In this document: piece after piece, positions 1 through 64,000 of the stretch | Layout of the letters: each line of letters opens with the position of its first letter | Position numbering within the stretch: position 1 is the first letter of the stretch | Source of the DNA: Chloroflexales bacterium ZM16-3 | GTDB taxonomy: Bacteria > Chloroflexota > Chloroflexia > Chloroflexales > Chloroflexaceae | Length of the DNA: 64,000 nt | Direction: 5' to 3' | Assembly: GCA_004138175.2 (NCBI GenBank) | Contig: RYFE02000005.1 | Location: 62,001-126,000 of the forward strand | The notes under the pieces: generated by a model | Seen by the model: the letters and a program-made list of their open reading frames with translations, nothing else | Databases searched by the model: none | Told to the model about the DNA's origin: nothing | Made by a program: the position numbers and the translations under genes

Positions 1-2
1 TC

Positions 3-2246
3 TGCGTGGCGAAGCGCCAGATGCCGAACCCGGCGTGGAGCGCGCGCATCCGCGAGCAGGCGTATAACAACTTCCGCCGCGAGGCCCAGCTGCTTAGCAC
101 GCTCAACACGCCTGGACACCCGAATATCCCCGAGATCTTCGAGTACCTGCCCGAGCTGCACTGCCTGGTGATGAAGTATGTCGAGGGCCGTGACCTGGGC
201 TGGGTGCTGGCCGGGCGCGGCGGGAAGCTGCCCCTCGACGAGGGGCTGGCGATCATCCGCGAGGTCTGCTCTGCGCTGGCCTATATGCACAGCCGTAGCC
301 CCGAGCCGGTGCTCCACCGCGACATTAAGCCCTCGAACATCCTGATCGACAGCGAGGGCCGGGTCTGGGTGATCGACTTCGGGCTCTCGAAGGCCACGCC
401 GGTGCAGGCAATCGCCGTCGATACCCAGCACACCCAGATGGCTGGCACCTTTGGCTTCACCCCGCCCGAGCAGTGGCGCGGCGAGGCGGTGCCACAGTCC
501 GATATCTACGCCCTCTGCGCGACCTTGCACATGGCGATCACTGGCTACCAACCGACGATGGTTCGCTCGGATATGGAGGAGTTTATGGCTGGCAGGATGC
601 TGCCATTCCCTCCCGCCCGCAGCATCGAGCCGGGTGTCCCACCGCTGGTGGAGGCGATTATCACCAAGGGCATGGCCTTCGACCCGGCCAGCCGACCCAC
701 CTCCGCGCAGCTTCTGGCCGCCCTCGATACGATCCTGAACCCGAATGCCCGCGCCGACCTGCAGGCGCCCGATGGGGCAACTCTGGCCGATGAGGCCGCC
801 CTGGCCCAGTGGGCCGAGGAGCACTGGAACCAGGCCGCGCCCTGGCTCTACAACAGCCTAGCCGACCAGGTGACGCGGCTGTGGGGGAAGAACCGCCTGG
901 CTGGCGACATCCGCGAGATCGTCACCCGCAATGCCGCTGACCAGCACGCTGGCCTCGATGATCTGCTGGCCCTGCTCGACCCTGAGGGCTACGGGGCTGT
1001 CGGCCCGCGCCTCACCGCCGACCGCCGGCTGATCGACTTCGGCCAGCTCGGCCCTGAGGATAGCCGTGAGGAGATCCTGCAGCTGAGCAACGGCGGACGA
1101 CGCTACGTGCGCGTGGAGATCCAGGTGCCGCGCTGGGTGGTGCCGAGCGCGCTGAACGCCTCGCTACCGCCTGGCCAGAGCCGACGGCTGCGGCTCTCCG
1201 CCGACATGCGCCGCGCCACCGAGTCTGGCCGCCTGCGCGACGTGGTGCTGATGCGCGACCGCTCGGGGGCCGGGTTCCGCGTTGAGCTTGAGGCCAAGCT
1301 CTCGCGCTGGGGCGCTGTGATGCAGATGATCGGCGGGGCGCGCCGGGCGAACTGGGCGGCCGGCGATGTGCGCCAGCAGCGCCAGATCGGTGCCCACCGT
1401 GGTGGGGTCTGGGCGCTGGACGTTAGCCCCGACGGACGACAGATCGCCTCGGGCGGCTGGGACCAGCGCGTGCGGCTCTGGCGAACCGCCGACGGTGCCG
1501 CCGAGGGTGCCCTCGATGACCACGGCGGCAATGTGCTATCGGTGGCCTACAGCCACGACGGGCGCTTTCTGGCGGCGGCAGGTAACGCCGAGCAGATTAA
1601 GCTCTGGGCCGTGCGCGCCCGCCGCATGGTGCAGGCGATCAGCGGACACCACAGCTATCTGGAGAGCGTCTTCTTCAGCTCCGACGGCCAGCTGATCATC
1701 TCGCACAGCGGCGACGGGCGGATCTCCCTCTGGCGTCTGCGCGATGGCTCGCTCGTCCAGGAGATCCAGCCGAAGGTTGGCGGTCAGACAATCGCCATGC
1801 ACCCCGATGGGCGCAGCGTTGCGATAGGCTGCTCCGACCACGCGGTGCGGCTGTGGGGTATTCACGAGAATACGGTGCTGGGGACGCTCGCCGGCCACAG
1901 CGGCGGGGTGAACTGCGTGGCCTATGGGCGCAGCGGCGGCCTGCTGGCCTCTGGCGACGGCACCGGGGTTGTGCGGCTATGGGATCTTGATACGGGCACC
2001 GTCCGCCATGAACTGCGCGGCCACCTGAATGCCGTGCGCTCGGTGGCGATCCACCCCGACGGGCAGACGGTGGCATCGGCCGGGGTGGACGGCAGCGTCC
2101 GGCTCTGGCGGGTGAGCGATGGCGCCTCGCTCCAGATACTCGCCGGGCACACTGGCAGCGTGCTGCGTGTGACTTTTAGCGCCACTGGGGATCTGCTGGT
2201 CTCTGGCGGCAGCGATGGGACGATCCGGCTCTGGCAGCCGGGGTGA
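3..2246 (+). CDS. Ser/Thr protein kinase with C-terminal WD40 propeller (5' truncated by window edge)
   Basis: The frame is open to the left edge. The Gly-rich ATP loop is missing, so the true start lies upstream and the GTG at 6 is not trusted. A Lys right at the edge (VAKRQM) is probably the ATP-binding lysine. HRDIKPSN near residue 103 is the catalytic loop, DFG near 125 binds metal, and PPEQW takes the place of APE. About 200 residues of likely linker and beta-sandwich follow. Seven WD40-type repeats then run from about residue 455 to the end, each with GH-xx-V, SPDG/HPDG and a closing LW. Such kinases phosphorylate Ser/Thr targets, and the propeller would be the binding or sensing module. 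No transmembrane segment is evident, so it is probably cytoplasmic. The substrate cannot be told. A hairpin with a T-tract begins directly after the stop. Confidence 0.93.
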   Translation, partial: CVAKRQMPNPAWSARIREQAYNNFRREAQLLSTLNTPGHPNIPEIFEYLPELHCLVMKYVEGRDLGWVLAGRGGKLPLDEGLAIIREVCSALAYMHSRSPEPVLHRDIKPSNILIDSEGRVWVIDFGLSKATPVQAIAVDTQHTQMAGTFGFTPPEQWRGEAVPQSDIYALCATLHMAITGYQPTMVRSDMEEFMAGRMLPFPPARSIEPGVPPLVEAIITKGMAFDPASRPTSAQLLAALDTILNPNARADLQAPDGATLADEAALAQWAEEHWNQAAPWLYNSLADQVTRLWGKNRLAGDIREIVTRNAADQHAGLDDLLALLDPEGYGAVGPRLTADRRLIDFGQLGPEDSREEILQLSNGGRRYVRVEIQVPRWVVPSALNASLPPGQSRRLRLSADMRRATESGRLRDVVLMRDRSGAGFRVELEAKLSRWGAVMQMIGGARRANWAAGDVRQQRQIGAHRGGVWALDVSPDGRQIASGGWDQRVRLWRTADGAAEGALDDHGGNVLSVAYSHDGRFLAAAGNAEQIKLWAVRARRMVQAISGHHSYLESVFFSSDGQLIISHSGDGRISLWRLRDGSLVQEIQPKVGGQTIAMHPDGRSVAIGCSDHAVRLWGIHENTVLGTLAGHSGGVNCVAYGRSGGLLASGDGTGVVRLWDLDTGTVRHELRGHLNAVRSVAIHPDGQTVASAGVDGSVRLWRVSDGASLQILAGHTGSVLRVTFSATGDLLVSGGSDGTIRLWQPG

Positions 2247-2282
2247 TGTGTGGGTGGCTTCGCCACCCACACAGATTTTTTT
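2247..2282 (+). terminator. Intrinsic terminator after the kinase gene
   Basis: A perfect 12-bp stem (TGTGTGGGTGGC and its complement) closes on a TTC triloop. The spacer GA and then a run of T follow. It begins on the base after the kinase stop codon. It belongs to the RGC-NNN-GCY hairpin set found throughout the window. Confidence 0.8.
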
Positions 2283-2347
2283 GTTGGGATTTTGGCGGCT
2301 TTGCTGCCAAAATCCCAACAAAAGCAGGCTCTGGGGCGAAGCCCCAG
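2280..2347. repeat. Two further intergenic hairpins
   Basis: The first (2280-2322) has perfect 17-bp arms starting TTTGTTGGG around an imperfect GGC/GCT tip. The second (2331-2347) is CTGGGGC-GAA-GCCCCAG. Both lie between the convergent kinase and SH3b genes. With the preceding terminator they form three stacked hairpins of unrelated stem sequence. Confidence 0.8.
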
Positions 2348-2374
2348 GACGTTGCAACATCCCTGCTGCAATCC

Positions 2375-3001
2375 TTACTCCGGGTGGGTGACGAGCTCGG
2401 AGCCGGCGACCCAGCCCTCGCGGCCATCGGTGGTGCGGATGCGCCACCAGGAGTAGCCGTCCTTCTCGACCGGGCCGATGAGCAGGGTCATCTGGGTGCC
2501 GGGGTGGAGGCTTTCGGTGACAGGCGAATCTAGGCCGGCGGTCTTGTGCATGCGCAGGTTTTTGCCGCCGGCCTTCTGCACGTAGGCGGTGGCGCCGAGG
2601 GCGAGGCCGCCTGTGGGGGCTGCGGTAGCCTTGGCACCGGCGGCGGCACTGGCGGCCGGGCTGATCCCAACCGCACCGGCGACAGCGCCGCCGAGCGAGG
2701 AGGCAGCGGCCTTGCCGGCAGCAACTGCGGCGGAGACAGAGGCAGCCGCGTTGGTCTTCATCTTGTCCATCTCATCGTGCATCTGCTTGAGCTGGGCCTG
2801 GGCGGCGGCGAGGGTCTTCGCAGCCATCGCGCTGGCCGCGTCATCGGCCTTGGCCGCCGCGAGCTGATCCTGAAGTTGCTTGATCGTCTGGGCCTGGCTG
2901 GCGATCTGATCGCTCATCGTCTTCATCGCCTGGGCGATCTGCTCCTGCTTGGCCTTCTCTTCCTCTTCCTTCTTCTTCTTGTCGTTGCCGAATCCGAACA
3001 T
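2375..3001 (-). CDS. SH3b-domain protein with coiled-coil N-terminus
   Basis: 208 aa from the ATG at 3001, which has GGAG six to seven bases upstream. The frame stays open further 5', but that part has no ribosome site and an unlike composition. It begins MFGFGNDKKKKEEEE, with no signal peptide visible. A coiled-coil region (about residues 5-80) is rich in Q, K, E and A. An Ala/Gly-rich stretch follows. The last ~70 residues resemble a bacterial SH3 domain (GTQMTLLIGP, WWRIRTTDGREGWV), a fold that usually binds peptides or cell-wall glycans. With no export signal, a cytoplasmic scaffolding role is as likely as a wall role. The function is not established. Confidence 0.85.
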   Translation of the reverse strand: MFGFGNDKKKKEEEEKAKQEQIAQAMKTMSDQIASQAQTIKQLQDQLAAAKADDAASAMAAKTLAAAQAQLKQMHDEMDKMKTNAAASVSAAVAAGKAAASSLGGAVAGAVGISPAASAAAGAKATAAPTGGLALGATAYVQKAGGKNLRMHKTAGLDSPVTESLHPGTQMTLLIGPVEKDGYSWWRIRTTDGREGWVAGSELVTHPE

Positions 3002-3399
3002 GGGTATCTCCTTACGTATGATGACGAAGTGACTGGCTGGCTGACGCGAAACTGTCGCCTGAAAAACGCTCCGGTCCAGGTCGTCGGCAGAGCAGTGACG
3101 GAGTGGCATGAAAGGCCACATGTAGGCGCGGGACGGGGCGAACTGGGTATTTGGCTCGATTGTCCGCAGCAAAATATGCGCGGGCGGGTTGCCGGTTGAG
3201 GAAGTGAGGATGCGCCTAGGAATGGTACCACAAAGGCCCACATCCTGAAAGAGAGGGGAAGGCAAAACGAGGGCTGTTGCAACGTCGCTGGGGCGTAGCC
3301 ACGGATCTCATTTCTATTGGGGCAGTAGCGCATACGTAACACTGTCACGCTTCGCTTCGCTCAGCGTGACAGTACGAGTTTTGCGGTATTGCGGCGAGG
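3002..3399. other. Gene-free stretch with one palindromic repeat
   Basis: There is no credible gene. It holds the upstream region of the SH3b gene, one GTTGCAAC octamer (3276-3283), and a GAGCGAAGCG-type palindrome at 3341-3373 followed by the flank TTTTGCGGTATTG. Confidence 0.7.
3341..3373. repeat. GAGCGAAGCG-family palindrome, copy 1
   Basis: Arms ACTGTCACGCT and AGCGTGACAGT (11 bp) surround the core TCGCTTCGCTC. The flank TTTTGCGGTATTG at 3379-3391 recurs next to the copies near 17443 and 47981. It lies downstream of the HEAT-repeat gene's end, so it may also stop transcription. Confidence 0.8.
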
Positions 3400-3930
3400 C
3401 TAATGCAGGCCGTAGGTGCGCAGCTCGTCGAGCGCCGTGTGGGCGGCGAGGGGGACGGTGAGGCTGGCCTCGACGCCTTCGAGCGCATGCATCACCGGAG
3501 CGATGATCGGGGTGAGGTCGCCGGACATCAGGGTGCGAAAGACGTGGTGCGCGCCTGATCGCAGGTTGGTCTCGTCCCAGCCCTCGCTCTGGAGGGCGCG
3601 CATCAGGGGCACCAGGGATATGTTGCCGAGGGCGCAGAGTGCCTCGGCCGCCACCCAGCGCACATCGCCCATATCGTCCTCAAGGGCGCGCACGAGGGCC
3701 GGGGCCGCGTCGGGGTCGCGCATCACGCGCAGGCAGCGGGTGGACTCAAGGCGCACCCGGCTGCGCGGGTCGCTCAGGGCGGCGATCAGCGCGGGAGATG
3801 CCTGCCGACCCAGGCGGGTCAGCTTCATGCATAGCGCGTCGCGGGTTGCGGGGCTGCTATCATCGAGTTCGTCAATATACTGGCGGATCTGCTCATCGGT
3901 CTCATCGTAGGTGATCGGGTCCTGCTCCAT
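3400..3930 (-). CDS. HEAT-repeat protein
   Basis: 176 aa from the ATG at 3930, with AAAGGA eight bases upstream. An upstream in-frame ATG at 3963 lacks such a site. About three HEAT-type helical pairs are visible (SPALIAALSDPRSRVRLES, AAPALVRALEDDMGDVRWVA, SLVPLMRAL). The pattern resembles PBS-lyase-like HEAT repeats, which bind proteins. The N-terminus is acidic (DETDEQIRQYIDELDD). No enzyme motif, signal peptide or membrane segment is seen, so it is probably a cytoplasmic adaptor. The gene is divergent from the debranching-enzyme gene and shares a 270-bp upstream region with it. The partner is unknown. Confidence 0.85.
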   Translation of the reverse strand: MEQDPITYDETDEQIRQYIDELDDSSPATRDALCMKLTRLGRQASPALIAALSDPRSRVRLESTRCLRVMRDPDAAPALVRALEDDMGDVRWVAAEALCALGNISLVPLMRALQSEGWDETNLRSGAHHVFRTLMSGDLTPIIAPVMHALEGVEASLTVPLAAHTALDELRTYGLH

Positions 3931-4136
3931 GGCCTTTGTCCTTTCATACACGCCAACAACCATCTGCTCCGGCCTGGCGTGCCGCGCCTGTCAGGTCGCC
4001 CTGGAGCGACGTGCGCGTCGGTCGAACAAACAGCCTGGTCTTCCTTGAGTGCAGCACATATTGCGCTCGCAAGATCTGTGCCAGGCAGATGGCCGCGCGC
4101 ACATCCTCTCACCGCATGGCGCGCATGGCAGGGATG

Positions 4137-4166
4137 TTGCAACCCCCAACCCACGTGAGGTACACT
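4137..4166 (+). promoter_or_regulatory. Candidate sigma-70-type promoter for the debranching-enzyme fusion
   Basis: TTGCAA (4137-4142) and TACACT (4161-4166) are 18 bp apart and end 35 bp before the ATG at 4202. The match is moderate. The -35 hexamer overlaps one copy of the octamer GTTGCAAC. Confidence 0.4.
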
Positions 4167-4201
4167 GGTGGCAGTCACCGCCGACCAATCAGCGAGACCC
4201 C

Positions 4202-7085
<2,884 letters not shown>

Positions 7086-7087
<2 letters not shown>

Positions 7088-7136
7088 TTGATTGCAGATT
7101 GTAGATTGAGCCTACGCCAATCTGCAATCTGCAATC
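7086..7136. repeat. Heptad array (CAATCTG)n with inverted arms
   Basis: The left arm holds units read as GATTGCA/GATTGTA. A short CCTACGC-type loop follows. The right arm is CAATCTG-CAATCTG-CAATC. The array starts at the debranching-enzyme stop codon: the TGA leads straight into TGATTGATTGCAG. Confidence 0.9.
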
Positions 7137-7150
7137 GCCTCGTAGAGGCG

Positions 7151-8056
7151 CTACGCCGTAAGGCCGAGCGAGCGCAGCTCTGCCGCGCCAGGGATATTCT
7201 CGTGCGGCGAGAACTGGAAGCCGTGCCAGAATCCTGCGAGCCGGGTTCGCGGAAGGCTCGGCGCGCCCGCGCCACGCAGCGCCCGCATCATGCCGCGCAG
7301 CAGCAGCTTCGTCTCGCGGGCCATAAACCAGCCGGCCGCCAGCAGATCGCCCCGGCGTGCGGCCCGGCCGAAGATCGCCCCGTTGCCGTAGTCGTACTCG
7401 TCGAGCAGGGTATCGGCCAGCGCCCCGGCCCGGAAGCCGTAGGTGTGGGTGACCTGAATATGCGGGCAGCCCTTCCAGCGGGCGCCGCTGCGCACGATCC
7501 GCAGCACGATATCGCCGTCGTCGGAGCTCTTCAGCACGCCGCCCGGGCCGCACAGCTCATCGTAGCCGCCGATACGATCAAAGAGCGCCCGGCGCATCGC
7601 GAAATTGGCATTCGCGGCCATCAGCACCAGCTGCCAGCCGGTCATACCCTTGAAGGGCGTGAACTCGGGAATGTAGCCGGCGGATCGGTCGTACTCGGGG
7701 GCCACCAGCGCGCCGCTGATGAACTGTAGCTCGGCGTCGGCATTGAACTCGGCGGCGATCTTCGCCAGCCAGCCAGCCTCGGCGGTCACATCATCATCTG
7801 TGAAGGCGATCACCTCGCCTTTGCCGGCGGCGATGCCTAGGTTGCGGGCCGCTGACGCGCCGAGGCGCGGCGTCTTGATATAGCGGAAGCGCGGATCGGC
7901 CATAAAGCCCGCCAGCGCCACCCGGCTTGCGTCATCTTTAGACTGATCGACCACGATAACCTCGAAGTTCTCGTAGTCCCCTGCAAAAATGCTCCGCACC
8001 GTCTGGCCGACGGTCTGCGGTCGCTGATATGTTGGTATAACGACTGAGATCTGCAT
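7151..8056 (-). CDS. Family 2 glycosyltransferase
   Basis: 301 aa from the ATG at 8056, preceded by AGGGGG. It opens with the GT2 signature VVIPTYQRP and has VVDQSKDD near residue 37. The nucleotide/metal-binding DDD lies at 87-89 (AFTDDDVTAEAGW). NANFAMRR and GGYDELCGPGG are typical of the acceptor half. It is a GT-A fold inverting enzyme using a nucleotide sugar, probably at the inner membrane face, although no membrane helix is obvious. It is followed on the same strand by the GT4 gene's neighbourhood, and both probably act in surface glycan assembly. Donor and acceptor cannot be told. Confidence 0.92.
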   Translation of the reverse strand: MQISVVIPTYQRPQTVGQTVRSIFAGDYENFEVIVVDQSKDDASRVALAGFMADPRFRYIKTPRLGASAARNLGIAAGKGEVIAFTDDDVTAEAGWLAKIAAEFNADAELQFISGALVAPEYDRSAGYIPEFTPFKGMTGWQLVLMAANANFAMRRALFDRIGGYDELCGPGGVLKSSDDGDIVLRIVRSGARWKGCPHIQVTHTYGFRAGALADTLLDEYDYGNGAIFGRAARRGDLLAAGWFMARETKLLLRGMMRALRGAGAPSLPRTRLAGFWHGFQFSPHENIPGAAELRSLGLTA

Positions 8057-8198
8057 GATATCCCCCTGGAACACTACGCATCTATCACCGAGATTTGTCT
8101 GTGACAAGCGTAGCAAGTATCCAAAGGAGGGTCAAGCACCTGAGTGCAACACCATCAACACCTAGGTGTGCGCGTCTACAGCGTCGTCGCCGACGCGG

Positions 8199-9452
8199 CT
8201 AGGGGCGGCGCAGCCCCGCGTAGAGCTCCTCGTACCTCGGCACCAGCGCGGACACGGCGTAGCGGGCGCGGGCCAGATCGCGAGCCGTGCTGCCGAGCCG
8301 CCGAGCCTCGGCGGGGTTGTGGAGTAGCTCCCGCAGGCGCGCGGCGAAGGCCCGCGGCGTGGCCGCCAGCGCGCCGTTCACCCCGTCGGCGATGATGTCG
8401 GGCGTGCCGCCGGTGGGCATTGCCAGGATGGGCGCGCCCACGCTGGACGCCTCCAGCAGCACCCGGCTCAGCGGCTCGCCCCAGGCCGACGGGAAGAGCA
8501 GCAGGTCGCAGCGGGCCATCAGCCGCAGCAGCTCGTCGTGCCCGGCCCAGTCGAGGAAGCGCACGCGCACCCCCAGCGCCTCCAGATCACGGGCCAGCCC
8601 GCCGCGCAGCGCCCCGTCGCCCGCCACCACCAAGGTGAAGGGCGGCGCGCCCAGATCGCACAGCTCGCGGAAGATCGCCGGGAGCAGCCCGGCCCCCTTG
8701 TTCGGCTCCAGCTTCCCCGCGAAGAGCAGCAGCGGCCCCTCCACCTGCGTCTCTGCCGACGCGGCCACGACCCAATCGACGGCGGCGAAGTCCACCATAT
8801 GCGGCAGGACGTGCAGGCGCTCGGGGGCGACGATCCCGGCTAGGCGGCGGGCGATGTAGCCGCTACAGGCGATCACCGCGTCGGCCCTGGCCAGGAAGGC
8901 TGCGCGGCGGCGCAGGTGCGCCAGCATGTAGGGGATGGCTGGCATGGCCAGCGCCCCGCGCAGCGGGCCGAGCCGTGCGGGCAGATCAGTCGCCAGGCTG
9001 GCCCTGCTCGCCGCCGGGTGCGGCAGCCTGTCGCCGTGCAGCCCCGTGGCGAAATAGTCCCAGGGCCAGTGGTCGCGCACCGTGACGACAACCGGCGCGC
9101 CGAGGCGGCGGCCCGCCAGGACGGCGGCGGGGGCGGCCTGCACATGCTGGGCGTGAATCACGTCGGGCCGCCCGGCAGATGCGACGACGATGGCGTCGGC
9201 CAGGCGCGGCCAGAGCCGCTCGTGGCGGAAGTAGTTCTGCACGATCGGTATCGACGGAGCGCGGTAGCCGACCCGCAGGGCAGGAACGCCGAGCGCGTCG
9301 TAGGGCGAGACGCCGGGGCGGCCGCGCGCGGGCACCACCGCCGTCACCATATGGCCGCGCCCGAGCAGGGCCAGCGCCAGGGCGTGGCTGCTCCAGGCCG
9401 CGCCGCCCTTCCCTGTCGGCGGGAATACATCGCTGGGGATGATGATCTGCAT
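8199..9452 (-). CDS. Family 4 glycosyltransferase
   Basis: 417 aa from the ATG at 9452 (MQIIIPSDVFPPTGKGGAA). The open frame extends 5' but that part is low-complexity read-through. It has a two-Rossmann GT-B layout: a Gly-rich N-terminal loop (PTGKGGAAW), a hinge before VEGPLLLFAGKLEPNKGAGL, and a C-terminal donor site LLFPSAWGEPLSRVLLEAS with the E-x7-E pattern, then GGTPDIIADGVNG. It is a retaining transferase using a nucleotide sugar in surface polysaccharide synthesis. The ribosome site is weak. A long hairpin (9461-9513) sits just 5' of the start. Confidence 0.92.
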   Translation of the reverse strand: MQIIIPSDVFPPTGKGGAAWSSHALALALLGRGHMVTAVVPARGRPGVSPYDALGVPALRVGYRAPSIPIVQNYFRHERLWPRLADAIVVASAGRPDVIHAQHVQAAPAAVLAGRRLGAPVVVTVRDHWPWDYFATGLHGDRLPHPAASRASLATDLPARLGPLRGALAMPAIPYMLAHLRRRAAFLARADAVIACSGYIARRLAGIVAPERLHVLPHMVDFAAVDWVVAASAETQVEGPLLLFAGKLEPNKGAGLLPAIFRELCDLGAPPFTLVVAGDGALRGGLARDLEALGVRVRFLDWAGHDELLRLMARCDLLLFPSAWGEPLSRVLLEASSVGAPILAMPTGGTPDIIADGVNGALAATPRAFAARLRELLHNPAEARRLGSTARDLARARYAVSALVPRYEELYAGLRRP

Positions 9453-9460
9453 CAAAATCT

Positions 9461-9513
9461 CTGTGCTATTGCTGGACGCACCAGCGACGCTGGTGCGTCC
9501 AACAATAGCACAG
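9461..9513. repeat. Long hairpin with GAC triloop
   Basis: 25-bp arms (one mismatch) starting CTGTGCTATTG close on AGC-GAC-GCT. It lies between two minus-strand genes, eight bases before the downstream gene's start codon. It could attenuate or terminate transcription into the GT4 gene. On the minus strand only a short T4 follows. Confidence 0.8.
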
Positions 9514-9528
9514 TTTTTGGGCCGGGCC

Positions 9529-9562
9529 GCCGTAGGGGCGCGTCGCGACGCGCCCCTACGGC
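9529..9562. repeat. 34-bp perfect palindrome, copy 1
   Basis: GCCGTAGGGGCGCGTCG meets its exact complement with no loop. The TAG stop of the minus-strand gene lies inside it. A 24-bp copy occurs at 11877-11900. Confidence 0.9.
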
Positions 9563-11868
9563 AGCTTCTCTCCAGCCAGCGGTGCCCACACCGAGTCCGG
9601 GGATCGCTGCGCGAGGCCGCGCCATATCTCCTGGGACGATCCCGCGTCGCCCGTGTAGGCCAGCGCCAGCCCGCGCAGGTAATCGGCGGCCTCCTGCTGC
9701 CAGGCCAGATAGAACTCACGCTGGTAGCCATTCGCTGGCTCCACCGGGGCGAAGTCGGCGAGCATCTGGAGCGCCCGCCGCGGCTCGTCCGCGCCGAAGA
9801 GCACCTCTATCAGCCTACTCACCTCCACTGGATCCTCGACCGGCGGCTCGATCCGGCGCAGCTCGCCATCCTGTAGCGCGTAGATCCAGCTGCCCAATGC
9901 CTGCCCTTGCGCGTCGATCATGCGCGCACGCAGACGGCTGCTGCCGTCGGCCTGCGGCTCGGCCAGGACTTCCTCGGCCCGGCCCTGCTCGGTGAACGGC
10001 GTCATTAGCGGGCTGGGGTCGAGCTCTTCACGCTGGATGCGGAAGCGGTCCCCGGCCCACTCCATTAGCACAAGCTCTTGCGTCGCGACGAGCAGCAGCT
10101 CCGGCCTGCCGTTGGCATCCAGATCGCTCACGCGCACATCCTGGTAGTGCTGGTAGTCCCGATACTCATACCCCTGCTCCGTCCCGGTTGAGCCGAGCGG
10201 GTAGCCCTGGGGCGCAAACAGCGGCCGGTACTGATCCTCCGCCGAGAGCCAGGCCCAGGGCGTGCGCACGCCGCCGTAGTCGAGCACCCCGATCAGGTCG
10301 GCGATCTGGTCGCCGTTCAGATCGTAGTCGGCTGAGAGCAGCTGCCAGCCCAGCCCGACCCGATCTAGCTGACTGGTGAGCGGCTCGTCGCGGCCCCAGG
10401 GCAGCAGGGGCAGCAGCACGCGCGGGTCGCACTGATCTTGCCAGCTGAAGGCGGCCTCAATCCCACCGCCGCCCGTATGTAGCTGCCAGTCGGGGATAAG
10501 CTTGGGCAGCGCGATGCAGACGCGGAAGATATCCTGGCGCTGCTAGGCCAGCGGCAGCAGCTGGCGCGCGACCTCGGCATGCGCTGTGTCGGGAAATTGC
10601 CGCTCTAGCTGCTGCCACGCCTGGCGGGCGGCGGCCACATCCCCCAGCAGCAGCTGGGCCATGCCCAGCCGAAGCCGGGCGTAGGGGCGGTAGTCGATCT
10701 TCTCGCGCGTCTCGGGCACTGTGGCCCGGTTGGCCACCGGCGCGATGAACTCCAGCGCCTCGCTCAGCCGGCGCGCGTAGGTCAGCCGCTGCGACCATTG
10801 CAGGAACAGGGTGTCGGTCTCAATCTCGGCATACGGCACCCCCTGCCGGGGCGGATCGTCGGCCTGCGCCGGCGAGAGGCTGCTAGAAACCCGCACCGGC
10901 GCGAACTCGCCGTTGATCGGCGCGAAGTACACTGCGTAGCTGATAAATGGCTCGAACATACTGCTCCCGCCCTGACTACCGATCAGCTCGGCCACGCCGC
11001 CGCCCAGATCCTGAAGCGTCCAGCCACGATGGACGGTATTCACTGCGGCCGGCAGCAGATCCCACCAGGCCCCGGCCCGCCAGGAGAAGACGTGCAGATG
11101 CTCGAAGCATTGTGATGCGCCGCAGATCGTCATCTGGTAGACCACATCGGCGCGGCCGTCGCCGTTCACGTCCTGCACGGCCAGGATCTCCGGCTCCAGC
11201 GGCGCAGACCTGCTATCTACCAGGGTCGGCAAGCGCTCGATCTGGTAGGTGTTGGCGACCCGATGGACCCAGCGCAGCCCGCCCTCGCGCTCAACCACCT
11301 GCGGCGGCCCGATATGGAAGGCCACCAGGTAGTCAGGGACCGTATCGGCGTCCAGATCTGTTACCTGGATCGTGCCGTGCGGCTGCCAGCCCTCGGCGAA
11401 CCCTGGCGGCAGCTGGCCGCCGGCGGCGGCAATCGGCTGGCGCAGCGCCTCGTCGAGCCAGCGGTCGACAAACCAGTCCAGCGGCAGCCGGCCGCCTTCC
11501 TCAGTCCCCATCAGATCAATCACCCGCTCGGTCAGCTCGGTGCGCCGCGGGCTCTGCGGGTACTGGTGCAGATACTCAAAGATGCGCACGCTGTAGGGCA
11601 GGCTACAGTAGAGAGAGCGCTCGTCGCCACAGCGCCGGTCGGGGTTCGCGCGCAGCAGCTCCTCGGCCAGCGCGGCCGGGTCAACCGGCGTGGGCGATGG
11701 CGCGGCGGTCGGCGGCGGCAGCGTGGGTGTGACCGTGTGTACTGGTGTGGCGGATGCGGCCGGGGTGGCTGGCACGGGCGCGGCGGCGCAAGACGCGGCG
11801 GCGAGCAGAACAATGAGCAGGAGGCTGCGCAGGAAGCCGTGGAATCGGCGGGGCATTAAGAGCCTCAT
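9556..11868 (-). pseudogene. Secreted FG-GAP/VCBS-like lipoprotein interrupted by an in-frame amber codon
   Basis: One frame runs 770 codons from 11868 to 9556 with a single internal TAG at 10543-10545. The upstream part (441 aa) has a lipoprotein signal with LAAASC and a Thr/Pro-rich linker. It has FG-GAP-like calcium loops (VQDVNGDGRADVV, VTDLDADTVPDYL) and a TPR-like end. The part after the TAG (41 residues before the first Met, then 287) has the same character (SADYDLNGDQIADLIG, VSDLDANGRPELLL). The residues just past the stop (QRQDIFRVCIALPKL) read as protein, not junk. A CAG-to-TAG change would explain it. Alternatives are two genes, the second starting at ATG 10419, or a sequencing error. 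The C-terminus ends inside a palindrome. Confidence 0.75.
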
Positions 11869-11876
11869 CGGATAGG

Positions 11877-11900
11877 AGGGGCGCGTCGCGACGCGCCCCT
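11877..11900. repeat. Perfect palindrome, copy 2
   Basis: AGGGGCGCGTCG meets its complement, identical to the core of the palindrome at 9529-9562. It again contains most of the TAG stop codon of the gene ending there (11899-11901). Confidence 0.9.
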
Positions 11901-12774
11901 ACGGCAATACCGGCGTCACATCCTCGCCGCGCTGCCATGCCCGCAGGTAGGGGTAGGGCGAGACCTCGCCCCGCCGCACCTGCCAGTCGTCCGGCGTGGT
12001 CGGGTGCGAGATGCCGAAGTGCAGGTGGGACGGCGTGCTGCGGGCGTTGCCGCTCTTGCCCGTCAGGCCGAGCAGCTGCCCGGCGGCCACATACACCCCC
12101 GGCGCGATCCCGTCGGCCACCGCCGAGAGGTGCGAGCCGTAGTAGCGCACCCCGTCGTCGCCGATCATCGCCACCGAGATGCCGCCGCGCACCGCCGGGT
12201 CGTCGTGGGCCGGGTCCCAGATATCCTCATAGCTCACGAAATCGATCACGCCAGCGGTGGGGGCCACAAACTTGCTGCCAATCGGGCAGAACATATCGGT
12301 CGCCGGGTAGTCGTGGTGGTACTTGCCATAGTCCACCTGCGCGCCCTGCACCGGGAAGACATAGGTGAAGGCGAGGTTCGGCTGCTCCGCGCCCGAGTCG
12401 GGGGCCGGCGCCTCTGGGGGCGTGCCCTCGTCACTGATGGGCGTGAGCGTCTCCGCCGCTATGGCCGTCTCGGTCGGGGCCGCTGTCGCTGTCTCCGTCG
12501 GCGGCGGCGTCTCCGTCGCGGTTGGCGCAGGCGTCGCTGACGGGGCAGACGTCGCCGACGGGGCAGGCGTCACCGTCGGGGCGGGCGTCGCCGATGGGGC
12601 GGGCGTCGCCGATGGGGCGGGCGTCACCGTCGGTTGAGGAGTGGCCGTCGCCGTCGGCGCGAGCGTCGCCGTCGGCGCTGCGGCCTCAGGCGCGGCGCAG
12701 GCAACCAGGACGGGCAGCAGCAGACAGAGCGCCACCAGCATAGCATTCCGCATGCCCGTTGTCAGTGTGTGCAT
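11899..12774 (-). CDS. M23-family peptidase lipoprotein
   Basis: 291 aa from the ATG at 12774; ATG 12753 is an alternative and ribosome sites are weak. A signal peptide with lipobox LVAC predicts export and lipid anchoring. A ~75-residue linker of PTATLAPTAT-like and PSATPAP repeats follows. The C-terminal LytM/M23 domain has HHDYPATD (first His and Asp) and SHLHFG (HxH zinc motif). The usual reaction is endopeptidase cleavage of peptidoglycan cross-bridges. The motif set looks complete, so activity is plausible. It follows the 95-bp repeats and precedes the interrupted lipoprotein gene on the same strand. Confidence 0.9.
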   Translation of the reverse strand: MHTLTTGMRNAMLVALCLLLPVLVACAAPEAAAPTATLAPTATATPQPTVTPAPSATPAPSATPAPTVTPAPSATSAPSATPAPTATETPPPTETATAAPTETAIAAETLTPISDEGTPPEAPAPDSGAEQPNLAFTYVFPVQGAQVDYGKYHHDYPATDMFCPIGSKFVAPTAGVIDFVSYEDIWDPAHDDPAVRGGISVAMIGDDGVRYYGSHLSAVADGIAPGVYVAAGQLLGLTGKSGNARSTPSHLHFGISHPTTPDDWQVRRGEVSPYPYLRAWQRGEDVTPVLP

Positions 12775-12899
12775 AGATAGCGTGCTCTTTGATCGCATAT
12801 TCCACAACAGACATGGTTTCAGAATGCCCAGCTTTACGTGACCGTCTCGCACGGCCATCTCTCCCCTCTCCCTGTCCCTGAGCGGAAGAATTCCGCACG

Positions 12900-13092
12900 A
12901 GGAAAGGATCGCCCCCCCTCTCCCGCCGCAGCGGGAGAGGGGGCTGGGGGGTGAGGGCCGTCCGGCGGCAGACGGTCAAACTGCTATGAACCTTACCAGG
13001 AAAAGATCGCCCCCCCTCTCCCGCCGCAGCGGGAGAGGGGGCTGGGGGGTGAGGGCCGTCCGGCGGCAGACGGTCAAGCTGCTATGAACCTT
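12900..13092. repeat. Tandem pair of 95-bp direct repeats
   Basis: Copies at 12900-12994 and 12998-13092 differ at about two positions and are separated by 3 bp. Each contains a stem-loop CCCCTCTCCCGC-CGCA-GCGGGAGAGGGG and ends GCTATGAACCTT or CTGCTATGAACC. They lie between the transporter permease end and the M23 gene start. The stem-loops may terminate the transporter transcript. Confidence 0.92.
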
Positions 13093-13113
13093 GTTGCTTA
13101 TGAGGTCGCCCGG

Positions 13114-14052
13114 CTACCGCTTCAGCCTGGGGTCAAGCGCGTCGCGCAGACCGTCGCCCAGCAGGTTGAAGCCGAGCACCGTGAGCATGATCGCCAGGCC
13201 GGGGATGAAGACTAGGTGCGGGGCGGTGAAGACCTGGTTGCGCTCGGCGCTGAGCATCGAGCCCCACTCGGGCGTGGGCGGCTGGGCGCCCAGGCCAAGG
13301 AAGGAGAGCGCCGCCACATCGAGGATGGCCGTGCCGATGCCGAGGGTGGCCTGCACAATCAGCGGCGAGATCGCGTTGGGCATAATGTGCCCGAAGAGGA
13401 TGTTGACCGGCGCGACGCCGAGGGCGCGGGCCGCCAGCACATAGTCCTCCTCGCGGGCCGAGAGCACGCTGGCCCGGATGACGCGGGCGTAGGCCGGCAC
13501 GCTGACGATGGCGATGCCGAGCATGGCGTTCATCAGCCCGGGGCCGAGCACGCTGACGATGGCGATGGCGAGCAGCAGGAAGGGGAATGCCAGCAGCACA
13601 TCAAGCATACGCATGATCAGGTTGTCGAGCCAGCCGCCGATATAGCCGGCGAAGGAGCCAAGCAGCGTGCCGATGGTCAGCGAGATCGCGACCGTCACAA
13701 AGCCGATCAGCAGCGAGAGCCGCGCGCCGTAGATGATCCGGCTGAACAGATCGCGGAAGTTACCATCGACGCCCAGGATATGCTCGGGCTGCTCGGCCGG
13801 GCAGCCCAGCAGGTGGACGCACGGCCCGGTGCGCTTCTTAATCCCCTCCTCCTTGCCGAGCAGCACCTGCACCGGGTCGAAGGGCGCGATCAGCGGCGCA
13901 AAGATCGCCGTGAAGGCCAGCAGGCCAATCATGATCATGCCGATGATCGCCGAGCGCTGGCGCAGGAACTGACGCCATGCCCGCCGCCATGGCCCCTCGG
14001 TGCTGGATATGCTCGCAGAAGGGATGGTCACAGTATCGGCAGTGGTAGTCAT
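13114..14052 (-). CDS. Peptide/oligopeptide ABC transporter permease (DppC/OppC type)
   Basis: 312 aa. An N-terminal OppC_N-like segment has a helix near residues 38-58 (IGMIMIGLLAFTAIFAPLIA). A periplasmic insert holds four Cys/Gly-rich positions (CVHLLGCPAEQ). Five further helices follow, with the EAA loop ARALGVAPVNILFGHIMPNA that contacts the ATPase. It forms the pore with the neighbouring DppB-type permease and takes substrate from the binding protein encoded upstream. No ATPase gene adjoins, so the ATPases must be encoded elsewhere. The start is supported by TTAGGG upstream. Confidence 0.95.
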   Translation of the reverse strand: MTTTADTVTIPSASISSTEGPWRRAWRQFLRQRSAIIGMIMIGLLAFTAIFAPLIAPFDPVQVLLGKEEGIKKRTGPCVHLLGCPAEQPEHILGVDGNFRDLFSRIIYGARLSLLIGFVTVAISLTIGTLLGSFAGYIGGWLDNLIMRMLDVLLAFPFLLLAIAIVSVLGPGLMNAMLGIAIVSVPAYARVIRASVLSAREEDYVLAARALGVAPVNILFGHIMPNAISPLIVQATLGIGTAILDVAALSFLGLGAQPPTPEWGSMLSAERNQVFTAPHLVFIPGLAIMLTVLGFNLLGDGLRDALDPRLKR

Positions 14053-14060
14053 AAGCCCTA

Positions 14061-14138
14061 ATTGCAGATTGCAGATTGTAGATTGTAGAGCGATTCAGCG
14101 CGTAATCTGCAATCTGCAATCTATAATCTGCAATCTAC
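14061..14138. repeat. Heptad array (CAATCTG)n with inverted arms
   Basis: Left arm 14061-14088 is ATTGCAGATTGCAG-type. The loop is AGCGATTCAGCGCG. Right arm 14103-14138 is AATCTGCAATCTGC-type. It fills the gap between the two permease genes and its last unit runs into the TAG of the dppB-like gene. Confidence 0.92.
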
Positions 14139-15214
14139 TAGTAACGTATGCGTGGGTCGAGCAGGCCGTAGGAGAGATCAACGAGCAGGTTGACGACCAC
14201 ATAGCCGAGCGCGATCGCCAGGGTGAAGCCCTGGATGATCGGGTAGTCGCGGGTGGTGATCGCGTCGAAGAGGATGCGGCCGACGCCCGCCAGGTTAAAG
14301 ATCGTCTCGGTCAGCACCGCGCCGCCAAAGATCGTGCCGAGCTGGAGGCCGACGATCGTGATCACCGGCATCAGCGCGTTGCGGAAGGCGTGGCGCATCG
14401 TGACGGCTATGTCTGACAGGCCCTTGGCGCGGGCCGTGCGCACATAGTCGCGGCCGAGCACCTCCAGCATAGCCGAGCGGGTCATCCGGGCGATGATCGC
14501 CATCGGGATGGTGCCGAGGGCCAGGGCGGGCAGGATCATGTGGCGCAGCGCGTCGCCGAAGACCTCCCACTGGAAGGTGATCAGGCTGTTGAAGAAGTAG
14601 AGGTTGCCGAAGAACTGGAGCAGCTGGCCTGTCCCAGACTTCAGATCGGGGGCCCAGCCCCACAGCTCATAGAAGGGCACGCTGGTGATGCCCGAGGAGA
14701 GGCGGCCCGAGGGCGGCAGCTGGAAAGGCGTGTCTTTGAGCACCAGCGCGAAGATATAGGCCAGCATCAGGCCGAGCCAGAAGATCGGCATCGAGACGCC
14801 GACATTCGAGCCGACCATCGTCACCACATCGATCGCCGAGTTGCGCCTGAGTGCGGCGATGATGCCGAGCGGAACCCCGACGACCATGGCCACCAGCAGC
14901 GCCAGCACGCCAAGCTCGACGGTGGTGGGCAGGCGCTCGGCGATCAGCTGGGTGACGGGCCGGGCCAGCCGGATCGAGGTGCCGAAGTCGCCGCCGAACA
15001 CATCGCGCAGATAGACCCCAAACTGCACGATGATCGGCTTATCGAGCCCCTTGTCGGCGTTAAACTTCGCGCAGACGAGCTCGGTGGCCTTCTCGCCAAG
15101 CTGGGCCGTGCATGGGTCGCCGGGGATGAGCCGCACCAGGAAGAAGGTGACGGCGAGCACGCCGAAGAGGACGGGGATGGCGACCAGGATGCGTTTGATC
15201 GTGTATTGGAGCAT
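14138..15214 (-). CDS. Peptide/oligopeptide ABC transporter permease (DppB/OppB type)
   Basis: 358 aa from the ATG at 15214 (MLQYTIKRILVAIPVL), which is where the family normally begins. An ATG 9 bp upstream is also possible, and neither has a clear ribosome site. The first helix is LVAIPVLFGVLAVTFFLVRL, followed by the hallmark IPGDPC. Later helices hold the EAA loop TARAKGLSDIAVTMRHAFRN. It pairs with the DppC-type permease. The gene's 5' edge abuts a CAACATT palindrome and its stop abuts a CAATCTG array, so both of its junctions were remodelled by heptad repeats. Confidence 0.94.
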   Translation of the reverse strand: MLQYTIKRILVAIPVLFGVLAVTFFLVRLIPGDPCTAQLGEKATELVCAKFNADKGLDKPIIVQFGVYLRDVFGGDFGTSIRLARPVTQLIAERLPTTVELGVLALLVAMVVGVPLGIIAALRRNSAIDVVTMVGSNVGVSMPIFWLGLMLAYIFALVLKDTPFQLPPSGRLSSGITSVPFYELWGWAPDLKSGTGQLLQFFGNLYFFNSLITFQWEVFGDALRHMILPALALGTIPMAIIARMTRSAMLEVLGRDYVRTARAKGLSDIAVTMRHAFRNALMPVITIVGLQLGTIFGGAVLTETIFNLAGVGRILFDAITTRDYPIIQGFTLAIALGYVVVNLLVDLSYGLLDPRIRY

Positions 15215-15220
15215 GTGATA

Positions 15221-15280
15221 CATGTTGAATGTTAAATGTTGAATGTTGAATTCAACATTCAACATTCAACATTCAACATT
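15221..15280. repeat. CAACATT heptad palindrome
   Basis: Four CAACATT units on one arm mirror four AATGTTG units on the other, meeting at GAATTC (15248-15253), with one mismatched pair over about 58 bp. It lies between the binding-protein gene and dppB on the minus strand. The CAT at 15221-15223 gives a possible ATG start. Confidence 0.93.
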
Positions 15281-15290
15281 TAGACGTGAG

Positions 15291-17108
15291 CTACTGGGCC
15301 GGCGCGTTCAGGTAGCCGCCCCAGAGCGCCGAGAAGTAGGTGAAGCTGCCGGTGCGGCCTGTGTGGAGCGGGTTCGCCGCGTCCCACTGAACCGCCCAGG
15401 ACGTCACCACGTCATTGGCGGTCAGCTCCGAGCCGTCGTGGAACTTGACGCCCGCGCGGAGCTTGCAGGTCCACTCGGTCAGGTCGGCGTTGGGGTCACA
15501 GCTCTCGGCCAGGCCAGGCACCACGGCGGTGCCGCCCTGCTCGTAGGAGAGCAGCCCCTCGGTGACCTGCTCGCAGACGCGCAGCGACTCGCCGTCGGTC
15601 TCATCGGCGCAGTAGAGGCTGGCGGGCTCACCGTTCTGCATCCAGACGAAGGTGCTGCGGCCGCCCGGATCCATCGCGGCGAAGTACTCATCGCCGAGCG
15701 GGCTAACCTGGGCGTTCTTTACGTCGGCCTTGTAGGCCACGCCCGAGCCACCGTGGGCGATCGGAACCATGGGCACGTGCTGGGCGATCAGGTTGTTGGC
15801 CTCGACGTAGAAGGGCGCGCGCTCCTCATCGGTCGGCTTCGAGGCACCATCCTTGAGCGCGGCAACGATGTCATCGAACTTATTGCCGAACTGCTTCGAA
15901 GCACCACCGCCGAAGTGGTAGTCGAGGAAGTTGGTCATGTCGGGGTAGTCTGCGCCCCAGCCGAGCATGTGCAGACCCTTCAGCTCACCGGCGCTGGCCT
16001 GGTCGAGGTAGGTGCCCGACTCGACCACATTGATCTTGGCGGTGATGCCGATGTCGGCGAGCTGGGCCTGGAGATCCTCGGCCACGCGGCCGGGCTCGGG
16101 CAGGTAGCTGCGCACAACATCGCGGTACTCCAGGGTGGTCTCGAAGCCATCGGGGAAGCCGGCCTCGGTAAGCAGCGCCTTAGCCGCCTCGGGATCATAG
16201 GCGGGCCAATCGTCGCCGGTGCAGCCGTTGGGGATGGAGCAGGGCGTGAAGTGGCTCGCCACCTCGGAGCCGGCCGGGTAGAAGTTATCGACAATGCGCT
16301 GGCGATCAACACCGATGGCGATGGCCTGCCGCACCTTCTCGTTGTCGAAGGGCGGGTAGGTGTTGTTCATGCCAAGGTAGAAGACGTTGAGCGCCGGGCG
16401 ATTGAGCAGCTGGAGGGTCGAGTCGGCGGCGATGACCTCGAAGGCGTCGGGTGCCGGGTTGTCGATACCGTCCACCGTGCCGGACTGCAGCTCCAGCAGG
16501 CGCTGGGCGGCCTCGGCGCTCCAGCGGATCACCACCGTCTCCGGCAGACCCTTGGTGCCCCAGTAGTCATCGAAGCGCTTGAGGGTAATGTTATCGCCGG
16601 GGGTCCAGCTCTCGACCATGTAGGGGCCGGTGCCGATCGGCTTCGTCAGCAGGTCGCCGTTGCCGCCGGTCGACTCCAGGTAGGCGGCGGGCAGGATGTC
16701 GAACGAGTTGAAGGCGGCCTTCGCGCGGAAGGCCGGGTCGGGCGTGCAGAGCGTAAACTTGACGGTGCTGGCGTCGGTGGCGGCGATCTCTTTGATCTCG
16801 CCGGTGTAGCCGTTGCCGCACTCCTTGGCGGCCACGGCCATCAGGTCGCCCTCGGTGTAGACAGCCTGGCTCTCGGCGGCGGGAGCCTCGGCGGTGGGAG
16901 CCTCGGTGGCCTCAGCGGCGGGGACCTCGGTGGCCTCAGCGGCGGAGGCCTCGGTGGCGGCTACAGGAGCCTCAGTGGCGACTACAGGAGCCGTGGTGGC
17001 GGCGGGGGCCGCCGGAGTCGAGCCGCAGGCGGCGAGCACGGGGATCAGCAGCATGAGCAGCAGGCTGCCGGCGATCACGCGCCGCCCTGCCATAGAGTGT
17101 GTGTTCAA
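15291..17108 (-). CDS. Extracellular solute-binding protein, family 5 fold, circularly permuted
   Basis: 605 aa. The signal peptide carries lipobox LAAC and an Ala/Thr/Glu/Pro linker follows. The start is TTG at 17108 with GAGG upstream, or ATG at 17093. The mature part begins with what is normally the middle of a DppA-like protein (STVKFTLCTPDPAF, then PIGTGPYMVESWTPGD, FDDYWG, KVRQAIAIGVDRQRIV). The region normally at the N-terminus is at the very end (EQVTEGLLSY, VVPGLAES, LRAGVKFHDGSELTANDVV, SGSFTYFSALWG-like). The family captures peptides or oligosaccharides outside the cell. All fold elements seem present but in rotated order. It is the first gene of the transporter operon. Confidence 0.93.
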   Translation of the reverse strand: MNTHSMAGRRVIAGSLLLMLLIPVLAACGSTPAAPAATTAPVVATEAPVAATEASAAEATEVPAAEATEAPTAEAPAAESQAVYTEGDLMAVAAKECGNGYTGEIKEIAATDASTVKFTLCTPDPAFRAKAAFNSFDILPAAYLESTGGNGDLLTKPIGTGPYMVESWTPGDNITLKRFDDYWGTKGLPETVVIRWSAEAAQRLLELQSGTVDGIDNPAPDAFEVIAADSTLQLLNRPALNVFYLGMNNTYPPFDNEKVRQAIAIGVDRQRIVDNFYPAGSEVASHFTPCSIPNGCTGDDWPAYDPEAAKALLTEAGFPDGFETTLEYRDVVRSYLPEPGRVAEDLQAQLADIGITAKINVVESGTYLDQASAGELKGLHMLGWGADYPDMTNFLDYHFGGGASKQFGNKFDDIVAALKDGASKPTDEERAPFYVEANNLIAQHVPMVPIAHGGSGVAYKADVKNAQVSPLGDEYFAAMDPGGRSTFVWMQNGEPASLYCADETDGESLRVCEQVTEGLLSYEQGGTAVVPGLAESCDPNADLTEWTCKLRAGVKFHDGSELTANDVVTSWAVQWDAANPLHTGRTGSFTYFSALWGGYLNAPAQ

Positions 17109-17641
17109 CAGGAGTTACCTCGCATATCAATAGGCGAATCCATAGGGGTCGGTCGATGCAGTGGCCTTGCGATCACCCCCTTTCTGCCTCACGGGCACCG
17201 CGCCGAAGCGGACGAGCCATGGCGGCCGGCGGCGGCCAGCGTGATCGGCGAATGTGGTGTAAAGCGTATGTCTGGGAGTAGCTGCTGGGTATTGTGATCA
17301 GGAAGATCAGAATCGGGCGGGATTGTTAGGGTGGGCGGAATTATAGCAGCCTGCCCTAGCTCCGTCAACTTGCGCCGCCCGCCATGGGAGGATCGGCTGG
17401 GGTATAGAGAAAATGCAGTCACGCAAACGTTACCATGTCACACATGTCACGCTGAGCGCAGCGAAGCGTCCCGGCGAAGGATAGGGTCGCCGGGACGCTT
17501 CGCTGCGCTCAGCGTGACATGGCGATTTTTGCGGTATTGAGAGAAAAGCTTTACACCCTCAGATCCTCAGCCCGGATGCCGTGGCAGAGCCAAGCCGTGC
17601 TATGATTGGCCCACCGCCGTTCGCAAGGGAGACACGATAAT
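17109..17641. other. Gene-free stretch between divergent genes
   Basis: It holds the upstream region of the transporter operon on the minus side, a large palindrome (17443-17521) with the flank TTTTTGCGGTATTG (17525-17538), and the fabZ leader with a TATGAT hexamer at 17601-17606. No credible gene is seen. Confidence 0.7.
17443..17521. repeat. GAGCGAAGCG-family palindrome, copy 2
   Basis: Perfect 35-bp arms start CATGTCACGCTGAGCGCAGC and surround a 9-base loop. The outer motif CACGCTGAGCGCAGCGAAGC recurs almost unchanged at 22579-22648. Confidence 0.92.
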
Positions 17642-18070
17642 ATGCTGAGCACGCAAGAGATTATGGCGATCATCCCGCACCGCTACCCGTTTCTGCTGGT
17701 GGACCGCATCCTAGAGCTGGAGCCGGGCCTGCGGGCGGTGGGCGAGAAGCTGGTGAGCGCCAACGAGCCGCAGTTCACCGGGCACTTTCCGGGCAATCCG
17801 ATCATGCCCGGCGTGCTGATCATCGAGGCTCTGGCCCAGACGGGGGCGGTGGCCGCCCTCAGCCTGCCGGAGCACGCCGGCAAGCTGGTGCTCTTCGCCG
17901 GGATCGACGGGGTGCGCTTCAAGCGGGTGGTGCGCCCCGGCGATGTGCTGCGCCTTGAGGTGACGATGGAGAAGTTCCGCCGTGGGGTTGGCAAGGCCGC
18001 CGCTCGGGCCACCGTCGATGGCCAGCTGGCCTGCGAGGCCGAGCTGCTCTTCGCGATCACGAACGCGTAG
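17642..18070 (+). CDS. fabZ: 3-hydroxyacyl-[acyl-carrier-protein] dehydratase FabZ
   Basis: 142 aa from the ATG at 17642, with AAGGGAG upstream; usual FabZ length. The hot-dog fold signature [12 protein letters not shown] starts near residue 11. The catalytic pair is His48 ([12 protein letters not shown]) and Glu62 ([11 protein letters not shown]). FabZ removes water from beta-hydroxyacyl-ACP in fatty-acid elongation, in the cytoplasm. It stands alone here, without lpx or other fab genes. That fits a bacterium lacking the lpxA-fabZ cluster. Confidence 0.96.
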
Positions 18071-18103
18071 GCGGTTGCCTGCGGCCCCATCCTCGTAAAA
18101 AGG

Positions 18104-18817
18104 CTACGGCGTCGGCGTGACCGCAGCCGTGGGCGTCTCGGTGGGCACCGCCGTCGCCGTCGCCGTAGGCGCGGGCGTGCTATCCTGGCTGGCAAGATCT
18201 CCGGCGAGGTCGCCGAGGCGCTGGAGGAAGCGGGCGATGCTGTCGGTGCGGCGCTGGAGGTCGCCCAGCTGGCCGCTGTTCTCCGCCTGGACGGTGGCGA
18301 CGACGGAGACGAGCACCTGCCCATCGCGGGCCTCGGCCTGGATCGTGGCGGCGAGGGCGATGTTCTCGTCCAGGTCTTGGGCCAGGGCGGCGGCGGTTGC
18401 CGCCTGCCCGGCCAGCTCGGCGGCCTGTCGCTCGTAGGCGGCGACCTGCGACTCAAGGTCGTCCACCCGCTCGCGGGCGGTGTTGACGCTGCCGGACTGC
18501 TCGGCGCTGGCGGTGCTCAGCAGGGCGATCTCGGTCTGGAGTGCCTGGTTCTGGGCCTGGAGCGCGACCACATCGGCGCTAGACTGGCGGATCTGGCCGG
18601 GGGTGCTCAGGTTGAAGCCGAAGGCGTAGAAGAGGATGGCGGCGGCGGCGGCGATCGCCAGGGCGGCGCTGAGCAGGATCGTGATGATCCAGCCGACAAA
18701 GCCCATGGCACGGCTCATGCAGCCACGGCGGGGCGGCGCGAGGCGGGCAGTGGCCGACGCCGGCGCCGGCGGTGGCGGTGCAGGGGCGACATACTCCGGT
18801 TCCTGCGGATCGGTCAT
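18104..18817 (-). CDS. Membrane-anchored coiled-coil protein
   Basis: 237 aa. A Pro/Ala-rich cytoplasmic tail (APPPPAPASATA) comes first. One hydrophobic helix at residues ~40-68 (GWIITILLSAALAIAAAAAI) follows. A long Gln/Ala/Glu coiled coil (~80-205) comes next, and a Thr/Pro tail (TPAPTATATAVPTETP) ends it. The tail resembles the linkers of the exported lipoproteins here, so the C-terminal part is probably outside. No family is recognised. It is convergent with fabZ, 33 bp from its stop. Confidence 0.75.
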   Translation of the reverse strand: MTDPQEPEYVAPAPPPPAPASATARLAPPRRGCMSRAMGFVGWIITILLSAALAIAAAAAILFYAFGFNLSTPGQIRQSSADVVALQAQNQALQTEIALLSTASAEQSGSVNTARERVDDLESQVAAYERQAAELAGQAATAAALAQDLDENIALAATIQAEARDGQVLVSVVATVQAENSGQLGDLQRRTDSIARFLQRLGDLAGDLASQDSTPAPTATATAVPTETPTAAVTPTP

Positions 18818-18833
18818 GATGGCTCCTGCTCAA

Positions 18834-18974
18834 TTGCAGATTGCGGATTGCAACCGGCCCTCGCCTGGATTCTAGCGGGTTTGCGCGGCGCGTCAAGTCA
18901 GCCCCGCCATTGATCCAGGGCTAAGACGTTGTGCCCAATCTGCAATCTGCAATCTGCAATCTGCAATCTGCAAT
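18834..18974. repeat. Split heptad array upstream of pheT
   Basis: A short arm at 18834-18850 (TTGCAGATTGCGGATTG) and a long arm at 18936-18974 (CAATCTG repeated about five times) are in opposite orientation, about 85 bp apart. The long arm ends where the pheT -35 element begins. Confidence 0.9.
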
Positions 18975-19004
18975 TTGACATCCCGTAGCCGACTCGGCTA
19001 CAAT
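18975..19004 (+). promoter_or_regulatory. Sigma-70-type promoter for pheT
   Basis: TTGACA (18975-18980, perfect) and TACAAT (18999-19004) are 18 bp apart. The spacer holds GTAGCCGACTCGGCTAC, a hairpin or dyad spanning into the -10. The distance to the ATG is 80 bp. Confidence 0.75.
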
Positions 19005-19084
19005 CGCGGGCTGCTGTCCTAACCACATTACTCTGGCGGGGCCGCGTCCCTCCGGGCCTCTCCGCTCTGTAGTAGGGGATAATA

Positions 19085-21697
19085 ATGAAAGTCCCGTTGA
19101 GCTGGCTGCGCGAGTTTGTCGAGATCACCCTGCCCGTCGAAGAGCTGGCCCGCCAGCTGACCCTCAGCGGCATGGAGGTTGTGGATATTCGCTCTATCGG
19201 CCTGGAGGGCGGCGAGCTGCCCTGGGACCCGGAGAAGATCCTGGTCTGCAATATCCTAGAGGTGAAGCAGCATCCGAACGCCGAGCGTCTGGTGCTGGCC
19301 GACGTGGACTACGGCGCGGAGAAGCCGCATACCGTGGTGACGGGCGCGCCCAATCTGTTTCAGTACCGTGGGCTCGGCCCGCTGTCCCACCCGCTCAAGT
19401 CAGTCTACGCCAAAGAGGGCTCCCGGCTCTACGACGGCCACGCCGAGGGCTGGGTGATCACCACACTCAAGGGCCGCCCCGTGCGCGGGGTGATGAGCGA
19501 CGCCATGCTCTGCTCCGAGAAGGAGCTGGGCATCTCCGAGGAGCACGACGGCATCCTCATCCTTGAGGACGATGCGCCGACCGGCGCGCCCCTGCGCGAC
19601 TTCCTCGGCGAGGTGGTGCTGGAGCTGGACTTCACGCCGAACTATGCGCGCTGCCTCTCGATTGTGGGCATGGCCCGCGAGGTGGCTGGGATCACCGGCG
19701 CGAAGCTGACCATGCCTAGCCCGCAGGTAGTGGCCGAGGGCGCGGAGATCGCCGGTCGGGCCGGGGTGATGATCGAGGAGCCGGATCTCTGCCCGCGCTT
19801 CACCATCGGCCTGATCGAGGGCGTGACGATCGGCCCCTCGCCGCACTGGATGCAGCGCCGCCTGACCAACGCCGGCATGCGCCCGATTAGCAATATCGTC
19901 GATGTCTCGAACTATGTGATGCTGGAGTGGGGCCAGCCCACCCACGCCTTCGACTATAAGAAGGTGCGCGACGGCCAGCTGATCGTGCGCAGCGCACAGC
20001 CCGGCGAGCGCCTGCTCACCCTCGATGGCAAGGATCGCCCCCTGACCCCCGGCGCCGAGAGCGGCCTCGGCCACGCGCCGCTGATGGTCTGCGACGCGAC
20101 CGGCCCGCTGTCGGTGGCCGGCGTGATGGGCGGCGAGTCGAGCGAGGTAAGCGACTCCACCACCGATGTGCTGCTAGAGGCGGCGATCTGGGAGCCCGTG
20201 CAGATCCGCAAGACGGCCCGCGCCATGAAGCTGCCCAGCGAGGCGTCCCGCCGCTACGAGCGCGGGGTAGACTACGAGCTGCCGCTGATCGCGCAGCGCC
20301 GCGCCCTTGAGCTGATGCGCCAGCACGCAGGCGGCACGGTGTCCCAGGGCTTTGTGGACGAGTACCCGCGCCCCTGGCAGACGGTGGTGCTCGACCTGAC
20401 GCCGACCGAGGTGGCCCGTATCGTCGGCATCCGTATGGGAGCCCGCGAGATCGCCGACATCCTCACCCGCCTCGGCTTCACCTGCCAGCTGATCGGCGGC
20501 TCCGGCGTCGGCGACTTCGCCACCTATATCCACGAGCCCACGGTGCGCGTGACGGTGCCCTCCTTCCGGCTCGACGTGAGCATCATGGCCGACCTCTGCG
20601 AGGAGGTGGCGCGTATCTACGGCTACGACCGCATCCCCGAGACGCGCCTGGCCGACGAGCTGACGGAGTCGGAAGATCACCGCGAGCTGCGCCTAGAGCA
20701 GAAGATGCGCGACACCATGGTCGGCTGCGGGCTAGACGAGCTGATCACCCACTCGCTGATCGCTATGCCGCTGGTGGCCAAGGTGCAGCCGGGCGAGGCG
20801 GTGGCCGAGCGCTATGTGAAGCTGGCCAACCCGAACACGCCCGAGCGCGTGTACATGCGCCGCTCGCTGCTGCCCTCGCTGGGCGAGGCCCTGACCAACA
20901 ACCTGCGCGAGCGCGAGCGGGCGGCGATCTTCGAGGTGGGCCGGGTCTACCTGAACCCGGAGCGACTGGGCGAGGGCGGGCGCTGGCTGCCCGACGAGCC
21001 GCGCCGCCTGGCCGTGGCCCTGGCCGGCCCGCGTGAGGCCGAGGGCTGGGCGGCCACCCAGCGCGAGCCGATGGGCTTCTACGACATCAAGGGCGTGGTC
21101 GAGATACTGATCGACCGGCTCGGCCTGAGCGGCAAGGTGAGCTACGCACCGCTGACCGACGACGAGCGCTTCCACCCCGGCCGCTCGGCGGCGCTGCTGC
21201 TAGAGACGGGCGAGGACGCCAGCCCGCCCCAAGCCGGCGCGGGCAAGAAGGGCAAGGCGGCGATCATCAGCCGACAGGTGGGCGTGCTGGGCGAGCTGCA
21301 CCCGGCCGCCCGCGAGCGGCTGGAGCTGAGCGTTCCCCGCGCGGCCATGGCCGAGATCGACCTGGACGCGCTCTTCGCGGCCAGCGGGCAGGCCCACTTC
21401 AGCGCAATCTCGCGCTTCCCGGCGATCGTGCAGGACCTCTCGATCACCGCGCCGCTGGAGGTGCCCGAGGCCCAGGTGGCCGCGCTCATCCGCCGGGGCG
21501 CCGGCAACCTGCTAGAGTCGCTGACCCTGTTCGATGTCTACAGCGGGCCGCAGGTGGGCGAGGGCAAGCGCAGCCTGACCTACCACCTGGCCTTCCGCGC
21601 CGCCGACCGCACGCTCACCGACGAGGCACTGACCAAGCTGCGCAAGAAGATCATCGGCGGCCTGGAGCGCGAGATCGGCGCGACGATTAGGGCGTGA
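19085..21697 (+). CDS. pheT: Phenylalanine-tRNA ligase beta subunit
   Basis: 870 aa; family members are usually ~800. It starts MKVPLSWLREFVEITLPVEE, with GGGGATAATA upstream. Domains in order: tRNA-binding OB fold (CNILEVKQHPNAERLVLADV), B3/B4 editing region (NAGMRPISNIVDVSNYVMLE, QPTHAFDY), B5 (ARIYGYDRIPET just after it), the catalytic-like core and a C-terminal ferredoxin-like anticodon-binding domain (SRFPAIVQDLSITAPLEVPE). With PheS it charges tRNA-Phe with phenylalanine. pheS is not adjacent, although the two genes are commonly paired. The length excess is partly an insert near residue 715 (GEDASPPQAGAGKKGKA). Confidence 0.96.
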   Translation: MKVPLSWLREFVEITLPVEELARQLTLSGMEVVDIRSIGLEGGELPWDPEKILVCNILEVKQHPNAERLVLADVDYGAEKPHTVVTGAPNLFQYRGLGPLSHPLKSVYAKEGSRLYDGHAEGWVITTLKGRPVRGVMSDAMLCSEKELGISEEHDGILILEDDAPTGAPLRDFLGEVVLELDFTPNYARCLSIVGMAREVAGITGAKLTMPSPQVVAEGAEIAGRAGVMIEEPDLCPRFTIGLIEGVTIGPSPHWMQRRLTNAGMRPISNIVDVSNYVMLEWGQPTHAFDYKKVRDGQLIVRSAQPGERLLTLDGKDRPLTPGAESGLGHAPLMVCDATGPLSVAGVMGGESSEVSDSTTDVLLEAAIWEPVQIRKTARAMKLPSEASRRYERGVDYELPLIAQRRALELMRQHAGGTVSQGFVDEYPRPWQTVVLDLTPTEVARIVGIRMGAREIADILTRLGFTCQLIGGSGVGDFATYIHEPTVRVTVPSFRLDVSIMADLCEEVARIYGYDRIPETRLADELTESEDHRELRLEQKMRDTMVGCGLDELITHSLIAMPLVAKVQPGEAVAERYVKLANPNTPERVYMRRSLLPSLGEALTNNLRERERAAIFEVGRVYLNPERLGEGGRWLPDEPRRLAVALAGPREAEGWAATQREPMGFYDIKGVVEILIDRLGLSGKVSYAPLTDDERFHPGRSAALLLETGEDASPPQAGAGKKGKAAIISRQVGVLGELHPAARERLELSVPRAAMAEIDLDALFAASGQAHFSAISRFPAIVQDLSITAPLEVPEAQVAALIRRGAGNLLESLTLFDVYSGPQVGEGKRSLTYHLAFRAADRTLTDEALTKLRKKIIGGLEREIGATIRA

Positions 21698-21858
21698 TCT
21701 GCGTACAGTCACCGGAGAGTCTCGCCAGTAGCGGAGCAAATCATCGTGGTAGCGCCGGACAGCGACGGAGGCTCACTGTAGCTTTTGGCGGGCAACCTTC
21801 TGAAGCGGGCTTTAGATGTACAGAGGCGGTATAATAAAGCAGCGCAAGGAGGTGTACT

Positions 21859-22119
21859 ATGACAACGGTAGAAGAGGTACAGGAGGCGGCTCTGCGGCTA
21901 CAGCCCTCGCAGCAACTCCAACTGATCCAAGAGCTGTTGCGTCGATTACAGCAGGGCTACCAACAGCCAACAAATACCATCCCGCCTGGAGTGCGACGTG
22001 CCGCGCCTGTCGCCGATCTGGCCGATCTGACGGCTGACTTCTGGCCTGAGGACGAGACAGCCGACGATATCAATGACTATATCGCCCAACAGCGGGCCGC
22101 TGATCGAATGAGTGACTAA
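21859..22119 (+). CDS. Antitoxin of VapBC-type module
   Basis: 86 aa with a strong AAGGAGG site; TATAAT at 21830-21835 is a likely -10. A helical N-terminus (TTVEEVQEAALRLQPSQQLQ) may form the dimerising or DNA-binding part. An acidic C-terminus (DFWPEDETADDINDYIAQQR) would wrap the toxin. No classical AbrB or RHH motif is certain. The stop and the toxin start overlap by one base (TAATG), as is typical of such pairs. The call rests mainly on the toxin next door. Confidence 0.75.
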   Translation: MTTVEEVQEAALRLQPSQQLQLIQELLRRLQQGYQQPTNTIPPGVRRAAPVADLADLTADFWPEDETADDINDYIAQQRAADRMSD

Positions 22120-22517
22120 TGAGCACGGTTCTGCTCGACACCAATATTGTCTCGTATCTCTTCAAGCGGGACACGCGAGCTGATATCTATGCCGAGCATC
22201 TGCGCAACCGGGAGCTCGCCATCGCGGTGATGACGGTGGCGGAACTGTTCCAGTGGGCCGCCGTCCGCAGATGGGGCGAGGCACGTATCGCACGGCTGGA
22301 GCAGCATCTAGAGCACTACACCGCGCTGCCAGTGGACATCGACACCTGCCGACAGTGGGCGACGGTGCGGGCATCGCGCAGTGACGTTGGCCTGCCAATC
22401 TCCCCACAGGATGCATGGATCGCGGCGACCGCACTGCGCTACCGTCTCCCGCTCGTCACGCATAATCCCGATGACTTCCAGCAGATCCCTGGCCTGACGG
22501 TCATTACAGAAGCGTGA
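22119..22517 (+). CDS. vapC: PIN-domain ribonuclease toxin, VapC type
   Basis: 132 aa. PIN acidic residues are present: Asp7 (LLDTNIV), Glu42 (TVAELFQW), Asp98 (SPQDAWIA) and a C-terminal Asn116/Asp118 (THNPDDF). Such toxins are Mg-dependent endoribonucleases that cut specific tRNA or rRNA sites when the antitoxin is lost. It overlaps the antitoxin gene by one base. All key residues are there, so it is probably active. A palindromic repeat follows at 22579. Confidence 0.92.
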   Translation: MSTVLLDTNIVSYLFKRDTRADIYAEHLRNRELAIAVMTVAELFQWAAVRRWGEARIARLEQHLEHYTALPVDIDTCRQWATVRASRSDVGLPISPQDAWIAATALRYRLPLVTHNPDDFQQIPGLTVITEA

Positions 22518-22578
22518 GATATACCCGTGCGGCAATCTCCCATCTCCAAAGAGATATGGGGATTTTAAAGTGTCCCGG

Positions 22579-22648
22579 CCCCATGTCACACTGAGCGCAG
22601 CGAAGCGTCCCGGTCGGGACGCTTCGCTGCGCTCAGCGTGACATGGGG
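22579..22648. repeat. GAGCGAAGCG-family palindrome, copy 3
   Basis: 34-bp arms starting CCCCATGTCACACTGAGCGC surround a 2-base loop, with one mismatch. It is very similar to copy 2. It may terminate the toxin-antitoxin transcript. Confidence 0.92.
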
Positions 22649-22773
22649 GGCGATGGGATAATTAAAAAGATCTTCTTCCCTAATCAACCCGTAAGCGGCG
22701 CGTTAGGACTCTGTAAGATCCGGCGGCTAGAGTTGTCACATAGAGCGAGACAAGTCTAGCGAAGAGGTGTGCC

Positions 22774-23715
22774 GTGATCAAGATCCCATCATCTGAGATA
22801 ACGCCGGAGCATGTCTACCTATCCCGGCGCGCGTTTATGGCTGGGGCGGGCACGCTGGCGGCTGGCGCGCTGCTCGCCGCCTGCGGCGTCGCCTCCGAGA
22901 GCCCGGCCGCCCCCCCCTCCGGCCCGGCCCCGGTGGCGAGCAAGGCCACCGACGAGCTGGGCGACCCGCTGAACAGCTACGAGCAGATCACCACCTACAA
23001 TAACTTCTACGAGTTCAGCACGGATAAGGCCGGGCCCGCGCGGATGGCCTCTGGCTTCAAGACCTCGCCATGGGAGGTTGCGGTGGGCGGCCTGGTGAAT
23101 AAGCCCCAGACCTTCGCCATGGAGGATCTGCTCAAGCAGTTCGACCAGGAGGAGCGGATCTACCGGCTGCGCTGCGTGGAGGCGTGGTCGATGGTGATCC
23201 CCTGGCGGGGCTTCTCGCTGAGCAAGCTGCTGAAGGCCGTCGAGCCAAAGGCCGAGGCTAAGTTTGTGCGCTTCGAGACGCTCTATGACCCCAACCAGCT
23301 GCCGGGCCAGCAGGATGGCTACTTCCCCTGGCCCTACGTCGAGGGGCTGCGGGTCGACGAGGCCATGCATGATCTGACCCTGCTGGCGACGGGCCTGTAC
23401 GGGCGGGATCTCACGCCGCAGAACGGCGCGCCGATCCGCCTGGCGGTGCCCTGGAAGTATGGCTTCAAGAGCATCAAGTCGATTGTGAAGATTGATCTGG
23501 TAGACACGATGCCGACCTCGCTGTGGATGGCCTCCTCGCCGGGCGAGTACGGCTTCTACGCCAATGTGAACCCCGATGTCTCCCACCCGCGCTGGTCACA
23601 GTCGAGCGAGCGGCGCATCGGCGAGCTGGGCCGCCACAAGACCCTGCCCTTCAACGGGTACGCCGACGAGGTGGCCAGCCTCTACGCGGGCATGGACCTG
23701 AAGCTGAACTTCTAG
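22774..23715 (+). CDS. msrP: Periplasmic protein-methionine-sulfoxide reductase, molybdopterin subunit
   Basis: 313 aa from the GTG at 22774, with GAGG eight bases upstream. A twin-arginine motif ([10 protein letters not shown]) and a hydrophobic core with LLAAC suggest Tat export and possibly lipidation. The molybdopterin domain has Cys134 ([15 protein letters not shown]) as Mo ligand and [18 protein letters not shown] at the cofactor pocket. MsrP repairs oxidised methionine in exported proteins, taking electrons from the heme protein MsrQ encoded next. Length and order match msrPQ operons. Confidence 0.95.
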
Positions 23716-23730
23716 CGCTGAGGCGCTGAG
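23715..23730. repeat. Octamer repeat GCGCTGAG x2
   Basis: Two copies start on the last base of the msrP stop codon and are followed by the related ATACTGAT. It is the same octamer family as at 40693 and 63156. Confidence 0.6.
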
Positions 23731-23736
23731 ATACTG

Positions 23737-24399
23737 ATGGAGCAAATTGTGAGCAACCCGCCCGCTATGCGCCAGCGGCTGCTGAGGTGGCTGCGCGTCG
23801 CCGTCCACATTGGCAGCCTGGCCCCGCTAGCCCTGCTGATCAGCGATATCCCGACCGTCAACCCGATCCAGGCGATCACCCAGCACAGCGGGCGGACGGC
23901 GATCATCCTGCTGATGCTCTGCCTGGCATGCACGCCGCTGAACCTGCTCTTTGGCTGGAAGTGGGCTGCGAGCCTGCGCAAGCCGCTGGGCCTGTATAGC
24001 TTCCTGTACGTCTGCCTGCACCTGCTGACCTTCGCCGTGCTCGACTACGGGCTGGACGGGCGGCTGATCTGGCAGGCGGTGCTGGAGAAGCGCTATGTCG
24101 TGGCGGGCTTCAGCGGGTTCCTGCTGCTGCTGCCGCTGGCGATCACCTCGACAAAGGGCTGGCAGCGGCGGCTCGGGCGGCGCTGGCGGGCGCTGCACAG
24201 CCTGATCTACCCGGCGGCCATCCTGGCCATCCTGCACTTCCTCTGGCTCTCGAAGGTGATCCGCGACCCGCTGATCTACGGGGCGATCGTGGCCGCGCTG
24301 CTGATCGTGCGCCTGCCGCCGGTGCGCTCCCAGATCGCGGCATGGCGCAGGCCGGCCCGGAGGCTCGCGACGCTGCCGGGCGAGGCTAGCATCGAGTAG
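23737..24399 (+). CDS. msrQ: Heme-binding membrane subunit MsrQ
   Basis: 220 aa. Six or so hydrophobic segments fit the ferric-reductase-like fold. Candidate heme-ligand histidines lie in VCLHLLTF, WRALHSLIY and LAILHFLWLSK. Family motifs TPLNLLFGW and RKPLGLYSFLYV are present. MsrQ passes electrons from the quinone pool or a flavin reductase to MsrP. It starts 21 bp after msrP, so the two form an operon. It is followed by two large hairpins. Confidence 0.94.
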   Translation: MEQIVSNPPAMRQRLLRWLRVAVHIGSLAPLALLISDIPTVNPIQAITQHSGRTAIILLMLCLACTPLNLLFGWKWAASLRKPLGLYSFLYVCLHLLTFAVLDYGLDGRLIWQAVLEKRYVVAGFSGFLLLLPLAITSTKGWQRRLGRRWRALHSLIYPAAILAILHFLWLSKVIRDPLIYGAIVAALLIVRLPPVRSQIAAWRRPARRLATLPGEASIE

Positions 24400-24404
24400 G
24401 CTCC

Positions 24405-24465
24405 CCCGTATTAGTCTGGCGCAATGTGCCGACTTCGCTGACACATTGCGCCAGAGCAATACGGG
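24405..24465. repeat. Nested hairpin downstream of msrQ
   Basis: Outer arms are CCCGTATT/AATACGGG. Inner 14-bp arms TCTGGCGCAATGTG enclose a loop with ACTTCGCT. It starts 5 bp after the msrQ stop and probably ends its transcript. Confidence 0.8.
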
Positions 24466-24518
24466 TTTCCATGGCGGCAGCACTAAACTCACATGGTATC
24501 TGCGGCCCCAGAGATCTC

Positions 24519-24569
24519 TTAGGTAGGCCCGATATGGCCAGCGAAGCTGGCCATATCGGGCCTACCTAA
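24519..24569. repeat. Perfect 24-bp-arm hairpin with GAA triloop
   Basis: Arms start TTAGGTAGGCCCGATATGGC and close on AGC-GAA-GCT. There is no mismatch. Confidence 0.9.
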
Positions 24570-24660
24570 CGTGGGTTTTCAGGGTGGCAGCCATGATGCC
24601 TGAGCCAGGCCAAGATCCACTATAATATAATCGGTTCGCCGCACCCTACAGAAAACTCCT

Positions 24661-26217
24661 ATGCGCCCTGCTCTCCGCGACACAAAGTGGCTCCTTCCGT
24701 CCATTGCACTCCTGCTCCTGATCCGGCTAGGCGTTCAGGTCGCGCTCTACCGGGCGGGCTTCATATCGCTCACCGCAGACGAGTTCGGCCGGACGGTGGT
24801 CGCAGCCAACTGGAGCAAGCACCCGGCCCTGTACTGGTCGGGCGTCTGGCTGCCCTTTCACGCCTACAGCTTCGGCGCAGCCCTGCTGCTGAAGTGGGAG
24901 TTGCTGTGGACGCCCAGGCTGATCGCGATCACGGTCGGCTGCGGCTCGATCATGCTGATCTACATGCTGGCCTCCAGCACATTCGCGAGCCGGGCGGTCG
25001 GCCTAGTCGCCGCCTTCCTACTCGCGATCAACCCGGCCCACATTTGGCTGAGCGATGTGCCCCTGACCGAACTGCCCACGGCCGCGCTGGTCTTTGCCGG
25101 GGTCTGGGCGACCGGGCGCTACCTGAAGCGACCGCAGCCGCGAGACCTCATCCTCGCCAGCGGTGCCCTGGCTCTCGCCAACGGCTTCCGGTTCGAGTCC
25201 TGGATCATCTCCGCCCTATTCTCACTGACCCTACTGGGCCAGGTGCTCGCCGAGCTGGCCAGGCGGGAACTACGTCGGGGTGCGGCACTGGGCATCGCGA
25301 CCGCCGCGGCTGCCCCCTGGATCTTCCCGCTAGCCTGGGTGGTCGGGAACTATGTGCAGCTGGGCGACCCGCTCTACTTCATGGGAGCGATCCGGGCCTA
25401 CAAGCTTCAGTGGTATGGCGACGAGACATTTTATGGCAAGTACGTCGAGACCTTCCTCAAGCTCGACCCATACCTGACCTGGCTGGGCGTACCAGCGATC
25501 ATCACCTGCCTGGCGCTGCGGCACCGGTCACGCGCGGTACAGTGGTATGTCACCATCACCGTGATCCCGCTCATCGCCTATATGATCCTGCACGGCGGGC
25601 AGCTAGAGCCACCGGGGAACTATATCCGCTACCTGGCCGGTTATATGTTCCTCTTCTACCCCGCGCTGGCCTACATGCTGGTGCGGGTCGCGGGTGCACT
25701 GCCCCTGAGGCAGGCGCGCTGGGCACTGCTAGTGGCGGCGCTGGGTTTGGCGACGCTCACCCAGGTGCCCACGGCATTTCAGTTCACCAACGACCCCGCC
25801 ACCGACGGGCTGGCCGTCGGCCAGGCGATCAGGGCGCTGCGCACGCAGGACCCCGACCTCGCCGACCGTCCGGTGATCATCGAGCTGTCGTACTGGCAGT
25901 ACCTGGCGATCCACGTCGGCGCAAACGATATGGGCCAGATCGTGTATGACCGCACGCTGGACATCGAGTCGCGGGCAAGCCAGTCGCTCATTCTGACCGA
26001 CGAGGCGCTGTTTCGGAGCTGCCTCGGGCGCTATCGCGCCAGCTACATTATCGTCAAGGATCCCCATCTACGCGCGATCATCGAGAGCAACCTCCGGCTC
26101 TTGCCGACGCAGACCATCAACGGCTATAGCTTCTACCCGGTGAGCAACAGCCTGCTGGAGGCCCCTCCGGTCGATCATGCCGTAGCCTGCCCGCTCAGCG
26201 TCGGCACGGGCTACTAA
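24661..26217 (+). CDS. Membrane glycosyltransferase of GT-C fold (GT39/ArnT-like)
   Basis: 518 aa with about ten hydrophobic helices. The first periplasmic loop holds TADEFGR, the acidic pair typical of GT-C enzymes that use polyprenyl-phosphate sugars. LLAINPAHIWLSDVPLTE and ALANGFRFESW are family-like. The hydrophilic C-terminal ~130 residues (from about 390) face the outside. It would transfer a sugar from a lipid carrier onto a glycan or protein outside the membrane. It is the first gene of the glycan operon; TATAAT at 24621-24626 is a possible -10. No strong ribosome site is seen. Confidence 0.85.
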   Translation: MRPALRDTKWLLPSIALLLLIRLGVQVALYRAGFISLTADEFGRTVVAANWSKHPALYWSGVWLPFHAYSFGAALLLKWELLWTPRLIAITVGCGSIMLIYMLASSTFASRAVGLVAAFLLAINPAHIWLSDVPLTELPTAALVFAGVWATGRYLKRPQPRDLILASGALALANGFRFESWIISALFSLTLLGQVLAELARRELRRGAALGIATAAAAPWIFPLAWVVGNYVQLGDPLYFMGAIRAYKLQWYGDETFYGKYVETFLKLDPYLTWLGVPAIITCLALRHRSRAVQWYVTITVIPLIAYMILHGGQLEPPGNYIRYLAGYMFLFYPALAYMLVRVAGALPLRQARWALLVAALGLATLTQVPTAFQFTNDPATDGLAVGQAIRALRTQDPDLADRPVIIELSYWQYLAIHVGANDMGQIVYDRTLDIESRASQSLILTDEALFRSCLGRYRASYIIVKDPHLRAIIESNLRLLPTQTINGYSFYPVSNSLLEAPPVDHAVACPLSVGTGY

Positions 26218-26345
26218 TGCATTACAGTAGCAGGTTGCCGGTCACCCCCTCTTGGCGTATAATGCGGCCTGATTGTGCGGCCATATCAGCCATCGCCACT
26301 CATTTGCCTGCGACCAAAGCCGCCCACCACCCTCCTAGCGTAAGC

Positions 26346-28778
26346 ATGCGACGTATCTCGAACCTGATCCTGGCACTCGTGGCTCTGATCACCCTCGCTG
26401 GCTGTACGGTGACAGCCCCCCCCCCACCGGCAACATCTCCGCTCATCCTCAAGTCAGGCGCGATCATCGGCCAGTCCTTCGTTGCACGCGATAGCGGCCT
26501 AGATGCGATCACGCTCCAGATGGCCCCACAGACACCTGGGTCGGGACATATCGCGCTGAGCTTACGCGAGAGTCCGTCGTCGCCGGAGTTACTCACCACG
26601 GCTGATGTGCCAGTTAGCGCTGTGGCAGCGCCCGGCCCGTACCGGTTCGCCTTGGAGAAGCCGCTCAGATCGAACCAGAGCGACTACTACCTCCAGATCG
26701 AGGTACGCGGCGAGGGCTCAGTACAGGTCATCACCACGCCATCAGACAGCTACGTGGACGGGAACCTCTACACCGAGGGGGCACCGCACACCGGTGATCT
26801 TGTCTTTCAGCCCGGCTACGACATGGTTGCCCTAAGTGGAGACTGGGCGCGCCGCGCGCTGTGGTGTGCGCTAGTGGGGCTGGCTGCGGCTATCATCCTT
26901 GTGCTGCCCGGTCTGGCGCTGCTTGAGATCGGCTGGGATGGCGTGGGAGCCCTGCCTATGGCCACCCGGCTCTGCGTCGGCATGGGCATGGGCGTCGCCT
27001 TCGCCCCGCTGCCCATGCTCTGGACGAACGCCGTTGGGCTGCACCCTGGTGCCTGGCATGTGTGGCTCCCCGGGATCGTGTCTGCCGCCGTGCTGCTGTG
27101 GCGATGGTCGCACCGGAGGGGCGAGCAGTCGCGCGGAGGTGAGGTCTGGGAGGGCATCACGCTTGGCGTGGTGGCCATCGCCCTGCTCGCCGTACGCCTC
27201 GCCCCGCTGAGCCAGATCGAGGTGCCGCTTTGGGGCGACTCCTATCATCACGCGATGATCGCCCAGCTGATCATCGACAACGGCGGGCTATTCCAGTCGT
27301 GGCAGCCCTATGTTCCGTACACCACCCTCACAGTGCAGTACGGGTTCCCCGCGATATCGGCGATGTTCGCATGGGTGCTGGGCGGCAACGGGGTGTCGGG
27401 CACCCTCGTCGCCGGGCAGGTGCTCAACGCAACTGCGGCGCTGAGCCTCTACCCTCTGGCCCGCCGCATGAGCGGCGATAGGCCATGGGCTGGGGTGGCT
27501 GCCGTGGTGGTGGCCGGCCTGCTCTCACCGCTGCCTGGCTATTATGTGAACTGGGGGCGTTACGCCCAGCTTGCCGGGCAAGTCGCGCTGCCGACGGTGC
27601 TCTGGCTCACATGGGCCATGGTCGATGACGCCGAGCGACCATGGAAGCGAGCGGTTGTCCTCGCTGTCACCGTGACTGGGATGGCCCTGAGCTACTACCG
27701 GATGGCCTTCCTCTACGCGCCATTTGTTCTGCTGCTGCTGCTGATCGTCGCCCTGCCGCGCTGGATGAGACGGCCCGCGCTGGCGATCCGCGACATTGGC
27801 GGGCTCGCCCTGGCCGGCCTGATGACGGTGATCTTCTTCCTGCCGTGGGCTATTAATGTGGCCGGCAGCAGCCTGTCGGACAAGATCACCGACGTGTCCT
27901 CGGGGTCTGTCCCGCTGATCGACGTGGTGCGCGCCGATTACAACACGTGGCTGATGACGCCGAGCCTGATCCCCTGGTATCTGCTGGCGCTTGGGGGGCT
28001 GGGCGCGCTGGCCGGGCTGGCTGCGCGGCGCTGGATGCTGGCCGCGCTGATCCCCTGGGTGCTGATGGTGGCAGCGATCGTCGCCGGGCGGCTGATCGGG
28101 CTGCCGGGGGCAGGGCTCATGCAGAGCTTCGCCGTGATCATCGCGCTCTACATACCGATCAGCCTCGTCTGCGGATGGCTGTTTAGCGAACTGGCGGGCC
28201 TGCTGGCCCGGCGTGCGCCCGCCGCGCATGCCATCACCGCAGCTCTCGCTCTGGCCCTCGCCGCCGCCGGATTGCCCCAGCACGCGGCGATCCTGATCCC
28301 GGCATCGGTCATTGTATCCCACCCCGATATTGAGGCGATGCGCTGGGTTGAGGCGAATACCCCCACCGACGCACGCTTCCTGGTGAACGGCTTTAGCATC
28401 TACGGAGGCACCTCGGCTGTCGGCGCAGATGCCGGGTGGTGGATGCCTATGCTGGCCCACCGTGCCAATACGATGCCGCCCCAGTATGCGCTGCTCAACG
28501 AGCAGCCCGACCCGGCGAACTACACTCGGCGGGTGGTGGATCTGGTCAACACCCTGGAGCAGGTGTCAGCCACCTTGCCCGAGGGGCTGCGGGCGATCTG
28601 CGCGGACAAGATCACCCACGTCTATATTGGTCAGGGCCAGGGGGCAGTCGGCGCGGCGGCCCGGCCGCTGCTCGACCCGGCGAGCCTGCGGGCGAACCCG
28701 GCCTTCCAGCTGATCTACCAGCGCGATCTGGTTCAGGTCTTTAAGCTGCGACGCGGCTACTGTGGGGCCGGCACATGA
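26346..28778 (+). CDS. Large membrane glycosyltransferase-like protein (GT-C type), lipoprotein-like N-terminus
   Basis: 810 aa from the ATG at 26346 (MRRISNLILALVALITLAGC). The lipobox-like TLAGC is followed by a ~140-residue exported beta-rich domain, then about 14 membrane helices. The acidic GDSYHHAM in the first big loop fits GT-C enzymes. YYVNWGRYAQL and NTPTDARFLVNGF recur in the paralogue at 45739-47790 (YYVSWGRYTQL, NTPPDARFLVNSI), which defines a family. The paralogue lacks the lipoprotein-like domain. It probably extends or transfers a lipid-linked glycan. Its stop overlaps the next start (ATGA). Confidence 0.83.
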   Translation: MRRISNLILALVALITLAGCTVTAPPPPATSPLILKSGAIIGQSFVARDSGLDAITLQMAPQTPGSGHIALSLRESPSSPELLTTADVPVSAVAAPGPYRFALEKPLRSNQSDYYLQIEVRGEGSVQVITTPSDSYVDGNLYTEGAPHTGDLVFQPGYDMVALSGDWARRALWCALVGLAAAIILVLPGLALLEIGWDGVGALPMATRLCVGMGMGVAFAPLPMLWTNAVGLHPGAWHVWLPGIVSAAVLLWRWSHRRGEQSRGGEVWEGITLGVVAIALLAVRLAPLSQIEVPLWGDSYHHAMIAQLIIDNGGLFQSWQPYVPYTTLTVQYGFPAISAMFAWVLGGNGVSGTLVAGQVLNATAALSLYPLARRMSGDRPWAGVAAVVVAGLLSPLPGYYVNWGRYAQLAGQVALPTVLWLTWAMVDDAERPWKRAVVLAVTVTGMALSYYRMAFLYAPFVLLLLLIVALPRWMRRPALAIRDIGGLALAGLMTVIFFLPWAINVAGSSLSDKITDVSSGSVPLIDVVRADYNTWLMTPSLIPWYLLALGGLGALAGLAARRWMLAALIPWVLMVAAIVAGRLIGLPGAGLMQSFAVIIALYIPISLVCGWLFSELAGLLARRAPAAHAITAALALALAAAGLPQHAAILIPASVIVSHPDIEAMRWVEANTPTDARFLVNGFSIYGGTSAVGADAGWWMPMLAHRANTMPPQYALLNEQPDPANYTRRVVDLVNTLEQVSATLPEGLRAICADKITHVYIGQGQGAVGAAARPLLDPASLRANPAFQLIYQRDLVQVFKLRRGYCGAGT

Positions 28779-31186
28779 TCCGCTCCATGGCTCAGCGAGC
28801 GCGAGACGTGCTGCTGATCATCGCGCCACTAGCCTGGGTCGAGTCAGTGCGCTGGCTATCGGGGGCACCACCAGATGCAGGGGTGCTGTGGCGTGGGCTC
28901 TTCGTCGCCGGTTCCCTGGCCGCCGCGTGGGCGGGATCGCCCCGCCCTGCCACAGGCCGGAGCTGGCGCTGGCCGTGGCCAACGGCGGGCGTCGGCGCGG
29001 TCGGCACCCTGGCGGCTCTCTGGTACGTGCTGACAGCAGCCACGCCTGCCACCTGGGCTATGGTGGCATCCGGCTATGTGGCGCTGCTCTGGGCCACGCA
29101 GGTGGCCGCAGCCGACCTGCCGCGACGGCTGCGCCCGGCCCTGCCACTCGGCATCGCCCTGCTGGCCGGCCTGGCCGTAGCGGCCATGGGCCAGGTCGAG
29201 GCTCGCTTCTCTGACGAGGAGTTCTTCGTCTCGATTCAGGCGGCGGCCCTGGCCGGCCTCTGGTGGTGGCTGTGGCAGGCATGGCACAGCCTTGGCCGGC
29301 TGGTGCCGCCGCCCGCCCTGCCAGCGCGCGATCTGGCCCTGCCGCGCCCGCGCTACACGGCACCGCCGCTGGCCCTGGCCGTAGCCCTGGCCGCAGCTCT
29401 CTGCTGGCGGGCCTACCTGGGAAGCTTCTTCCCCGCCCAGGCTCCGGCCTACACCGACATCACGACCGATGAGCCCTTCCTCTGCGGCAGCGTTCCGGAA
29501 AGCGGGCAGGTCTACAATGGGCGAGCGGTATTTCAGCACCTGATCGACCTGTTAGCCCAGCACCCGCAGAAGGGTGCCCCCGAGTATGGCATGCTCGCTC
29601 TGAGCACGGGCGACACTGAGTGGGCGCAGCAGTTCCGCACCCAGCTCCTCGCCGAGGCCGCCGCCGCGCTGTTCGCCGGCCCGGCCAACAGCGTCAAGTA
29701 CATTCAGTATGAGGCGTCCGGGCGCGTGTACTACTATGACCGAGTGCGCAGCACGTTCCCCGGCCTGTTCAGCACAGAGGACGATGCGAAGGTGCGGGCA
29801 TGGTTCGCCGCGGTCAACCGCCGCGCCCTGACCGTCGAGTGGATCGATTGGACCTACAGCCTGGCCCTGGGCGACTGGCCAGAGGGACCGTACGCTAATC
29901 AGGAGAGCGGGGCAGGGCTGCTGGCTCTGCTCAACTCCACTGGATTGGCCGACCCGGCGCTGACTGGGCGCAACCAGGACTACCTGCGCCGCCACCCCGG
30001 CGGATGGGATGTGCGATTCCGCAACACCGATGACGCCGTGATCTACCAGCCCGAGTGGATCAACAACGCCTACTACCAGCACCTCGCTGGGGGCGGGGCA
30101 CAGCCCGAGCAGGTGCGGCGGTCGATTGAATGGCTGCTGGTTCAGGCGCTCCCTGATGGCATGCCGCTCCAGTACAACTACCCGATCGCTGAGTCATCGG
30201 ATGGGGCGGCTTACCTCGCCGCACAGATTCTGGGCGACCCGCGCTACATCTGGCTGGCCGGGCGCGCCCTGGAGGGCCGCGCGGCAACGATTGGTTACAC
30301 TGGTGCCCAGCCAGGTGTCGAGGGGCCGAGCGATATGGTCGGCCATGCGCCGACGACGGGATCGTGCCTCGTGTATGGCGACTCGGGCATGCCGAACCAG
30401 CCCGGCCCGCTCGCGCCCGACAAGATCATCTTTCGCGACGGCTGGGAGCCCGGATCGGCCTATGCGATGCTGAACCTGCGCTTCACCGGGTGGCACCGTT
30501 ACAAAGCCAGCAACACGCTCACCCTGGCCTATCAGGCGGGGCCACTCGTGGCTGATCAGCTAGAGGGCCGCACCTTCAACTGGCTGCCGGTGGGCCGACG
30601 CTTCTTCCGCGATAAGCGCATCCCGCGCGAGAACCTGAGCGGTCTGCTCGTAGCGCGCAGCGGTATGAGCGACCTGATCGGCCAGCTCACCGGCGGCGGG
30701 CCGTGGGCACAGGACCCGCCCTTCTACGCTGGGGTTGAGCAGTTCAGCACGGGATTGGAGTATGATAGCAGCACGACGACGCTGAGCGGCTGGCGCGGCT
30801 GGAGCCAGCGGCGCACGATCAGGTTCTACCACGGCGGCCCGCTGGTTGTGTATGATCAGGCCGACGGCCCGGCGGGCGTCCCGGCGGCCATCGCGTGGAG
30901 CCTGCCGGGCGCCGCGCCGCTTGCGGGCAAGCGGATCGCCCTGCGCGATGGGCCGGACCCGGCCGAGATGGTATTTGTCGGGGCTGGCGCGCTCCAAGAC
31001 GAGGCCCAGGAGAGCGGGGGGCGACGCGTGCTCGCCCTGCCCGCACAGGCGGGACATCTGACGCTGGTGAGCGTGCTGCTGACCAGCGGTTGGGCGGGGG
31101 CCGATGTGCAACTAGACTCTGCCGACGCGAACCTATTGATCACCAGCGGCGCGCAGCGGATCATCGTCCCGCTAGACGGGCGGTAG
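28775..31186 (+). CDS. Membrane-anchored heparinase II/III-like protein
   Basis: 803 aa, coupled by ATGA to the preceding gene. About six membrane helices fill the first ~215 residues. A large outside part begins near residue 225. A helical region (WIDWTYSLALGDWPEG, GYTGAQPGVEGPSDMVGHAP) resembles the alpha-toroid of uronate lyases. The segment GWHRYKASNTLTLAYQAGP then matches the heparinase II/III pattern in which a conserved His leads the beta-sheet domain. A beta-sandwich of ~200 residues completes it. Family enzymes cleave uronic-acid polysaccharides by elimination. In a biosynthetic operon it may trim, release or epimerise the polymer. The catalytic residues are not verified. Confidence 0.65.
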   Translation: MIRSMAQRARDVLLIIAPLAWVESVRWLSGAPPDAGVLWRGLFVAGSLAAAWAGSPRPATGRSWRWPWPTAGVGAVGTLAALWYVLTAATPATWAMVASGYVALLWATQVAAADLPRRLRPALPLGIALLAGLAVAAMGQVEARFSDEEFFVSIQAAALAGLWWWLWQAWHSLGRLVPPPALPARDLALPRPRYTAPPLALAVALAAALCWRAYLGSFFPAQAPAYTDITTDEPFLCGSVPESGQVYNGRAVFQHLIDLLAQHPQKGAPEYGMLALSTGDTEWAQQFRTQLLAEAAAALFAGPANSVKYIQYEASGRVYYYDRVRSTFPGLFSTEDDAKVRAWFAAVNRRALTVEWIDWTYSLALGDWPEGPYANQESGAGLLALLNSTGLADPALTGRNQDYLRRHPGGWDVRFRNTDDAVIYQPEWINNAYYQHLAGGGAQPEQVRRSIEWLLVQALPDGMPLQYNYPIAESSDGAAYLAAQILGDPRYIWLAGRALEGRAATIGYTGAQPGVEGPSDMVGHAPTTGSCLVYGDSGMPNQPGPLAPDKIIFRDGWEPGSAYAMLNLRFTGWHRYKASNTLTLAYQAGPLVADQLEGRTFNWLPVGRRFFRDKRIPRENLSGLLVARSGMSDLIGQLTGGGPWAQDPPFYAGVEQFSTGLEYDSSTTTLSGWRGWSQRRTIRFYHGGPLVVYDQADGPAGVPAAIAWSLPGAAPLAGKRIALRDGPDPAEMVFVGAGALQDEAQESGGRRVLALPAQAGHLTLVSVLLTSGWAGADVQLDSADANLLITSGAQRIIVPLDGR

Positions 31187-31330
31187 TGCTGCCACCCTGC
31201 GAATCCGCTTTGTGCTGCCGGGCTGTGTCAGCGAATCTGCTACAGTTCGGCAACACAACACTATATTCTGAGGGTCTGTGGCCCCCAGTCCCAGGCTTCG
31301 AGGCTTACCTTGATCCGTAGAGGTACTGAC

Positions 31331-32491
31331 GTGCGAATCAGTGTTGTCGGCCCAACATACCCGTTTCGCGGCGGGATCGCCCACTACACCACATTTATGG
31401 TGCGCCACCTACGCGCCGCAGGCCATGTGGCACCGCTCTATTCCTTCACCCGCCAGTACCCGCGCTGGCTCGTTTCGGGCCGGAGCGACCGCGACCCGAG
31501 CAACACACCGCTGCGCGAGGACTGCGAGTATATCCTTGACCCGATCAACCCCTTCACATGGTGGCAACTCTACCGCCGTGTGCGCACCGACCACCCCGAT
31601 GTGCTGATTCTCCAGTGGTGGGTGCCCTACTGGACGCCCTGCCTCACCGCGATCGCCAGCATGATCAAGCGCAACACGAAGGTCAAGATCATCTTCATCT
31701 GCCACAACGTAGTGCCCCACGAGGGCGGCGGTGTGATCGACCGCCGCCTTGCACTGACGGTGCTGCGTCGGGGTGATGCCTTAATCGTACACAGCGAGCA
31801 GGATCGCTACCGGCTGCTGGCCCTGCTGCCGAATGCCCAGGTGATCAAGGCCCAGATCCCCAGCTACGGCGGGCTTGTGCGGCACGACGTGCGCTCGCGT
31901 GAGGTCGCCCTGCGCGGCGAGCTCGGCATCCCTGAACGCGCCCAAGTGCTGCTCTTCTTCGGCTTCGTGCGACCGTATAAGGGACTAGAGTACCTCATTC
32001 AAGCCATGGCCCTTGTCCGCGAGCGTCTGCCCGACACCCATCTTCTCGTCGTTGGCGAGTTCTGGACCTCACCCGAATTCTACCAGAGCTACGCCCACGA
32101 GTTCGGCGTTGAATCGGCGATGACGGTGGTCAATCGTTATGTGCCAAACGAGGAGCTCCAGCCCTACTTCGATATGGCCGACGTGGTAGTGCTGCCGTAT
32201 GTCTCGGCCACCCAAAGCGCTGTGGTTCAACTGGCCTTCGGCTTCGGCAAGCCCGTGATCACCACACGGGTCGGTGGGCTCTACGAAGTGGTCGAGGACG
32301 GGGTGAACGGGCTGGTGGTGCCGCCTCAGGATGAGCGCGCCCTCGCCGATGCGATCATTCGCTACTTCGCCGAAGATCTGGCCGCGTCCTTCGGCGCCAA
32401 TGTGGTGGCCGGTGCCGCCCATAGCTTCTCCTGGCAGGAGCTGGTGGACACAATCGAGCAGGCCGCCCGCGATCTTGGGGTCGAGGCATAG
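31331..32491 (+). CDS. Family 4 glycosyltransferase
   Basis: 386 aa from the GTG at 31331, chosen over an upstream TTG because AGAGG lies eight bases before it. The N-terminus RISVVGPTYPFRGGIAHYT has the Gly-rich loop of GT-B enzymes. The donor half has PYKGLEYLIQAM, then VVLPYVSATQSAVVQLAFGF and GGLYEVVEDGVNG. In place of the usual E-x7-E it has S-A-V-V-Q-L, so the acidic residue that holds the donor is changed. It adds a sugar from a nucleotide donor on the cytoplasmic side. It starts 144 bp after the heparinase-like gene and is followed at 3 bp by another GT4. Confidence 0.9.
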   Translation: MRISVVGPTYPFRGGIAHYTTFMVRHLRAAGHVAPLYSFTRQYPRWLVSGRSDRDPSNTPLREDCEYILDPINPFTWWQLYRRVRTDHPDVLILQWWVPYWTPCLTAIASMIKRNTKVKIIFICHNVVPHEGGGVIDRRLALTVLRRGDALIVHSEQDRYRLLALLPNAQVIKAQIPSYGGLVRHDVRSREVALRGELGIPERAQVLLFFGFVRPYKGLEYLIQAMALVRERLPDTHLLVVGEFWTSPEFYQSYAHEFGVESAMTVVNRYVPNEELQPYFDMADVVVLPYVSATQSAVVQLAFGFGKPVITTRVGGLYEVVEDGVNGLVVPPQDERALADAIIRYFAEDLAASFGANVVAGAAHSFSWQELVDTIEQAARDLGVEA

Positions 32492-32494
32492 CCG

Positions 32495-33700
32495 ATGCGG
32501 ATCACCTTCCTGATGATCATGGGCGTGGAGCGCCCGTCGGGTCGACGCTACTTCCACATCGCCCGCGCCCTGGCCCGCCGCGGACACAAGGTGCGCCTGC
32601 TGGCCCTCCACCCCGACCTGGCGAGCTGTGAGCGGCGCCGCTTCGTGCAGGATGGGGTCGAGGTCTGGTACGTCGGCCAGATGCACGCGCGCAAGGCGGG
32701 GAGCGTACACGGCCGCTTCGGCCCGCTGGATCTGCTGCGCGTGCTGGCGGAGTCTACCTTGGGCATGGTCTGGGGCGTGATCTGCTCGCCGGCCGATGTC
32801 TACCACCTGGGCAAGCCGCAGCCGGTGAACGGGCTGGCCGCCCTGCTGGCGGTGCGCCTGCTGCGCCGCCGGCCCTTCTACGTGGACTGCGACGACGACG
32901 AGGTGCGCGGCAACCGCCTGCCGGCCGCCTGGCAGCGCGCCGTCTTCGGCTTCTGGCAGTGGCTGCTGCCGCGTATGGCCGCAGGGGTGACGGTGAACAC
33001 GCGCCACCTGGCTGCCGAGATGGCCCGCGCAGGGGTTGCCCCAGTGGCTCTGGTGCCTAATGGGGTTGACCTGGAGGGCTTTCTGGCCCCGCCCGCGCCG
33101 CAGCTGGATGCACTGCGCGCCGCCCTCGGCCTGACGGGTCGGCAGCTTGTGGCCTATGCCGGTGCCCTAGCCCTCCAGAACCACCCGGTCGATCTGCTGA
33201 TCGACGCCTTCACCCAGGTGGCGGCGGCCCTGCCCGATGCCGCCCTGCTCATCATCGGCGGCGGCGAGGATCTGCCGCTGCTCCAGGATCAGGCCGTGCG
33301 GGCTGGCCTGCGAGATCGAGTATACTTCACCGGGCAGGTACACTACCCGGCCGTGCCGACCTACCTGGCCCTGGCCGACCTGAGCGTCGACCCGGTACAC
33401 GACGACCCGGTGGCCCGCGCCCGATCACCGCTCAAGCTTGTCGAGAGCATGGCTCTGGGAATCCCGGTGATCACCGGTCATGTGGGTGATCGGGCTGAGT
33501 TGCTGGATGGCGGCGCCGCCGGAGTGCTGGTGCGCCCCGGTGACGCGAGTGCGCTGGCCGAGGCGATTGTCGAGCTGCTCGACGACGCGCCGCGCCGGCA
33601 GACGCTGGCCGCCGCCGGGCGCGAGCGGGCCGGACAGCATGGCTGGGATCAGCTCGCCGAGCGCTGGGCGACGGTCTATCGAGATGGAGCAGAGCCTTGA
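32495..33700 (+). CDS. Family 4 glycosyltransferase
   Basis: 401 aa. It starts MRITFLMIMGVERPSGRRYF, 3 bp after the previous stop. VDCDDDEVRGNRLP and VNTRHLAAEM lie in the acceptor half. VPNGVDLEGF and QNHPVDLLIDAF open the donor half. SPLKLVESMALGIPVITGHVG gives the donor-binding Glu. It is a GT-B enzyme of the same assembly pathway as its neighbours. Its stop overlaps the TTG start of the next gene. Confidence 0.92.
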   Translation: MRITFLMIMGVERPSGRRYFHIARALARRGHKVRLLALHPDLASCERRRFVQDGVEVWYVGQMHARKAGSVHGRFGPLDLLRVLAESTLGMVWGVICSPADVYHLGKPQPVNGLAALLAVRLLRRRPFYVDCDDDEVRGNRLPAAWQRAVFGFWQWLLPRMAAGVTVNTRHLAAEMARAGVAPVALVPNGVDLEGFLAPPAPQLDALRAALGLTGRQLVAYAGALALQNHPVDLLIDAFTQVAAALPDAALLIIGGGEDLPLLQDQAVRAGLRDRVYFTGQVHYPAVPTYLALADLSVDPVHDDPVARARSPLKLVESMALGIPVITGHVGDRAELLDGGAAGVLVRPGDASALAEAIVELLDDAPRRQTLAAAGRERAGQHGWDQLAERWATVYRDGAEP

Positions 33701-34611
33701 GCGTGCGACCCTTGCAGGCACCCCTGGTCACCTTGGTGGTGCTGAACTGGAACGGCTACGCCGACACCCACGAGTGCCTTGAGTCGCTACGTGGCCTAGC
33801 CTACCCCAACTATCGGGTCCTCGTTGTAGATAACGCCTCCAGCGACGACAGCCCGGAGCGTATTGCCGCCAATCACCCCGAGGCTGAGCTGGTGCGCTGC
33901 GCGCGGAATCTCGGCATCGCCGCCGGGTATAACGCCGGTATCCAGGTCGCCCTCCAGCGCGGTGCCGACTACGTGGTGCCGATGAACAACGACCTCGACT
34001 GCGACCCGATGTTTGTCTCGCAGATGGTCGCCACCCAGCGCGCCTTCCCCAGCTGCGGCGTGGTGATGCCGAAGATCTTCTACTATGAGGATCGCGACCG
34101 GATCTGGTCGGCCGGGGCCTACGCCCGCTGGATGCCCTCGAACATTGTAATGCGCGGGCGCAAGCAGCGCGATAGCCCGGCCTTCGCCCACGACGCCGAG
34201 ATCCAGTTCGCGCCGAGCTGCTGCCTGCTGCTCACCCGCGATCTGGCCGAGCGCGTGGGCTTCGACGAGGGCTACTTCTTCTACTACGACGACTGGGACT
34301 TCTGCATGGAGGCGCGCAAGGCCGGCTACCGGGTCGTCTTCTCGGCCGGCGCCCTGCTGTGGCACAAGGTCTCGCGCAGCACCAAGAACAGCCCGAAGTC
34401 GCTGCGCTGGTGGAAGGTGTTCGGCCAAAGCTGCGTGCGCTACCACCGCAAGCACCACGATCTACGTGTCCTGGCGACCTATGTGGCATGGGTGCTCTTT
34501 CGCGAGGCGGTGAAGGGGAATGTGCGCAGCCTGCCGACGATGCTCGAAGGAATGCGCATGGCCCTGCGGGCGGATCTCAGCGACGACCTGCGGCCGGCGT
34601 GGAGTAACTAG
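33697..34611 (+). CDS. Family 2 glycosyltransferase (rhamnosyltransferase-like)
   Basis: 304 aa from the TTG at 33697, whose TTGA overlaps the upstream stop; GTG 33703 is an alternative. VTLVVLNWNGYADTHECLES is the hallmark of GT2 enzymes of the rhamnosyltransferase (WbbL) group. The metal-binding motif is MNNDLDCDP, and the acceptor half has GYFFYYDDWDFCMEARKAGY with the ED-like DDWDF. It uses a dTDP- or UDP-sugar at the cytoplasmic membrane face. A nucleotidyltransferase of the dTDP-sugar type is encoded in the same operon, which agrees with that reading. Confidence 0.93.
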   Translation: MSVRPLQAPLVTLVVLNWNGYADTHECLESLRGLAYPNYRVLVVDNASSDDSPERIAANHPEAELVRCARNLGIAAGYNAGIQVALQRGADYVVPMNNDLDCDPMFVSQMVATQRAFPSCGVVMPKIFYYEDRDRIWSAGAYARWMPSNIVMRGRKQRDSPAFAHDAEIQFAPSCCLLLTRDLAERVGFDEGYFFYYDDWDFCMEARKAGYRVVFSAGALLWHKVSRSTKNSPKSLRWWKVFGQSCVRYHRKHHDLRVLATYVAWVLFREAVKGNVRSLPTMLEGMRMALRADLSDDLRPAWSN

Positions 34612-34663
34612 CGATATAGAAGCTCGGGGAGGGCAAGCATCACTGAGCCCATGCGGAAGATAT

Positions 34664-35620
34664 ATGACTGAGCGAGAATTACCTGAGATCGAGCTAGAGC
34701 ACCCGCCCTGCGAGATATGCGGGGCCGATGCGCCCGAGCGGGTTGCCGCGCGCACCGACCTGTTTCTCGGCGGCGACACGCTCTACACAATCTGCCGCTG
34801 CGGCAAATGCGGGGTGCTCTACCAGCACCCGCGGCCGACCGCCGCGACGATCGGCCTGCTCTACCCTGACGACGACTACCCCGAGTACATCCCTGGGATA
34901 CACACCGAGCCGTGGATCGGTCGCACCATGCGCCGCTACGGCCTGCGCAAGCGCTGCCGCAAGGTTACGCGCTACCACAGCGGGGGCCGACTGCTCGATG
35001 TCGGCTGCTCGACCGGCGACTTCGCCTGGGAGATGGCGCAGCAGCCGGGCTGGTCGGCGCTGGGGGTCGATATGAGCCAGGCCGCGGTGAGCTACGCCCG
35101 CGACCAACTCGGTGTCAAGGCCGCCGTGGGCATACTGAACGACGGCCCCTTTGCCGATTCCTCGCTCGACGCGATCACGATGTGGAATGTCTTTGAGCAT
35201 GTGTACGACCCGCGGTCGGTGCTGTCCGAGGCAGCGCGCCTGCTGCGCCCAGGCGGCGTTCTGGTGCTGACCCACCCGAATGTCGACAGCATCGACCGGC
35301 GCATCTTCGGCAATATCTGGATCGGCTACGAGCTGCCGCGACATATCTACCTCTACCCCGCCGATCTGCTGCGTGACCTAGCGGCTGAGTATGGTCTGCG
35401 CGAGGTCGAGCGAAGCTGCTTCTACGGCAGCCACGCGGCGACGGCCACCAGCCTGACGTTCCTGATCGAGCGGGTGATCGGCACGGGCCGGCTGAGCGCC
35501 GCCCTGCGCAAGCTGCTGTTCAGCCCGCCCGCCCGCGTGCTCTGCGCGCCCTACTTTATGATCATCGACCGTATGCGCCGGGGCTCGAACATTACTACGA
35601 TCTACCAGAGGGAGCCATGA
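34664..35620 (+). CDS. SAM-dependent methyltransferase with N-terminal zinc-binding motif
   Basis: 318 aa from the ATG at 34664; the frame is open further upstream but overlaps the GT2 gene. An N-terminal Cys cluster (PPCEICGA and ICRCGKCG) suggests zinc. The class I methyltransferase motifs are LLDVGCSTGDFAWEM (motif I), ALGVDMSQAAVSYARDQ and TMWNVFEHVYDP (post-I to IV), then RLLRPGGVLVLTHPN. This Methyltransf_23-like layout is common in sugar and glycan-cap modification. Its stop overlaps the next start (ATGA). Confidence 0.9.
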   Translation: MTERELPEIELEHPPCEICGADAPERVAARTDLFLGGDTLYTICRCGKCGVLYQHPRPTAATIGLLYPDDDYPEYIPGIHTEPWIGRTMRRYGLRKRCRKVTRYHSGGRLLDVGCSTGDFAWEMAQQPGWSALGVDMSQAAVSYARDQLGVKAAVGILNDGPFADSSLDAITMWNVFEHVYDPRSVLSEAARLLRPGGVLVLTHPNVDSIDRRIFGNIWIGYELPRHIYLYPADLLRDLAAEYGLREVERSCFYGSHAATATSLTFLIERVIGTGRLSAALRKLLFSPPARVLCAPYFMIIDRMRRGSNITTIYQREP

Positions 35621-36423
35621 GCGAGCAAGCGGACGCCGACACGATGCGCGACTACTTTCAGCGGGTGATGGACGACTGGCGGCCGCGCCAGGCCCAGGCT
35701 CACCCCTACGCCGAGAACGCGACATGGAAGCGCAACTACGTCGCCATGCAGGGCTGGGTGCAGGCCAACGGCCTGGAGCACGGGCGGGTGCTTGAGGTGG
35801 GCTGCGGCACCGGGCTACTGCAAGATCTGGTCGTAGACTATGTCGGAGTCGACGTGGCGGCCAGCTCGGCGGCGTTTATGCACAAGCCCTTCCTGACCAG
35901 CTCGGCCACTTGCCTGCCCTTCCCCGACAACAGCTTCGACGGCGCCTTCTCGGTGTGGGTGCTTGAGCATATCGAGCAGCCCGAGGCGATGCTGGCCGAA
36001 ATGCGCCGGGTGGTTCGGCCGGGCGGCACGCTGTTCCTGGTGGCCGCCTACGCGGTCGCACCCTGGGTCTCCCAGGGCGTCCATCGTCGGCCGTGGCGCG
36101 AGCTGAGCCCGCACCAGCGGCTCACCAAGCTGAGCATCCCGCTGCGTGCCTCGGCACCTTACCGGATCGCGACCACCCTCGCCCGGCGCAGCGGCGACCT
36201 GATCGGGGCGCTGGGCGGGCGGCCGACCCGGCTGCGCTATGGTCGGCTGATCCCAAACTTTGAGCACTACTGGGACTACGACGCCGACGCCTGTGTCTCA
36301 CTCGACGCCTACAGCGTCGCGCTCTACTTCGTAACCCGCGGCGACACGCCGCTCTACCCGGTCGGTCTGCTACGTGGGATGCTGCTGCGCGCACGTCCGC
36401 AGATCTACCGCATCAACAAATGA
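35617..36423 (+). CDS. SAM-dependent methyltransferase
   Basis: 268 aa, coupled by ATGA to the previous gene. Motif I is RVLEVGCGTGLLQDLV (near residue 58). VDVAASSAAFMH follows, and SVWVLEHIEQPEAMLAEMRR and VVRPGGTLFLVAAY are motifs IV-VI of Methyltransf_11 enzymes. The acceptor is presumably a sugar or lipid-linked sugar in this pathway. Two adjacent methyltransferases suggest a doubly methylated glycan, or one acting on a chain end. Confidence 0.92.
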   Translation: MSEQADADTMRDYFQRVMDDWRPRQAQAHPYAENATWKRNYVAMQGWVQANGLEHGRVLEVGCGTGLLQDLVVDYVGVDVAASSAAFMHKPFLTSSATCLPFPDNSFDGAFSVWVLEHIEQPEAMLAEMRRVVRPGGTLFLVAAYAVAPWVSQGVHRRPWRELSPHQRLTKLSIPLRASAPYRIATTLARRSGDLIGALGGRPTRLRYGRLIPNFEHYWDYDADACVSLDAYSVALYFVTRGDTPLYPVGLLRGMLLRARPQIYRINK

Positions 36424-37394
36424 GCCCCCTACCCGCACCGACTATGACCGAACGGGTGATGAACCTGCTGAGCCTGCCACGCCAACGCATCCGGGCGATC
36501 TTCCCGAGCGGAACGCCGCGCTGGCTCTGGCTGCTATTCCAGCTCGCCGCGCTGGGACTGGCCGGCGTGGGGACCTACTACGCCTGGCGCGAGTTTCCGC
36601 AGGGCCTGCATGTTGAGCCAACCGCCTTCGCGCTTACCGGCGCGATCTACGTGCTGGCCTTCAGCATGCACTTGCTGGGCTGGCAGTCGCTGGCGCGGAT
36701 CTTCTTCGGCCAGATGCGGCCGGTCGAGCACGTCGAGGCAATCGCCGGAAGCAACCTAGTCAAGTATCTGCCGACGATCGCCTGGTATATCGCCAACCGC
36801 TCGCACTACTACCACGCCCGCGAGGTCGCATCGAAGTCGGTGGTGATCGCCTCGCTGAGCGAACTGGCGCTGATGATCGGCTCAGGCGGGGTGATGCTGG
36901 TCGCGCTGTGGATCGGGCAGGTGCTCTCGCCACTGCTGGCTGTCGTGATCTGCCTGGCCGGGTTCACCGTGATGATCTGGCTGCTGGCCCGCCACGCCGG
37001 CAACGGCGACCACAAACATCCCGGGCACTGGGTGCTGGCCCTGCTCTGGTACGGCGGGTCGTGGCCAATGGGCGCACTGATGCTATGGGCGATCTTGCGC
37101 GCCTTCGTGCCGGTTGGCGCGCCCGACCTGCCGACGGTCGCCGACATCTGGCTGCTGGCCGGGCTGGCCAGCTATGCGACAAGCCTTACCCTGGGGGCCT
37201 TCGGGATCGCCCGCGAGATCACCCTGACGGTGCTGGTCGCCCAGCACTGGCCACTCTCTGTCGGCATCGCGGCGGCGATCGTGGTGAAGCTGGTGCTGAC
37301 CTTAGGCGAGATCGGCTGTAGCCTGGCGATCCTGGGCTGGATCAACCTGCGGCGCCGGCTGGCGGTCGGGACACCCAAGCGAGACATACTATGA
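36420..37394 (+). CDS. UPF0104 / MprF-flippase-like membrane protein
   Basis: 324 aa, with overlap to the previous stop (ATGA); ATG 36444 is an alternative start. About eight hydrophobic helices occur, from WLWLLFQLAALGLAGVGTYY to LAILGWINL. NLVKYLPTIAWYIANR and FGIAREITLTVLVAQ match the lysylphosphatidylglycerol-synthase transmembrane region family. Such proteins flip lipids or lipid-linked sugars, or sit in glycan-transfer complexes. In this operon a role moving a lipid-linked sugar across the membrane is plausible but unproven. Confidence 0.82.
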   Translation: MSPLPAPTMTERVMNLLSLPRQRIRAIFPSGTPRWLWLLFQLAALGLAGVGTYYAWREFPQGLHVEPTAFALTGAIYVLAFSMHLLGWQSLARIFFGQMRPVEHVEAIAGSNLVKYLPTIAWYIANRSHYYHAREVASKSVVIASLSELALMIGSGGVMLVALWIGQVLSPLLAVVICLAGFTVMIWLLARHAGNGDHKHPGHWVLALLWYGGSWPMGALMLWAILRAFVPVGAPDLPTVADIWLLAGLASYATSLTLGAFGIAREITLTVLVAQHWPLSVGIAAAIVVKLVLTLGEIGCSLAILGWINLRRRLAVGTPKRDIL

Positions 37395-38185
37395 GTGAGC
37401 TGATTGGCCTGCTGCCGGCAGCCGGGCGCGGCTCGCGGCTCGGCCCCATCCCCTGTAGCAAAGAGATTATGCCGCTTGGCTTTCAGCCAAGTCCGGCGGC
37501 CGCGCTGGCCTGGCAGCCGGTGACCGCGATTGAGTTGCACCTTGAGGCGCTGCGCCAGGCCGGTGCCCGGCGGGCCGTGGTGATCATTGGCGAGACCAAA
37601 GCCGACGTGGTGCGCTACATCGGCGACGGCTCGCGCTATGGGGTGGCGGTGAGTTATGTTTATCAGCAGCAGCTACGCGGCATGCCCTTCGCGCTAGATC
37701 TGGCCCGACCCTGGATCGGCCCGGCGACGACCCTCTTCTCGATGCCCGACACGCTGATCACCCCGCCCGAGACGATGGGCCGCCTAGCGGTAGAGCACCA
37801 CCGCCGCGACGCCGACGTCACCCTTGGCCTATTCCCCACCAGCACCCCACACAAGTTCGGCATGGTCGCCCAGGAGGCCGGCGGGCACATTGTCGGCTTT
37901 GTCGATAAGCCGGCCCAGACCGATCTGACCCTGATGTGGGGGCTGGCCGCCTGGTCGCCACGCTTCGCCGACTTTCTGGCCGCCGACCTGGCTGGCCGAC
38001 CGGCGAGCAGCCCCGAGGTTGTGCTCAGCGATGTCTTCGCGGCAGCCCTCACCGCCGGGCTCAGCATCCAGGGCATAACGCTCGACAGGGCCAACTACCA
38101 CGACATCGGCACCCCCGAGGATTTTCAGTCGGTGGTGCTGCGGCTGGCCCTGAGCCAGGGCGAAAATGCCCAGAAAAGCCACTAA
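37391..38185 (+). CDS. Sugar nucleotidyltransferase (glucose-1-phosphate thymidylyltransferase-like)
   Basis: 264 aa, coupled by ATGA. The NTP-binding loop is LLPAAGRGSRLGPIPCSKEI (the first ~25 residues). VVIIGETKADVVRYIGDGS, FSMPDTLITPPE and VGFVDKP (product-binding) match RmlA-like enzymes. The GVALSYVYQ-type motif reads VAVSYVYQQQL. It makes a dTDP- or UDP-activated hexose from sugar-1-phosphate in the cytoplasm. That is the donor for the operon's glycosyltransferases. It is the last gene of the coupled set. Confidence 0.9.
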   Translation: MSELIGLLPAAGRGSRLGPIPCSKEIMPLGFQPSPAAALAWQPVTAIELHLEALRQAGARRAVVIIGETKADVVRYIGDGSRYGVAVSYVYQQQLRGMPFALDLARPWIGPATTLFSMPDTLITPPETMGRLAVEHHRRDADVTLGLFPTSTPHKFGMVAQEAGGHIVGFVDKPAQTDLTLMWGLAAWSPRFADFLAADLAGRPASSPEVVLSDVFAAALTAGLSIQGITLDRANYHDIGTPEDFQSVVLRLALSQGENAQKSH

Positions 38186-38269
38186 CCCGATCGTATTAGT
38201 CGCATGGATTAGGCGTGAATATGGCTTTCTGAAGCCATGGGCAATTTGGACAATTATCCTAAGGTGCTA

Positions 38270-38299
38270 TTGAAGAAGAGGCGTGGTGGCTGCTATAGT
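38270..38299 (+). promoter_or_regulatory. Candidate promoter of the surface-protein gene
   Basis: TTGAAG (38270-38275) and TATAGT (38294-38299) are 18 bp apart, 81 bp before the ATG. A small hairpin ATGGCTTTCTGAAGCCAT (38221-38238) just upstream may end the glycan operon. Confidence 0.5.
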
Positions 38300-38380
38300 G
38301 AGCACATAACCGTACTGAGCCCGTTGTCTAGAGCAGAGTGGTTCACCTGTACGCCGCCTTTTAAAATGGAGGGAGTCCGA

Positions 38381-39829
38381 ATGTTCAAGCGCACCATCAC
38401 CACCGCCCTCGCCATGGCCCTTGCTATGGTCACGCTCGCCTTCCCGTCAGGGCAGGCACAGGCCCAGCACACCACCACCGTCGCCCCGGGCGTCTGGTCA
38501 AGTGCCATCCTCATACAGAACGTCTCGACGACGAGCGCCACGATCGAGATCAAGTTCTACGATAGCGCCGGCACGCTCAAGAAGACCTACCCGACCACGC
38601 TCAATGCCAAGGAACCGGTGACGCTGTACGTGCCAGACAAGATGTCTGATCTCGCCTCGGGCCAGTACTCGGCGGTGGTGAGCAGCACGGCCAAGGTAAT
38701 CGCCTCGGTGCAGACCTCGTCGGTCTCGCAGGGCACCGGCCCCTGGACGGCATTCGCCTATGAGGGCGTAGACTCGAACAGCACCGGCACGAAGCTGTTC
38801 TTCCCCGGCAACTACAAAGGCTACTATACATTCAACTCTGAGCTGGTCATCCAGAACAGCAGCGAATCGACGGCCACCACGCTGACGGTCGACTTCTACA
38901 AGCAGGACGGCTCGAAGATCACCACGGTGGATTTGGGCAGCCTCGGTGCCAACAGCGCCAAGACTTGGGCGATGACCGACTCGATATTTGGTGCGCTGCC
39001 CTCGGGTAACACTGGCATCTTCGGTGCCGTGGTGACGTCGAGCGCCACCCCGATCGCCGGCATCGCCAACATCTGGGCCACCAGCCCGACCAATAAGACG
39101 GCTAGCTACAATGGCGTGACCAGCGGCACAACCAGCCTGTTCGCGCCCAGCCTGTCGAACAACTACTACGGCTTCGCCTCGGCCCTGACGATTCAGAATA
39201 TTGATCAGGCGACGACGGCGACCGGCACGATCGAGTACACCAACGGCACGAAGCAGAACTTCAGCCTGGCGCCGAACGCAGCCCAGGAGTTCTACCAGCC
39301 GAATGTTAGCGGCCTGCCCAGTGGCAACACAGGGGGTTCCTTCTCGGCCAAGGTGACGGCGACCGCCGGCAGCATCGTCGGCCTGGTGAGCTATAGCCGC
39401 CCGCTGGCAGTAGACTTGGCAGGCCGACCCTTCGGCGACTTCGCTAGCTACAATTGCGCGCCGGTTGCCTCGGCTGAGGTAAACATCCCGAACATCAACA
39501 ACAACTACTACGGCTACTTCACCAATGTGACGGTGCAGAACACCGGTACGGACACCACGGACATCAAGCTGACCTATCCGGACGGCAAGACCTGGACGAT
39601 CAGCGGCGTCGCGGGGGGCGGGAACGCGAACTTCATCCACTTGCCGAACGTCACGACCAACCCCTACGCGGCTAGCACGAATATCAGCACCTCGGCGGTA
39701 GCCTCTTCATCGAACGGCAGCCTGCTTGTCGCGGTGATCCAGCATAATACCGGAGCAGGTGTGACAGGCAACAACCCGGCCAAGGTCCCATCGGACTTCC
39801 TACAGGTCTTCACCGGTACGCCGAACTAG
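38381..39829 (+). CDS. Secreted surface protein with four beta-sandwich repeats
   Basis: 482 aa from the ATG at 38381, with GGAGGGAG upstream. The signal peptide runs to about AQAQ (residues 1-28). Four repeats of ~100 residues follow. Each starts with a G-x-W/F/Y segment leading to an LVIQN- or LTIQN-type strand and ends with a VVxSxAxPIAG-like strand (SSAILIQNVS, NSELVIQNSS, ASALTIQNID, FTNVTVQNTG). No sorting signal, membrane anchor or enzyme motif is seen. It is rich in Thr, Ser, Asn and Gly, with at least ten N-x-S/T sites. It is probably an abundant cell-surface or sheath protein. It has its own promoter and terminator. Confidence 0.82.
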   Translation: MFKRTITTALAMALAMVTLAFPSGQAQAQHTTTVAPGVWSSAILIQNVSTTSATIEIKFYDSAGTLKKTYPTTLNAKEPVTLYVPDKMSDLASGQYSAVVSSTAKVIASVQTSSVSQGTGPWTAFAYEGVDSNSTGTKLFFPGNYKGYYTFNSELVIQNSSESTATTLTVDFYKQDGSKITTVDLGSLGANSAKTWAMTDSIFGALPSGNTGIFGAVVTSSATPIAGIANIWATSPTNKTASYNGVTSGTTSLFAPSLSNNYYGFASALTIQNIDQATTATGTIEYTNGTKQNFSLAPNAAQEFYQPNVSGLPSGNTGGSFSAKVTATAGSIVGLVSYSRPLAVDLAGRPFGDFASYNCAPVASAEVNIPNINNNYYGYFTNVTVQNTGTDTTDIKLTYPDGKTWTISGVAGGGNANFIHLPNVTTNPYAASTNISTSAVASSSNGSLLVAVIQHNTGAGVTGNNPAKVPSDFLQVFTGTPN

Positions 39830-39884
39830 GCATTTCAGCCTCGTCATCGCCCGACGCTGTTCGACACGACGGTGCTCTCTCTCG

Positions 39885-39931
39885 GGTGGGTGCGCGGCTG
39901 TTCCTGATGAACAGTCGCGCGCCCACCTTTT
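39885..39931 (+). terminator. Intrinsic terminator after the surface-protein gene
   Basis: 19-bp arms (GGTGGGTGCGCGGCTGTTC and its partner, with two mismatched or wobble pairs) around CTGAT are followed by TTTT. The hairpin lies 55 bp after the stop. Confidence 0.85.
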
Positions 39932-39956
39932 GCTATGGCAGGAATAGGAGCCATCT

Positions 39957-40682
39957 ATGCGATACTGCTTCGCTGTCATCCTGGCGCTGTCTGCGCTGAT
40001 CCTTGCAGCCTGTAGCACAGGGCCATCAGCCCCTCCCACCGACATGCCATTTCAGACGACACCAATGGTAGTGACACCTACCCCCGTGCAGGGGAGCGAC
40101 AGCGCCTATCCCTACCCCGCCCCGCCCGTCCAGAACAACCCGAACCCGGCCTACCCGGCCCCCGAGCCGACCGGCGACCCCCAGGGGCGGAGCCTCTCGG
40201 CTCTGAGCGCACTGGCTTTCGCACAGAGTGCCGCGCAGGCAAGCTTTGACCCCAACGCCAGACTCTACGTGATCATGCCGTCACAGGTGATGCTGACCAA
40301 CCTCGGCTCGCCGCCGGCGCTCCCCGGCTGGTTCTATAAGTTTAAGGTCGAAGGCACCGCCCGCGAGTACATCATCCAGGTTGTCAACGACCAGGCATCT
40401 GGCTCCAGCGAGGCCGAGGCCATGGAGCCCACACAGCCGCTAGAGCTACCGATCAATCTTGATCAGGTCAAGCTTGACAGTGACCAGGTCTACGCCAGTT
40501 TTGCCGAGAAGGCACCCTCGCTCGGGCTGACGGTCAGCGACCCCAAGAGCTACGATCTGGAACTTGTCAACCTTGAGGGCAAGGGCGGGCCGATCTGGAG
40601 CGTGGTCGATCCTGGTACACTGACCTGGCTCTACTCGGTCAACGCGACGACCGGCGAAGAGGTGCCGAACCCGCACAGCTAG
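39957..40682 (+). CDS. Lipoprotein of unknown function
   Basis: 241 aa. The signal peptide has lipobox LILAAC (residue 19 Cys). A Pro/Tyr-rich linker (YPYPAPPVQNNPNPAYPAPE) follows. The C-terminal ~150 residues (GWFYKFKVEGTAREYIIQVV, GPIWSVVDPGTLTWLYSVNA) look like a small globular exported domain, with LYSVNATTGE recalling PepSY-like folds. No family is certain. It is likely anchored to the outer face of the membrane. Confidence 0.75.
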   Translation: MRYCFAVILALSALILAACSTGPSAPPTDMPFQTTPMVVTPTPVQGSDSAYPYPAPPVQNNPNPAYPAPEPTGDPQGRSLSALSALAFAQSAAQASFDPNARLYVIMPSQVMLTNLGSPPALPGWFYKFKVEGTAREYIIQVVNDQASGSSEAEAMEPTQPLELPINLDQVKLDSDQVYASFAEKAPSLGLTVSDPKSYDLELVNLEGKGGPIWSVVDPGTLTWLYSVNATTGEEVPNPHS

Positions 40683-40692
40683 AACACGGAAG

Positions 40693-40724
40693 CATTGAGC
40701 CACTGAGCCACTGAGCCACTGAGG
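40693..40724. repeat. Octamer repeat CACTGAGC
   Basis: Four units follow one another: CATTGAGC, CACTGAGC, CACTGAGC, CACTGAGG. They start 11 bp after a TAG stop codon. A related array lies at 63156. Confidence 0.85.
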
Positions 40725-40745
40725 AAAGAACTTGCTCACGAGTCG

Positions 40746-40787
40746 ACTCGGGGTTCGGGGTCCGGTGCCGGACCCCGAACCCTGAGT
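40746..40787. terminator. Bidirectional hairpin between convergent genes
   Basis: GGGTTCGGGGTCCGG (40751-40765) pairs with 40768-40782 around a 2-base loop, with extra outer pairs. There is no strong T-tract. Its position between two gene ends suggests a terminator. Confidence 0.5.
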
Positions 40788-40839
40788 TGCTGGTACGTGC
40801 AGACCTGCCCAACTGTCTGTGAACTACCAGAAAGCTGTA

Positions 40840-42222
40840 CTAGCGCCCTGGCAGGAAGGTCGTGAAGATCGCATGGTACTCGCTGGTCGCGCCCGGCACG
40901 GTTGCCGAGGTGCCGCTGATCAGGTAGATGCTTGGGCCAAGCATAACGGCCTTCGCAGAGATCGCCACGTCGTCGGGGATACTGAAGCCTGTCCAGGTGA
41001 AAGATTCCTGGTCGTACTGATAGCCCAGGCGGCGGTCGGGGTCGAAGGCCAGAATCAGGCCAACCGGAGCCACAATGCCGGGGGTCGTCACCGGCTCGGG
41101 CAGCGGGGCGATCTCGCTCCAGCGCGCGCTGGCGTCGGTCGGGTCGAGGCGCAGACACTCGCGTAGCGCGCCCGCCTCGTCATTCCCGCCCACCAGGTAG
41201 ATCCAGCCCGATGCGGCGACCGCCCCGGCCGTCTGACGCGGCGAGGGGAGCGACGGTCCGCTTTGCCACACACGCAACTCCGGATCGTAGATGAACACCT
41301 CGCTGCGGCTCTGCGTGCCATCCCAGCCGCCGATCACATAGAGCCGACCCTCGAAGACAACCAGGGCGTAGCGGCTGCGGGGTGCGGGCATAGCCGGGCC
41401 CTGCTGCCAGTGCTGATCGCGCGGGTCGTAGATCTCGAGGATGTCACGCACATCGCCGCTGGCGTCTATGCCGCCGGGCACATAGATATTGCCGCGCAGC
41501 ACCACAGCACCGGCGTCGGCAACGGCGGTCGGCTTCGCGGCAGATGGGTCGCTGGCTGTCACCCAGCGGTCACTGCCGGGATCGTAGCGATCGACGGCGG
41601 CGCTCAGAGTGGCTCCGTCGCGACCGCCGATCACGTAGAGCCGGCGGTCCAGATCATAGGCCGCAAGGGCAAATCCTTCACGGGGGACGGGCATAGGCGC
41701 GTGGGAGAACCAGCGCTGATCGGCGACCGACGCTACAGCTGCGGTAGGGACGACCGGCGCGACGGGCTGAGCGGCACCCCGCATGAGCATCAGCGCGGCC
41801 ACTATCGCCACCACGGACGTCGCCGCGGCCACCCAAAGGCCGGTGCGACGCGCCACAGCCGGCGGTCGGACGGGCTCGATAAGCGCCGCGCCACCGTCAA
41901 TGTCGCGCGGGGGGGGCAGATCCGGCACAGTCGTCGCCTCAACGTCAGGCGGAGCATCAGCCGCGCCAGGTTCGCTGAGATCGGCCACGACAACGTCGGC
42001 GGACATCTCGGCGGGCACAACCAACAGCCCGTTGCGGATCGCATAGACGGTGGCCTCAGTGCGCGAGACCACCCCGATCTTGCTGAATATATTGTGCAGA
42101 TGCACCTTCACCGTGTTGGCGCTGATGCTTAGCTGCTGTGCGATCTGCTGATTACTCGCCCCGGTGGCGACAAGGCGCAGAATCTCAAGCTCGCGGTCAC
42201 TTATGGATACATCGTTTGGCAT
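40840..42222 (-). CDS. LuxR-type DNA-binding protein with membrane helix and Kelch propeller
   Basis: 460 aa. An N-terminal HTH of LuxR/GerE type (residues ~5-65: ISDRELEILRLVATGASNQQ, SANTVKVHLHNIFSKIG) comes first. A Pro/Ala-rich acidic linker follows. One transmembrane helix lies near 127-147 (GLWVAAATSVVAIVAALMLM). About six Kelch repeats fill 165-460, recognisable by YVIGGRDG, YVIGGWDG and YLVGGND. The HTH would be in the cytoplasm and the propeller outside. That makes a one-component transmembrane regulator sensing an external ligand. It is divergent from the ABC-accessory gene at 42378 and may control it or the lipoprotein. Confidence 0.88.
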   Translation of the reverse strand: MPNDVSISDRELEILRLVATGASNQQIAQQLSISANTVKVHLHNIFSKIGVVSRTEATVYAIRNGLLVVPAEMSADVVVADLSEPGAADAPPDVEATTVPDLPPPRDIDGGAALIEPVRPPAVARRTGLWVAAATSVVAIVAALMLMRGAAQPVAPVVPTAAVASVADQRWFSHAPMPVPREGFALAAYDLDRRLYVIGGRDGATLSAAVDRYDPGSDRWVTASDPSAAKPTAVADAGAVVLRGNIYVPGGIDASGDVRDILEIYDPRDQHWQQGPAMPAPRSRYALVVFEGRLYVIGGWDGTQSRSEVFIYDPELRVWQSGPSLPSPRQTAGAVAASGWIYLVGGNDEAGALRECLRLDPTDASARWSEIAPLPEPVTTPGIVAPVGLILAFDPDRRLGYQYDQESFTWTGFSIPDDVAISAKAVMLGPSIYLISGTSATVPGATSEYHAIFTTFLPGR

Positions 42223-42377
42223 ATGTACAAGCGCATTGTCTCACCCAGATTATACCTGCCGGGATCATAGCATGACCATAGGGTACAGGCAAGAATGGGC
42301 ACGGTCGGGCCGGGGTTGATGTTATAATTGAGCTAGATAGCATAGCATACTACCCAAAGCACCCAAGAGCATCGTCG

Positions 42378-44705
42378 ATGAACTTCCGCCTGATCGCGCG
42401 CGCCGCACTCATGCTCATCCTCCTCGGCGCTCTGTATCCGGTGCCATCCGCACGTGCGCAGGCATCGGTGAGCCTGACGGCGACTGCGGCATTTGAGGGC
42501 AACTACGTGCCAGGCACGTGGCTGCCGATCACCGCCCGCATCGAGAACTCTGGCACAGCTCTGAGCGCAGTGCTTGCGGCTGAGCTCCCCGGCGCGACGA
42601 TACGCCATATCGTGCCCGTCGAACTGGCCGGCGGCGCGCAGAAACAAGTCGTGATCTATGTCGCGATGGATCAGTCCGTCCGCGAGGTGCGGGTCAGCGT
42701 CGAGCAGGATGGGTCAATACTCGCCGAGCAAACCCTGGCGGTGCGGCCGCGCTCCGACGAGCGCATGCTCGGGCTGCTGTCAGGCGATGGGCTGAGCCTG
42801 AGCCTTCCCAGGCGCGAGGATCTGCCCAGCCAGCCCTTCACGGTCGTGTCCCTCAGCCCCGCCGACCTGCCTGATCAGGTGGCGGGGCTCAGCGGGCTGG
42901 GGGTCCTGCTGGCCAATAATGTGCCGCCCGATAGCCTGAGCGAGGCCCAGCGCGGCGCGCTGCTCGCCTGGGTCAATGCGGGCGGGCACCTCTTCATCGG
43001 CGGGGGTGCCGCCGACGCACTCAGCGGGTGGCTGCCGAGTGAGCTACAGGCCGCGACGACCGACGCCCAGGCTACTATCGATGATGGCCCCCTCGGCGAA
43101 CTGGCCGACGCGACCGGCCCTGGGCCGCTGAGCGGGGTGCAGCTCACCCCGCTACCTGGCGGCGTGTCGGTCGGGGCTGCCCCGACACCGGCCTGGGTGA
43201 CGCGCTCATTCGGCCAGGGCCTCGTCACCCAGTTCGCCTTCGATCCGGCGGCACCGGCTATGGAGGCATGGGAAAGCGCTCCGAGCTTCTGGGACGCCAT
43301 CCTACAGCCGACCTTTCGGGTCAGCACCCTGTTCGGCCAGCAGACAAACATCGATGTGATCCAGGAGCAGATGCTGGCCGGCACGCTCACCGCCCTACCC
43401 ACCATCCCCCAGCCGCCCGTCGACATGTTCTTTCTGTTACTGGTGATGTACACAGTGCTGATCGGGCCGGCCCTCGCCCTGTTTCTGCGCCGGATCGACC
43501 GCCAGGCATGGTCGTGGCTACTAGTGCCGCTGATCGCGGTGAGCAGCGGGCTGCTGCTGTTTACCCTGGCTATCAGCTTGCGCACTAGCGACAAGGTGGT
43601 GAGCCAGGTCAGCCTGGTAGAGGAACTAGGCAACGGTCAGGCCCGCATCCGCACGCTGATCGGTGCCCTTGCACCCCAGGACCAGGCGCTCATCACCCGA
43701 GTGTCCCCGGGCGCGATCACCCGGCCGGTGCGCGAGATCAGCGGCCTGTACGGCGATATCGGCGGCGTGAGCGGCGACCTGATACAGCAGAGCGACCAAA
43801 TGACCCTATCGATCAAGCCGTGGAAGCTCCAGGGTGTCCTCATCGAGCAGCAGCAGACGATGAGATCGATGGTCGCCACGATACAGATAGGTGAGCAGGG
43901 GTCGCAGATCGAGGTGATCAACAGGGGCGGCGAGACGCTCAGAGACGTGGTCGCGATCTATGGGGGCCGGGTGCTGCTCCTCGGCAACATCGCCCCCGAC
44001 GAGCAGAGGAGCGGGCGCTGGGCACCCAACCAGAGCATCGCCCCCGACAGAATCGCGATCATCGGCCAGATATTCGCCGATGAGGTGGCTGCGGCTAACC
44101 GCCCGGGCCAGGCGGCCAACCGGCACATCGAGCTACAGATCGCGATGGTCAACGCAGCGCTGTACCACGGCGGTAGCGACATTGAGACCGAGCCGCTGGT
44201 GTTGGGCTGGGTCGACGGCTCGCCCCTGAAGACGGAGGTCGATGCTCCCCGCGCCGCCCAGCAGAGCCTGACCCTGCTGACTATGCGGCCAGAGGTGCAG
44301 GTCAGCGGGCCGATCAGCCTACCTGAGGGCTGGCTGATCCCCGACCCGACCCTCAACCAGAGCAACGCCTGTAGCAGCAACAACCTGATCGGCGTTCGAG
44401 CGAACCCCGCGCCGGTGACGATCATCATGCGGCTGCCGAACGACCTCGGCCCGCTCAGGGCCAGCGCCCTGACCCTGACGATCGACAGCTCCGAGCGCTG
44501 GCCGAACGCTGGCATCACGACCGAGATCTACGACTGGGCGAAGGAGACATGGGTCGCGCAGAGCTTCGATGGCCCAGGAGAATTTGAGGTGGGAGACCCG
44601 GCGACCTATCTGTCCGAGGGACGACTTCAGATCCGACTGAGCGGCACCATCGAGCGGGCCGGGTGTATTGTCGCCACCGCCAGAGTCCAGGGGGCAATGC
44701 CATGA
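42378..44705 (+). CDS. Extracytoplasmic/membrane partner of an ABC-2 exporter
   Basis: 775 aa. A signal peptide ends near ARAQA (residue ~27). A beta-rich domain (EGNYVPGTWLPITARIENSG) and an alpha/beta region with GLGVLLANNVPPDSLSEAQR and GGHLFIGGGAAD follow. The latter resembles the glutamine-amidotransferase-like fold of GldG-type ABC accessory proteins. Two membrane helices lie near 349-400 (MFFLLLVMYTVLIGPALALF). A second large soluble part completes it. Its stop overlaps the start of the permease gene. TATAAT at 42323 is a possible -10. The substrate is unknown. Confidence 0.7.
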   Translation: MNFRLIARAALMLILLGALYPVPSARAQASVSLTATAAFEGNYVPGTWLPITARIENSGTALSAVLAAELPGATIRHIVPVELAGGAQKQVVIYVAMDQSVREVRVSVEQDGSILAEQTLAVRPRSDERMLGLLSGDGLSLSLPRREDLPSQPFTVVSLSPADLPDQVAGLSGLGVLLANNVPPDSLSEAQRGALLAWVNAGGHLFIGGGAADALSGWLPSELQAATTDAQATIDDGPLGELADATGPGPLSGVQLTPLPGGVSVGAAPTPAWVTRSFGQGLVTQFAFDPAAPAMEAWESAPSFWDAILQPTFRVSTLFGQQTNIDVIQEQMLAGTLTALPTIPQPPVDMFFLLLVMYTVLIGPALALFLRRIDRQAWSWLLVPLIAVSSGLLLFTLAISLRTSDKVVSQVSLVEELGNGQARIRTLIGALAPQDQALITRVSPGAITRPVREISGLYGDIGGVSGDLIQQSDQMTLSIKPWKLQGVLIEQQQTMRSMVATIQIGEQGSQIEVINRGGETLRDVVAIYGGRVLLLGNIAPDEQRSGRWAPNQSIAPDRIAIIGQIFADEVAAANRPGQAANRHIELQIAMVNAALYHGGSDIETEPLVLGWVDGSPLKTEVDAPRAAQQSLTLLTMRPEVQVSGPISLPEGWLIPDPTLNQSNACSSNNLIGVRANPAPVTIIMRLPNDLGPLRASALTLTIDSSERWPNAGITTEIYDWAKETWVAQSFDGPGEFEVGDPATYLSEGRLQIRLSGTIERAGCIVATARVQGAMP

Positions 44706-45676
44706 TCCGTCGCAACCTGCTCGGCCCGGTGCTGTTCAAAGAGCTGGCCACGCTGCTGCGCGGCAGCCGCGCCGCCCTGATGATCACGGTCTATGTCGGG
44801 ATGGTGCTGATCAGCGCCCGGCTGTTCTACGGCGTGACGGCGAGCCAGCTCGACTTCGGCCAGCCGCTGCTTAGCGCCCAGATCGGCCAGGTGATCTTTA
44901 TCGGGGTGAGCCTGGTAATCCAGACCATGACGCTCTTTCTGGCACCGGCGACGACCCTGAGCGCCGTCAGCCATGAGTATGAGCGCGGCACCTTCGAGCT
45001 GATCCAGGCCACGCCGCTCTCGGCGAGCCAGCTGATTATCGACAAACTGATCGCCGCGATGGCCTTCCTGCTGCTGCTGCTGATCGCCGCCATGCCGGCC
45101 TTCACCCTAGTGCTGTTGTTCGGCGGCCTGATGATCAGCGATCTGGTGCCGGTGGTGATCGTCATCCTGATGACGGCGGTGGTCGGCTGTGCCTTCGGGC
45201 TCTTCTGCTCGGCGGTCACCCGGCAGACGTTCAACGCCACGCTGCTCTGCTACGCGGTGCTGATCAGCCTGGTGGGCGGGACTCTCTTCGCGGCCAGCAT
45301 CTGGTCACTGATCAATGGTCTTAGCGCGGCCCCGCCAAGCCTGGTGGTGGCCAACCCGCTCTCGGCGATCGCCACCGTCCTCGCGCCGATCCGCCCGCCT
45401 GACGACTCGTTTACCGGGGGCTTCCGGCCCCTGGTGCTGCTCAGCCTGCTCTCGCGGGGGGTGATCGATAACCGTGGCGTGATCGCGCCCACCTACCATG
45501 CGACGGCGGTGATCTATGGGGCGCTCACGATCTCGCTTATCTGGGGCACTCTGGTGGCCGTCCGCCCGCGACTCCGGCTTACCCGCGAGGATGGGGTGAT
45601 GCTCGCGGCGCTGCTCGTCTACGGGCTGCTCGCCTACATGCTGCGCGGCTGGTGGGTGCCGGGGATCTTTCCGTAG
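44702..45676 (+). CDS. ABC-2 type membrane permease
   Basis: 324 aa from the ATG at 44702 (ATGA overlap). About six helices occur. The family motif SHEYERGTFELIQATPLSAS follows the second helix, as in ABC-2 permeases that export drugs, lipids or polysaccharides. No ATPase gene lies in the window next to it, so the motor subunit must be encoded elsewhere. The coupled upstream gene is its likely periplasmic partner. Confidence 0.88.
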   Translation: MIRRNLLGPVLFKELATLLRGSRAALMITVYVGMVLISARLFYGVTASQLDFGQPLLSAQIGQVIFIGVSLVIQTMTLFLAPATTLSAVSHEYERGTFELIQATPLSASQLIIDKLIAAMAFLLLLLIAAMPAFTLVLLFGGLMISDLVPVVIVILMTAVVGCAFGLFCSAVTRQTFNATLLCYAVLISLVGGTLFAASIWSLINGLSAAPPSLVVANPLSAIATVLAPIRPPDDSFTGGFRPLVLLSLLSRGVIDNRGVIAPTYHATAVIYGALTISLIWGTLVAVRPRLRLTREDGVMLAALLVYGLLAYMLRGWWVPGIFP

Positions 45677-45704
45677 CTGGTGACAGGGGACAGGGGGCAA
45701 GGGA

Positions 45705-45727
45705 CAGGGAGGGCCAAGCCCTCCCTG
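45705..45727. terminator. Hairpin between convergent genes
   Basis: CAGGGAGGGC-CAA-GCCCTCCCTG is a perfect 10-bp stem. It lies 29 bp after the permease stop and 12 bp from the convergent gene's end. The same AGGGAGGG stem recurs at 51087. Confidence 0.7.
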
Positions 45728-45738
45728 AAACCCTCCCC

Positions 45739-47790
45739 TCAGCGATCGCCTACGGCGATGATCGTGACGCCGCCTTCTTGGTAGACCGTGCGGAATCCGG
45801 GGCGTCCGACGAAGAGCTCCGGCGTGAGCGCGCCGCCCTTCGCCCCGAGGTAGATGTAGGTGATCCGCTCGCTGGCGATCAGGTCGAGGATGGCCTGCTC
45901 TTGGCCGGGCTGGTAGTCGGCGACAGCCGCCTCAATGGCCTGGACATAGCGCACATAGTCGGGGCTCCCGTAGGTGTAGAGCACCGGCGGCGCGGTCGTC
46001 CAGCGCCCGGCGAGGGGCAGGAGCCACCAGCCACCGTCAGTGCCGCGCTTTACTGGGCCAAGCCAGCCGATGCTGTTCACTAGGAAGCGGGCGTCGGGCG
46101 GGGTGTTGGCTGCGGCCCATGTGATCGCCGCGCGGTCGGCCGGCGTGGCGGCCACGGTGTTCTGGTTGAGCACGCCGCGCTGGTCGTAGGCTCCCCATCC
46201 GGCCAGGGCCAATGCCGCCGCCGCCGTGATCGTCGCCGTGGCTCGGGGCCAGCGTCGGGCGGAGGGCAGGGCATCGTAGAGCAGGGCCGCCGCGCCGCCG
46301 GTCAGCACGCCCAGGGGCACGAAGAGGCTGATCACCAGCACGTCGTTGGTGATCAGCCAGAGGTAGGGCAGGGCCACTGTGCGCGGGTTGATCAGCAGCA
46401 GGCCGACCCCGGCCAGCCCGGCGGGCAGGCTGCGCCGACGTAGCCCCCAGATTAGCAGCAGGGCACCGGCCCCCGGCGTGAGGTAGACGATCAGCCAGGG
46501 GTTGGCCTCGACCGCCAGCAGCGCCACCCAGATCAGCGTTATCGCCGCCGCGCCGACCCGCCGACGCAGCCCGAGCCATGCGCCGAGCAGGCCCACTGCA
46601 ATCAGCAGCTCGTTCTGTCGCGACCAGAGCAGCCCTGCGTTGAGGGCATTGTAGCTGCCGCCCCCGGCTAGCCCGCCGTCACTCGCCAGGGCTGGCAGCA
46701 GGGCGCGGCGGGCCAGCAGCCAGATCCAGGGCGCGGTGATCACGGCCACGCCGAGGCCGGTCGCAAGGGCGGCCAGCAGGCACGAGCGTAGGACGGACAG
46801 CGGCTGCCCCGCCGCCCAGACGGCGGCCTGTGCCGCCAGCAGGGCCAGGGCGAAGAGCAACACCCGGAAGTGAACCAGGCTTAGTCCGGCCAGCAGCAGC
46901 GCCGCTATCGCCCAGCGCCAGCGCCCGCCCGCCCGCAGCGCCTCGCCCCACGCGATGGCCAGCCCCGGCAGCATCAGCAGGCCGCAGAGCTGCGTGTAGC
47001 GCCCCCACGAGACGTAGTACGCGGGCATGATCGAGATCAGCCCGACGGCGATGGCAGCCCCGACACCGGCTATCGGGCGACGCCAGAGGTAGCGGGCCAT
47101 CCCGGCCACGGCGATGCCGCACAGGGCGTTCAGGATCTGCCCTGAGATGATCATGGCCTCGGGAAGCCTCAGCCCGCTCAGGCGCATAAGCGTGGCGGTG
47201 AAGACGTGGTAGCCCCAGTGGTAGGGCAGGTCGTCCACTGGCAGGTAGGGCCGCAGCGATATGGGCGCCATGCCGGTCTCGGCGGCGACCCGCACCATGA
47301 GGGCGTGGTGGACAGAGTCGACCCAGGCCGGCAGGGCGAGCCCCTCCACCTGGATGAGCCGCGCCCAGAGGGTGATCGCGAAGATGGCTAGGAGCAGGAG
47401 GCTGGGAGTCAGGAGTCGGGAGTCAGGAGTCGGGAGTCGGGGGTTGGGGGTTGGGCCGAGGTCGCGCCAGGCAGCGGCGAGGCTGGCGAGGGCTAGCAGG
47501 GCGGCCATCCCCCAGAGCAGCGGGTCGCTTAGCGGTAGCCTGGCTACAGAGAGCCAGAGGTAGAGCAGGGCGACGAGGCTGAGGCTGAGGCTCATCCAGA
47601 GGGCCAGGCGGACAAGGGCGGGGAGGCGGGAGGTGGGCGCGGCGCGCTCGACGAGGTAGCCGGGGGCGATCAGCAGCAGCGGGATAATGATGCAGAGCCG
47701 GCCGAGCGGGTTCGTTAGGGCCGCTGCGCCAGCGCAGAGCAGCCCCGCGAGGAGCGCGCGTCGGCCAGGTGTGAGTGTGAGGTGGTGCAT
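45739..47790 (-). CDS. Large membrane glycosyltransferase-like protein (GT-C type)
   Basis: 683 aa with about 14 hydrophobic helices. It is a paralogue of the product of 26346-28778: YYVSWGRYTQL, NTPPDARFLVNSI and DGGWWLLPLAGR correspond to YYVNWGRYAQL, NTPTDARFLVNGF and DAGWWMPML. It lacks the N-terminal exported domain of that protein. The acidic WVDSVHHALM and PVDDLPYHWG lie in external loops of GT-C type. A heptad repeat array (47405-47455) is translated as PNPRLPTPDSRLLTPS near residue 115, in a loop between helices. Its start is ATG at 47790. Confidence 0.82.
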   Translation of the reverse strand: MHHLTLTPGRRALLAGLLCAGAAALTNPLGRLCIIIPLLLIAPGYLVERAAPTSRLPALVRLALWMSLSLSLVALLYLWLSVARLPLSDPLLWGMAALLALASLAAAWRDLGPTPNPRLPTPDSRLLTPSLLLLAIFAITLWARLIQVEGLALPAWVDSVHHALMVRVAAETGMAPISLRPYLPVDDLPYHWGYHVFTATLMRLSGLRLPEAMIISGQILNALCGIAVAGMARYLWRRPIAGVGAAIAVGLISIMPAYYVSWGRYTQLCGLLMLPGLAIAWGEALRAGGRWRWAIAALLLAGLSLVHFRVLLFALALLAAQAAVWAAGQPLSVLRSCLLAALATGLGVAVITAPWIWLLARRALLPALASDGGLAGGGSYNALNAGLLWSRQNELLIAVGLLGAWLGLRRRVGAAAITLIWVALLAVEANPWLIVYLTPGAGALLLIWGLRRRSLPAGLAGVGLLLINPRTVALPYLWLITNDVLVISLFVPLGVLTGGAAALLYDALPSARRWPRATATITAAAALALAGWGAYDQRGVLNQNTVAATPADRAAITWAAANTPPDARFLVNSIGWLGPVKRGTDGGWWLLPLAGRWTTAPPVLYTYGSPDYVRYVQAIEAAVADYQPGQEQAILDLIASERITYIYLGAKGGALTPELFVGRPGFRTVYQEGGVTIIAVGDR
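47405..47455. repeat. Heptad array (GGAGTCR)n inside a coding sequence
   Basis: Units GGAGTCA, GGAGTCG (several) and GGGGTTG x2 run in 7-bp register inside the GT-C gene. 7 is not a multiple of 3, so successive units are read in different frames, giving SRLLTP and PNPRLP on the coding strand. The same peptide motif occurs at 52257. Confidence 0.85.
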
Positions 47791-47956
47791 GGTGTTATGG
47801 TATGTGCAAGGCCGAAGTATTCACCACCAGAATTATAGCAGGCACGCGGCCCCCGGCCGTCAACCCGCGCTGCCGGAATACGAAAGGGCGGGCCGGGGAA
47901 TACCCCAGCCCGCCCTTCCGCGCCTATGCGCGTGCTAAACCCAGCCCCCAACCCCC

Positions 47957-48090
47957 TTGCCTTAAAACGCAATACCGCAGAAGTAACGCTGTGAGGCGTC
48001 CTGTCATTCTGAGCGAAGCGAAGAATCCCGGCCGGGACCCTTCGCTTCGCTCAGGGTGACAGCGTTACTTATGCTCTATTGCCTTAAAAC
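47957..48090. repeat. GAGCGAAGCG-family palindrome, copy 4, bracketed by 12-bp direct repeats
   Basis: The palindrome has outer arms AAGTAACGCTGT/ACAGCGTTACTT (47981-48070) and a core of GAGCGAAGCGAAG type. The flank ACGCAATACCGCAG (the reverse of TGCGGTATTGCG) is shared with copies 1 and 2. TTGCCTTAAAAC occurs at 47957-47968 and again at 48079-48090. The second copy overlaps the stop of the neighbouring gene. Confidence 0.85.
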
Positions 48091-48665
48091 ATATCCGGCG
48101 GGCCGTCGCCGAGCAGGAAGTTGTAGTTGCCCGCGCCCACGGCCCGCTCAAGCTGGGCGATGACCTTATTAGGGTCGTCGTTCGGGCCGTTGATAAAGAA
48201 CGGCTTGCCGTCCTTGCCGCCGGTGGGCACCGGGGTGAAGCAGCCGTCCGGGTTCGCCTCCTCGATCAGGTAGCGCGACTGGGCGAAGACCGGGTCGGGC
48301 TTGAAGCCGAGGCTCTCGGCGTAGGCGACGCCGGTGAAGACGATCTTCGCCACCAGGTTGATGTCGGCGGAGGCCATCGGCATCATCCCGGTGATGTGGG
48401 CGCGCAGCCCGGCTGTGTACGCGGCCGCGTCGTTAAAGAGCATCACCTGGGTGCTCTTCAGGCCCAGGCAGGCCAGATCGACCAGAAACGAGGCGGTGGC
48501 CACCTTGCCCGAGCGCGGCGACTCGCGGGCCACCAGGGCCGAGGCGAGGGAGCCCTCTTTGTCCCAGTCTCGCGAGAGCAGCACCTCGTAGACCGGCCAG
48601 TCGGTTGCGATGGCCATGCCGCCTGTGGGCCTGGCCGCGAGCGCCTTATCCTTCTTCTTCCCCAT
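48084..48665 (-). CDS. Protein of unknown function, second gene of a coupled pair
   Basis: 193 aa from the ATG at 48665, overlapping the upstream stop by one base (TAATG). It begins MGKKKDKALAARPTGGMAIA, with no signal peptide. A mostly helical alpha/beta layout is suggested, with VATASFLVDLACLGLKSTQ and SADINLVAKIVFTGVAYAES. No nuclease, ATPase or transferase motif is seen. The final residues DGPPDMF are close to a repeat that overlaps the stop. I do not recognise the family. Close coupling implies it works with the 291-aa product upstream. Confidence 0.7.
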   Translation of the reverse strand: MGKKKDKALAARPTGGMAIATDWPVYEVLLSRDWDKEGSLASALVARESPRSGKVATASFLVDLACLGLKSTQVMLFNDAAAYTAGLRAHITGMMPMASADINLVAKIVFTGVAYAESLGFKPDPVFAQSRYLIEEANPDGCFTPVPTGGKDGKPFFINGPNDDPNKVIAQLERAVGAGNYNFLLGDGPPDMF

Positions 48666-49540
48666 TACTGCAACTCCTTCAGCATCGCCTCGCCGCTCTC
48701 CCAGCTCGCCCGTCCGGTGTCGCGCATGAAGCGCACAAAGTGCTTAAAGCTTATCAGGTTCACATCGTCGCCCATGTCCCCCAGATAGAGCGCAATCGCC
48801 TCGGCATCGGCATCCATCAGGCCGCGCGGCGGGCTCAGGCCGAGCAGGTAGTCCTCGCCGAAGCGCTCGATCGTCGCCCGGTGGACGTCTAGGGTTCTCT
48901 TGTTCACATTCGGCCGAGCCATATGCTGCACAAACAGCGCCAGCAGCTTCGCGTTGCGTGACCGGACGCCCTCGATGCCGCTCTCGCCGAGGCTCAGGCT
49001 GGTCAGCAGGCGACCGCGATCCTGGGCGGCCTTGTAGGTCTCGTTCAGGCTGCTGCGGATGCCCGAGCCAAAGCTGATCGGGTAGCCGACCAGCAGGCTG
49101 TCATAGATAATCTTGCCCTCAAAGGGCAGCAGGGTCGCCTCGACCATGGAGGGCGGCGGCTGCGGGATAACGTCCTCGATCGGGGAGCCCAGGCCGAGCA
49201 CGGCGTAGGCCAGCGGCTCGCCGCGCTCGGGGATGAAGACGGCGTACTTCTTGAGCTGGCGGAAGACGTAGAAGGTGCCGCGCACCCGAGCGTCCCAGCT
49301 CTTCACCAGGGCCAGGTCATCGGTGCTGAGGCCGGCCGGGTTCTCGGCGATGAACGCCGCGCGCAAGGAGTCGTCGGCCCAGAGCTTATCGCGCAGCGTC
49401 GCCGCATCGTTCACGGCGACGCTGCCCTCGCCGTGGGTGGAGGGGAAGTCGGGCACGAGGCCGGTGCGTCGGCTGACGAAGGAGAGCAGTGGGAACCAGA
49501 TACCGTAGAAGCGCTGGACGCCGCGCGGGGTGAGCATCAT
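48665..49540 (-). CDS. Protein of unknown function, first gene of a coupled pair
   Basis: 291 aa; starts at ATG 49540 or the next codon (MMLTPRGVQRFYGIWFPLL). The first part may be an extended, partly hydrophobic helix with conserved-looking WFPLLSFVSRRTGLVPDFP. A segment with WDARVRGTFYVFRQLKKYAV and LGLGSPIEDVIPQPPPSM follows. The middle has a LPFEGKIIYDSLLVGYPISF stretch. No known motif is recognised. Palindromic repeats lie on both sides of the two-gene module (47957-48090 and 49584-49689). This hints at horizontal or recent insertion, but codon use looks like the neighbours'. Confidence 0.7.
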   Translation of the reverse strand: MMLTPRGVQRFYGIWFPLLSFVSRRTGLVPDFPSTHGEGSVAVNDAATLRDKLWADDSLRAAFIAENPAGLSTDDLALVKSWDARVRGTFYVFRQLKKYAVFIPERGEPLAYAVLGLGSPIEDVIPQPPPSMVEATLLPFEGKIIYDSLLVGYPISFGSGIRSSLNETYKAAQDRGRLLTSLSLGESGIEGVRSRNAKLLALFVQHMARPNVNKRTLDVHRATIERFGEDYLLGLSPPRGLMDADAEAIALYLGDMGDDVNLISFKHFVRFMRDTGRASWESGEAMLKELQ

Positions 49541-49583
49541 AGGACTTCCTCAACAGATCAGGGCAAGGGCACGGTGCGCCAAT

Positions 49584-49689
49584 GGGTAGTGGGTCTATCT
49601 CGAATGTCACCCTGAGCGAAGCGAAGGGTCCCGACCGGGATTCCTCGCTTCGCTCGGAATGACCACCATTCCATATTGGGCCACTACCC
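49584..49689. repeat. GAGCGAAGCG-family palindrome, copy 5
   Basis: Outer arms GGGTAGTGG/CCACTACCC frame a core with CTGAGCGAAGCGAAGGGTC and TCGCTTCGCTC. The arms are less perfect than in the other copies. Confidence 0.75.
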
Positions 49690-49866
49690 GCCAATGTATA
49701 GGCAGAGGCAAGGAGATCGCTATGCGAGGGATCTCCGTCATGCGGCATATTCATCGTTCGTTTCAGCTCGCTGGGCTGCGCGGAGTCAATTATAACGTAT
49801 CATTGCGCACGTGCAGCGACACGGTTCTATGTGAGTGGGGCTGTTGCAACGTTACCTCAATCTCTT

Positions 49867-49916
49867 GTTGTTTTGGCCAAAATGGCAGCGAAGCTGGCCA
49901 TTTTGGCCAAAACAAC
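49867..49916. repeat. Hairpin with GAA triloop
   Basis: GTTGTTTTGGCCAAAATGGC leads to AGC-GAA-GCT and returns with one extra C in the 3' arm. It ends 36 bp from the stop of the GT4 gene on the minus strand and may terminate it. Confidence 0.85.
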
Positions 49917-49952
49917 ACTGGTTTTTAGGGCGGCAGCCCTAAAGCGGCGGCG

Positions 49953-51080
49953 CTACCCGACCATTTCCTGAAGGATGCCGTCAAGTTCCTGGCAGTGGCG
50001 CTGCCAGGAGTAGCGCTCGACCACGCGCTGGCGGGCGCTCACACCCATGGCCCTGGCGGCGGCGGGGTCGTCTAGCACGCGAGCGATAGCCTCGGCCAGC
50101 GCCACGAGATCGCCCTCGGGGTAGAGCGCGCCCTCCTGCCCGTCGCGGATCACGGTGCTCAGCGGCGGGATGTTCGCGGTGACGACGGGTAGCCCGACGG
50201 CCATGTACTCGTAGATCTTGAGGGGCGACCAGAAGAAGCCGGCGGCGCGCAGGGCCGGGTGGGGCGCGGTGTTGAAGGGGGCCAGCCCAAGGTCGGCCTT
50301 GGCCAGCTCGGCGGGCACCTGGTCGTAGGGGATGGCCCCGGTGAAGCGGAAGCGACCGGGGTAGGCCGTAGTCATCACCTCGGCGACAACCCGCTCAGGC
50401 CCGTCGCCGATCAGGGTCATGCGCAGATCATAGCCAGATCCGATCAGGGCCATGACGGCCTGCACCCCGTCGATGACGCCGTGCCAGGCCCGGAAGGAGC
50501 CCATGAAGACGATGGTGAGAGTCCGAGCGCGGCGGGCGCGCTTGGCGGGGCTGAATCGCTCCACATCGGCGCCCCAGGGCAGCTCGACGATCTTCTCGCG
50601 GGGGATGCTGGCGGGCACGGTGGTGTGCAGCGGGGTGACGATGCGGGCGGCCCAGCGGCACTGGAGCTCGGCGTAGCGGCGCATGGGGCCGCCGAGGGCG
50701 TCGTCGATCCGGCGCTTGCGCACCTCGGGCGGATCAACCATCAAGGCATTGACCTCAAGCAGGCTGGGCACACCGAGGCGGCGGGCGGCGAGCATGCCGG
50801 CCCCGGCAAAGTTGTAGTAGCGCTCGATGATCGCGTCGGGGCGGAGGGCGCGGGCAAGGCGCAGCACGGGCAAGGCGTCGAGCAGGCTGAGCGCCTTGGG
50901 CGTGCGCCGCTGGTGAAGGGTGAAGCCGTCGATCTCACGGGGCGAGGGGCCGTCGCCGGATGCCAGCAGGTGTACCTGGTGGCCGAGGCGGGCGAGGCCG
51001 CGGGCGACCTCATAGGCGTGGGTGCTGCCGCCGAGCGAGCCGGGGACGGGGATGCCGGCGGCGATGTAGAGGATGCGCAT
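49953..51080 (-). CDS. Family 4 glycosyltransferase
   Basis: 375 aa from the ATG at 51080 (MRILYIAAGIPVPGSLGGST). The Gly-rich loop with the following HAYEVARGLARLGH fits GT-B enzymes. LPWGADVERFSPAKRARRAR opens the donor half. SPLKIYEYMAVGLPVVTANI gives the donor-binding Glu and its neighbourhood. It is a retaining transferase for surface polysaccharide. A ribosome site is hard to see. A long terminator-like hairpin (51087-51125) sits immediately 5' of it. Confidence 0.92.
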   Translation of the reverse strand: MRILYIAAGIPVPGSLGGSTHAYEVARGLARLGHQVHLLASGDGPSPREIDGFTLHQRRTPKALSLLDALPVLRLARALRPDAIIERYYNFAGAGMLAARRLGVPSLLEVNALMVDPPEVRKRRIDDALGGPMRRYAELQCRWAARIVTPLHTTVPASIPREKIVELPWGADVERFSPAKRARRARTLTIVFMGSFRAWHGVIDGVQAVMALIGSGYDLRMTLIGDGPERVVAEVMTTAYPGRFRFTGAIPYDQVPAELAKADLGLAPFNTAPHPALRAAGFFWSPLKIYEYMAVGLPVVTANIPPLSTVIRDGQEGALYPEGDLVALAEAIARVLDDPAAARAMGVSARQRVVERYSWQRHCQELDGILQEMVG

Positions 51081-51086
51081 ATCGCG

Positions 51087-51125
51087 GAGGGTCTCAGGGA
51101 GGGCTTCGCCCTCCCTGAGACCCTC
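51087..51125. terminator. Perfect 18-bp-arm hairpin with TTC triloop
   Basis: GAGGGTCTCAGGGAGGGC and its complement close on GGC-TTC-GCC. It separates two minus-strand genes by filling the 49-bp gap between them, so it may end the upstream message before the GT4 gene. Confidence 0.75.
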
Positions 51126-51129
51126 CCCC

Positions 51130-51372
51130 TTAGAGTCGCTCGTAGCGCTCAAGATCCATGGTGAGGGACAGGGTGCCGGGCGCGGCCTGCTTGACGATGC
51201 CGAGCGTGCGCTCGACCTGGTTGTCCTCAATGCCGACGAGCAGGGTGGTGTTGCCCCGGCGCAGGAAGCCCCCGGTGGTGGCGAGGCGTGTGACCCGCAG
51301 CCCCTGCTCAACCAGGGCGTCGACGGTGGCGTCGGCGTGGGCGTCTTCGGTCACAAAGATTAGCAGCTTCAT
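51130..51372 (-). CDS. PII-like cyclic-di-AMP receptor homologue (DarA/PstA family), short form
   Basis: 80 aa from the ATG at 51372, with GGAGG eight bases upstream. LATTGGFLRRGNTTLLVGIE matches the family's nucleotide-binding signature (ATTGGFL-x2-GNTT). The first strand KLLIFVTED and the helix DATVDALVEQGLRVTR fit too. Members are usually ~109 aa; the large loop and last strand (about 30 residues) are missing here, so it may bind differently. The family senses cyclic-di-AMP in the cytoplasm and, through unknown partners, signals to wall or osmotic pathways. It may share control with the BTAD regulator that is divergent from it. Confidence 0.8.
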   Translation of the reverse strand: MKLLIFVTEDAHADATVDALVEQGLRVTRLATTGGFLRRGNTTLLVGIEDNQVERTLGIVKQAAPGTLSLTMDLERYERL

Positions 51373-51525
51373 CCGCACAGCCTCCACAAGAGATCTGCTC
51401 CCCTTGCGGCATTATACGTTTTCGAGAGGAGAGCGTCAATGAGGCCGCGTAGGCAGCCTTCGCAAAAAAAGAGCCGAGGGCTTCAGCCCCACGGCGGCGC
51501 TGGACGACAATGACGTAGCCCTGAG

Positions 51526-51531
51526 TATAAT
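51526..51531 (+). promoter_or_regulatory. TATAAT -10 element, possible leaderless start
   Basis: A perfect TATAAT ends 9 bp before the regulator's ATG at 51541. Transcription beginning about 7 bp downstream would put the start codon at the 5' end of the mRNA. No ribosome site is present, which supports that. Confidence 0.55.
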
Positions 51532-51540
51532 ACACGTACT

Positions 51541-54500
51541 ATGCTCTCCATCCTCTTGCTCGGCCCGCCAAAGATCCTGCGCGACAGCGCGCCTGTGGAG
51601 CTGCCCCGGCGGCGCTCGCGGGCGCTGGTCTACTACCTGGCGGCCCAGCCGGGGGCGGTGGCGCGCGAACAGATCCTAGATCTGCTCTGGCCCGACCACG
51701 AGCGCGCTGCCGCCCAGCAGCTGCTGCGGACAACGCTCCACGGCGCGCGGAAGGCCCTTGGCCCAGCCCTGATCAGTGGCGAGGACCAGCTGGCGATCGG
51801 CGAGGATGTTGATGTGGACGCGCGCCGCCTGGCCGCCGCCCTGCCCTCGGGCGATATCGCTGCTCTGGAGGCGGCCCTGGGCCGCTACCGAGGCGACCTG
51901 CTGGCTGGCTTTGACCTGGCCGACAGCGAGCCCTTCGAGGAGTGGCTGGGCATCGAGCGCGAGCGGGCGCGCCTGCTGGCCGCGCGTGGGCTCGCCCGCC
52001 TGGCGACGCTCTACGAGGCCCGCGGCGACTACGCGCCCGCGCTCGACGCGCTGGCCCGCGCCCTGGCCTTCGATCCGCTCCAGGAGGATCTCCAGCGCGC
52101 CGCCATGCGCCTGCACTATCTGGCGGGCGATAGGGTGGGGGCCATCCGCCGCTATGAAGATCTTCGCGATCTGCTGGACGCTGAGATGGGTGTGCCGCCG
52201 ATGGCGGAGACCAGGGCGATGTATGACGCGGTGGTGACGGACTCGCTCCATCTGCCGGAGTCAGGAGTCGGGGGTCAGGGGCCGGTGTCCCGACTCCTGA
52301 CTCCTGACCCCCGACTCCCAGCAGGCATGCCGTTCACTGGCCGATCCTCCGAGTTGGAGCAGATCCGCGCTGCCGCCGACTCCGGCAAACTGGCGCTGAT
52401 CGAGGGGGAGCCCGGGATCGGCAAGACGCGCCTAGCCGAGGAGTTTCTGTCCAGGCGCGGCGGGCTGGCGCTGGTGGGCGAGGCCCGCGAGCTGGAGCAG
52501 AGCCTGCCCTACCAGCCGCTGGTGGCGGCGCTGCGCGGCCTGACGTCGCGGCCCAGCTGGCCAGCGCTGCGCGGACGGCTGGAGCTTGACCCGCTCTGGC
52601 TGCGCGAGGCGGCCCGCCTGCTGCCCGAGCTGCACCCCGCGCCCGATGGCCTGCCGCCTGCCGACGAGGCCCGGCTCTGGGAGGCGCTGGCCCGCCTGCT
52701 GGCCGCCCTGGCCCGCGTCGAGCCCCTGGCCCTGCTGATCGACGACCTCCAGTGGGCCGACGCCAGCACCCTCGGCCTGCTCGGCTACCTGTTGCGCCGG
52801 GCCGCCGGGACACCGCTCACCCTGCTGGCCACCAGCCGCCCGGCCGACCCGCGCTCGCCCCTGGCAGGCATGATCGTCGCCCTGCTGCGCGAGGGCCGTC
52901 TGGAGCGCCTGAGCCTGCGCCGCCTGTCGCCCGACGACACCCTGGCCCTGGCCCGCGGCCTGACCCCGATCTACGCGCAGCCCCTGGCCGCATGGCTCGA
53001 CCGCAACGCCGAGGGCAACCCCTACATCATCAGCGAGCTGGTGAGCCACGCCCAGGGCAGCGGCCTGATCATGGAGGGCGGCACCCTCAATCTAAGCGCA
53101 CTCTCGGCCGAGCCCGTCGTCCCGCATACGGTCTACAGCCTCATCCAGGGCAGGCTGATGCGGCTCTCGGACGGGGCGCGGCGCGTGCTCGACGCGGCGG
53201 TGGCGGTGGGCCGCGAGTTCGATTTTGAGGTGGCGGCGCGGGCGGCGGCCCTCTCCGAGGCGGCGGCCCTGGACGCGCTGGACGAGCTGCGGGCGGAGCG
53301 CCTGGTGCGCCCCCTGGAGGGCGGGCGATTCGCCTTCGACCATAGCCTAACCATGGAGGTGGCCTACCGCGAGGTCGGCGAGCCGCGCCACCGCCTGCTG
53401 CACCGCCGGGTCGGCGAGACACTGGAGACCCTCCACCGCGACCGGCTGGACGCCGAGGCGGGCCTGATCGCCTCACACTTCGCCGAGGGCGGCGCACCCG
53501 AGCGGGCCGCCGCCTACGCCATACGCGCTGGTCGGCGGGCCGCCCTAGTGGCGGCATGGGCCGAGGCGGCCGCCTTCTACGAGCAGGCCCTGGCAGGCAC
53601 GCCCGACCCCGACCGCCCAACCGTCCTGCTCGCCCTGGGCGAGGTGCTCTACAACGCTGGCGAGATCGCCCGCTCGGCCGAGCGCCTGCGCGAAGCACTA
53701 GAGACCGCCCGTGTCCCCGCCGACGCCCACGCAGCCCGCCTAGCTCTGGCCCGCACCATCCTGGCCCAGGGTCGCTACGCCGAGATGATCCACCTAGTGC
53801 GGGCGCTCGTCGACTCGCCGGTGCCGAGCGAGGCGATCAGCGCCCTCTTTCTCTGGGGCACCGCGCTCTCGCTGGAGGGTGCCGACCTGGCCGGTGCCGC
53901 CGAGCGCCTGCGCGCCGCCGAGGCCCTGGTCGCCGAGCAGCCCGCTGGCGATGACCCCGGCCCCCTGGCCCAGGTGCGCTTCGAGCTCGGCAGCGTCATG
54001 GCCCAGCAGGGCGACCTGCCACAGGCCATCGCCTACTACCGCGAGGCGGTGACGGTGGCTGACGCCGGAGCCGAGACTGGCAGCGTCGCCGCTGACCCCT
54101 GGCGCATCCTGGCCCGCAACAACCTGGCCTACCACCTGCTTCTGCTGGGCGATAGGCAGGCTGCGAATCGGCATATCGCCGACGCCATGAAGCTGGCCGA
54201 GGAGCGCGGCGCGATCACCCTCCAGCCCTACCTCTTCTCCACCGCTGGTGAGATCGCCCTAGACGAGGGCGACCTGGATGAGGCCGAGCGGCTCTTCACC
54301 AGCGGCATGGAGCTGGCCGAGCGACTGGTCATCCCCGAGCGGATCGCCGGGCTTGGCGCGAACCTGGGGCTAGTGGCCCTGCGCCGCGAGCAGGAGCCCC
54401 TGGCTATCCACAGACTCTCCACAGCCCTGGCCCGCGCCGACTCGCTGGGCACCCGCCACCTCGCCGCCCAGATCCGGGTCTGGCTGGCCCCGCTGCTCCC

Positions 54501-54603
54501 ACCCGCAGAGGGCCGCGCCACCCTGGCCGAGGCCCGCACCATCGCCGAGAGCGGCGGGCGCACGCGGATCATCGAGCAGATCGAACGTCTGGAGCGGCTG
54601 TAA
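51541..54603 (+). CDS. BTAD/SARP-like regulator with ATPase and TPR domains
   Basis: 1020 aa. The N-terminal winged helix (GPPKILRDSAPVELPRRRSR, LLWPDHERAAAQQLLRTTLH) and BTAD helices run to residue ~235. A linker containing a heptad array (SRLLTPDPRLP, ~239-260) follows. The AAA/STAND ATPase has Walker A GEPGIGKT (~290) and Walker B ALLIDDLQWAD (~400). At least six TPR-like helical pairs fill the C-terminus. This AfsR/MalT-like layout fits a large transcription activator that switches on ligand or ATP binding. The target may be its own neighbourhood; the ligand is unknown. The start appears to be leaderless. Confidence 0.9.
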   Translation: MLSILLLGPPKILRDSAPVELPRRRSRALVYYLAAQPGAVAREQILDLLWPDHERAAAQQLLRTTLHGARKALGPALISGEDQLAIGEDVDVDARRLAAALPSGDIAALEAALGRYRGDLLAGFDLADSEPFEEWLGIERERARLLAARGLARLATLYEARGDYAPALDALARALAFDPLQEDLQRAAMRLHYLAGDRVGAIRRYEDLRDLLDAEMGVPPMAETRAMYDAVVTDSLHLPESGVGGQGPVSRLLTPDPRLPAGMPFTGRSSELEQIRAAADSGKLALIEGEPGIGKTRLAEEFLSRRGGLALVGEARELEQSLPYQPLVAALRGLTSRPSWPALRGRLELDPLWLREAARLLPELHPAPDGLPPADEARLWEALARLLAALARVEPLALLIDDLQWADASTLGLLGYLLRRAAGTPLTLLATSRPADPRSPLAGMIVALLREGRLERLSLRRLSPDDTLALARGLTPIYAQPLAAWLDRNAEGNPYIISELVSHAQGSGLIMEGGTLNLSALSAEPVVPHTVYSLIQGRLMRLSDGARRVLDAAVAVGREFDFEVAARAAALSEAAALDALDELRAERLVRPLEGGRFAFDHSLTMEVAYREVGEPRHRLLHRRVGETLETLHRDRLDAEAGLIASHFAEGGAPERAAAYAIRAGRRAALVAAWAEAAAFYEQALAGTPDPDRPTVLLALGEVLYNAGEIARSAERLREALETARVPADAHAARLALARTILAQGRYAEMIHLVRALVDSPVPSEAISALFLWGTALSLEGADLAGAAERLRAAEALVAEQPAGDDPGPLAQVRFELGSVMAQQGDLPQAIAYYREAVTVADAGAETGSVAADPWRILARNNLAYHLLLLGDRQAANRHIADAMKLAEERGAITLQPYLFSTAGEIALDEGDLDEAERLFTSGMELAERLVIPERIAGLGANLGLVALRREQEPLAIHRLSTALARADSLGTRHLAAQIRVWLAPLLPPAEGRATLAEARTIAESGGRTRIIEQIERLERL
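52257..52320. repeat. Heptad array (GGAGTCN/NGACTCC)n inside the regulator gene
   Basis: Units GGAGTCA, GGAGTCG and GGGGTCA lead to a short GGCCGGTG-type loop, then CGACTCCTGACTCCTGACC units in the opposite orientation. The reading frame is kept across 64 bp and encodes SRLLTPDPRLP in the inter-domain linker. Confidence 0.88.
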
Positions 54604-54609
54604 AAACAC

Positions 54610-54654
54610 TTATTGCTGGGCCTGGGTGGCAAAGCCACCCAGGCCCAGCAATAA
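54610..54654. terminator. Perfect hairpin with AAA triloop after the regulator
   Basis: Its 21-bp arms begin TTATTGCTGGGCCTGG. They close on GGC-AAA-GCC and start 7 bp after the stop. A-rich flanks on both sides would allow termination in either direction. Confidence 0.8.
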
Positions 54655-54760
54655 AAAACACTGTTCACGCCCATGTTCACGCCCCGTTGACGGGCCTCCT
54701 GTACCCTGTGATCACACGAGCGACGCGCTCCCCGCAATCACAGATACAGGAGATATCAAC

Positions 54761-55309
54761 ATGAGCTGGATCATTGACCCTTCCCACTCGCAGGTTGCCT
54801 TCTCGGCCCGCCATATGATGCTGAGCAAGGTGCGCGGCCGCTTCGACCGCTTCGGCGGCGCAGTTGAGTTCAACGAACAGACGCCGGTCAACTCCACGGT
54901 GAACGTCTCGATCGAGGCCGACAGCATCGACACCCGCGACGAAAAGCGCGACGGCCACCTCAAGTCGCCCGACTTCCTCGACGTGGCCAACTTCCCGGCC
55001 ATCTCCTTCGTCAGCAAGAAGATCGAGGTCGTGGACGACACCCACGGCAAGATCATCGGCGACCTGACCATCCGTGGCGTGACCAACGAGGTTGTCCTGG
55101 AGACTGAGTACAACGGCCAGTCAAAGTCGCCGTGGGGCACCACCAGCGCCGGCTTCAGCGCCGAGGCCAAGATCAGCCGCGTGGACTGGGGGCTGACGTG
55201 GAATGTGGCCCTGGAGACGGGCGGCGTGCTGGTTGGCGACGAGATCACGATCAGCATTGAGCTGGAGGTGGTCAAGCAGGTCGAGGAGACGGCCGAGGTT
55301 GCCGCCTAG
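54761..55309 (+). CDS. YceI-family protein
   Basis: 182 aa from the ATG at 54761, with AGGAGATA upstream. It has the beta-barrel signature IDPSHSQVAFSARHMMLSKV, then FLDVANFPAISFVSKKIE and VTNEVVLETEYNGQ. Family proteins bind an isoprenoid or fatty-acyl chain inside the barrel and are often exported. This one has no signal peptide, so it is predicted cytoplasmic. The ligand is not evident. Confidence 0.92.
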   Translation: MSWIIDPSHSQVAFSARHMMLSKVRGRFDRFGGAVEFNEQTPVNSTVNVSIEADSIDTRDEKRDGHLKSPDFLDVANFPAISFVSKKIEVVDDTHGKIIGDLTIRGVTNEVVLETEYNGQSKSPWGTTSAGFSAEAKISRVDWGLTWNVALETGGVLVGDEITISIELEVVKQVEETAEVAA

Positions 55310-55325
55310 CCATCAGGCGGCAACA

Positions 55326-55364
55326 CAAAGCCTCCGGGAGGCGATCGCTCCCCCGGAGGCTTTG
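55326..55364 (+). terminator. Hairpin after the yceI-like gene
   Basis: CAAAGCCTCCGG pairs with CCGGAGGCTTTG around a ~15-base centre, 17 bp after the stop. No strong T-tract follows. Confidence 0.6.
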
Positions 55365-55456
55365 CGGAAAGGAACCCCATGCCACAAACCGTTTACCAAC
55401 CCGTCACGCGTATCAAGCGTTGACGATGTGAAGTGTAGCAGAAAGCCATTACCAAC

Positions 55457-56014
55457 ATGAAGCTTCTGGGCATCTCGGGCAGCCTGCGGGCCGCCTCAAA
55501 TAACACTGGCCTGCTGCGGGCGGCGATTGAACTGGCCCCGGCGGGCGTTGAGATTCTCATCCACGACATTGGCGATATCCCGCTCTACAACGGGGATGAG
55601 AACGGCGGCGAGGGCAAGCAGCCCGTCGGCGTGCTGCGCCTGAAGGAGGCCATCGCCGACTCCGACGCGGTACTGCTCGCCGTGCCCGAGTACAACTACT
55701 CGCTAAGCGGCGTGATGAAAAATATGATCGACTGGGTCTCGGTGCCGCCGCCGAGCACCCCGCTGAACGATAAGCCGGTGGCCCTGATGGGCGCAGGGGG
55801 GATGAGCGGCACCATGCGCGCCCAGTTTCACCTGCGCCAGATCCTCGTCCACAGCAATGCCCTGGTGCTGAACAAGCCCGAGCTGTATGTGTCCCGGGCC
55901 TGGGAGAAGTTCGACAAGCAGGGCAACCTGACCGATGAGGCCACCCGCGATCTGGTGCGGGGGCTGGTCGAGGGCCTTGCCCGCTGGACGAACCGCCTGC
56001 GCGGTGCCGCGTAG
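55457..56014 (+). CDS. NADPH-dependent FMN reductase family protein
   Basis: 185 aa. The flavodoxin-like fold starts MKLLGISGSLRAASNNTGLL, where GSLR-x-S-x-N holds the FMN phosphate. PEYNYSLSGVMKNMIDWVS is the second FMN signature. GAGGMSGTMRAQ follows. The family reduces FMN, azo dyes or quinones with NAD(P)H in the cytoplasm. It stands alone. The nearest upstream gene ends 147 bp before it. Confidence 0.93.
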   Translation: MKLLGISGSLRAASNNTGLLRAAIELAPAGVEILIHDIGDIPLYNGDENGGEGKQPVGVLRLKEAIADSDAVLLAVPEYNYSLSGVMKNMIDWVSVPPPSTPLNDKPVALMGAGGMSGTMRAQFHLRQILVHSNALVLNKPELYVSRAWEKFDKQGNLTDEATRDLVRGLVEGLARWTNRLRGAA

Positions 56015-56073
56015 GGAAGCATGGGCCAGCCCCCGAGACCCCCTGAATCTGTGCCCAGGAGACACATGCTGCA

Positions 56074-56125
56074 CTGATGGTGCTGCGGCGCGGCTACGCC
56101 GCGCCGCAGCACCATCAGTTTTTTT
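56074..56125 (+). terminator. Perfect 21-bp-arm hairpin plus T7
   Basis: CTGATGGTGCTGCGGCGCGG begins the arm and GGC-TAC-GCC is the tip. Seven T residues follow (56119-56125). Confidence 0.88.
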
Positions 56126-56149
56126 GTGGGAGAGCAAAGCTCTCCCACA
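56125..56149. repeat. Hairpin with AAA triloop
   Basis: TGTGGGAGAGC-AAA-GCTCTCCCACA is perfect over 11 bp and directly follows the preceding terminator's T-run. Confidence 0.85.
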
Positions 56150-56377
56150 CCCTCACCGTGCGCAGTGTTTTTGTTAGCAACACTTTCCCTGTGCCCGGCA
56201 GCTGCACTGACACCCGCACCCATACCACCCGCACCTGCGTACGGGCATGACAACGAGCATCGCAAGCACCACCAGACTAAGATTCCAGGGTTCGAAGGGG
56301 CGGAGCCCCTCGCGGGGGTTCAGGGGGCAAGCGCCCCCTGGCGCGGGTCTGGGGCGCGCAGCCCCAGCATGAGTCAA

Positions 56378-57559
56378 TCAGCTACCGGGCAGCAGCGAGA
56401 TCATGATCAGCGTGAAGTTATAGACCCCGTGGACGATCGCGCTGGTGCTGGTGTTGCTGCGCTTGCGCACCACCCCGCAGACCATGCCGACGGCGAAGAC
56501 CACCAGCAGCGCGTCCCAGTTGTACTGGAGCGCGTGCAGGCTCATAAAGAAGAGGTTGGAGACCAGGATTCCCAGGCGCGGCTGGAGCGCCCCGCGCACG
56601 GCCAGCTCCTCGCCGAGCCCGGCGGTGACGCCGATCACCACCGCGCCGATGGGGCTGGAGGCGAAGGAGAGCAGCTCGCCGAAGGTGGCCTCGTCGGTGA
56701 GCGGCCAGCCCATCACCCCCCAGAGCCAGTTGATGCCCATGCTGAGTAGCTGGACAGCGCCGACGAGCAGCAGGGCGATCGCGACGCCTGCCAGCGCCTG
56801 TCGCCAGCTGGGCCGCACCAGCCCGAGGCGCTCCAGCGCCTCGGGCAGCCGCCGACGCGTGCCGTAGCCCACCGCCAGCAGCGCGGCCGGGATCGTCCAC
56901 ACCAGCGAGTAGATCTGGTCGCGCAGCATGCCCGCCGAGTCGCGGCCCTGGGTGGCGGCCCCGGCGCTCATCTGGCTCAACAGGGCCAGCAGGGGCGGCT
57001 GGCCGAGCGCGAGCAGCGGGATGGTACACAGCAGGCCGATGCTGACCACGGCGACCAGGGCGACCGTGTGGACGAAGGAGTCGGGGTCGATCGGGATGGC
57101 GCGGGCGACCAGGCGGCGGGCCTGCGGGAGCAGCAGGGCGGCGCTAGCCAGGATGGCCAGGATGGTGCCGACGGCGATGATGCCGACGCGCAGCAGACCG
57201 CCGTCGGCGATCTGCGGCCGGCTGCCGGGGTTGGCCTGGGCCGCGCCAAGGTCAGCCACCGTGGCGAGTCCGAAGCCGATAGCCATCACCGCCGCCCCGC
57301 CGATCAGCAGGGAGAGCCAGAGGCCGGTGGCGATCCACGCCCAGTTGAAGCGGCTGCCGCCGAGGTAGGCCAGCACCGCCAGCACGGCGAAGGGCAGGGC
57401 GTTCAGGCTGGCAATGGCGATCTGGCCGACCTCGCCGCCGACGGCGATGCCGACGCCGAGCACGACGGCTAGGATGATCGCGCCGATGCCGATCGGTAGG
57501 CGGCTGGGCGACCGCTGTTCGCCGATGGTTGTCAGAGAAGGCGGGGGAAGATCAGACAT
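56378..57559 (-). CDS. CPBP-family intramembrane metalloprotease
   Basis: 393 aa with about nine hydrophobic helices. The CAAX-protease/bacteriocin-processing signature is present: GLGEELAVRGALQ (EE-x3-R), then FMSLHALQ and SAIVHGVYNF, each with a zinc-type His. The enzyme cleaves within the membrane; the substrates in bacteria are mostly unknown. The N-terminal tail (SDLPPPSLTTIGEQRSPSRL) is cytoplasmic. A CAATCTG array lies directly upstream of its start codon. Confidence 0.9.
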   Translation of the reverse strand: MSDLPPPSLTTIGEQRSPSRLPIGIGAIILAVVLGVGIAVGGEVGQIAIASLNALPFAVLAVLAYLGGSRFNWAWIATGLWLSLLIGGAAVMAIGFGLATVADLGAAQANPGSRPQIADGGLLRVGIIAVGTILAILASAALLLPQARRLVARAIPIDPDSFVHTVALVAVVSIGLLCTIPLLALGQPPLLALLSQMSAGAATQGRDSAGMLRDQIYSLVWTIPAALLAVGYGTRRRLPEALERLGLVRPSWRQALAGVAIALLLVGAVQLLSMGINWLWGVMGWPLTDEATFGELLSFASSPIGAVVIGVTAGLGEELAVRGALQPRLGILVSNLFFMSLHALQYNWDALLVVFAVGMVCGVVRKRSNTSTSAIVHGVYNFTLIMISLLPGS

Positions 57560-57580
57560 CTATGGGCGCTCCTTATGTGT

Positions 57581-57650
57581 GATTGCAGATTGTAGATTGT
57601 AGATTTGGCGCTGCAATCTGCAATCTGCAATCTGCAATCTGCAATCTGCA
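57581..57650. repeat. Heptad array (CAATCTG)n with inverted arms
   Basis: The left arm GATTGCAGATTGTAGATTG is 26 bp, the loop is GGCG and the right arm is about five CAATCTG units. It lies 22 bp from the protease start codon, between divergent genes. Confidence 0.93.
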
Positions 57651-57717
57651 CAAAGTGTAGCACGGTGGGCAGGCGGCGGGGCGGCGCATCGCTTGGGATT
57701 GTCCTTGTTACGGGCTG

Positions 57718-57746
57718 TTGACATGTCTTAACCAAAGTGGTATGCT
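57718..57746 (+). promoter_or_regulatory. Sigma-70-type promoter of the SRPBCC gene
   Basis: TTGACA (57718-57723, perfect), a 17-bp spacer and TATGCT (57741-57746). The leader to the ATG is ~92 nt. Confidence 0.75.
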
Positions 57747-57844
57747 GACTTTGCAAATCATTGACAAAAACATTGTGCGTTCTGTGCAATTATGCACAAG
57801 CCTCACGCCGGATGCTGGGGCCAGCCGATGATAGGAGGCACGCC

Positions 57845-58324
57845 ATGATTACAGTTTCTCGCCGCAGCTACATCGAGGCCGCCACACCCGAGGAGATCTT
57901 TGAGTCGCTGTCCGACCCGGAACGGATCGGGCATCTGCTGCCGCGCGTGCAGAAGGTGGAGCTGCGGGACCGCGACATGGATGCCTGCAAGGCCCACCTC
58001 GTCACCCACATGGCGCTGGGCGGCATCTTCGGCACCATCCGCTGCGAGGGCGACCTGACCTGGGTCGAGCCGAGCGAGATCCTATTTAAGGTGCGCACGC
58101 CGGTGTCGGTGGAGACGCGCTGGACGCTGACCTCGGCGGTGAACGGGACAGACCTCCAGGCGACGATGTCGTTGGACCTCGACCCGATGCTCGGGCCGAT
58201 GGCGGCCTTCGTGCCGGTGCAGGCCGTCTCCGATATGCTGGCTAAGGAGCTTGAGTCGGCCCTCAAGGCGATCAGCGCGGGCAACGGTGCCAAAAAGCTG
58301 CGCGAGCGCGCCGTAGCCGCCTAA
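57845..58324 (+). CDS. SRPBCC-family protein
   Basis: 159 aa from the ATG at 57845, with TAGGAGGC upstream. It begins TVSRRSYIEAATPEEIFESL, the usual start of START/polyketide-cyclase-like ligand-binding domains. FKVRTPVSVETRWTLTS and MSLDLDPMLGPM fit later strands. The fold binds a lipid or polyketide in a deep pocket. No catalytic residue is assigned. It has its own promoter and terminator, so it is a single-gene unit. Confidence 0.85.
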   Translation: MITVSRRSYIEAATPEEIFESLSDPERIGHLLPRVQKVELRDRDMDACKAHLVTHMALGGIFGTIRCEGDLTWVEPSEILFKVRTPVSVETRWTLTSAVNGTDLQATMSLDLDPMLGPMAAFVPVQAVSDMLAKELESALKAISAGNGAKKLRERAVAA

Positions 58325-58345
58325 CCCGCTAACTCTGGTATAATC

Positions 58346-58381
58346 GCGGGGCGCTGGACAGTCAGCGCCCCGCTTTTGTTT
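58346..58381 (+). terminator. Intrinsic terminator of the SRPBCC gene
   Basis: GCGGGGCGCTG-GACAGT-CAGCGCCCCGC is followed by TTTTGTTT. Confidence 0.92.
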
Positions 58382-58412
58382 GCCGGGCGGAGCATGCCCC
58401 GCCTACCTCGGT

Positions 58413-59234
58413 ATGATCGACGTTATGCTCATCGGGTTCGGGCTGGTGCTCAGCACCGCGATCGGCGGCCTCGCCCACTGGCGGAAGTCCCTCTCGGTTA
58501 GCGGCTGGATCGGCGCCGTCATCGTCGGCACCCTCACCCTCGGCTTCGGTGGCTGGTCTTGGGGCCTCACCCTGATCATCTTCTTTATCAGCAGCAGCCT
58601 GCTCTCGCACTACAAGGAGCAGATCAAGGAGCGCCGCGCTGCCGAGAAGTTTTCAAAGGGCGGGCAGCGCGACTTCACCCAGACGATGGCCAACGGCGGG
58701 CTGGCCGCGCTCTGCGCCGTGGCCTACGGCTTCGCCGGTCGCCCCACCGTGCTGCTGGCCGCCTTCGCCGGGATCATGGCGACGGTGAATGCCGACACCT
58801 GGGCCACCGAGCTGGGCGTGCTCAGCCCGCACCGGCCGCGCCTGATCACCAGCGGTCGCCCGGTGGAGCCCGGCACCTCTGGCGGCATCACGCTCTTCGG
58901 CAGCAGCGCCGCAGCCCTCGGCGCCGCCCTGATCGGCGTCGTCCTGCTTGTCCTGCTCACGATCGAGGGCTCGCCCGCGCCCCTGTGGGTGCTCGCGGCC
59001 GCCACCATCGGCGGCTTCGGCGGGGCCATGCTCGACAGCCTGCTCGGGGCCACCGTCCAGGCGATCTACGCCTACTCCGACGGGCGTGAGACCGAGCGGC
59101 GCTTCGACCGCAGCGGGAATCCCACCACCTTTGTGCGCGGCCTGCCCTGGCTCAACAACGATATCGTCAACTCAAGCAGCTCGATCGGCGGCGGCATCAT
59201 CGCCATCCTGGTGATGCTCGCCCTCGGCGGATAG
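58413..59234 (+). CDS. DUF92 / TMEM19-family membrane protein
   Basis: 273 aa from the ATG at 58413; an in-frame TTG at 58380 inside the terminator T-run is unlikely. About six hydrophobic helices. The family motifs are WIGAVIVGTLTLGFGGW, KGGQRDFTQTMANGGLAAL, ATVNADTWATELGVLS and GGAMLDSLLGATVQA. Relatives in plants and cyanobacteria phosphorylate phytyl phosphate in prenyl-lipid salvage; the bacterial role is not firmly known. It is convergent with the iron permease gene. Confidence 0.9.
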   Translation: MIDVMLIGFGLVLSTAIGGLAHWRKSLSVSGWIGAVIVGTLTLGFGGWSWGLTLIIFFISSSLLSHYKEQIKERRAAEKFSKGGQRDFTQTMANGGLAALCAVAYGFAGRPTVLLAAFAGIMATVNADTWATELGVLSPHRPRLITSGRPVEPGTSGGITLFGSSAAALGAALIGVVLLVLLTIEGSPAPLWVLAAATIGGFGGAMLDSLLGATVQAIYAYSDGRETERRFDRSGNPTTFVRGLPWLNNDIVNSSSSIGGGIIAILVMLALGG

Positions 59235-59261
59235 GCCAGGGGCCACAGGTTCCCAGAAAAA

Positions 59262-59314
59262 CATAGTGTTGCAAAAAAGGGCCAGCTTAGCTGGCCCTTT
59301 TTTGCAACACTATG
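59262..59314. terminator. Bidirectional terminator, 25-bp perfect arms
   Basis: CATAGTGTTGCAAAAAAGGG begins the arm and AGC-TTA-GCT is the tip. A6 before the stem and T6 after it allow termination from both strands. It lies between convergent DUF92 and FTR1-type genes. Confidence 0.95.
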
Positions 59315-59320
59315 CCGATT

Positions 59321-60796
59321 CTAGGCTGTCTGGCGGGACGTCTCGGGGCGGCGCACCACCTGCTCCAGCAGCACCACAACGAGGGCCACGCCAAGCAGCA
59401 CCAGCTGGGGCATCGTCGTCTGCCAGGTGGGGAAGACCCCGATGGCCGGTAGGTCGGGCAGGAAGGCCGCGCCGCTGGAGGGCAGCACGCGGGCCACCTG
59501 GAGGGCGTGGATGCCGGTACCGATGAACTTGAAGCCCAGGTAGAAGATCAGGCCGCTGGTTACGAGGAAGAAGGGCCGCAGGGGCAGCCGCACGCCCACC
59601 CAGAGCACCAGCACCCCGGCCACCGACAGCACCGCCACGGCGATGCCGATGCCCAGGAACAGGTCGCCCGTGGCGATTGAGGGCGCGATCCCGATGTAGA
59701 ACAGAGCTGTCTCGGCACCCTCGCGGAAGATCGCGAAGAAGGCCAGCATGCCCAGCGAGAGCAGGCTGCCCGTGGCCAGGGCCGCGCTCGTCTGCTCGCG
59801 GATGTACTTCTGCCATGCCCCGGCGTGCGACTTGCTGTGCAGCCAGAAGCTGACGCCGAAGAGCATGGCGGCGGCGATCAGGCCGGAGATGCCCTCGATC
59901 AGCTCGCGGTTGCTGCCGGTGGCCACGCCCCGGAAGATCACCGCGATGATCAGGCCAGCGCCCACGCTGGCGACGATGCCCAGGATGCCGCCGCCCCAGA
60001 TCCAGCCGCGCTTGTCGTGGTTGCCGGTGCGCTCCAGAAAGGCTAGTAGGGCCGCGATCACCAGCAGCGCCTCAAGCCCCTCGCGCAGCAGGATGCTGAA
60101 GGCGTCGAAGACCCCGTAGCGCGCCGGAGCCACCATCGGCTCCAGGTCGGCCCGCAGCTGGCTAATTAGCGCCTGCGCGCCCGTCAGGTCGCCCGCGCTG
60201 ATCGCCGCCGCCGCCGCCGCCATAGCGTTCTCGCTGCTGCGGTACACCTCGGCCGAGCGGGCCTTCACATCGCCCTCCACATCGGGCCATGCCGTGCGGA
60301 ATGCGTCTAGCTCGGCGGCGGCGTGCCCGGCATCCCCGGTGGCCATGGCGCTGCTCACCTCGGTCAGGGTTGGCAGCAGCTGCTCAAGTGTGGCTGGCGC
60401 GGCCTGAGTCGCCGTGGCGGTGGGGGCGCGGCCATCCACAAATGCCTGGTTGGCCTGATCCAGCTCCGCCAGCGCCGCGCTGGCGGCGGCGGCGTCCCCG
60501 GCGACCAGAGCGTCGCGCGCCTCGTCGTAGGCCCGCTCGATGGCGGCGTAGGAGGCGCTCGACTGCTCTCGCACCGCGTCCTCCACCGTCTCCCACCCGG
60601 TGTGGAACGCGGCCAGCGACGTCTGAGCGCCTACCAGGTCGCCAGCCTCGGCCTGGCTCATGGCCAGCCCTACCTGCGCGTTGGCCGCGCGCAGTCCGTC
60701 GGTGGGCGACCCGCCCTGGGCGAAGGTTGCGGTCGGGAGGCTCAGCAGCAGCGCGAGCCCGGCGAGCAGGAGGCCGATCAGAAACCGTCGGGGCAT
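59321..60796 (-). CDS. FTR1-type iron permease with N-terminal extracytoplasmic domain
   Basis: 491 aa from the ATG at 60796, with AAAGGA upstream. Signal peptide residues ~1-27. Two helical, roughly 100-residue extracytoplasmic repeats follow (FHTGWETVEDAVREQSSASY, FRTAWPDVEGDVKARSAEVY) and match each other. About seven membrane helices then hold LLREGLEALL and FAIFREGAETALF; the REGLE-type motif carries the Fe(III)-binding Glu. EfeU/FTR1 permeases import iron, often with an oxidase partner. None is encoded here. A DtxR-like operator overlaps its promoter, so it is probably induced by low iron. Confidence 0.93.
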   Translation of the reverse strand: MPRRFLIGLLLAGLALLLSLPTATFAQGGSPTDGLRAANAQVGLAMSQAEAGDLVGAQTSLAAFHTGWETVEDAVREQSSASYAAIERAYDEARDALVAGDAAAASAALAELDQANQAFVDGRAPTATATQAAPATLEQLLPTLTEVSSAMATGDAGHAAAELDAFRTAWPDVEGDVKARSAEVYRSSENAMAAAAAAISAGDLTGAQALISQLRADLEPMVAPARYGVFDAFSILLREGLEALLVIAALLAFLERTGNHDKRGWIWGGGILGIVASVGAGLIIAVIFRGVATGSNRELIEGISGLIAAAMLFGVSFWLHSKSHAGAWQKYIREQTSAALATGSLLSLGMLAFFAIFREGAETALFYIGIAPSIATGDLFLGIGIAVAVLSVAGVLVLWVGVRLPLRPFFLVTSGLIFYLGFKFIGTGIHALQVARVLPSSGAAFLPDLPAIGVFPTWQTTMPQLVLLGVALVVVLLEQVVRRPETSRQTA

Positions 60797-60837
60797 AGTG
60801 TCATTCCTTTAGGCTGTACAATGTCCCTTTCGATGGT

Positions 60838-60868
60838 TTAGCATAGTCTAAGTTATTTTATTTGTCAA
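60838..60868 (-). promoter_or_regulatory. Promoter and candidate metal-dependent operator of the iron permease
   Basis: On the minus strand TTGACA (60868-60863), 17 bp, then TATGCT (60845-60840). TTAGCATAGTCTAAGTTA (60838-60855) matches 13 of 19 positions of the DtxR/IdeR consensus and covers the -10. The start codon is 42 bp away. Confidence 0.6.
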
Positions 60869-61256
60869 TACTAACCCCATGCCGAGATCCTCGCCGGGGC
60901 GCACCGCATCAGGACGATCAGCGGGTGCCCCATCCACAATTTCCACAGGTTATCCACTACCTATTATTAAGAGGATGTTATTGGACTTCGACAAGGTTCG
61001 TAGCAGCTTGACAGTTCGTGATCGTAGCACCGCCTTCTAGGCGGTCAGGAATCCCGCCACCGGCTGGAAGCCGGTGCTACAAACGGTCAAGTCAGATTGG
61101 CCCTTCTGAAACCATACCTATACCGAAATGCGCTGGATAGAGTGGCGATCTCTTCACACCCGTGTGCGAAATGTTCACCGAGTTGTGGTATTATATACCC
61201 CACGCTCGTGAGTGGATTCACAAAAAAATAGTGTTAAGCGCATATGGGAGATCTCT
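60869..61256. other. Gene-free AT-richer stretch
   Basis: It is the upstream region of two divergent genes. It holds a cluster of TTATCCACT and ATCCACAAT sites (60932-60958) like DnaA boxes, and a widespread GTAGCACCG-type repeat at 61025-61081. No gene is seen. Confidence 0.65.
61025..61081. repeat. GTAGCACCG double-hairpin repeat
   Basis: The ends GTAGCACCG and CGGTGCTAC are inverted. Inside lie two hairpins, ACCGCCTTCTAGGCGGT and CACCGGCTGGAAGCCGGTG. Repeats of the latter type occur in many bacterial genomes. Confidence 0.88.
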
Positions 61257-62204
61257 ATGCAGCGACGATTCACACAGTTCGCCTGGGGTGTGCTCGCCTA
61301 CAATATCCTAGTCATTCTCTGGGGTGCCTACGTGCGAGCCAGCGGATCGGGCGCGGGTTGCGGCCAGCACTGGCCGCTCTGCAACGGCCAGGTCATCCCG
61401 CGGGCCGAGCAGGTGCAGACACTGGTTGAGTTCACCCACCGCATCACCAGCGGGCTCTCGGCGATCTTGGTTGTGGTGATGCTGGTCTGGTCGCTGCGCT
61501 CCTTCCCCAAGGGCCACCTGGCCCGCCTGGGCGCCACGCTGACGATGATCTTTATTGTGATCGAGAGCCTGCTGGGGGCCGGGCTGGTGCTGTTCCAGTT
61601 GGTGGCCGGGAACACCTCGGTGGCCCGCGCCGTGGCCGGCGGAATCCACCTGGTGAACACCCTGCTGCTGGTGGGCGCGATCACGCTGACGGCCTGGTGG
61701 GCGGGCGGCGGGCGGGCGATTCGGCTGCGTGGCCAGGGCGCGGTGGGCTGGATGCTGGGCGTCGGCGTGGTGGCTGTGCTGGCCCTGGGGGCCACCGGGG
61801 CGATCACTGCCCTGGGAGACACGCTCTTCCCCAGCGACTCGCTGAGCGCCGGGATCGCCCAGGACTTCGACCCGACCCAGCACTTCCTGATCCGGCTGCG
61901 CTTCTGGCACCCGCTGCTGGCCGTCGTCACCGGGGTCTACCTGCTGGTGATCAGCCAGATCATCAACCGGATGCGGCCCAGCGAGGGCACGCGCCTGGGG
62001 GCCACCCTGCTCCTGCTGCTCTTCCTGGCCCAGCTCGGCGTCGGCGCGGTGAACCTGGCCCTGCTCGCCCCGATTTCCCTCCAGATCGTCCACCTCTTCC
62101 TCGCCGACCTGGTCTGGGTTGCCCTGGTGCTGCTTAGTGCGGCCACCCTCGGCGGCGATGCGCCCGAGGGCGCATCCCAACGCGCCTTTGCAGCCGCAGA
62201 TTAG
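61257..62204 (+). CDS. ctaA: Heme A synthase (CtaA/COX15)
   Basis: 315 aa from the ATG at 61257, with GGGAG upstream. About eight hydrophobic helices. VRASGSGAGCGQHWPLCNGQ carries the conserved Cys pair of CtaA. FTHRITSGLSAILV, GGIHLVNTLLLV and RFWHPLLAVVTG hold His heme ligands. It converts heme O to heme A for terminal oxidases, matching the oxidase operon 1.2 kb downstream. ctaB (protoheme farnesyltransferase) is not here. The stop codon lies inside the start of a CAATCTG array. Confidence 0.93.
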   Translation: MQRRFTQFAWGVLAYNILVILWGAYVRASGSGAGCGQHWPLCNGQVIPRAEQVQTLVEFTHRITSGLSAILVVVMLVWSLRSFPKGHLARLGATLTMIFIVIESLLGAGLVLFQLVAGNTSVARAVAGGIHLVNTLLLVGAITLTAWWAGGGRAIRLRGQGAVGWMLGVGVVAVLALGATGAITALGDTLFPSDSLSAGIAQDFDPTQHFLIRLRFWHPLLAVVTGVYLLVISQIINRMRPSEGTRLGATLLLLLFLAQLGVGAVNLALLAPISLQIVHLFLADLVWVALVLLSAATLGGDAPEGASQRAFAAAD

Positions 62205-62306
62205 GTGATTGTAGATTGTAGATTGCAGATTAGGGTGCCGCGCTGCAATCTGCAATCTGCAATCTGCAATCTGCAATCTGCAATCTGCGGCCTGCAATCT
62301 GCAATC
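62196..62306. repeat. Heptad array (CAATCTG)n with inverted arms
   Basis: The left arm is GCAGATTAGGTGATTGTAG-like and begins in the last codons of ctaA. The loop is GGGTGCCGCG. The right arm (62243-62306) has about eight CAATCTG units with one irregular CGGC. It is the longest array in the window. Confidence 0.93.
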
Positions 62307-62425
62307 GAGTTGGGGGATCACAATCAACGGTTGTTGCGGCTTTACGCCGCGTTCATGCGCCGCAACGTATACTCTGCGTATTGCATTCCTTGTTCCTAAA
62401 GGCACAATCAATCCCCTGAGGGTCC

Positions 62426-63154
62426 TTGAAGATCACACCTCTCCCCAATCAGCCCATGCATGACACGCCCCTGGCGCTTCACCTGGCCTGGCTGAAGCCG
62501 CTGCTGATCGGCGCGGGTGTGCTGCTGGGGACGATCACGACCCTGGCGCTCTGGTTTGCCCTGGCCCAGCCGGTGAAGGTGATGCCGCGCGTCCGCACGA
62601 TGCCGGCCTTCCTGCTCACTGACCAGGACGGCAGGCCGGTGGGGGACGCCGAGCTGCGCGGGCGGATGGTGCTGCTGGGCTTTAGCTACACGCGCTGCGG
62701 GGCGGGCTGCGCCGAGCTGAACCGACGCCTCCAGGATGTGCGGGCTGGCCTGGCGACGGCGGGCCTGCTGGGCAGCCAGATCGCCTTCGCCACGATCAGC
62801 CTGGACCCGGCCCACGATACGCCTGATGTGCTGCGGGCCTACGCCGCGCAGACTGGGGCCGACCTGACAAGCTGGGCCTTTCTCACTGGCGCGCCCGAGG
62901 AGATCAAGGGCCTGGCAGGCGGCGAGCTGGGCATCTACTACGAGAAGCCAGCCGCCGATGGCAGCATGATCCACGACCAGGAGGTGCTCCTGATCGATGA
63001 GAAGGGCATTCTGCGCGCCCGCTACACGCCCAAGGACCTGACCATGGATCGGCTCAACCGCGACCTGGGCCTGCTTGGCCAGGAGCGCAACAGCAGCGGG
63101 GTGATGCGCCAGGTCTATGAGGTGTCGCACCTCTTCCTCTGCTACCCCGACTAG
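62426..63154 (+). CDS. SCO1/SenC copper chaperone
   Basis: 242 aa if the TTG at 62426 (GAGGG upstream) is used; ATG 62456 would give 232. One N-terminal membrane helix (PLLIGAGVLLGTITTLALWF) anchors a thioredoxin fold outside. The copper ligands are Cys91 and Cys95 (RCGAGC) and His183 (MIHDQEVLL). SCO proteins deliver copper to, or reduce, the CuA centre of oxidase subunit II, which is encoded two genes downstream. An octamer array separates it from subunit IIa. Confidence 0.93.
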   Translation: MKITPLPNQPMHDTPLALHLAWLKPLLIGAGVLLGTITTLALWFALAQPVKVMPRVRTMPAFLLTDQDGRPVGDAELRGRMVLLGFSYTRCGAGCAELNRRLQDVRAGLATAGLLGSQIAFATISLDPAHDTPDVLRAYAAQTGADLTSWAFLTGAPEEIKGLAGGELGIYYEKPAADGSMIHDQEVLLIDEKGILRARYTPKDLTMDRLNRDLGLLGQERNSSGVMRQVYEVSHLFLCYPD

Positions 63155-63155
63155 A

Positions 63156-63195
63156 GCACTGAGGCACTGAGGCACTGAGGCACTGAGACGCTGAG
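63156..63195. repeat. Octamer repeat GCACTGAG
   Basis: Four GCACTGAG units and one ACGCTGAG unit follow the SCO stop codon by one base. The ribosome site of the next gene (AAGGAG) comes just after. Confidence 0.88.
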
Positions 63196-63211
63196 TATAA
63201 GGAGCACGCGC

Positions 63212-63382
63212 ATGGCTGATGACAATGACCAGGTGAAGGCTGTGGAGGATGAGGAGAACGAGCCGCACGAGCCGCCACGGGGCACGCTGCTGATTATGAT
63301 CGGCTACCTGCTCGTCACGATCACGCTCTGGATGCAGGCGTACCTGACCTTGCTGCACAACGGAGGGCTCCCCCCGCTATGA
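63212..63382 (+). CDS. Cytochrome c oxidase subunit IIa (ba3-type)
   Basis: 56 aa, with AAGGAG eight bases before the ATG at 63212. An acidic cytoplasmic tail (ADDNDQVKAVEDEENEPHEP) precedes one membrane helix (LLIMIGYLLVTITLWMQAYL). The end is LTLLHNGGLPPL. Thermus ba3 oxidase has a 34-residue single-helix subunit IIa, and position plus topology fit that. The stop overlaps the next start by four bases (ATGA). The tail is longer than in Thermus. Confidence 0.8.
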   Translation: MADDNDQVKAVEDEENEPHEPPRGTLLIMIGYLLVTITLWMQAYLTLLHNGGLPPL

Positions 63383-63864
63383 GAGACAACAGCAAGTTTG
63401 TGGGCTACCTGTTTGAGGTGGCATGGATCCTGCCAAGCGTTGCCATCCCGGTGACTCTGTTTGTGGCTGTGGTGATCACCGCCTTTGCGGTGGGCATCCG
63501 TGTTCCCACCGACGTTGGGCGGGTGGACCCGCAGGCGCTGGCCCAGACGGTACCCTTCGACAACCCTGGCATCCGTGAGATGGCCCCTGGCGTGTATGAG
63601 GCCACCGTGATCGCACAGACCTTCGCGTTCACGCCGGGCGAGATCGAGATCCCGCTCGACTCGAAGGTCACCTTCACGCTAACCAGCCGCGACGTGATCC
63701 ACGGCTTCAAGATCGAGGGCACCGACGTGAACGGTATGATCGTGCCGGGCCAGATCACGAAGGTGACGACGACATTCCGCAGGCCAGGCGAGTACCTGAT
63801 TGTCTGCCACGAGTTCTGTGGTGCCGGGCACCATCTGATGTTTGGGAAGGTGATCGTGAAGTGA
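63379..63864 (+). CDS. Cytochrome c oxidase subunit II, ba3-type
   Basis: 161 aa, coupled by ATGA. A single N-terminal helix (SVAIPVTLFVAVVITAFAVG) and a cupredoxin domain. The binuclear CuA ligands are His108 (DVIHGFKI), Cys143, Glu145, Cys147, His151 and Met154 (CHEFCGAGHHLM). Having one helix and being short is the ba3/B-type pattern. It accepts electrons from a soluble or bound donor and passes them to heme in subunit I. The site looks complete, so the enzyme is probably functional. Confidence 0.95.
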   Translation: MRDNSKFVGYLFEVAWILPSVAIPVTLFVAVVITAFAVGIRVPTDVGRVDPQALAQTVPFDNPGIREMAPGVYEATVIAQTFAFTPGEIEIPLDSKVTFTLTSRDVIHGFKIEGTDVNGMIVPGQITKVTTTFRRPGEYLIVCHEFCGAGHHLMFGKVIVK

Positions 63865-63886
63865 GCAGAGGGTAAAGGAACTCATT

Positions 63887-64000
63887 ATGGCTCGTGCAAT
63901 CACATCTGCCCGGTCGATGGTCGCCGAGCGCGTCGACCGCTTCGGCACTGAGAAGCGGCTGGCCGCGATCAATATCATCATCGCGTTTTCGGCGCTGGCT
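63887..64000 (+). CDS. Cytochrome c oxidase subunit I, N-terminus (cut by window edge)
   Basis: The first 38 codons, with AAAGGA upstream. MVAERVDRFGTEKRLAAINI leads into the first membrane helix (IIIAFSALA). The EKRLA stretch before the helix, and the position after subunit II, fit ba3-type subunit I. The catalytic region lies outside the window. Confidence 0.8.
   Translation, partial: MARAITSARSMVAERVDRFGTEKRLAAINIIIAFSALA

Follow-up and report, generated by a model that had tools for sequence, protein, structure and literature searches.

A circularly permuted DppA-like binding lipoprotein of Chloroflexota and its relatives with two further block orders

Natural circular permutations are usually known as a single ancient difference that separates distantly related proteins and reveals neither a direction nor intermediate steps. 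Among the families that have been permuted more than once are the DNA methyltransferases (PMC3320104) and the cpRAS GTPases (PMC2430557), as far as the accessible portions of both papers go. For binding proteins, the accessible text on TpMglB-2 from Treponema pallidum describes a binding lipoprotein that is circularly permuted by nature and probably serves an ABC importer ('Type Ic / Cluster Bc'), mentions relatives of the same topology and raises anchoring as a possible reason for the permutation (PMC4990184). Tandem binding domains, by which more than one domain is served to a translocon, are described for GlnPQ and OpuA in the available parts of two further sources (PMC8025302, PMC11065425). 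Here we describe a DppA-like lipoprotein gene from the phylum Chloroflexota with a rotated block order, together with relatives that carry this order or one of two others.

The gene was found in a window of 64,000 nucleotides (the whole stretch of DNA that was analyzed) from Chloroflexales bacterium ZM16-3. It occupies positions 15291-17093 on the minus strand and encodes 600 amino acids counted from the ATG at 17093, which stands right at the signal peptide; an upstream alternative start is the TTG at 17108, and the stop codon is at 15291-15293. Residue numbers of the window protein (denoted q) are counted from the ATG at 17093. The gene consists of the following parts and is followed by two permease genes:

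17025..17093, minus strand: signal peptide and lipobox LAAC (C at q23), residues 1-23, recognized by eye
16842..17024, minus strand: linker of ~60 residues (q24-84), rich in A, E, T and P, from the lipid anchor to the new N-terminus
16353..16841, minus strand: block B, q85-247, with TVKFTL, GTGPY and DYWG, normally placed after the N-terminal block (DppA match)
16155..16352, minus strand: block b, q248-313, with VRQAI; the third order (2 genomes) is cut at the left edge of this block
15663..16154, minus strand: block C, q314-477, which forms the C-terminal part in the usual order; the second order (10 genomes) is cut at its left edge (q313-317)
15642..15677, minus strand: fused ancestral C- and N-termini, q473-484, a junction common to the B-C-A and the re-permuted relatives
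15300..15662, minus strand: block A, q478-598, normally N-terminal and here C-terminal, ending FTYFSALWGGYLNAP (DppA match; helix/strand pattern)
14138..15265, minus strand: DppB-type permease, BPD_transp_1 and BPD_transp_1_N (Pfam); downstream position conserved in relatives; the true start may lie slightly inside this listed ORF
13114..14052, minus strand: DppC-type permease, BPD_transp_1 and OppC_N (Pfam); downstream position conserved

The initial annotation had proposed that the chain is rotated, not truncated, and had quoted family-5 motifs in rotated order, all of which are indeed present in the order stated. In a phmmer comparison with the PDB, residues q95-472 correspond to residues 119-502 of E. 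coli DppA (1dpe) with 175.6 bits, and q513-590 correspond to residues 35-118 with 36.5 bits. The two pieces thus join exactly at DppA 118/119, and the block order is B-C-A versus the usual A-B-C, as the proposal had it. The 1dpe alignment omits the first ~34 residues of DppA; block A is essentially complete, because the alignment with 8z1y begins at q484. No duplicated block was found in the permuted protein. All segments are kept, their order is rotated and the old termini are fused, as in a circular permutation, and chance is excluded by the match scores together with the recurrence of this arrangement in 107 distinct proteins, that of the window among them. The signal and linker placed on the new N-terminus by the same annotation were likewise recovered, and the linker site is also the site of extra binding domains in fused relatives (see below).

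Profile searches assigned the window protein to a single Pfam family, SBP_bac_5 (PF00496), at 289.7 bits (cut-off 32.4), and the match falls into two stretches. The best stretch places profile positions 58-366 on residues 96-399, and the canonical order of the profile is not followed along the protein. The NCBIfam equivalog for DppA (NF043070) gave 221.1 bits, far under its cut-off of 1005; profiles of a single order match such permuted proteins piecewise only. On these profile matches, the window protein is a member of SBP_bac_5 by descent that carries a circular permutation.

Several repeats were noted around the gene. A 27-bp hairpin with a 4-nt loop and 7-base repeats (ATGTTGA/TCAACAT) at 15222-15279 is located between the stop of the binding protein and the likely start of dppB (-38.5 kcal/mol, z -9.5 versus shuffles). 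The hairpin and the 5' end of the dppB ORF as listed overlap, translation of this permease probably starting downstream of the listed start. The hairpin could determine the relative amounts of binding protein and permease. More 7-base tandem repeats (CTGCAAT-like) are located in the window at 14104-14136, 18936-18974, 57611-57650 and 62243-62306. Just 3' of dppC, at 12900-13092, a 98-bp unit is present in two copies with 97% matches and contains a G+C-rich inverted repeat (by eye).

The structure of the mature window protein (524 residues) was predicted with ColabFold from 69 of the 107 B-C-A sequences. The model is a compact single fold of the parent type with a mean pLDDT of 96.1, a pTM of 0.92 and no segment below 50. 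Aligned in sequence order, model residues 1..403 superimpose on residues 127..537 of 5f1q (Z 31.9, 2.1 A, 387 residues), and 382 residues superimpose on 1dpp (Z 31.4, 1.8 A); some other chains align with large rmsd (1dpe, 6.6 A). These alignments run to the C-terminal ends of the DppA-type chains and assign no partner to the final 121 residues of the model, which is what a rotated chain must give with an aligner bound to sequence order. The best Foldseek matches also cover ~387 columns (5f1q, TM 0.69 by query length), with some lower rows of 440-480 columns at 7-9 A; both programs are bound to sequence order and neither follows a permutation. From the confidence of the prediction we infer that block A takes its position in the N-lobe.

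The same block order is widespread in Chloroflexota. A contiguous match across the C-A junction was found in 52 of the 400 sampled genomes of the phylum, including the window's own (E <= 1e-45), and the carriers include the single-contig assemblies G045, G234 and G356. With the sampled genomes added, 107 distinct B-C-A proteins were counted, that of the window included. Full-length orthologues with 70-78% identity occur in 6 other genomes of the window's genus or family (41 near genomes searched), and a near relative was identified in a Chloroflexales bin (82% identity). Six exact peptide patterns yielded 69 related loci from 84,980 species representatives. Among the relatives in other phyla, those with both blocks are canonical and the remaining ones lack a block-A match; the 12 plasmid rows listed for the C-A query, out of 93 records, are all two-piece matches. 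A dppB gene lies within 2.5 kb downstream of 124 of the 140 B-C-A genes having more than 1.2 kb of room, and was not found within this distance in the remaining 16. One B-C-A open frame begins only at ~q160 (L169 4995-6314, in G389 with 3 contigs) and represents a broken gene or a frameshift.

The two alternatives named in the initial annotation thus fall away: the predicted fold does not present the C-terminal block as a second, partial domain, and a reassembly error is ruled out by the 52 genomes, single-contig assemblies among them. Its expectations of a closed two-lobed fold (one closed fold in the model), of a natural permutation with an intact operon (a single predicted fold, dppB and dppC downstream) and of the same order elsewhere in the phylum were borne out. 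That account was incomplete rather than wrong, the re-permutations, the N-terminal fusions and the covarying cysteine pairs described below being absent from it.

Two further block orders were identified among the relatives. The second order, C-A-B, is cut between q313 and q317 and occurs in 10 of the 147 genomes of one family, where the proteins are collinear with the query L077; these ten include the genome of L077 itself, one in which the gene is cut by the contig end and one with an in-frame TAG. The third order is cut at q248, before VRQAI, and was found in two of the five genomes of another family (89% identical to each other; L074 is of this order); beside these two, a third genome carries a B-C-A protein with 64-66% identity. 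In the 396 sampled genomes of the class, the same two were the only full-length matches of the third order. By eye, the re-permuted proteins with an intact start have a signal peptide of their own at the new N-terminus, and dppB and dppC follow downstream in all 12 re-permuted loci. Identity between the orders, compared block by block, is 46-70%. Proteins of the second and third orders, with open frames of 463-677 aa, showed no fused extra domain. In the window model, both cuts fall into loops: q313-317 between helix H225-234 and strand E241-247, and q248 between strand E160-166 and helix H176-185. The model of a second-order protein was poor (pLDDT 68.7, pTM 0.64) and was set aside. Together with the trees described below, these orders show that the gene was re-permuted at least twice within its family.

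In an eleventh second-order genome (G561), only the first part of the C-A-B gene is present on the contig (L227 5242-6933, C222), and the frame continues to the end of the contig in unrelated sequence that by eye resembles a restriction enzyme. This is either a chimeric contig or a gene fusion.

For phylogenetic analysis, the proteins were rotated by script to a common block order. With 15 of the 147 distinct proteins left out for incomplete blocks and 11 of the 107 B-C-A rows thinned, a quick tree of 121 rows was obtained; a careful bootstrapped tree was built from 55 of these rows, hand-chosen with the longest branches excluded. Permuted proteins stand on one side and canonical relatives, mostly from the window's own taxonomic order, on the other, with support of 98 in the 121-row tree and 100/100 in the 55-row tree. 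In the latter, the second order forms a clade (100/100) nested in the B-C-A proteins, and the third order (100/100) stands beside its own family's B-C-A protein (100/99). The sister of the second order varies between trees, and in the quick tree this order shows two changes, its cut-off member L184 being labelled 'partial'. AU tests, with groups set by block order and not derived from the trees, rejected a B-C-A clade without the re-permuted orders (p-AU 1e-59) as well as a single clade of the two re-permuted orders (p-AU 1e-5). A tree of 118 DppB permeases, which is independent of the rotation of the binding proteins, shows the same nesting of both re-permuted orders. These trees are most simply explained by one initial rotation, which they do not prove because the canonical outgroup is limited.

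The connection between blocks A and B carries a further trace of this history. Measured between fixed points, it has 59 residues in the second order (9 of 9 proteins) and 53 in the third (2 of 2), compared with 34-38 residues in 14 nearer canonical rows (corrected for differing left anchors) and ~17-20 in three canonical rows of other phyla; in L017, a distantly related canonical paralogue encoded by the window's genome, it has ~51 residues and lacks the motif described next. The longer connection of the re-permuted proteins contains a CDYGG/CEYGG motif that lies near the N-terminus in most B-C-A proteins (CGNGYTGE in the window protein). The retained cysteine segment and the longer connection imply that a B-C-A form most likely preceded the re-permuted genes, in which the now internal cysteine segment is a scar of the former N-terminus.

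Up to four pairs of cysteines covary among these proteins: q92/116, q285/291, q495/507 and q532/543. Three of them are either present or absent as a whole in the B-C-A proteins, namely q285/q291 (73 present, 33 absent, 0 half), q495/q507 (102 present, 5 absent, 0 half) and q532/q543 (59 present, 48 absent, 0 half). For q92/q116, both cysteines occur in 84 proteins and q116 alone in 7, and a looser test for an upstream cysteine gives 104 of 106. The second order keeps q92/116 and q495/507, with q285/291 and q532/543 in 0 of 9, and the third order has q532/543 in 0 of 2. One of 14 canonical rows has q495/507, and no other pair occurs there. The covarying pairs are probably disulfides, and one of them, if so, would staple a hairpin at the B-C-A N-terminus.

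Additional binding domains precede the permuted domain in 34 of 149 distinct B-C-A proteins, a figure that gives no prevalence, as long open frames were deliberately collected. The added domains are SBP_bac_3 (26 proteins), Peripla_BP_6 (5), two Peripla_BP_6 (2) and Peripla_BP_6 with SBP_bac_3 (1). A Pfam scan covering 36 of the 41 N-terminal extensions recognized SBP_bac_3 in 27 and Peripla_BP_6 in 8. On the 133-row tree, the SBP_bac_3 label requires 11 changes, at least five of them forced by well-supported branches.

Many of the SBP_bac_3 fusions are accompanied by a further permease. In loci L274 and L290, the two genes behind dppC encode BPD_transp_1 and ABC_tran proteins (Pfam), which we take to be a HisM-type permease and a GlnQ-type ATPase. 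Counting only genes for which over 3.3 kb of downstream sequence was available, we found a match to this permease (E <= 1e-8) within 4.5 kb downstream of 16 of 21 SBP_bac_3-fused genes versus 1 of 77 others, counts biased toward the permease in fused genes because downstream DNA was extended mainly for these. The Fisher p of 3e-13 for this association is overstated, the rows being related. Twelve of the 16 have a match to the ATPase as well. The single case among the 77 is the unfused L295, in which the permease match was already there before the downstream DNA was extended. When only the original loci with enough room are considered (E <= 1e-15), the permease is found in 6 of 8 fused versus 0 of 66 unfused loci, 12 of the latter having a weak ATPase-only match (29-36% identity). 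No further permease was found within reach of the SBP_bac_3-fused genes L285, L287, L292, L301 and L303, nor in the six fusions with Peripla_BP_6 only (0 of 6). Taken together, the fusions suggest, at the level of sequence, that the new N-terminus tolerates large additions and is an attachment place for other binding domains.

Some individual N-termini are of separate interest. Upstream of the SBP_bac_3-fused gene in L285 (7416-9612) are a separate SBP_bac_3 gene and a gene for a sulfatase-modifying-factor-like (FGE) protein; a search of the 2.5 kb behind the fused gene revealed neither dppB nor dppC. A haem-binding, cytochrome-like domain (Dehyd-heme_bind) precedes SBP_bac_3 and the permuted domain in 3 of the 36 extensions, in L278 (2939-5788) and probably also in L279 and L280. 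The protein of L308 (2686-4995, G676) has no lipoprotein signal at its N-terminus and begins with a seemingly cytoplasmic segment and a putative TM helix (by eye), followed by the permuted SBP_bac_5 domain. In L234 (1908-5165, G416:C1393), a protein of 1086 aa combines caspase and FHA domains, a putative TM helix (by eye) and the permuted SBP_bac_5 domain, with neither dppB nor dppC within 2.5 kb downstream; this paralogue looks as if it were a ligand receptor with a caspase effector.

We consider it very probable that the window gene encodes a lipid-anchored binding protein of a DppBC-type ABC importer and belongs to a Chloroflexota family which arose from a circularly permuted DppA-like gene and was later rotated again. 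In the proposed scenario, the old termini of an ancestral DppA-like gene would have been fused at the C-A junction and new ends opened between blocks A and B, which would have relocated anchor and linker to the boundary of A and B, away from the old N-terminus. The rotated chain is predicted to fold as one two-lobed binding protein, which would capture a solute, probably peptide-like, and hand it to the neighbouring DppB-DppC; we infer the role in dipeptide import from the operon neighbours. Two later rotations, at the loops near q313-317 and q248, would have shifted the anchor again. The new N-terminus appears to accept whole binding domains, often SBP_bac_3 with a further permease in the gene cluster, and this permease would presumably serve the added domain.

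Each rotation may have started from a tandem duplication whose outer parts were then lost, a route favoured because tandem copies do occur (in G369 and G480). A doubled or partly doubled intermediate was sought among the ORFs of at least 150 aa in 291 loci, none of which contained a repeated block, and the flanks of eight re-permuted loci held no remnants of lost outer parts (best E 0.083). Since neither was found, the route of the rotation is unproven. Several candidates for intermediates were rejected. The long open frames are not doubled genes, as their extra length consists of other domains in 36 of 41 cases scanned; in L275, L163, L306, L158 and L164 it looks like an overlapping spurious frame (by eye). 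The 1289-aa frame of G480 and the split gene of G550 were rejected on inspection.

The strongest competing route is fission and fusion, in which the gene was split into two ORFs that were rejoined in the other order. It would yield the same product as duplication, according to the accessible text of PMC3320104, and the G550 locus has B and C-A in separate frames. The break in G550, however, holds an unknown residue and most plausibly reflects a gap in the assembly, a clean two-gene form was not seen among the loci read, and the tandem copies that are the substrate of the duplication route do occur, although its doubled intermediate was likewise not found. We therefore regard fission as unlikely, if a serious contender, and retain duplication as the preferred route.

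A different origin of block A, gained from another binding-protein gene with loss of the original N-terminal block, is a possibility that the available part of the TpMglB-2 paper raises for that protein (PMC4990184). In the present family, the identity to canonical relatives from the window's taxonomic order is 33-49% for block A (higher figures over ~80 residues, lower over ~115) and 32-39% for the core. Both parts thus look comparably related to the same lineage, which makes a foreign block A very improbable. It is hardly credible, too, that the permuted protein has become a sensor domain that lost its role in import: the caspase/FHA paralogue of L234 and the 16 B-C-A genes without dppB would fit this, but dppB follows the great majority of the B-C-A genes, and the window gene has both dppB and dppC. 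An assembly or binning artefact, suggested by the fact that most named relatives are metagenome bins and that the contigs of G561 and G422 are chimeric or cut, can be practically dismissed given the spread of the order, its single-contig carriers and the conserved downstream permeases, and is already refuted for B-C-A, the third order standing on only two genomes at 89% identity.

The family, with its conserved adjoining permease, unites one older rotation and two more recent ones with a canonical outgroup, the direction of change being backed by the trees and by the scar. With natural proteins that are 46-70% identical, the choice between duplication and fission, as well as the benefit of rotation, are open to experiment. 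The fusions suggest one such benefit, an N-terminus where other binding domains can attach. More tentatively, and at somewhat less than even confidence, we propose that the chain ends themselves are evolving: the site of anchoring and fusion would have moved three times, the N-terminus would act as a docking port, and a fused lipoprotein would feed two translocons from one operon. The series thus offers natural material for studying the rewiring of proteins.

Permuted binding proteins were already known from TpMglB-2. Among the matches listed in our search of the open-licence literature, we met no paper on a permuted SBP_bac_5 protein, no family of three orders with resolved direction and no mixed-class binding-domain lipoprotein with a further permease, so the family-5 case, the three orders and the mixed-class fusions, as read from the sequences, appear not to have been described there.

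Like DppA and other SBP_bac_5 proteins, the window protein belongs to the family by profile, has a matching predicted fold and adjoins DppB/DppC-type permeases; unlike DppA, it has a rotated block order, an anchor at the A/B boundary and up to four covarying cysteine pairs. It falls outside Type Ic / Cluster Bc, having no Cluster B sugar-binding domain and SBP_bac_5 only by Pfam. TpMglB-2 has a glucose-binding Type I/Cluster B fold, for which one permutation is described in the accessible text (PMC4990184), whereas the present family is SBP_bac_5 with three orders. Going by the same text, the family is also set apart from TpMglB-2 by the other binding domains fused in some of its B-C-A proteins. 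The DNA methyltransferases and cpRAS GTPases are alike in having several cut points or documented intermediates, as far as the accessible parts of these papers extend (PMC3320104, PMC2430557). In contrast to what those parts describe, all orders here belong to a single family in a single phylum, a conserved permease lies alongside, and a tree resolves the direction of change. The two binding domains of GlnPQ are of one class. In the available descriptions of GlnPQ, both domains are linked to the permease itself, whereas in the present family domains of different Pfam families are combined in one lipoprotein, and a further permease, often with an ATPase, is found in the gene cluster.
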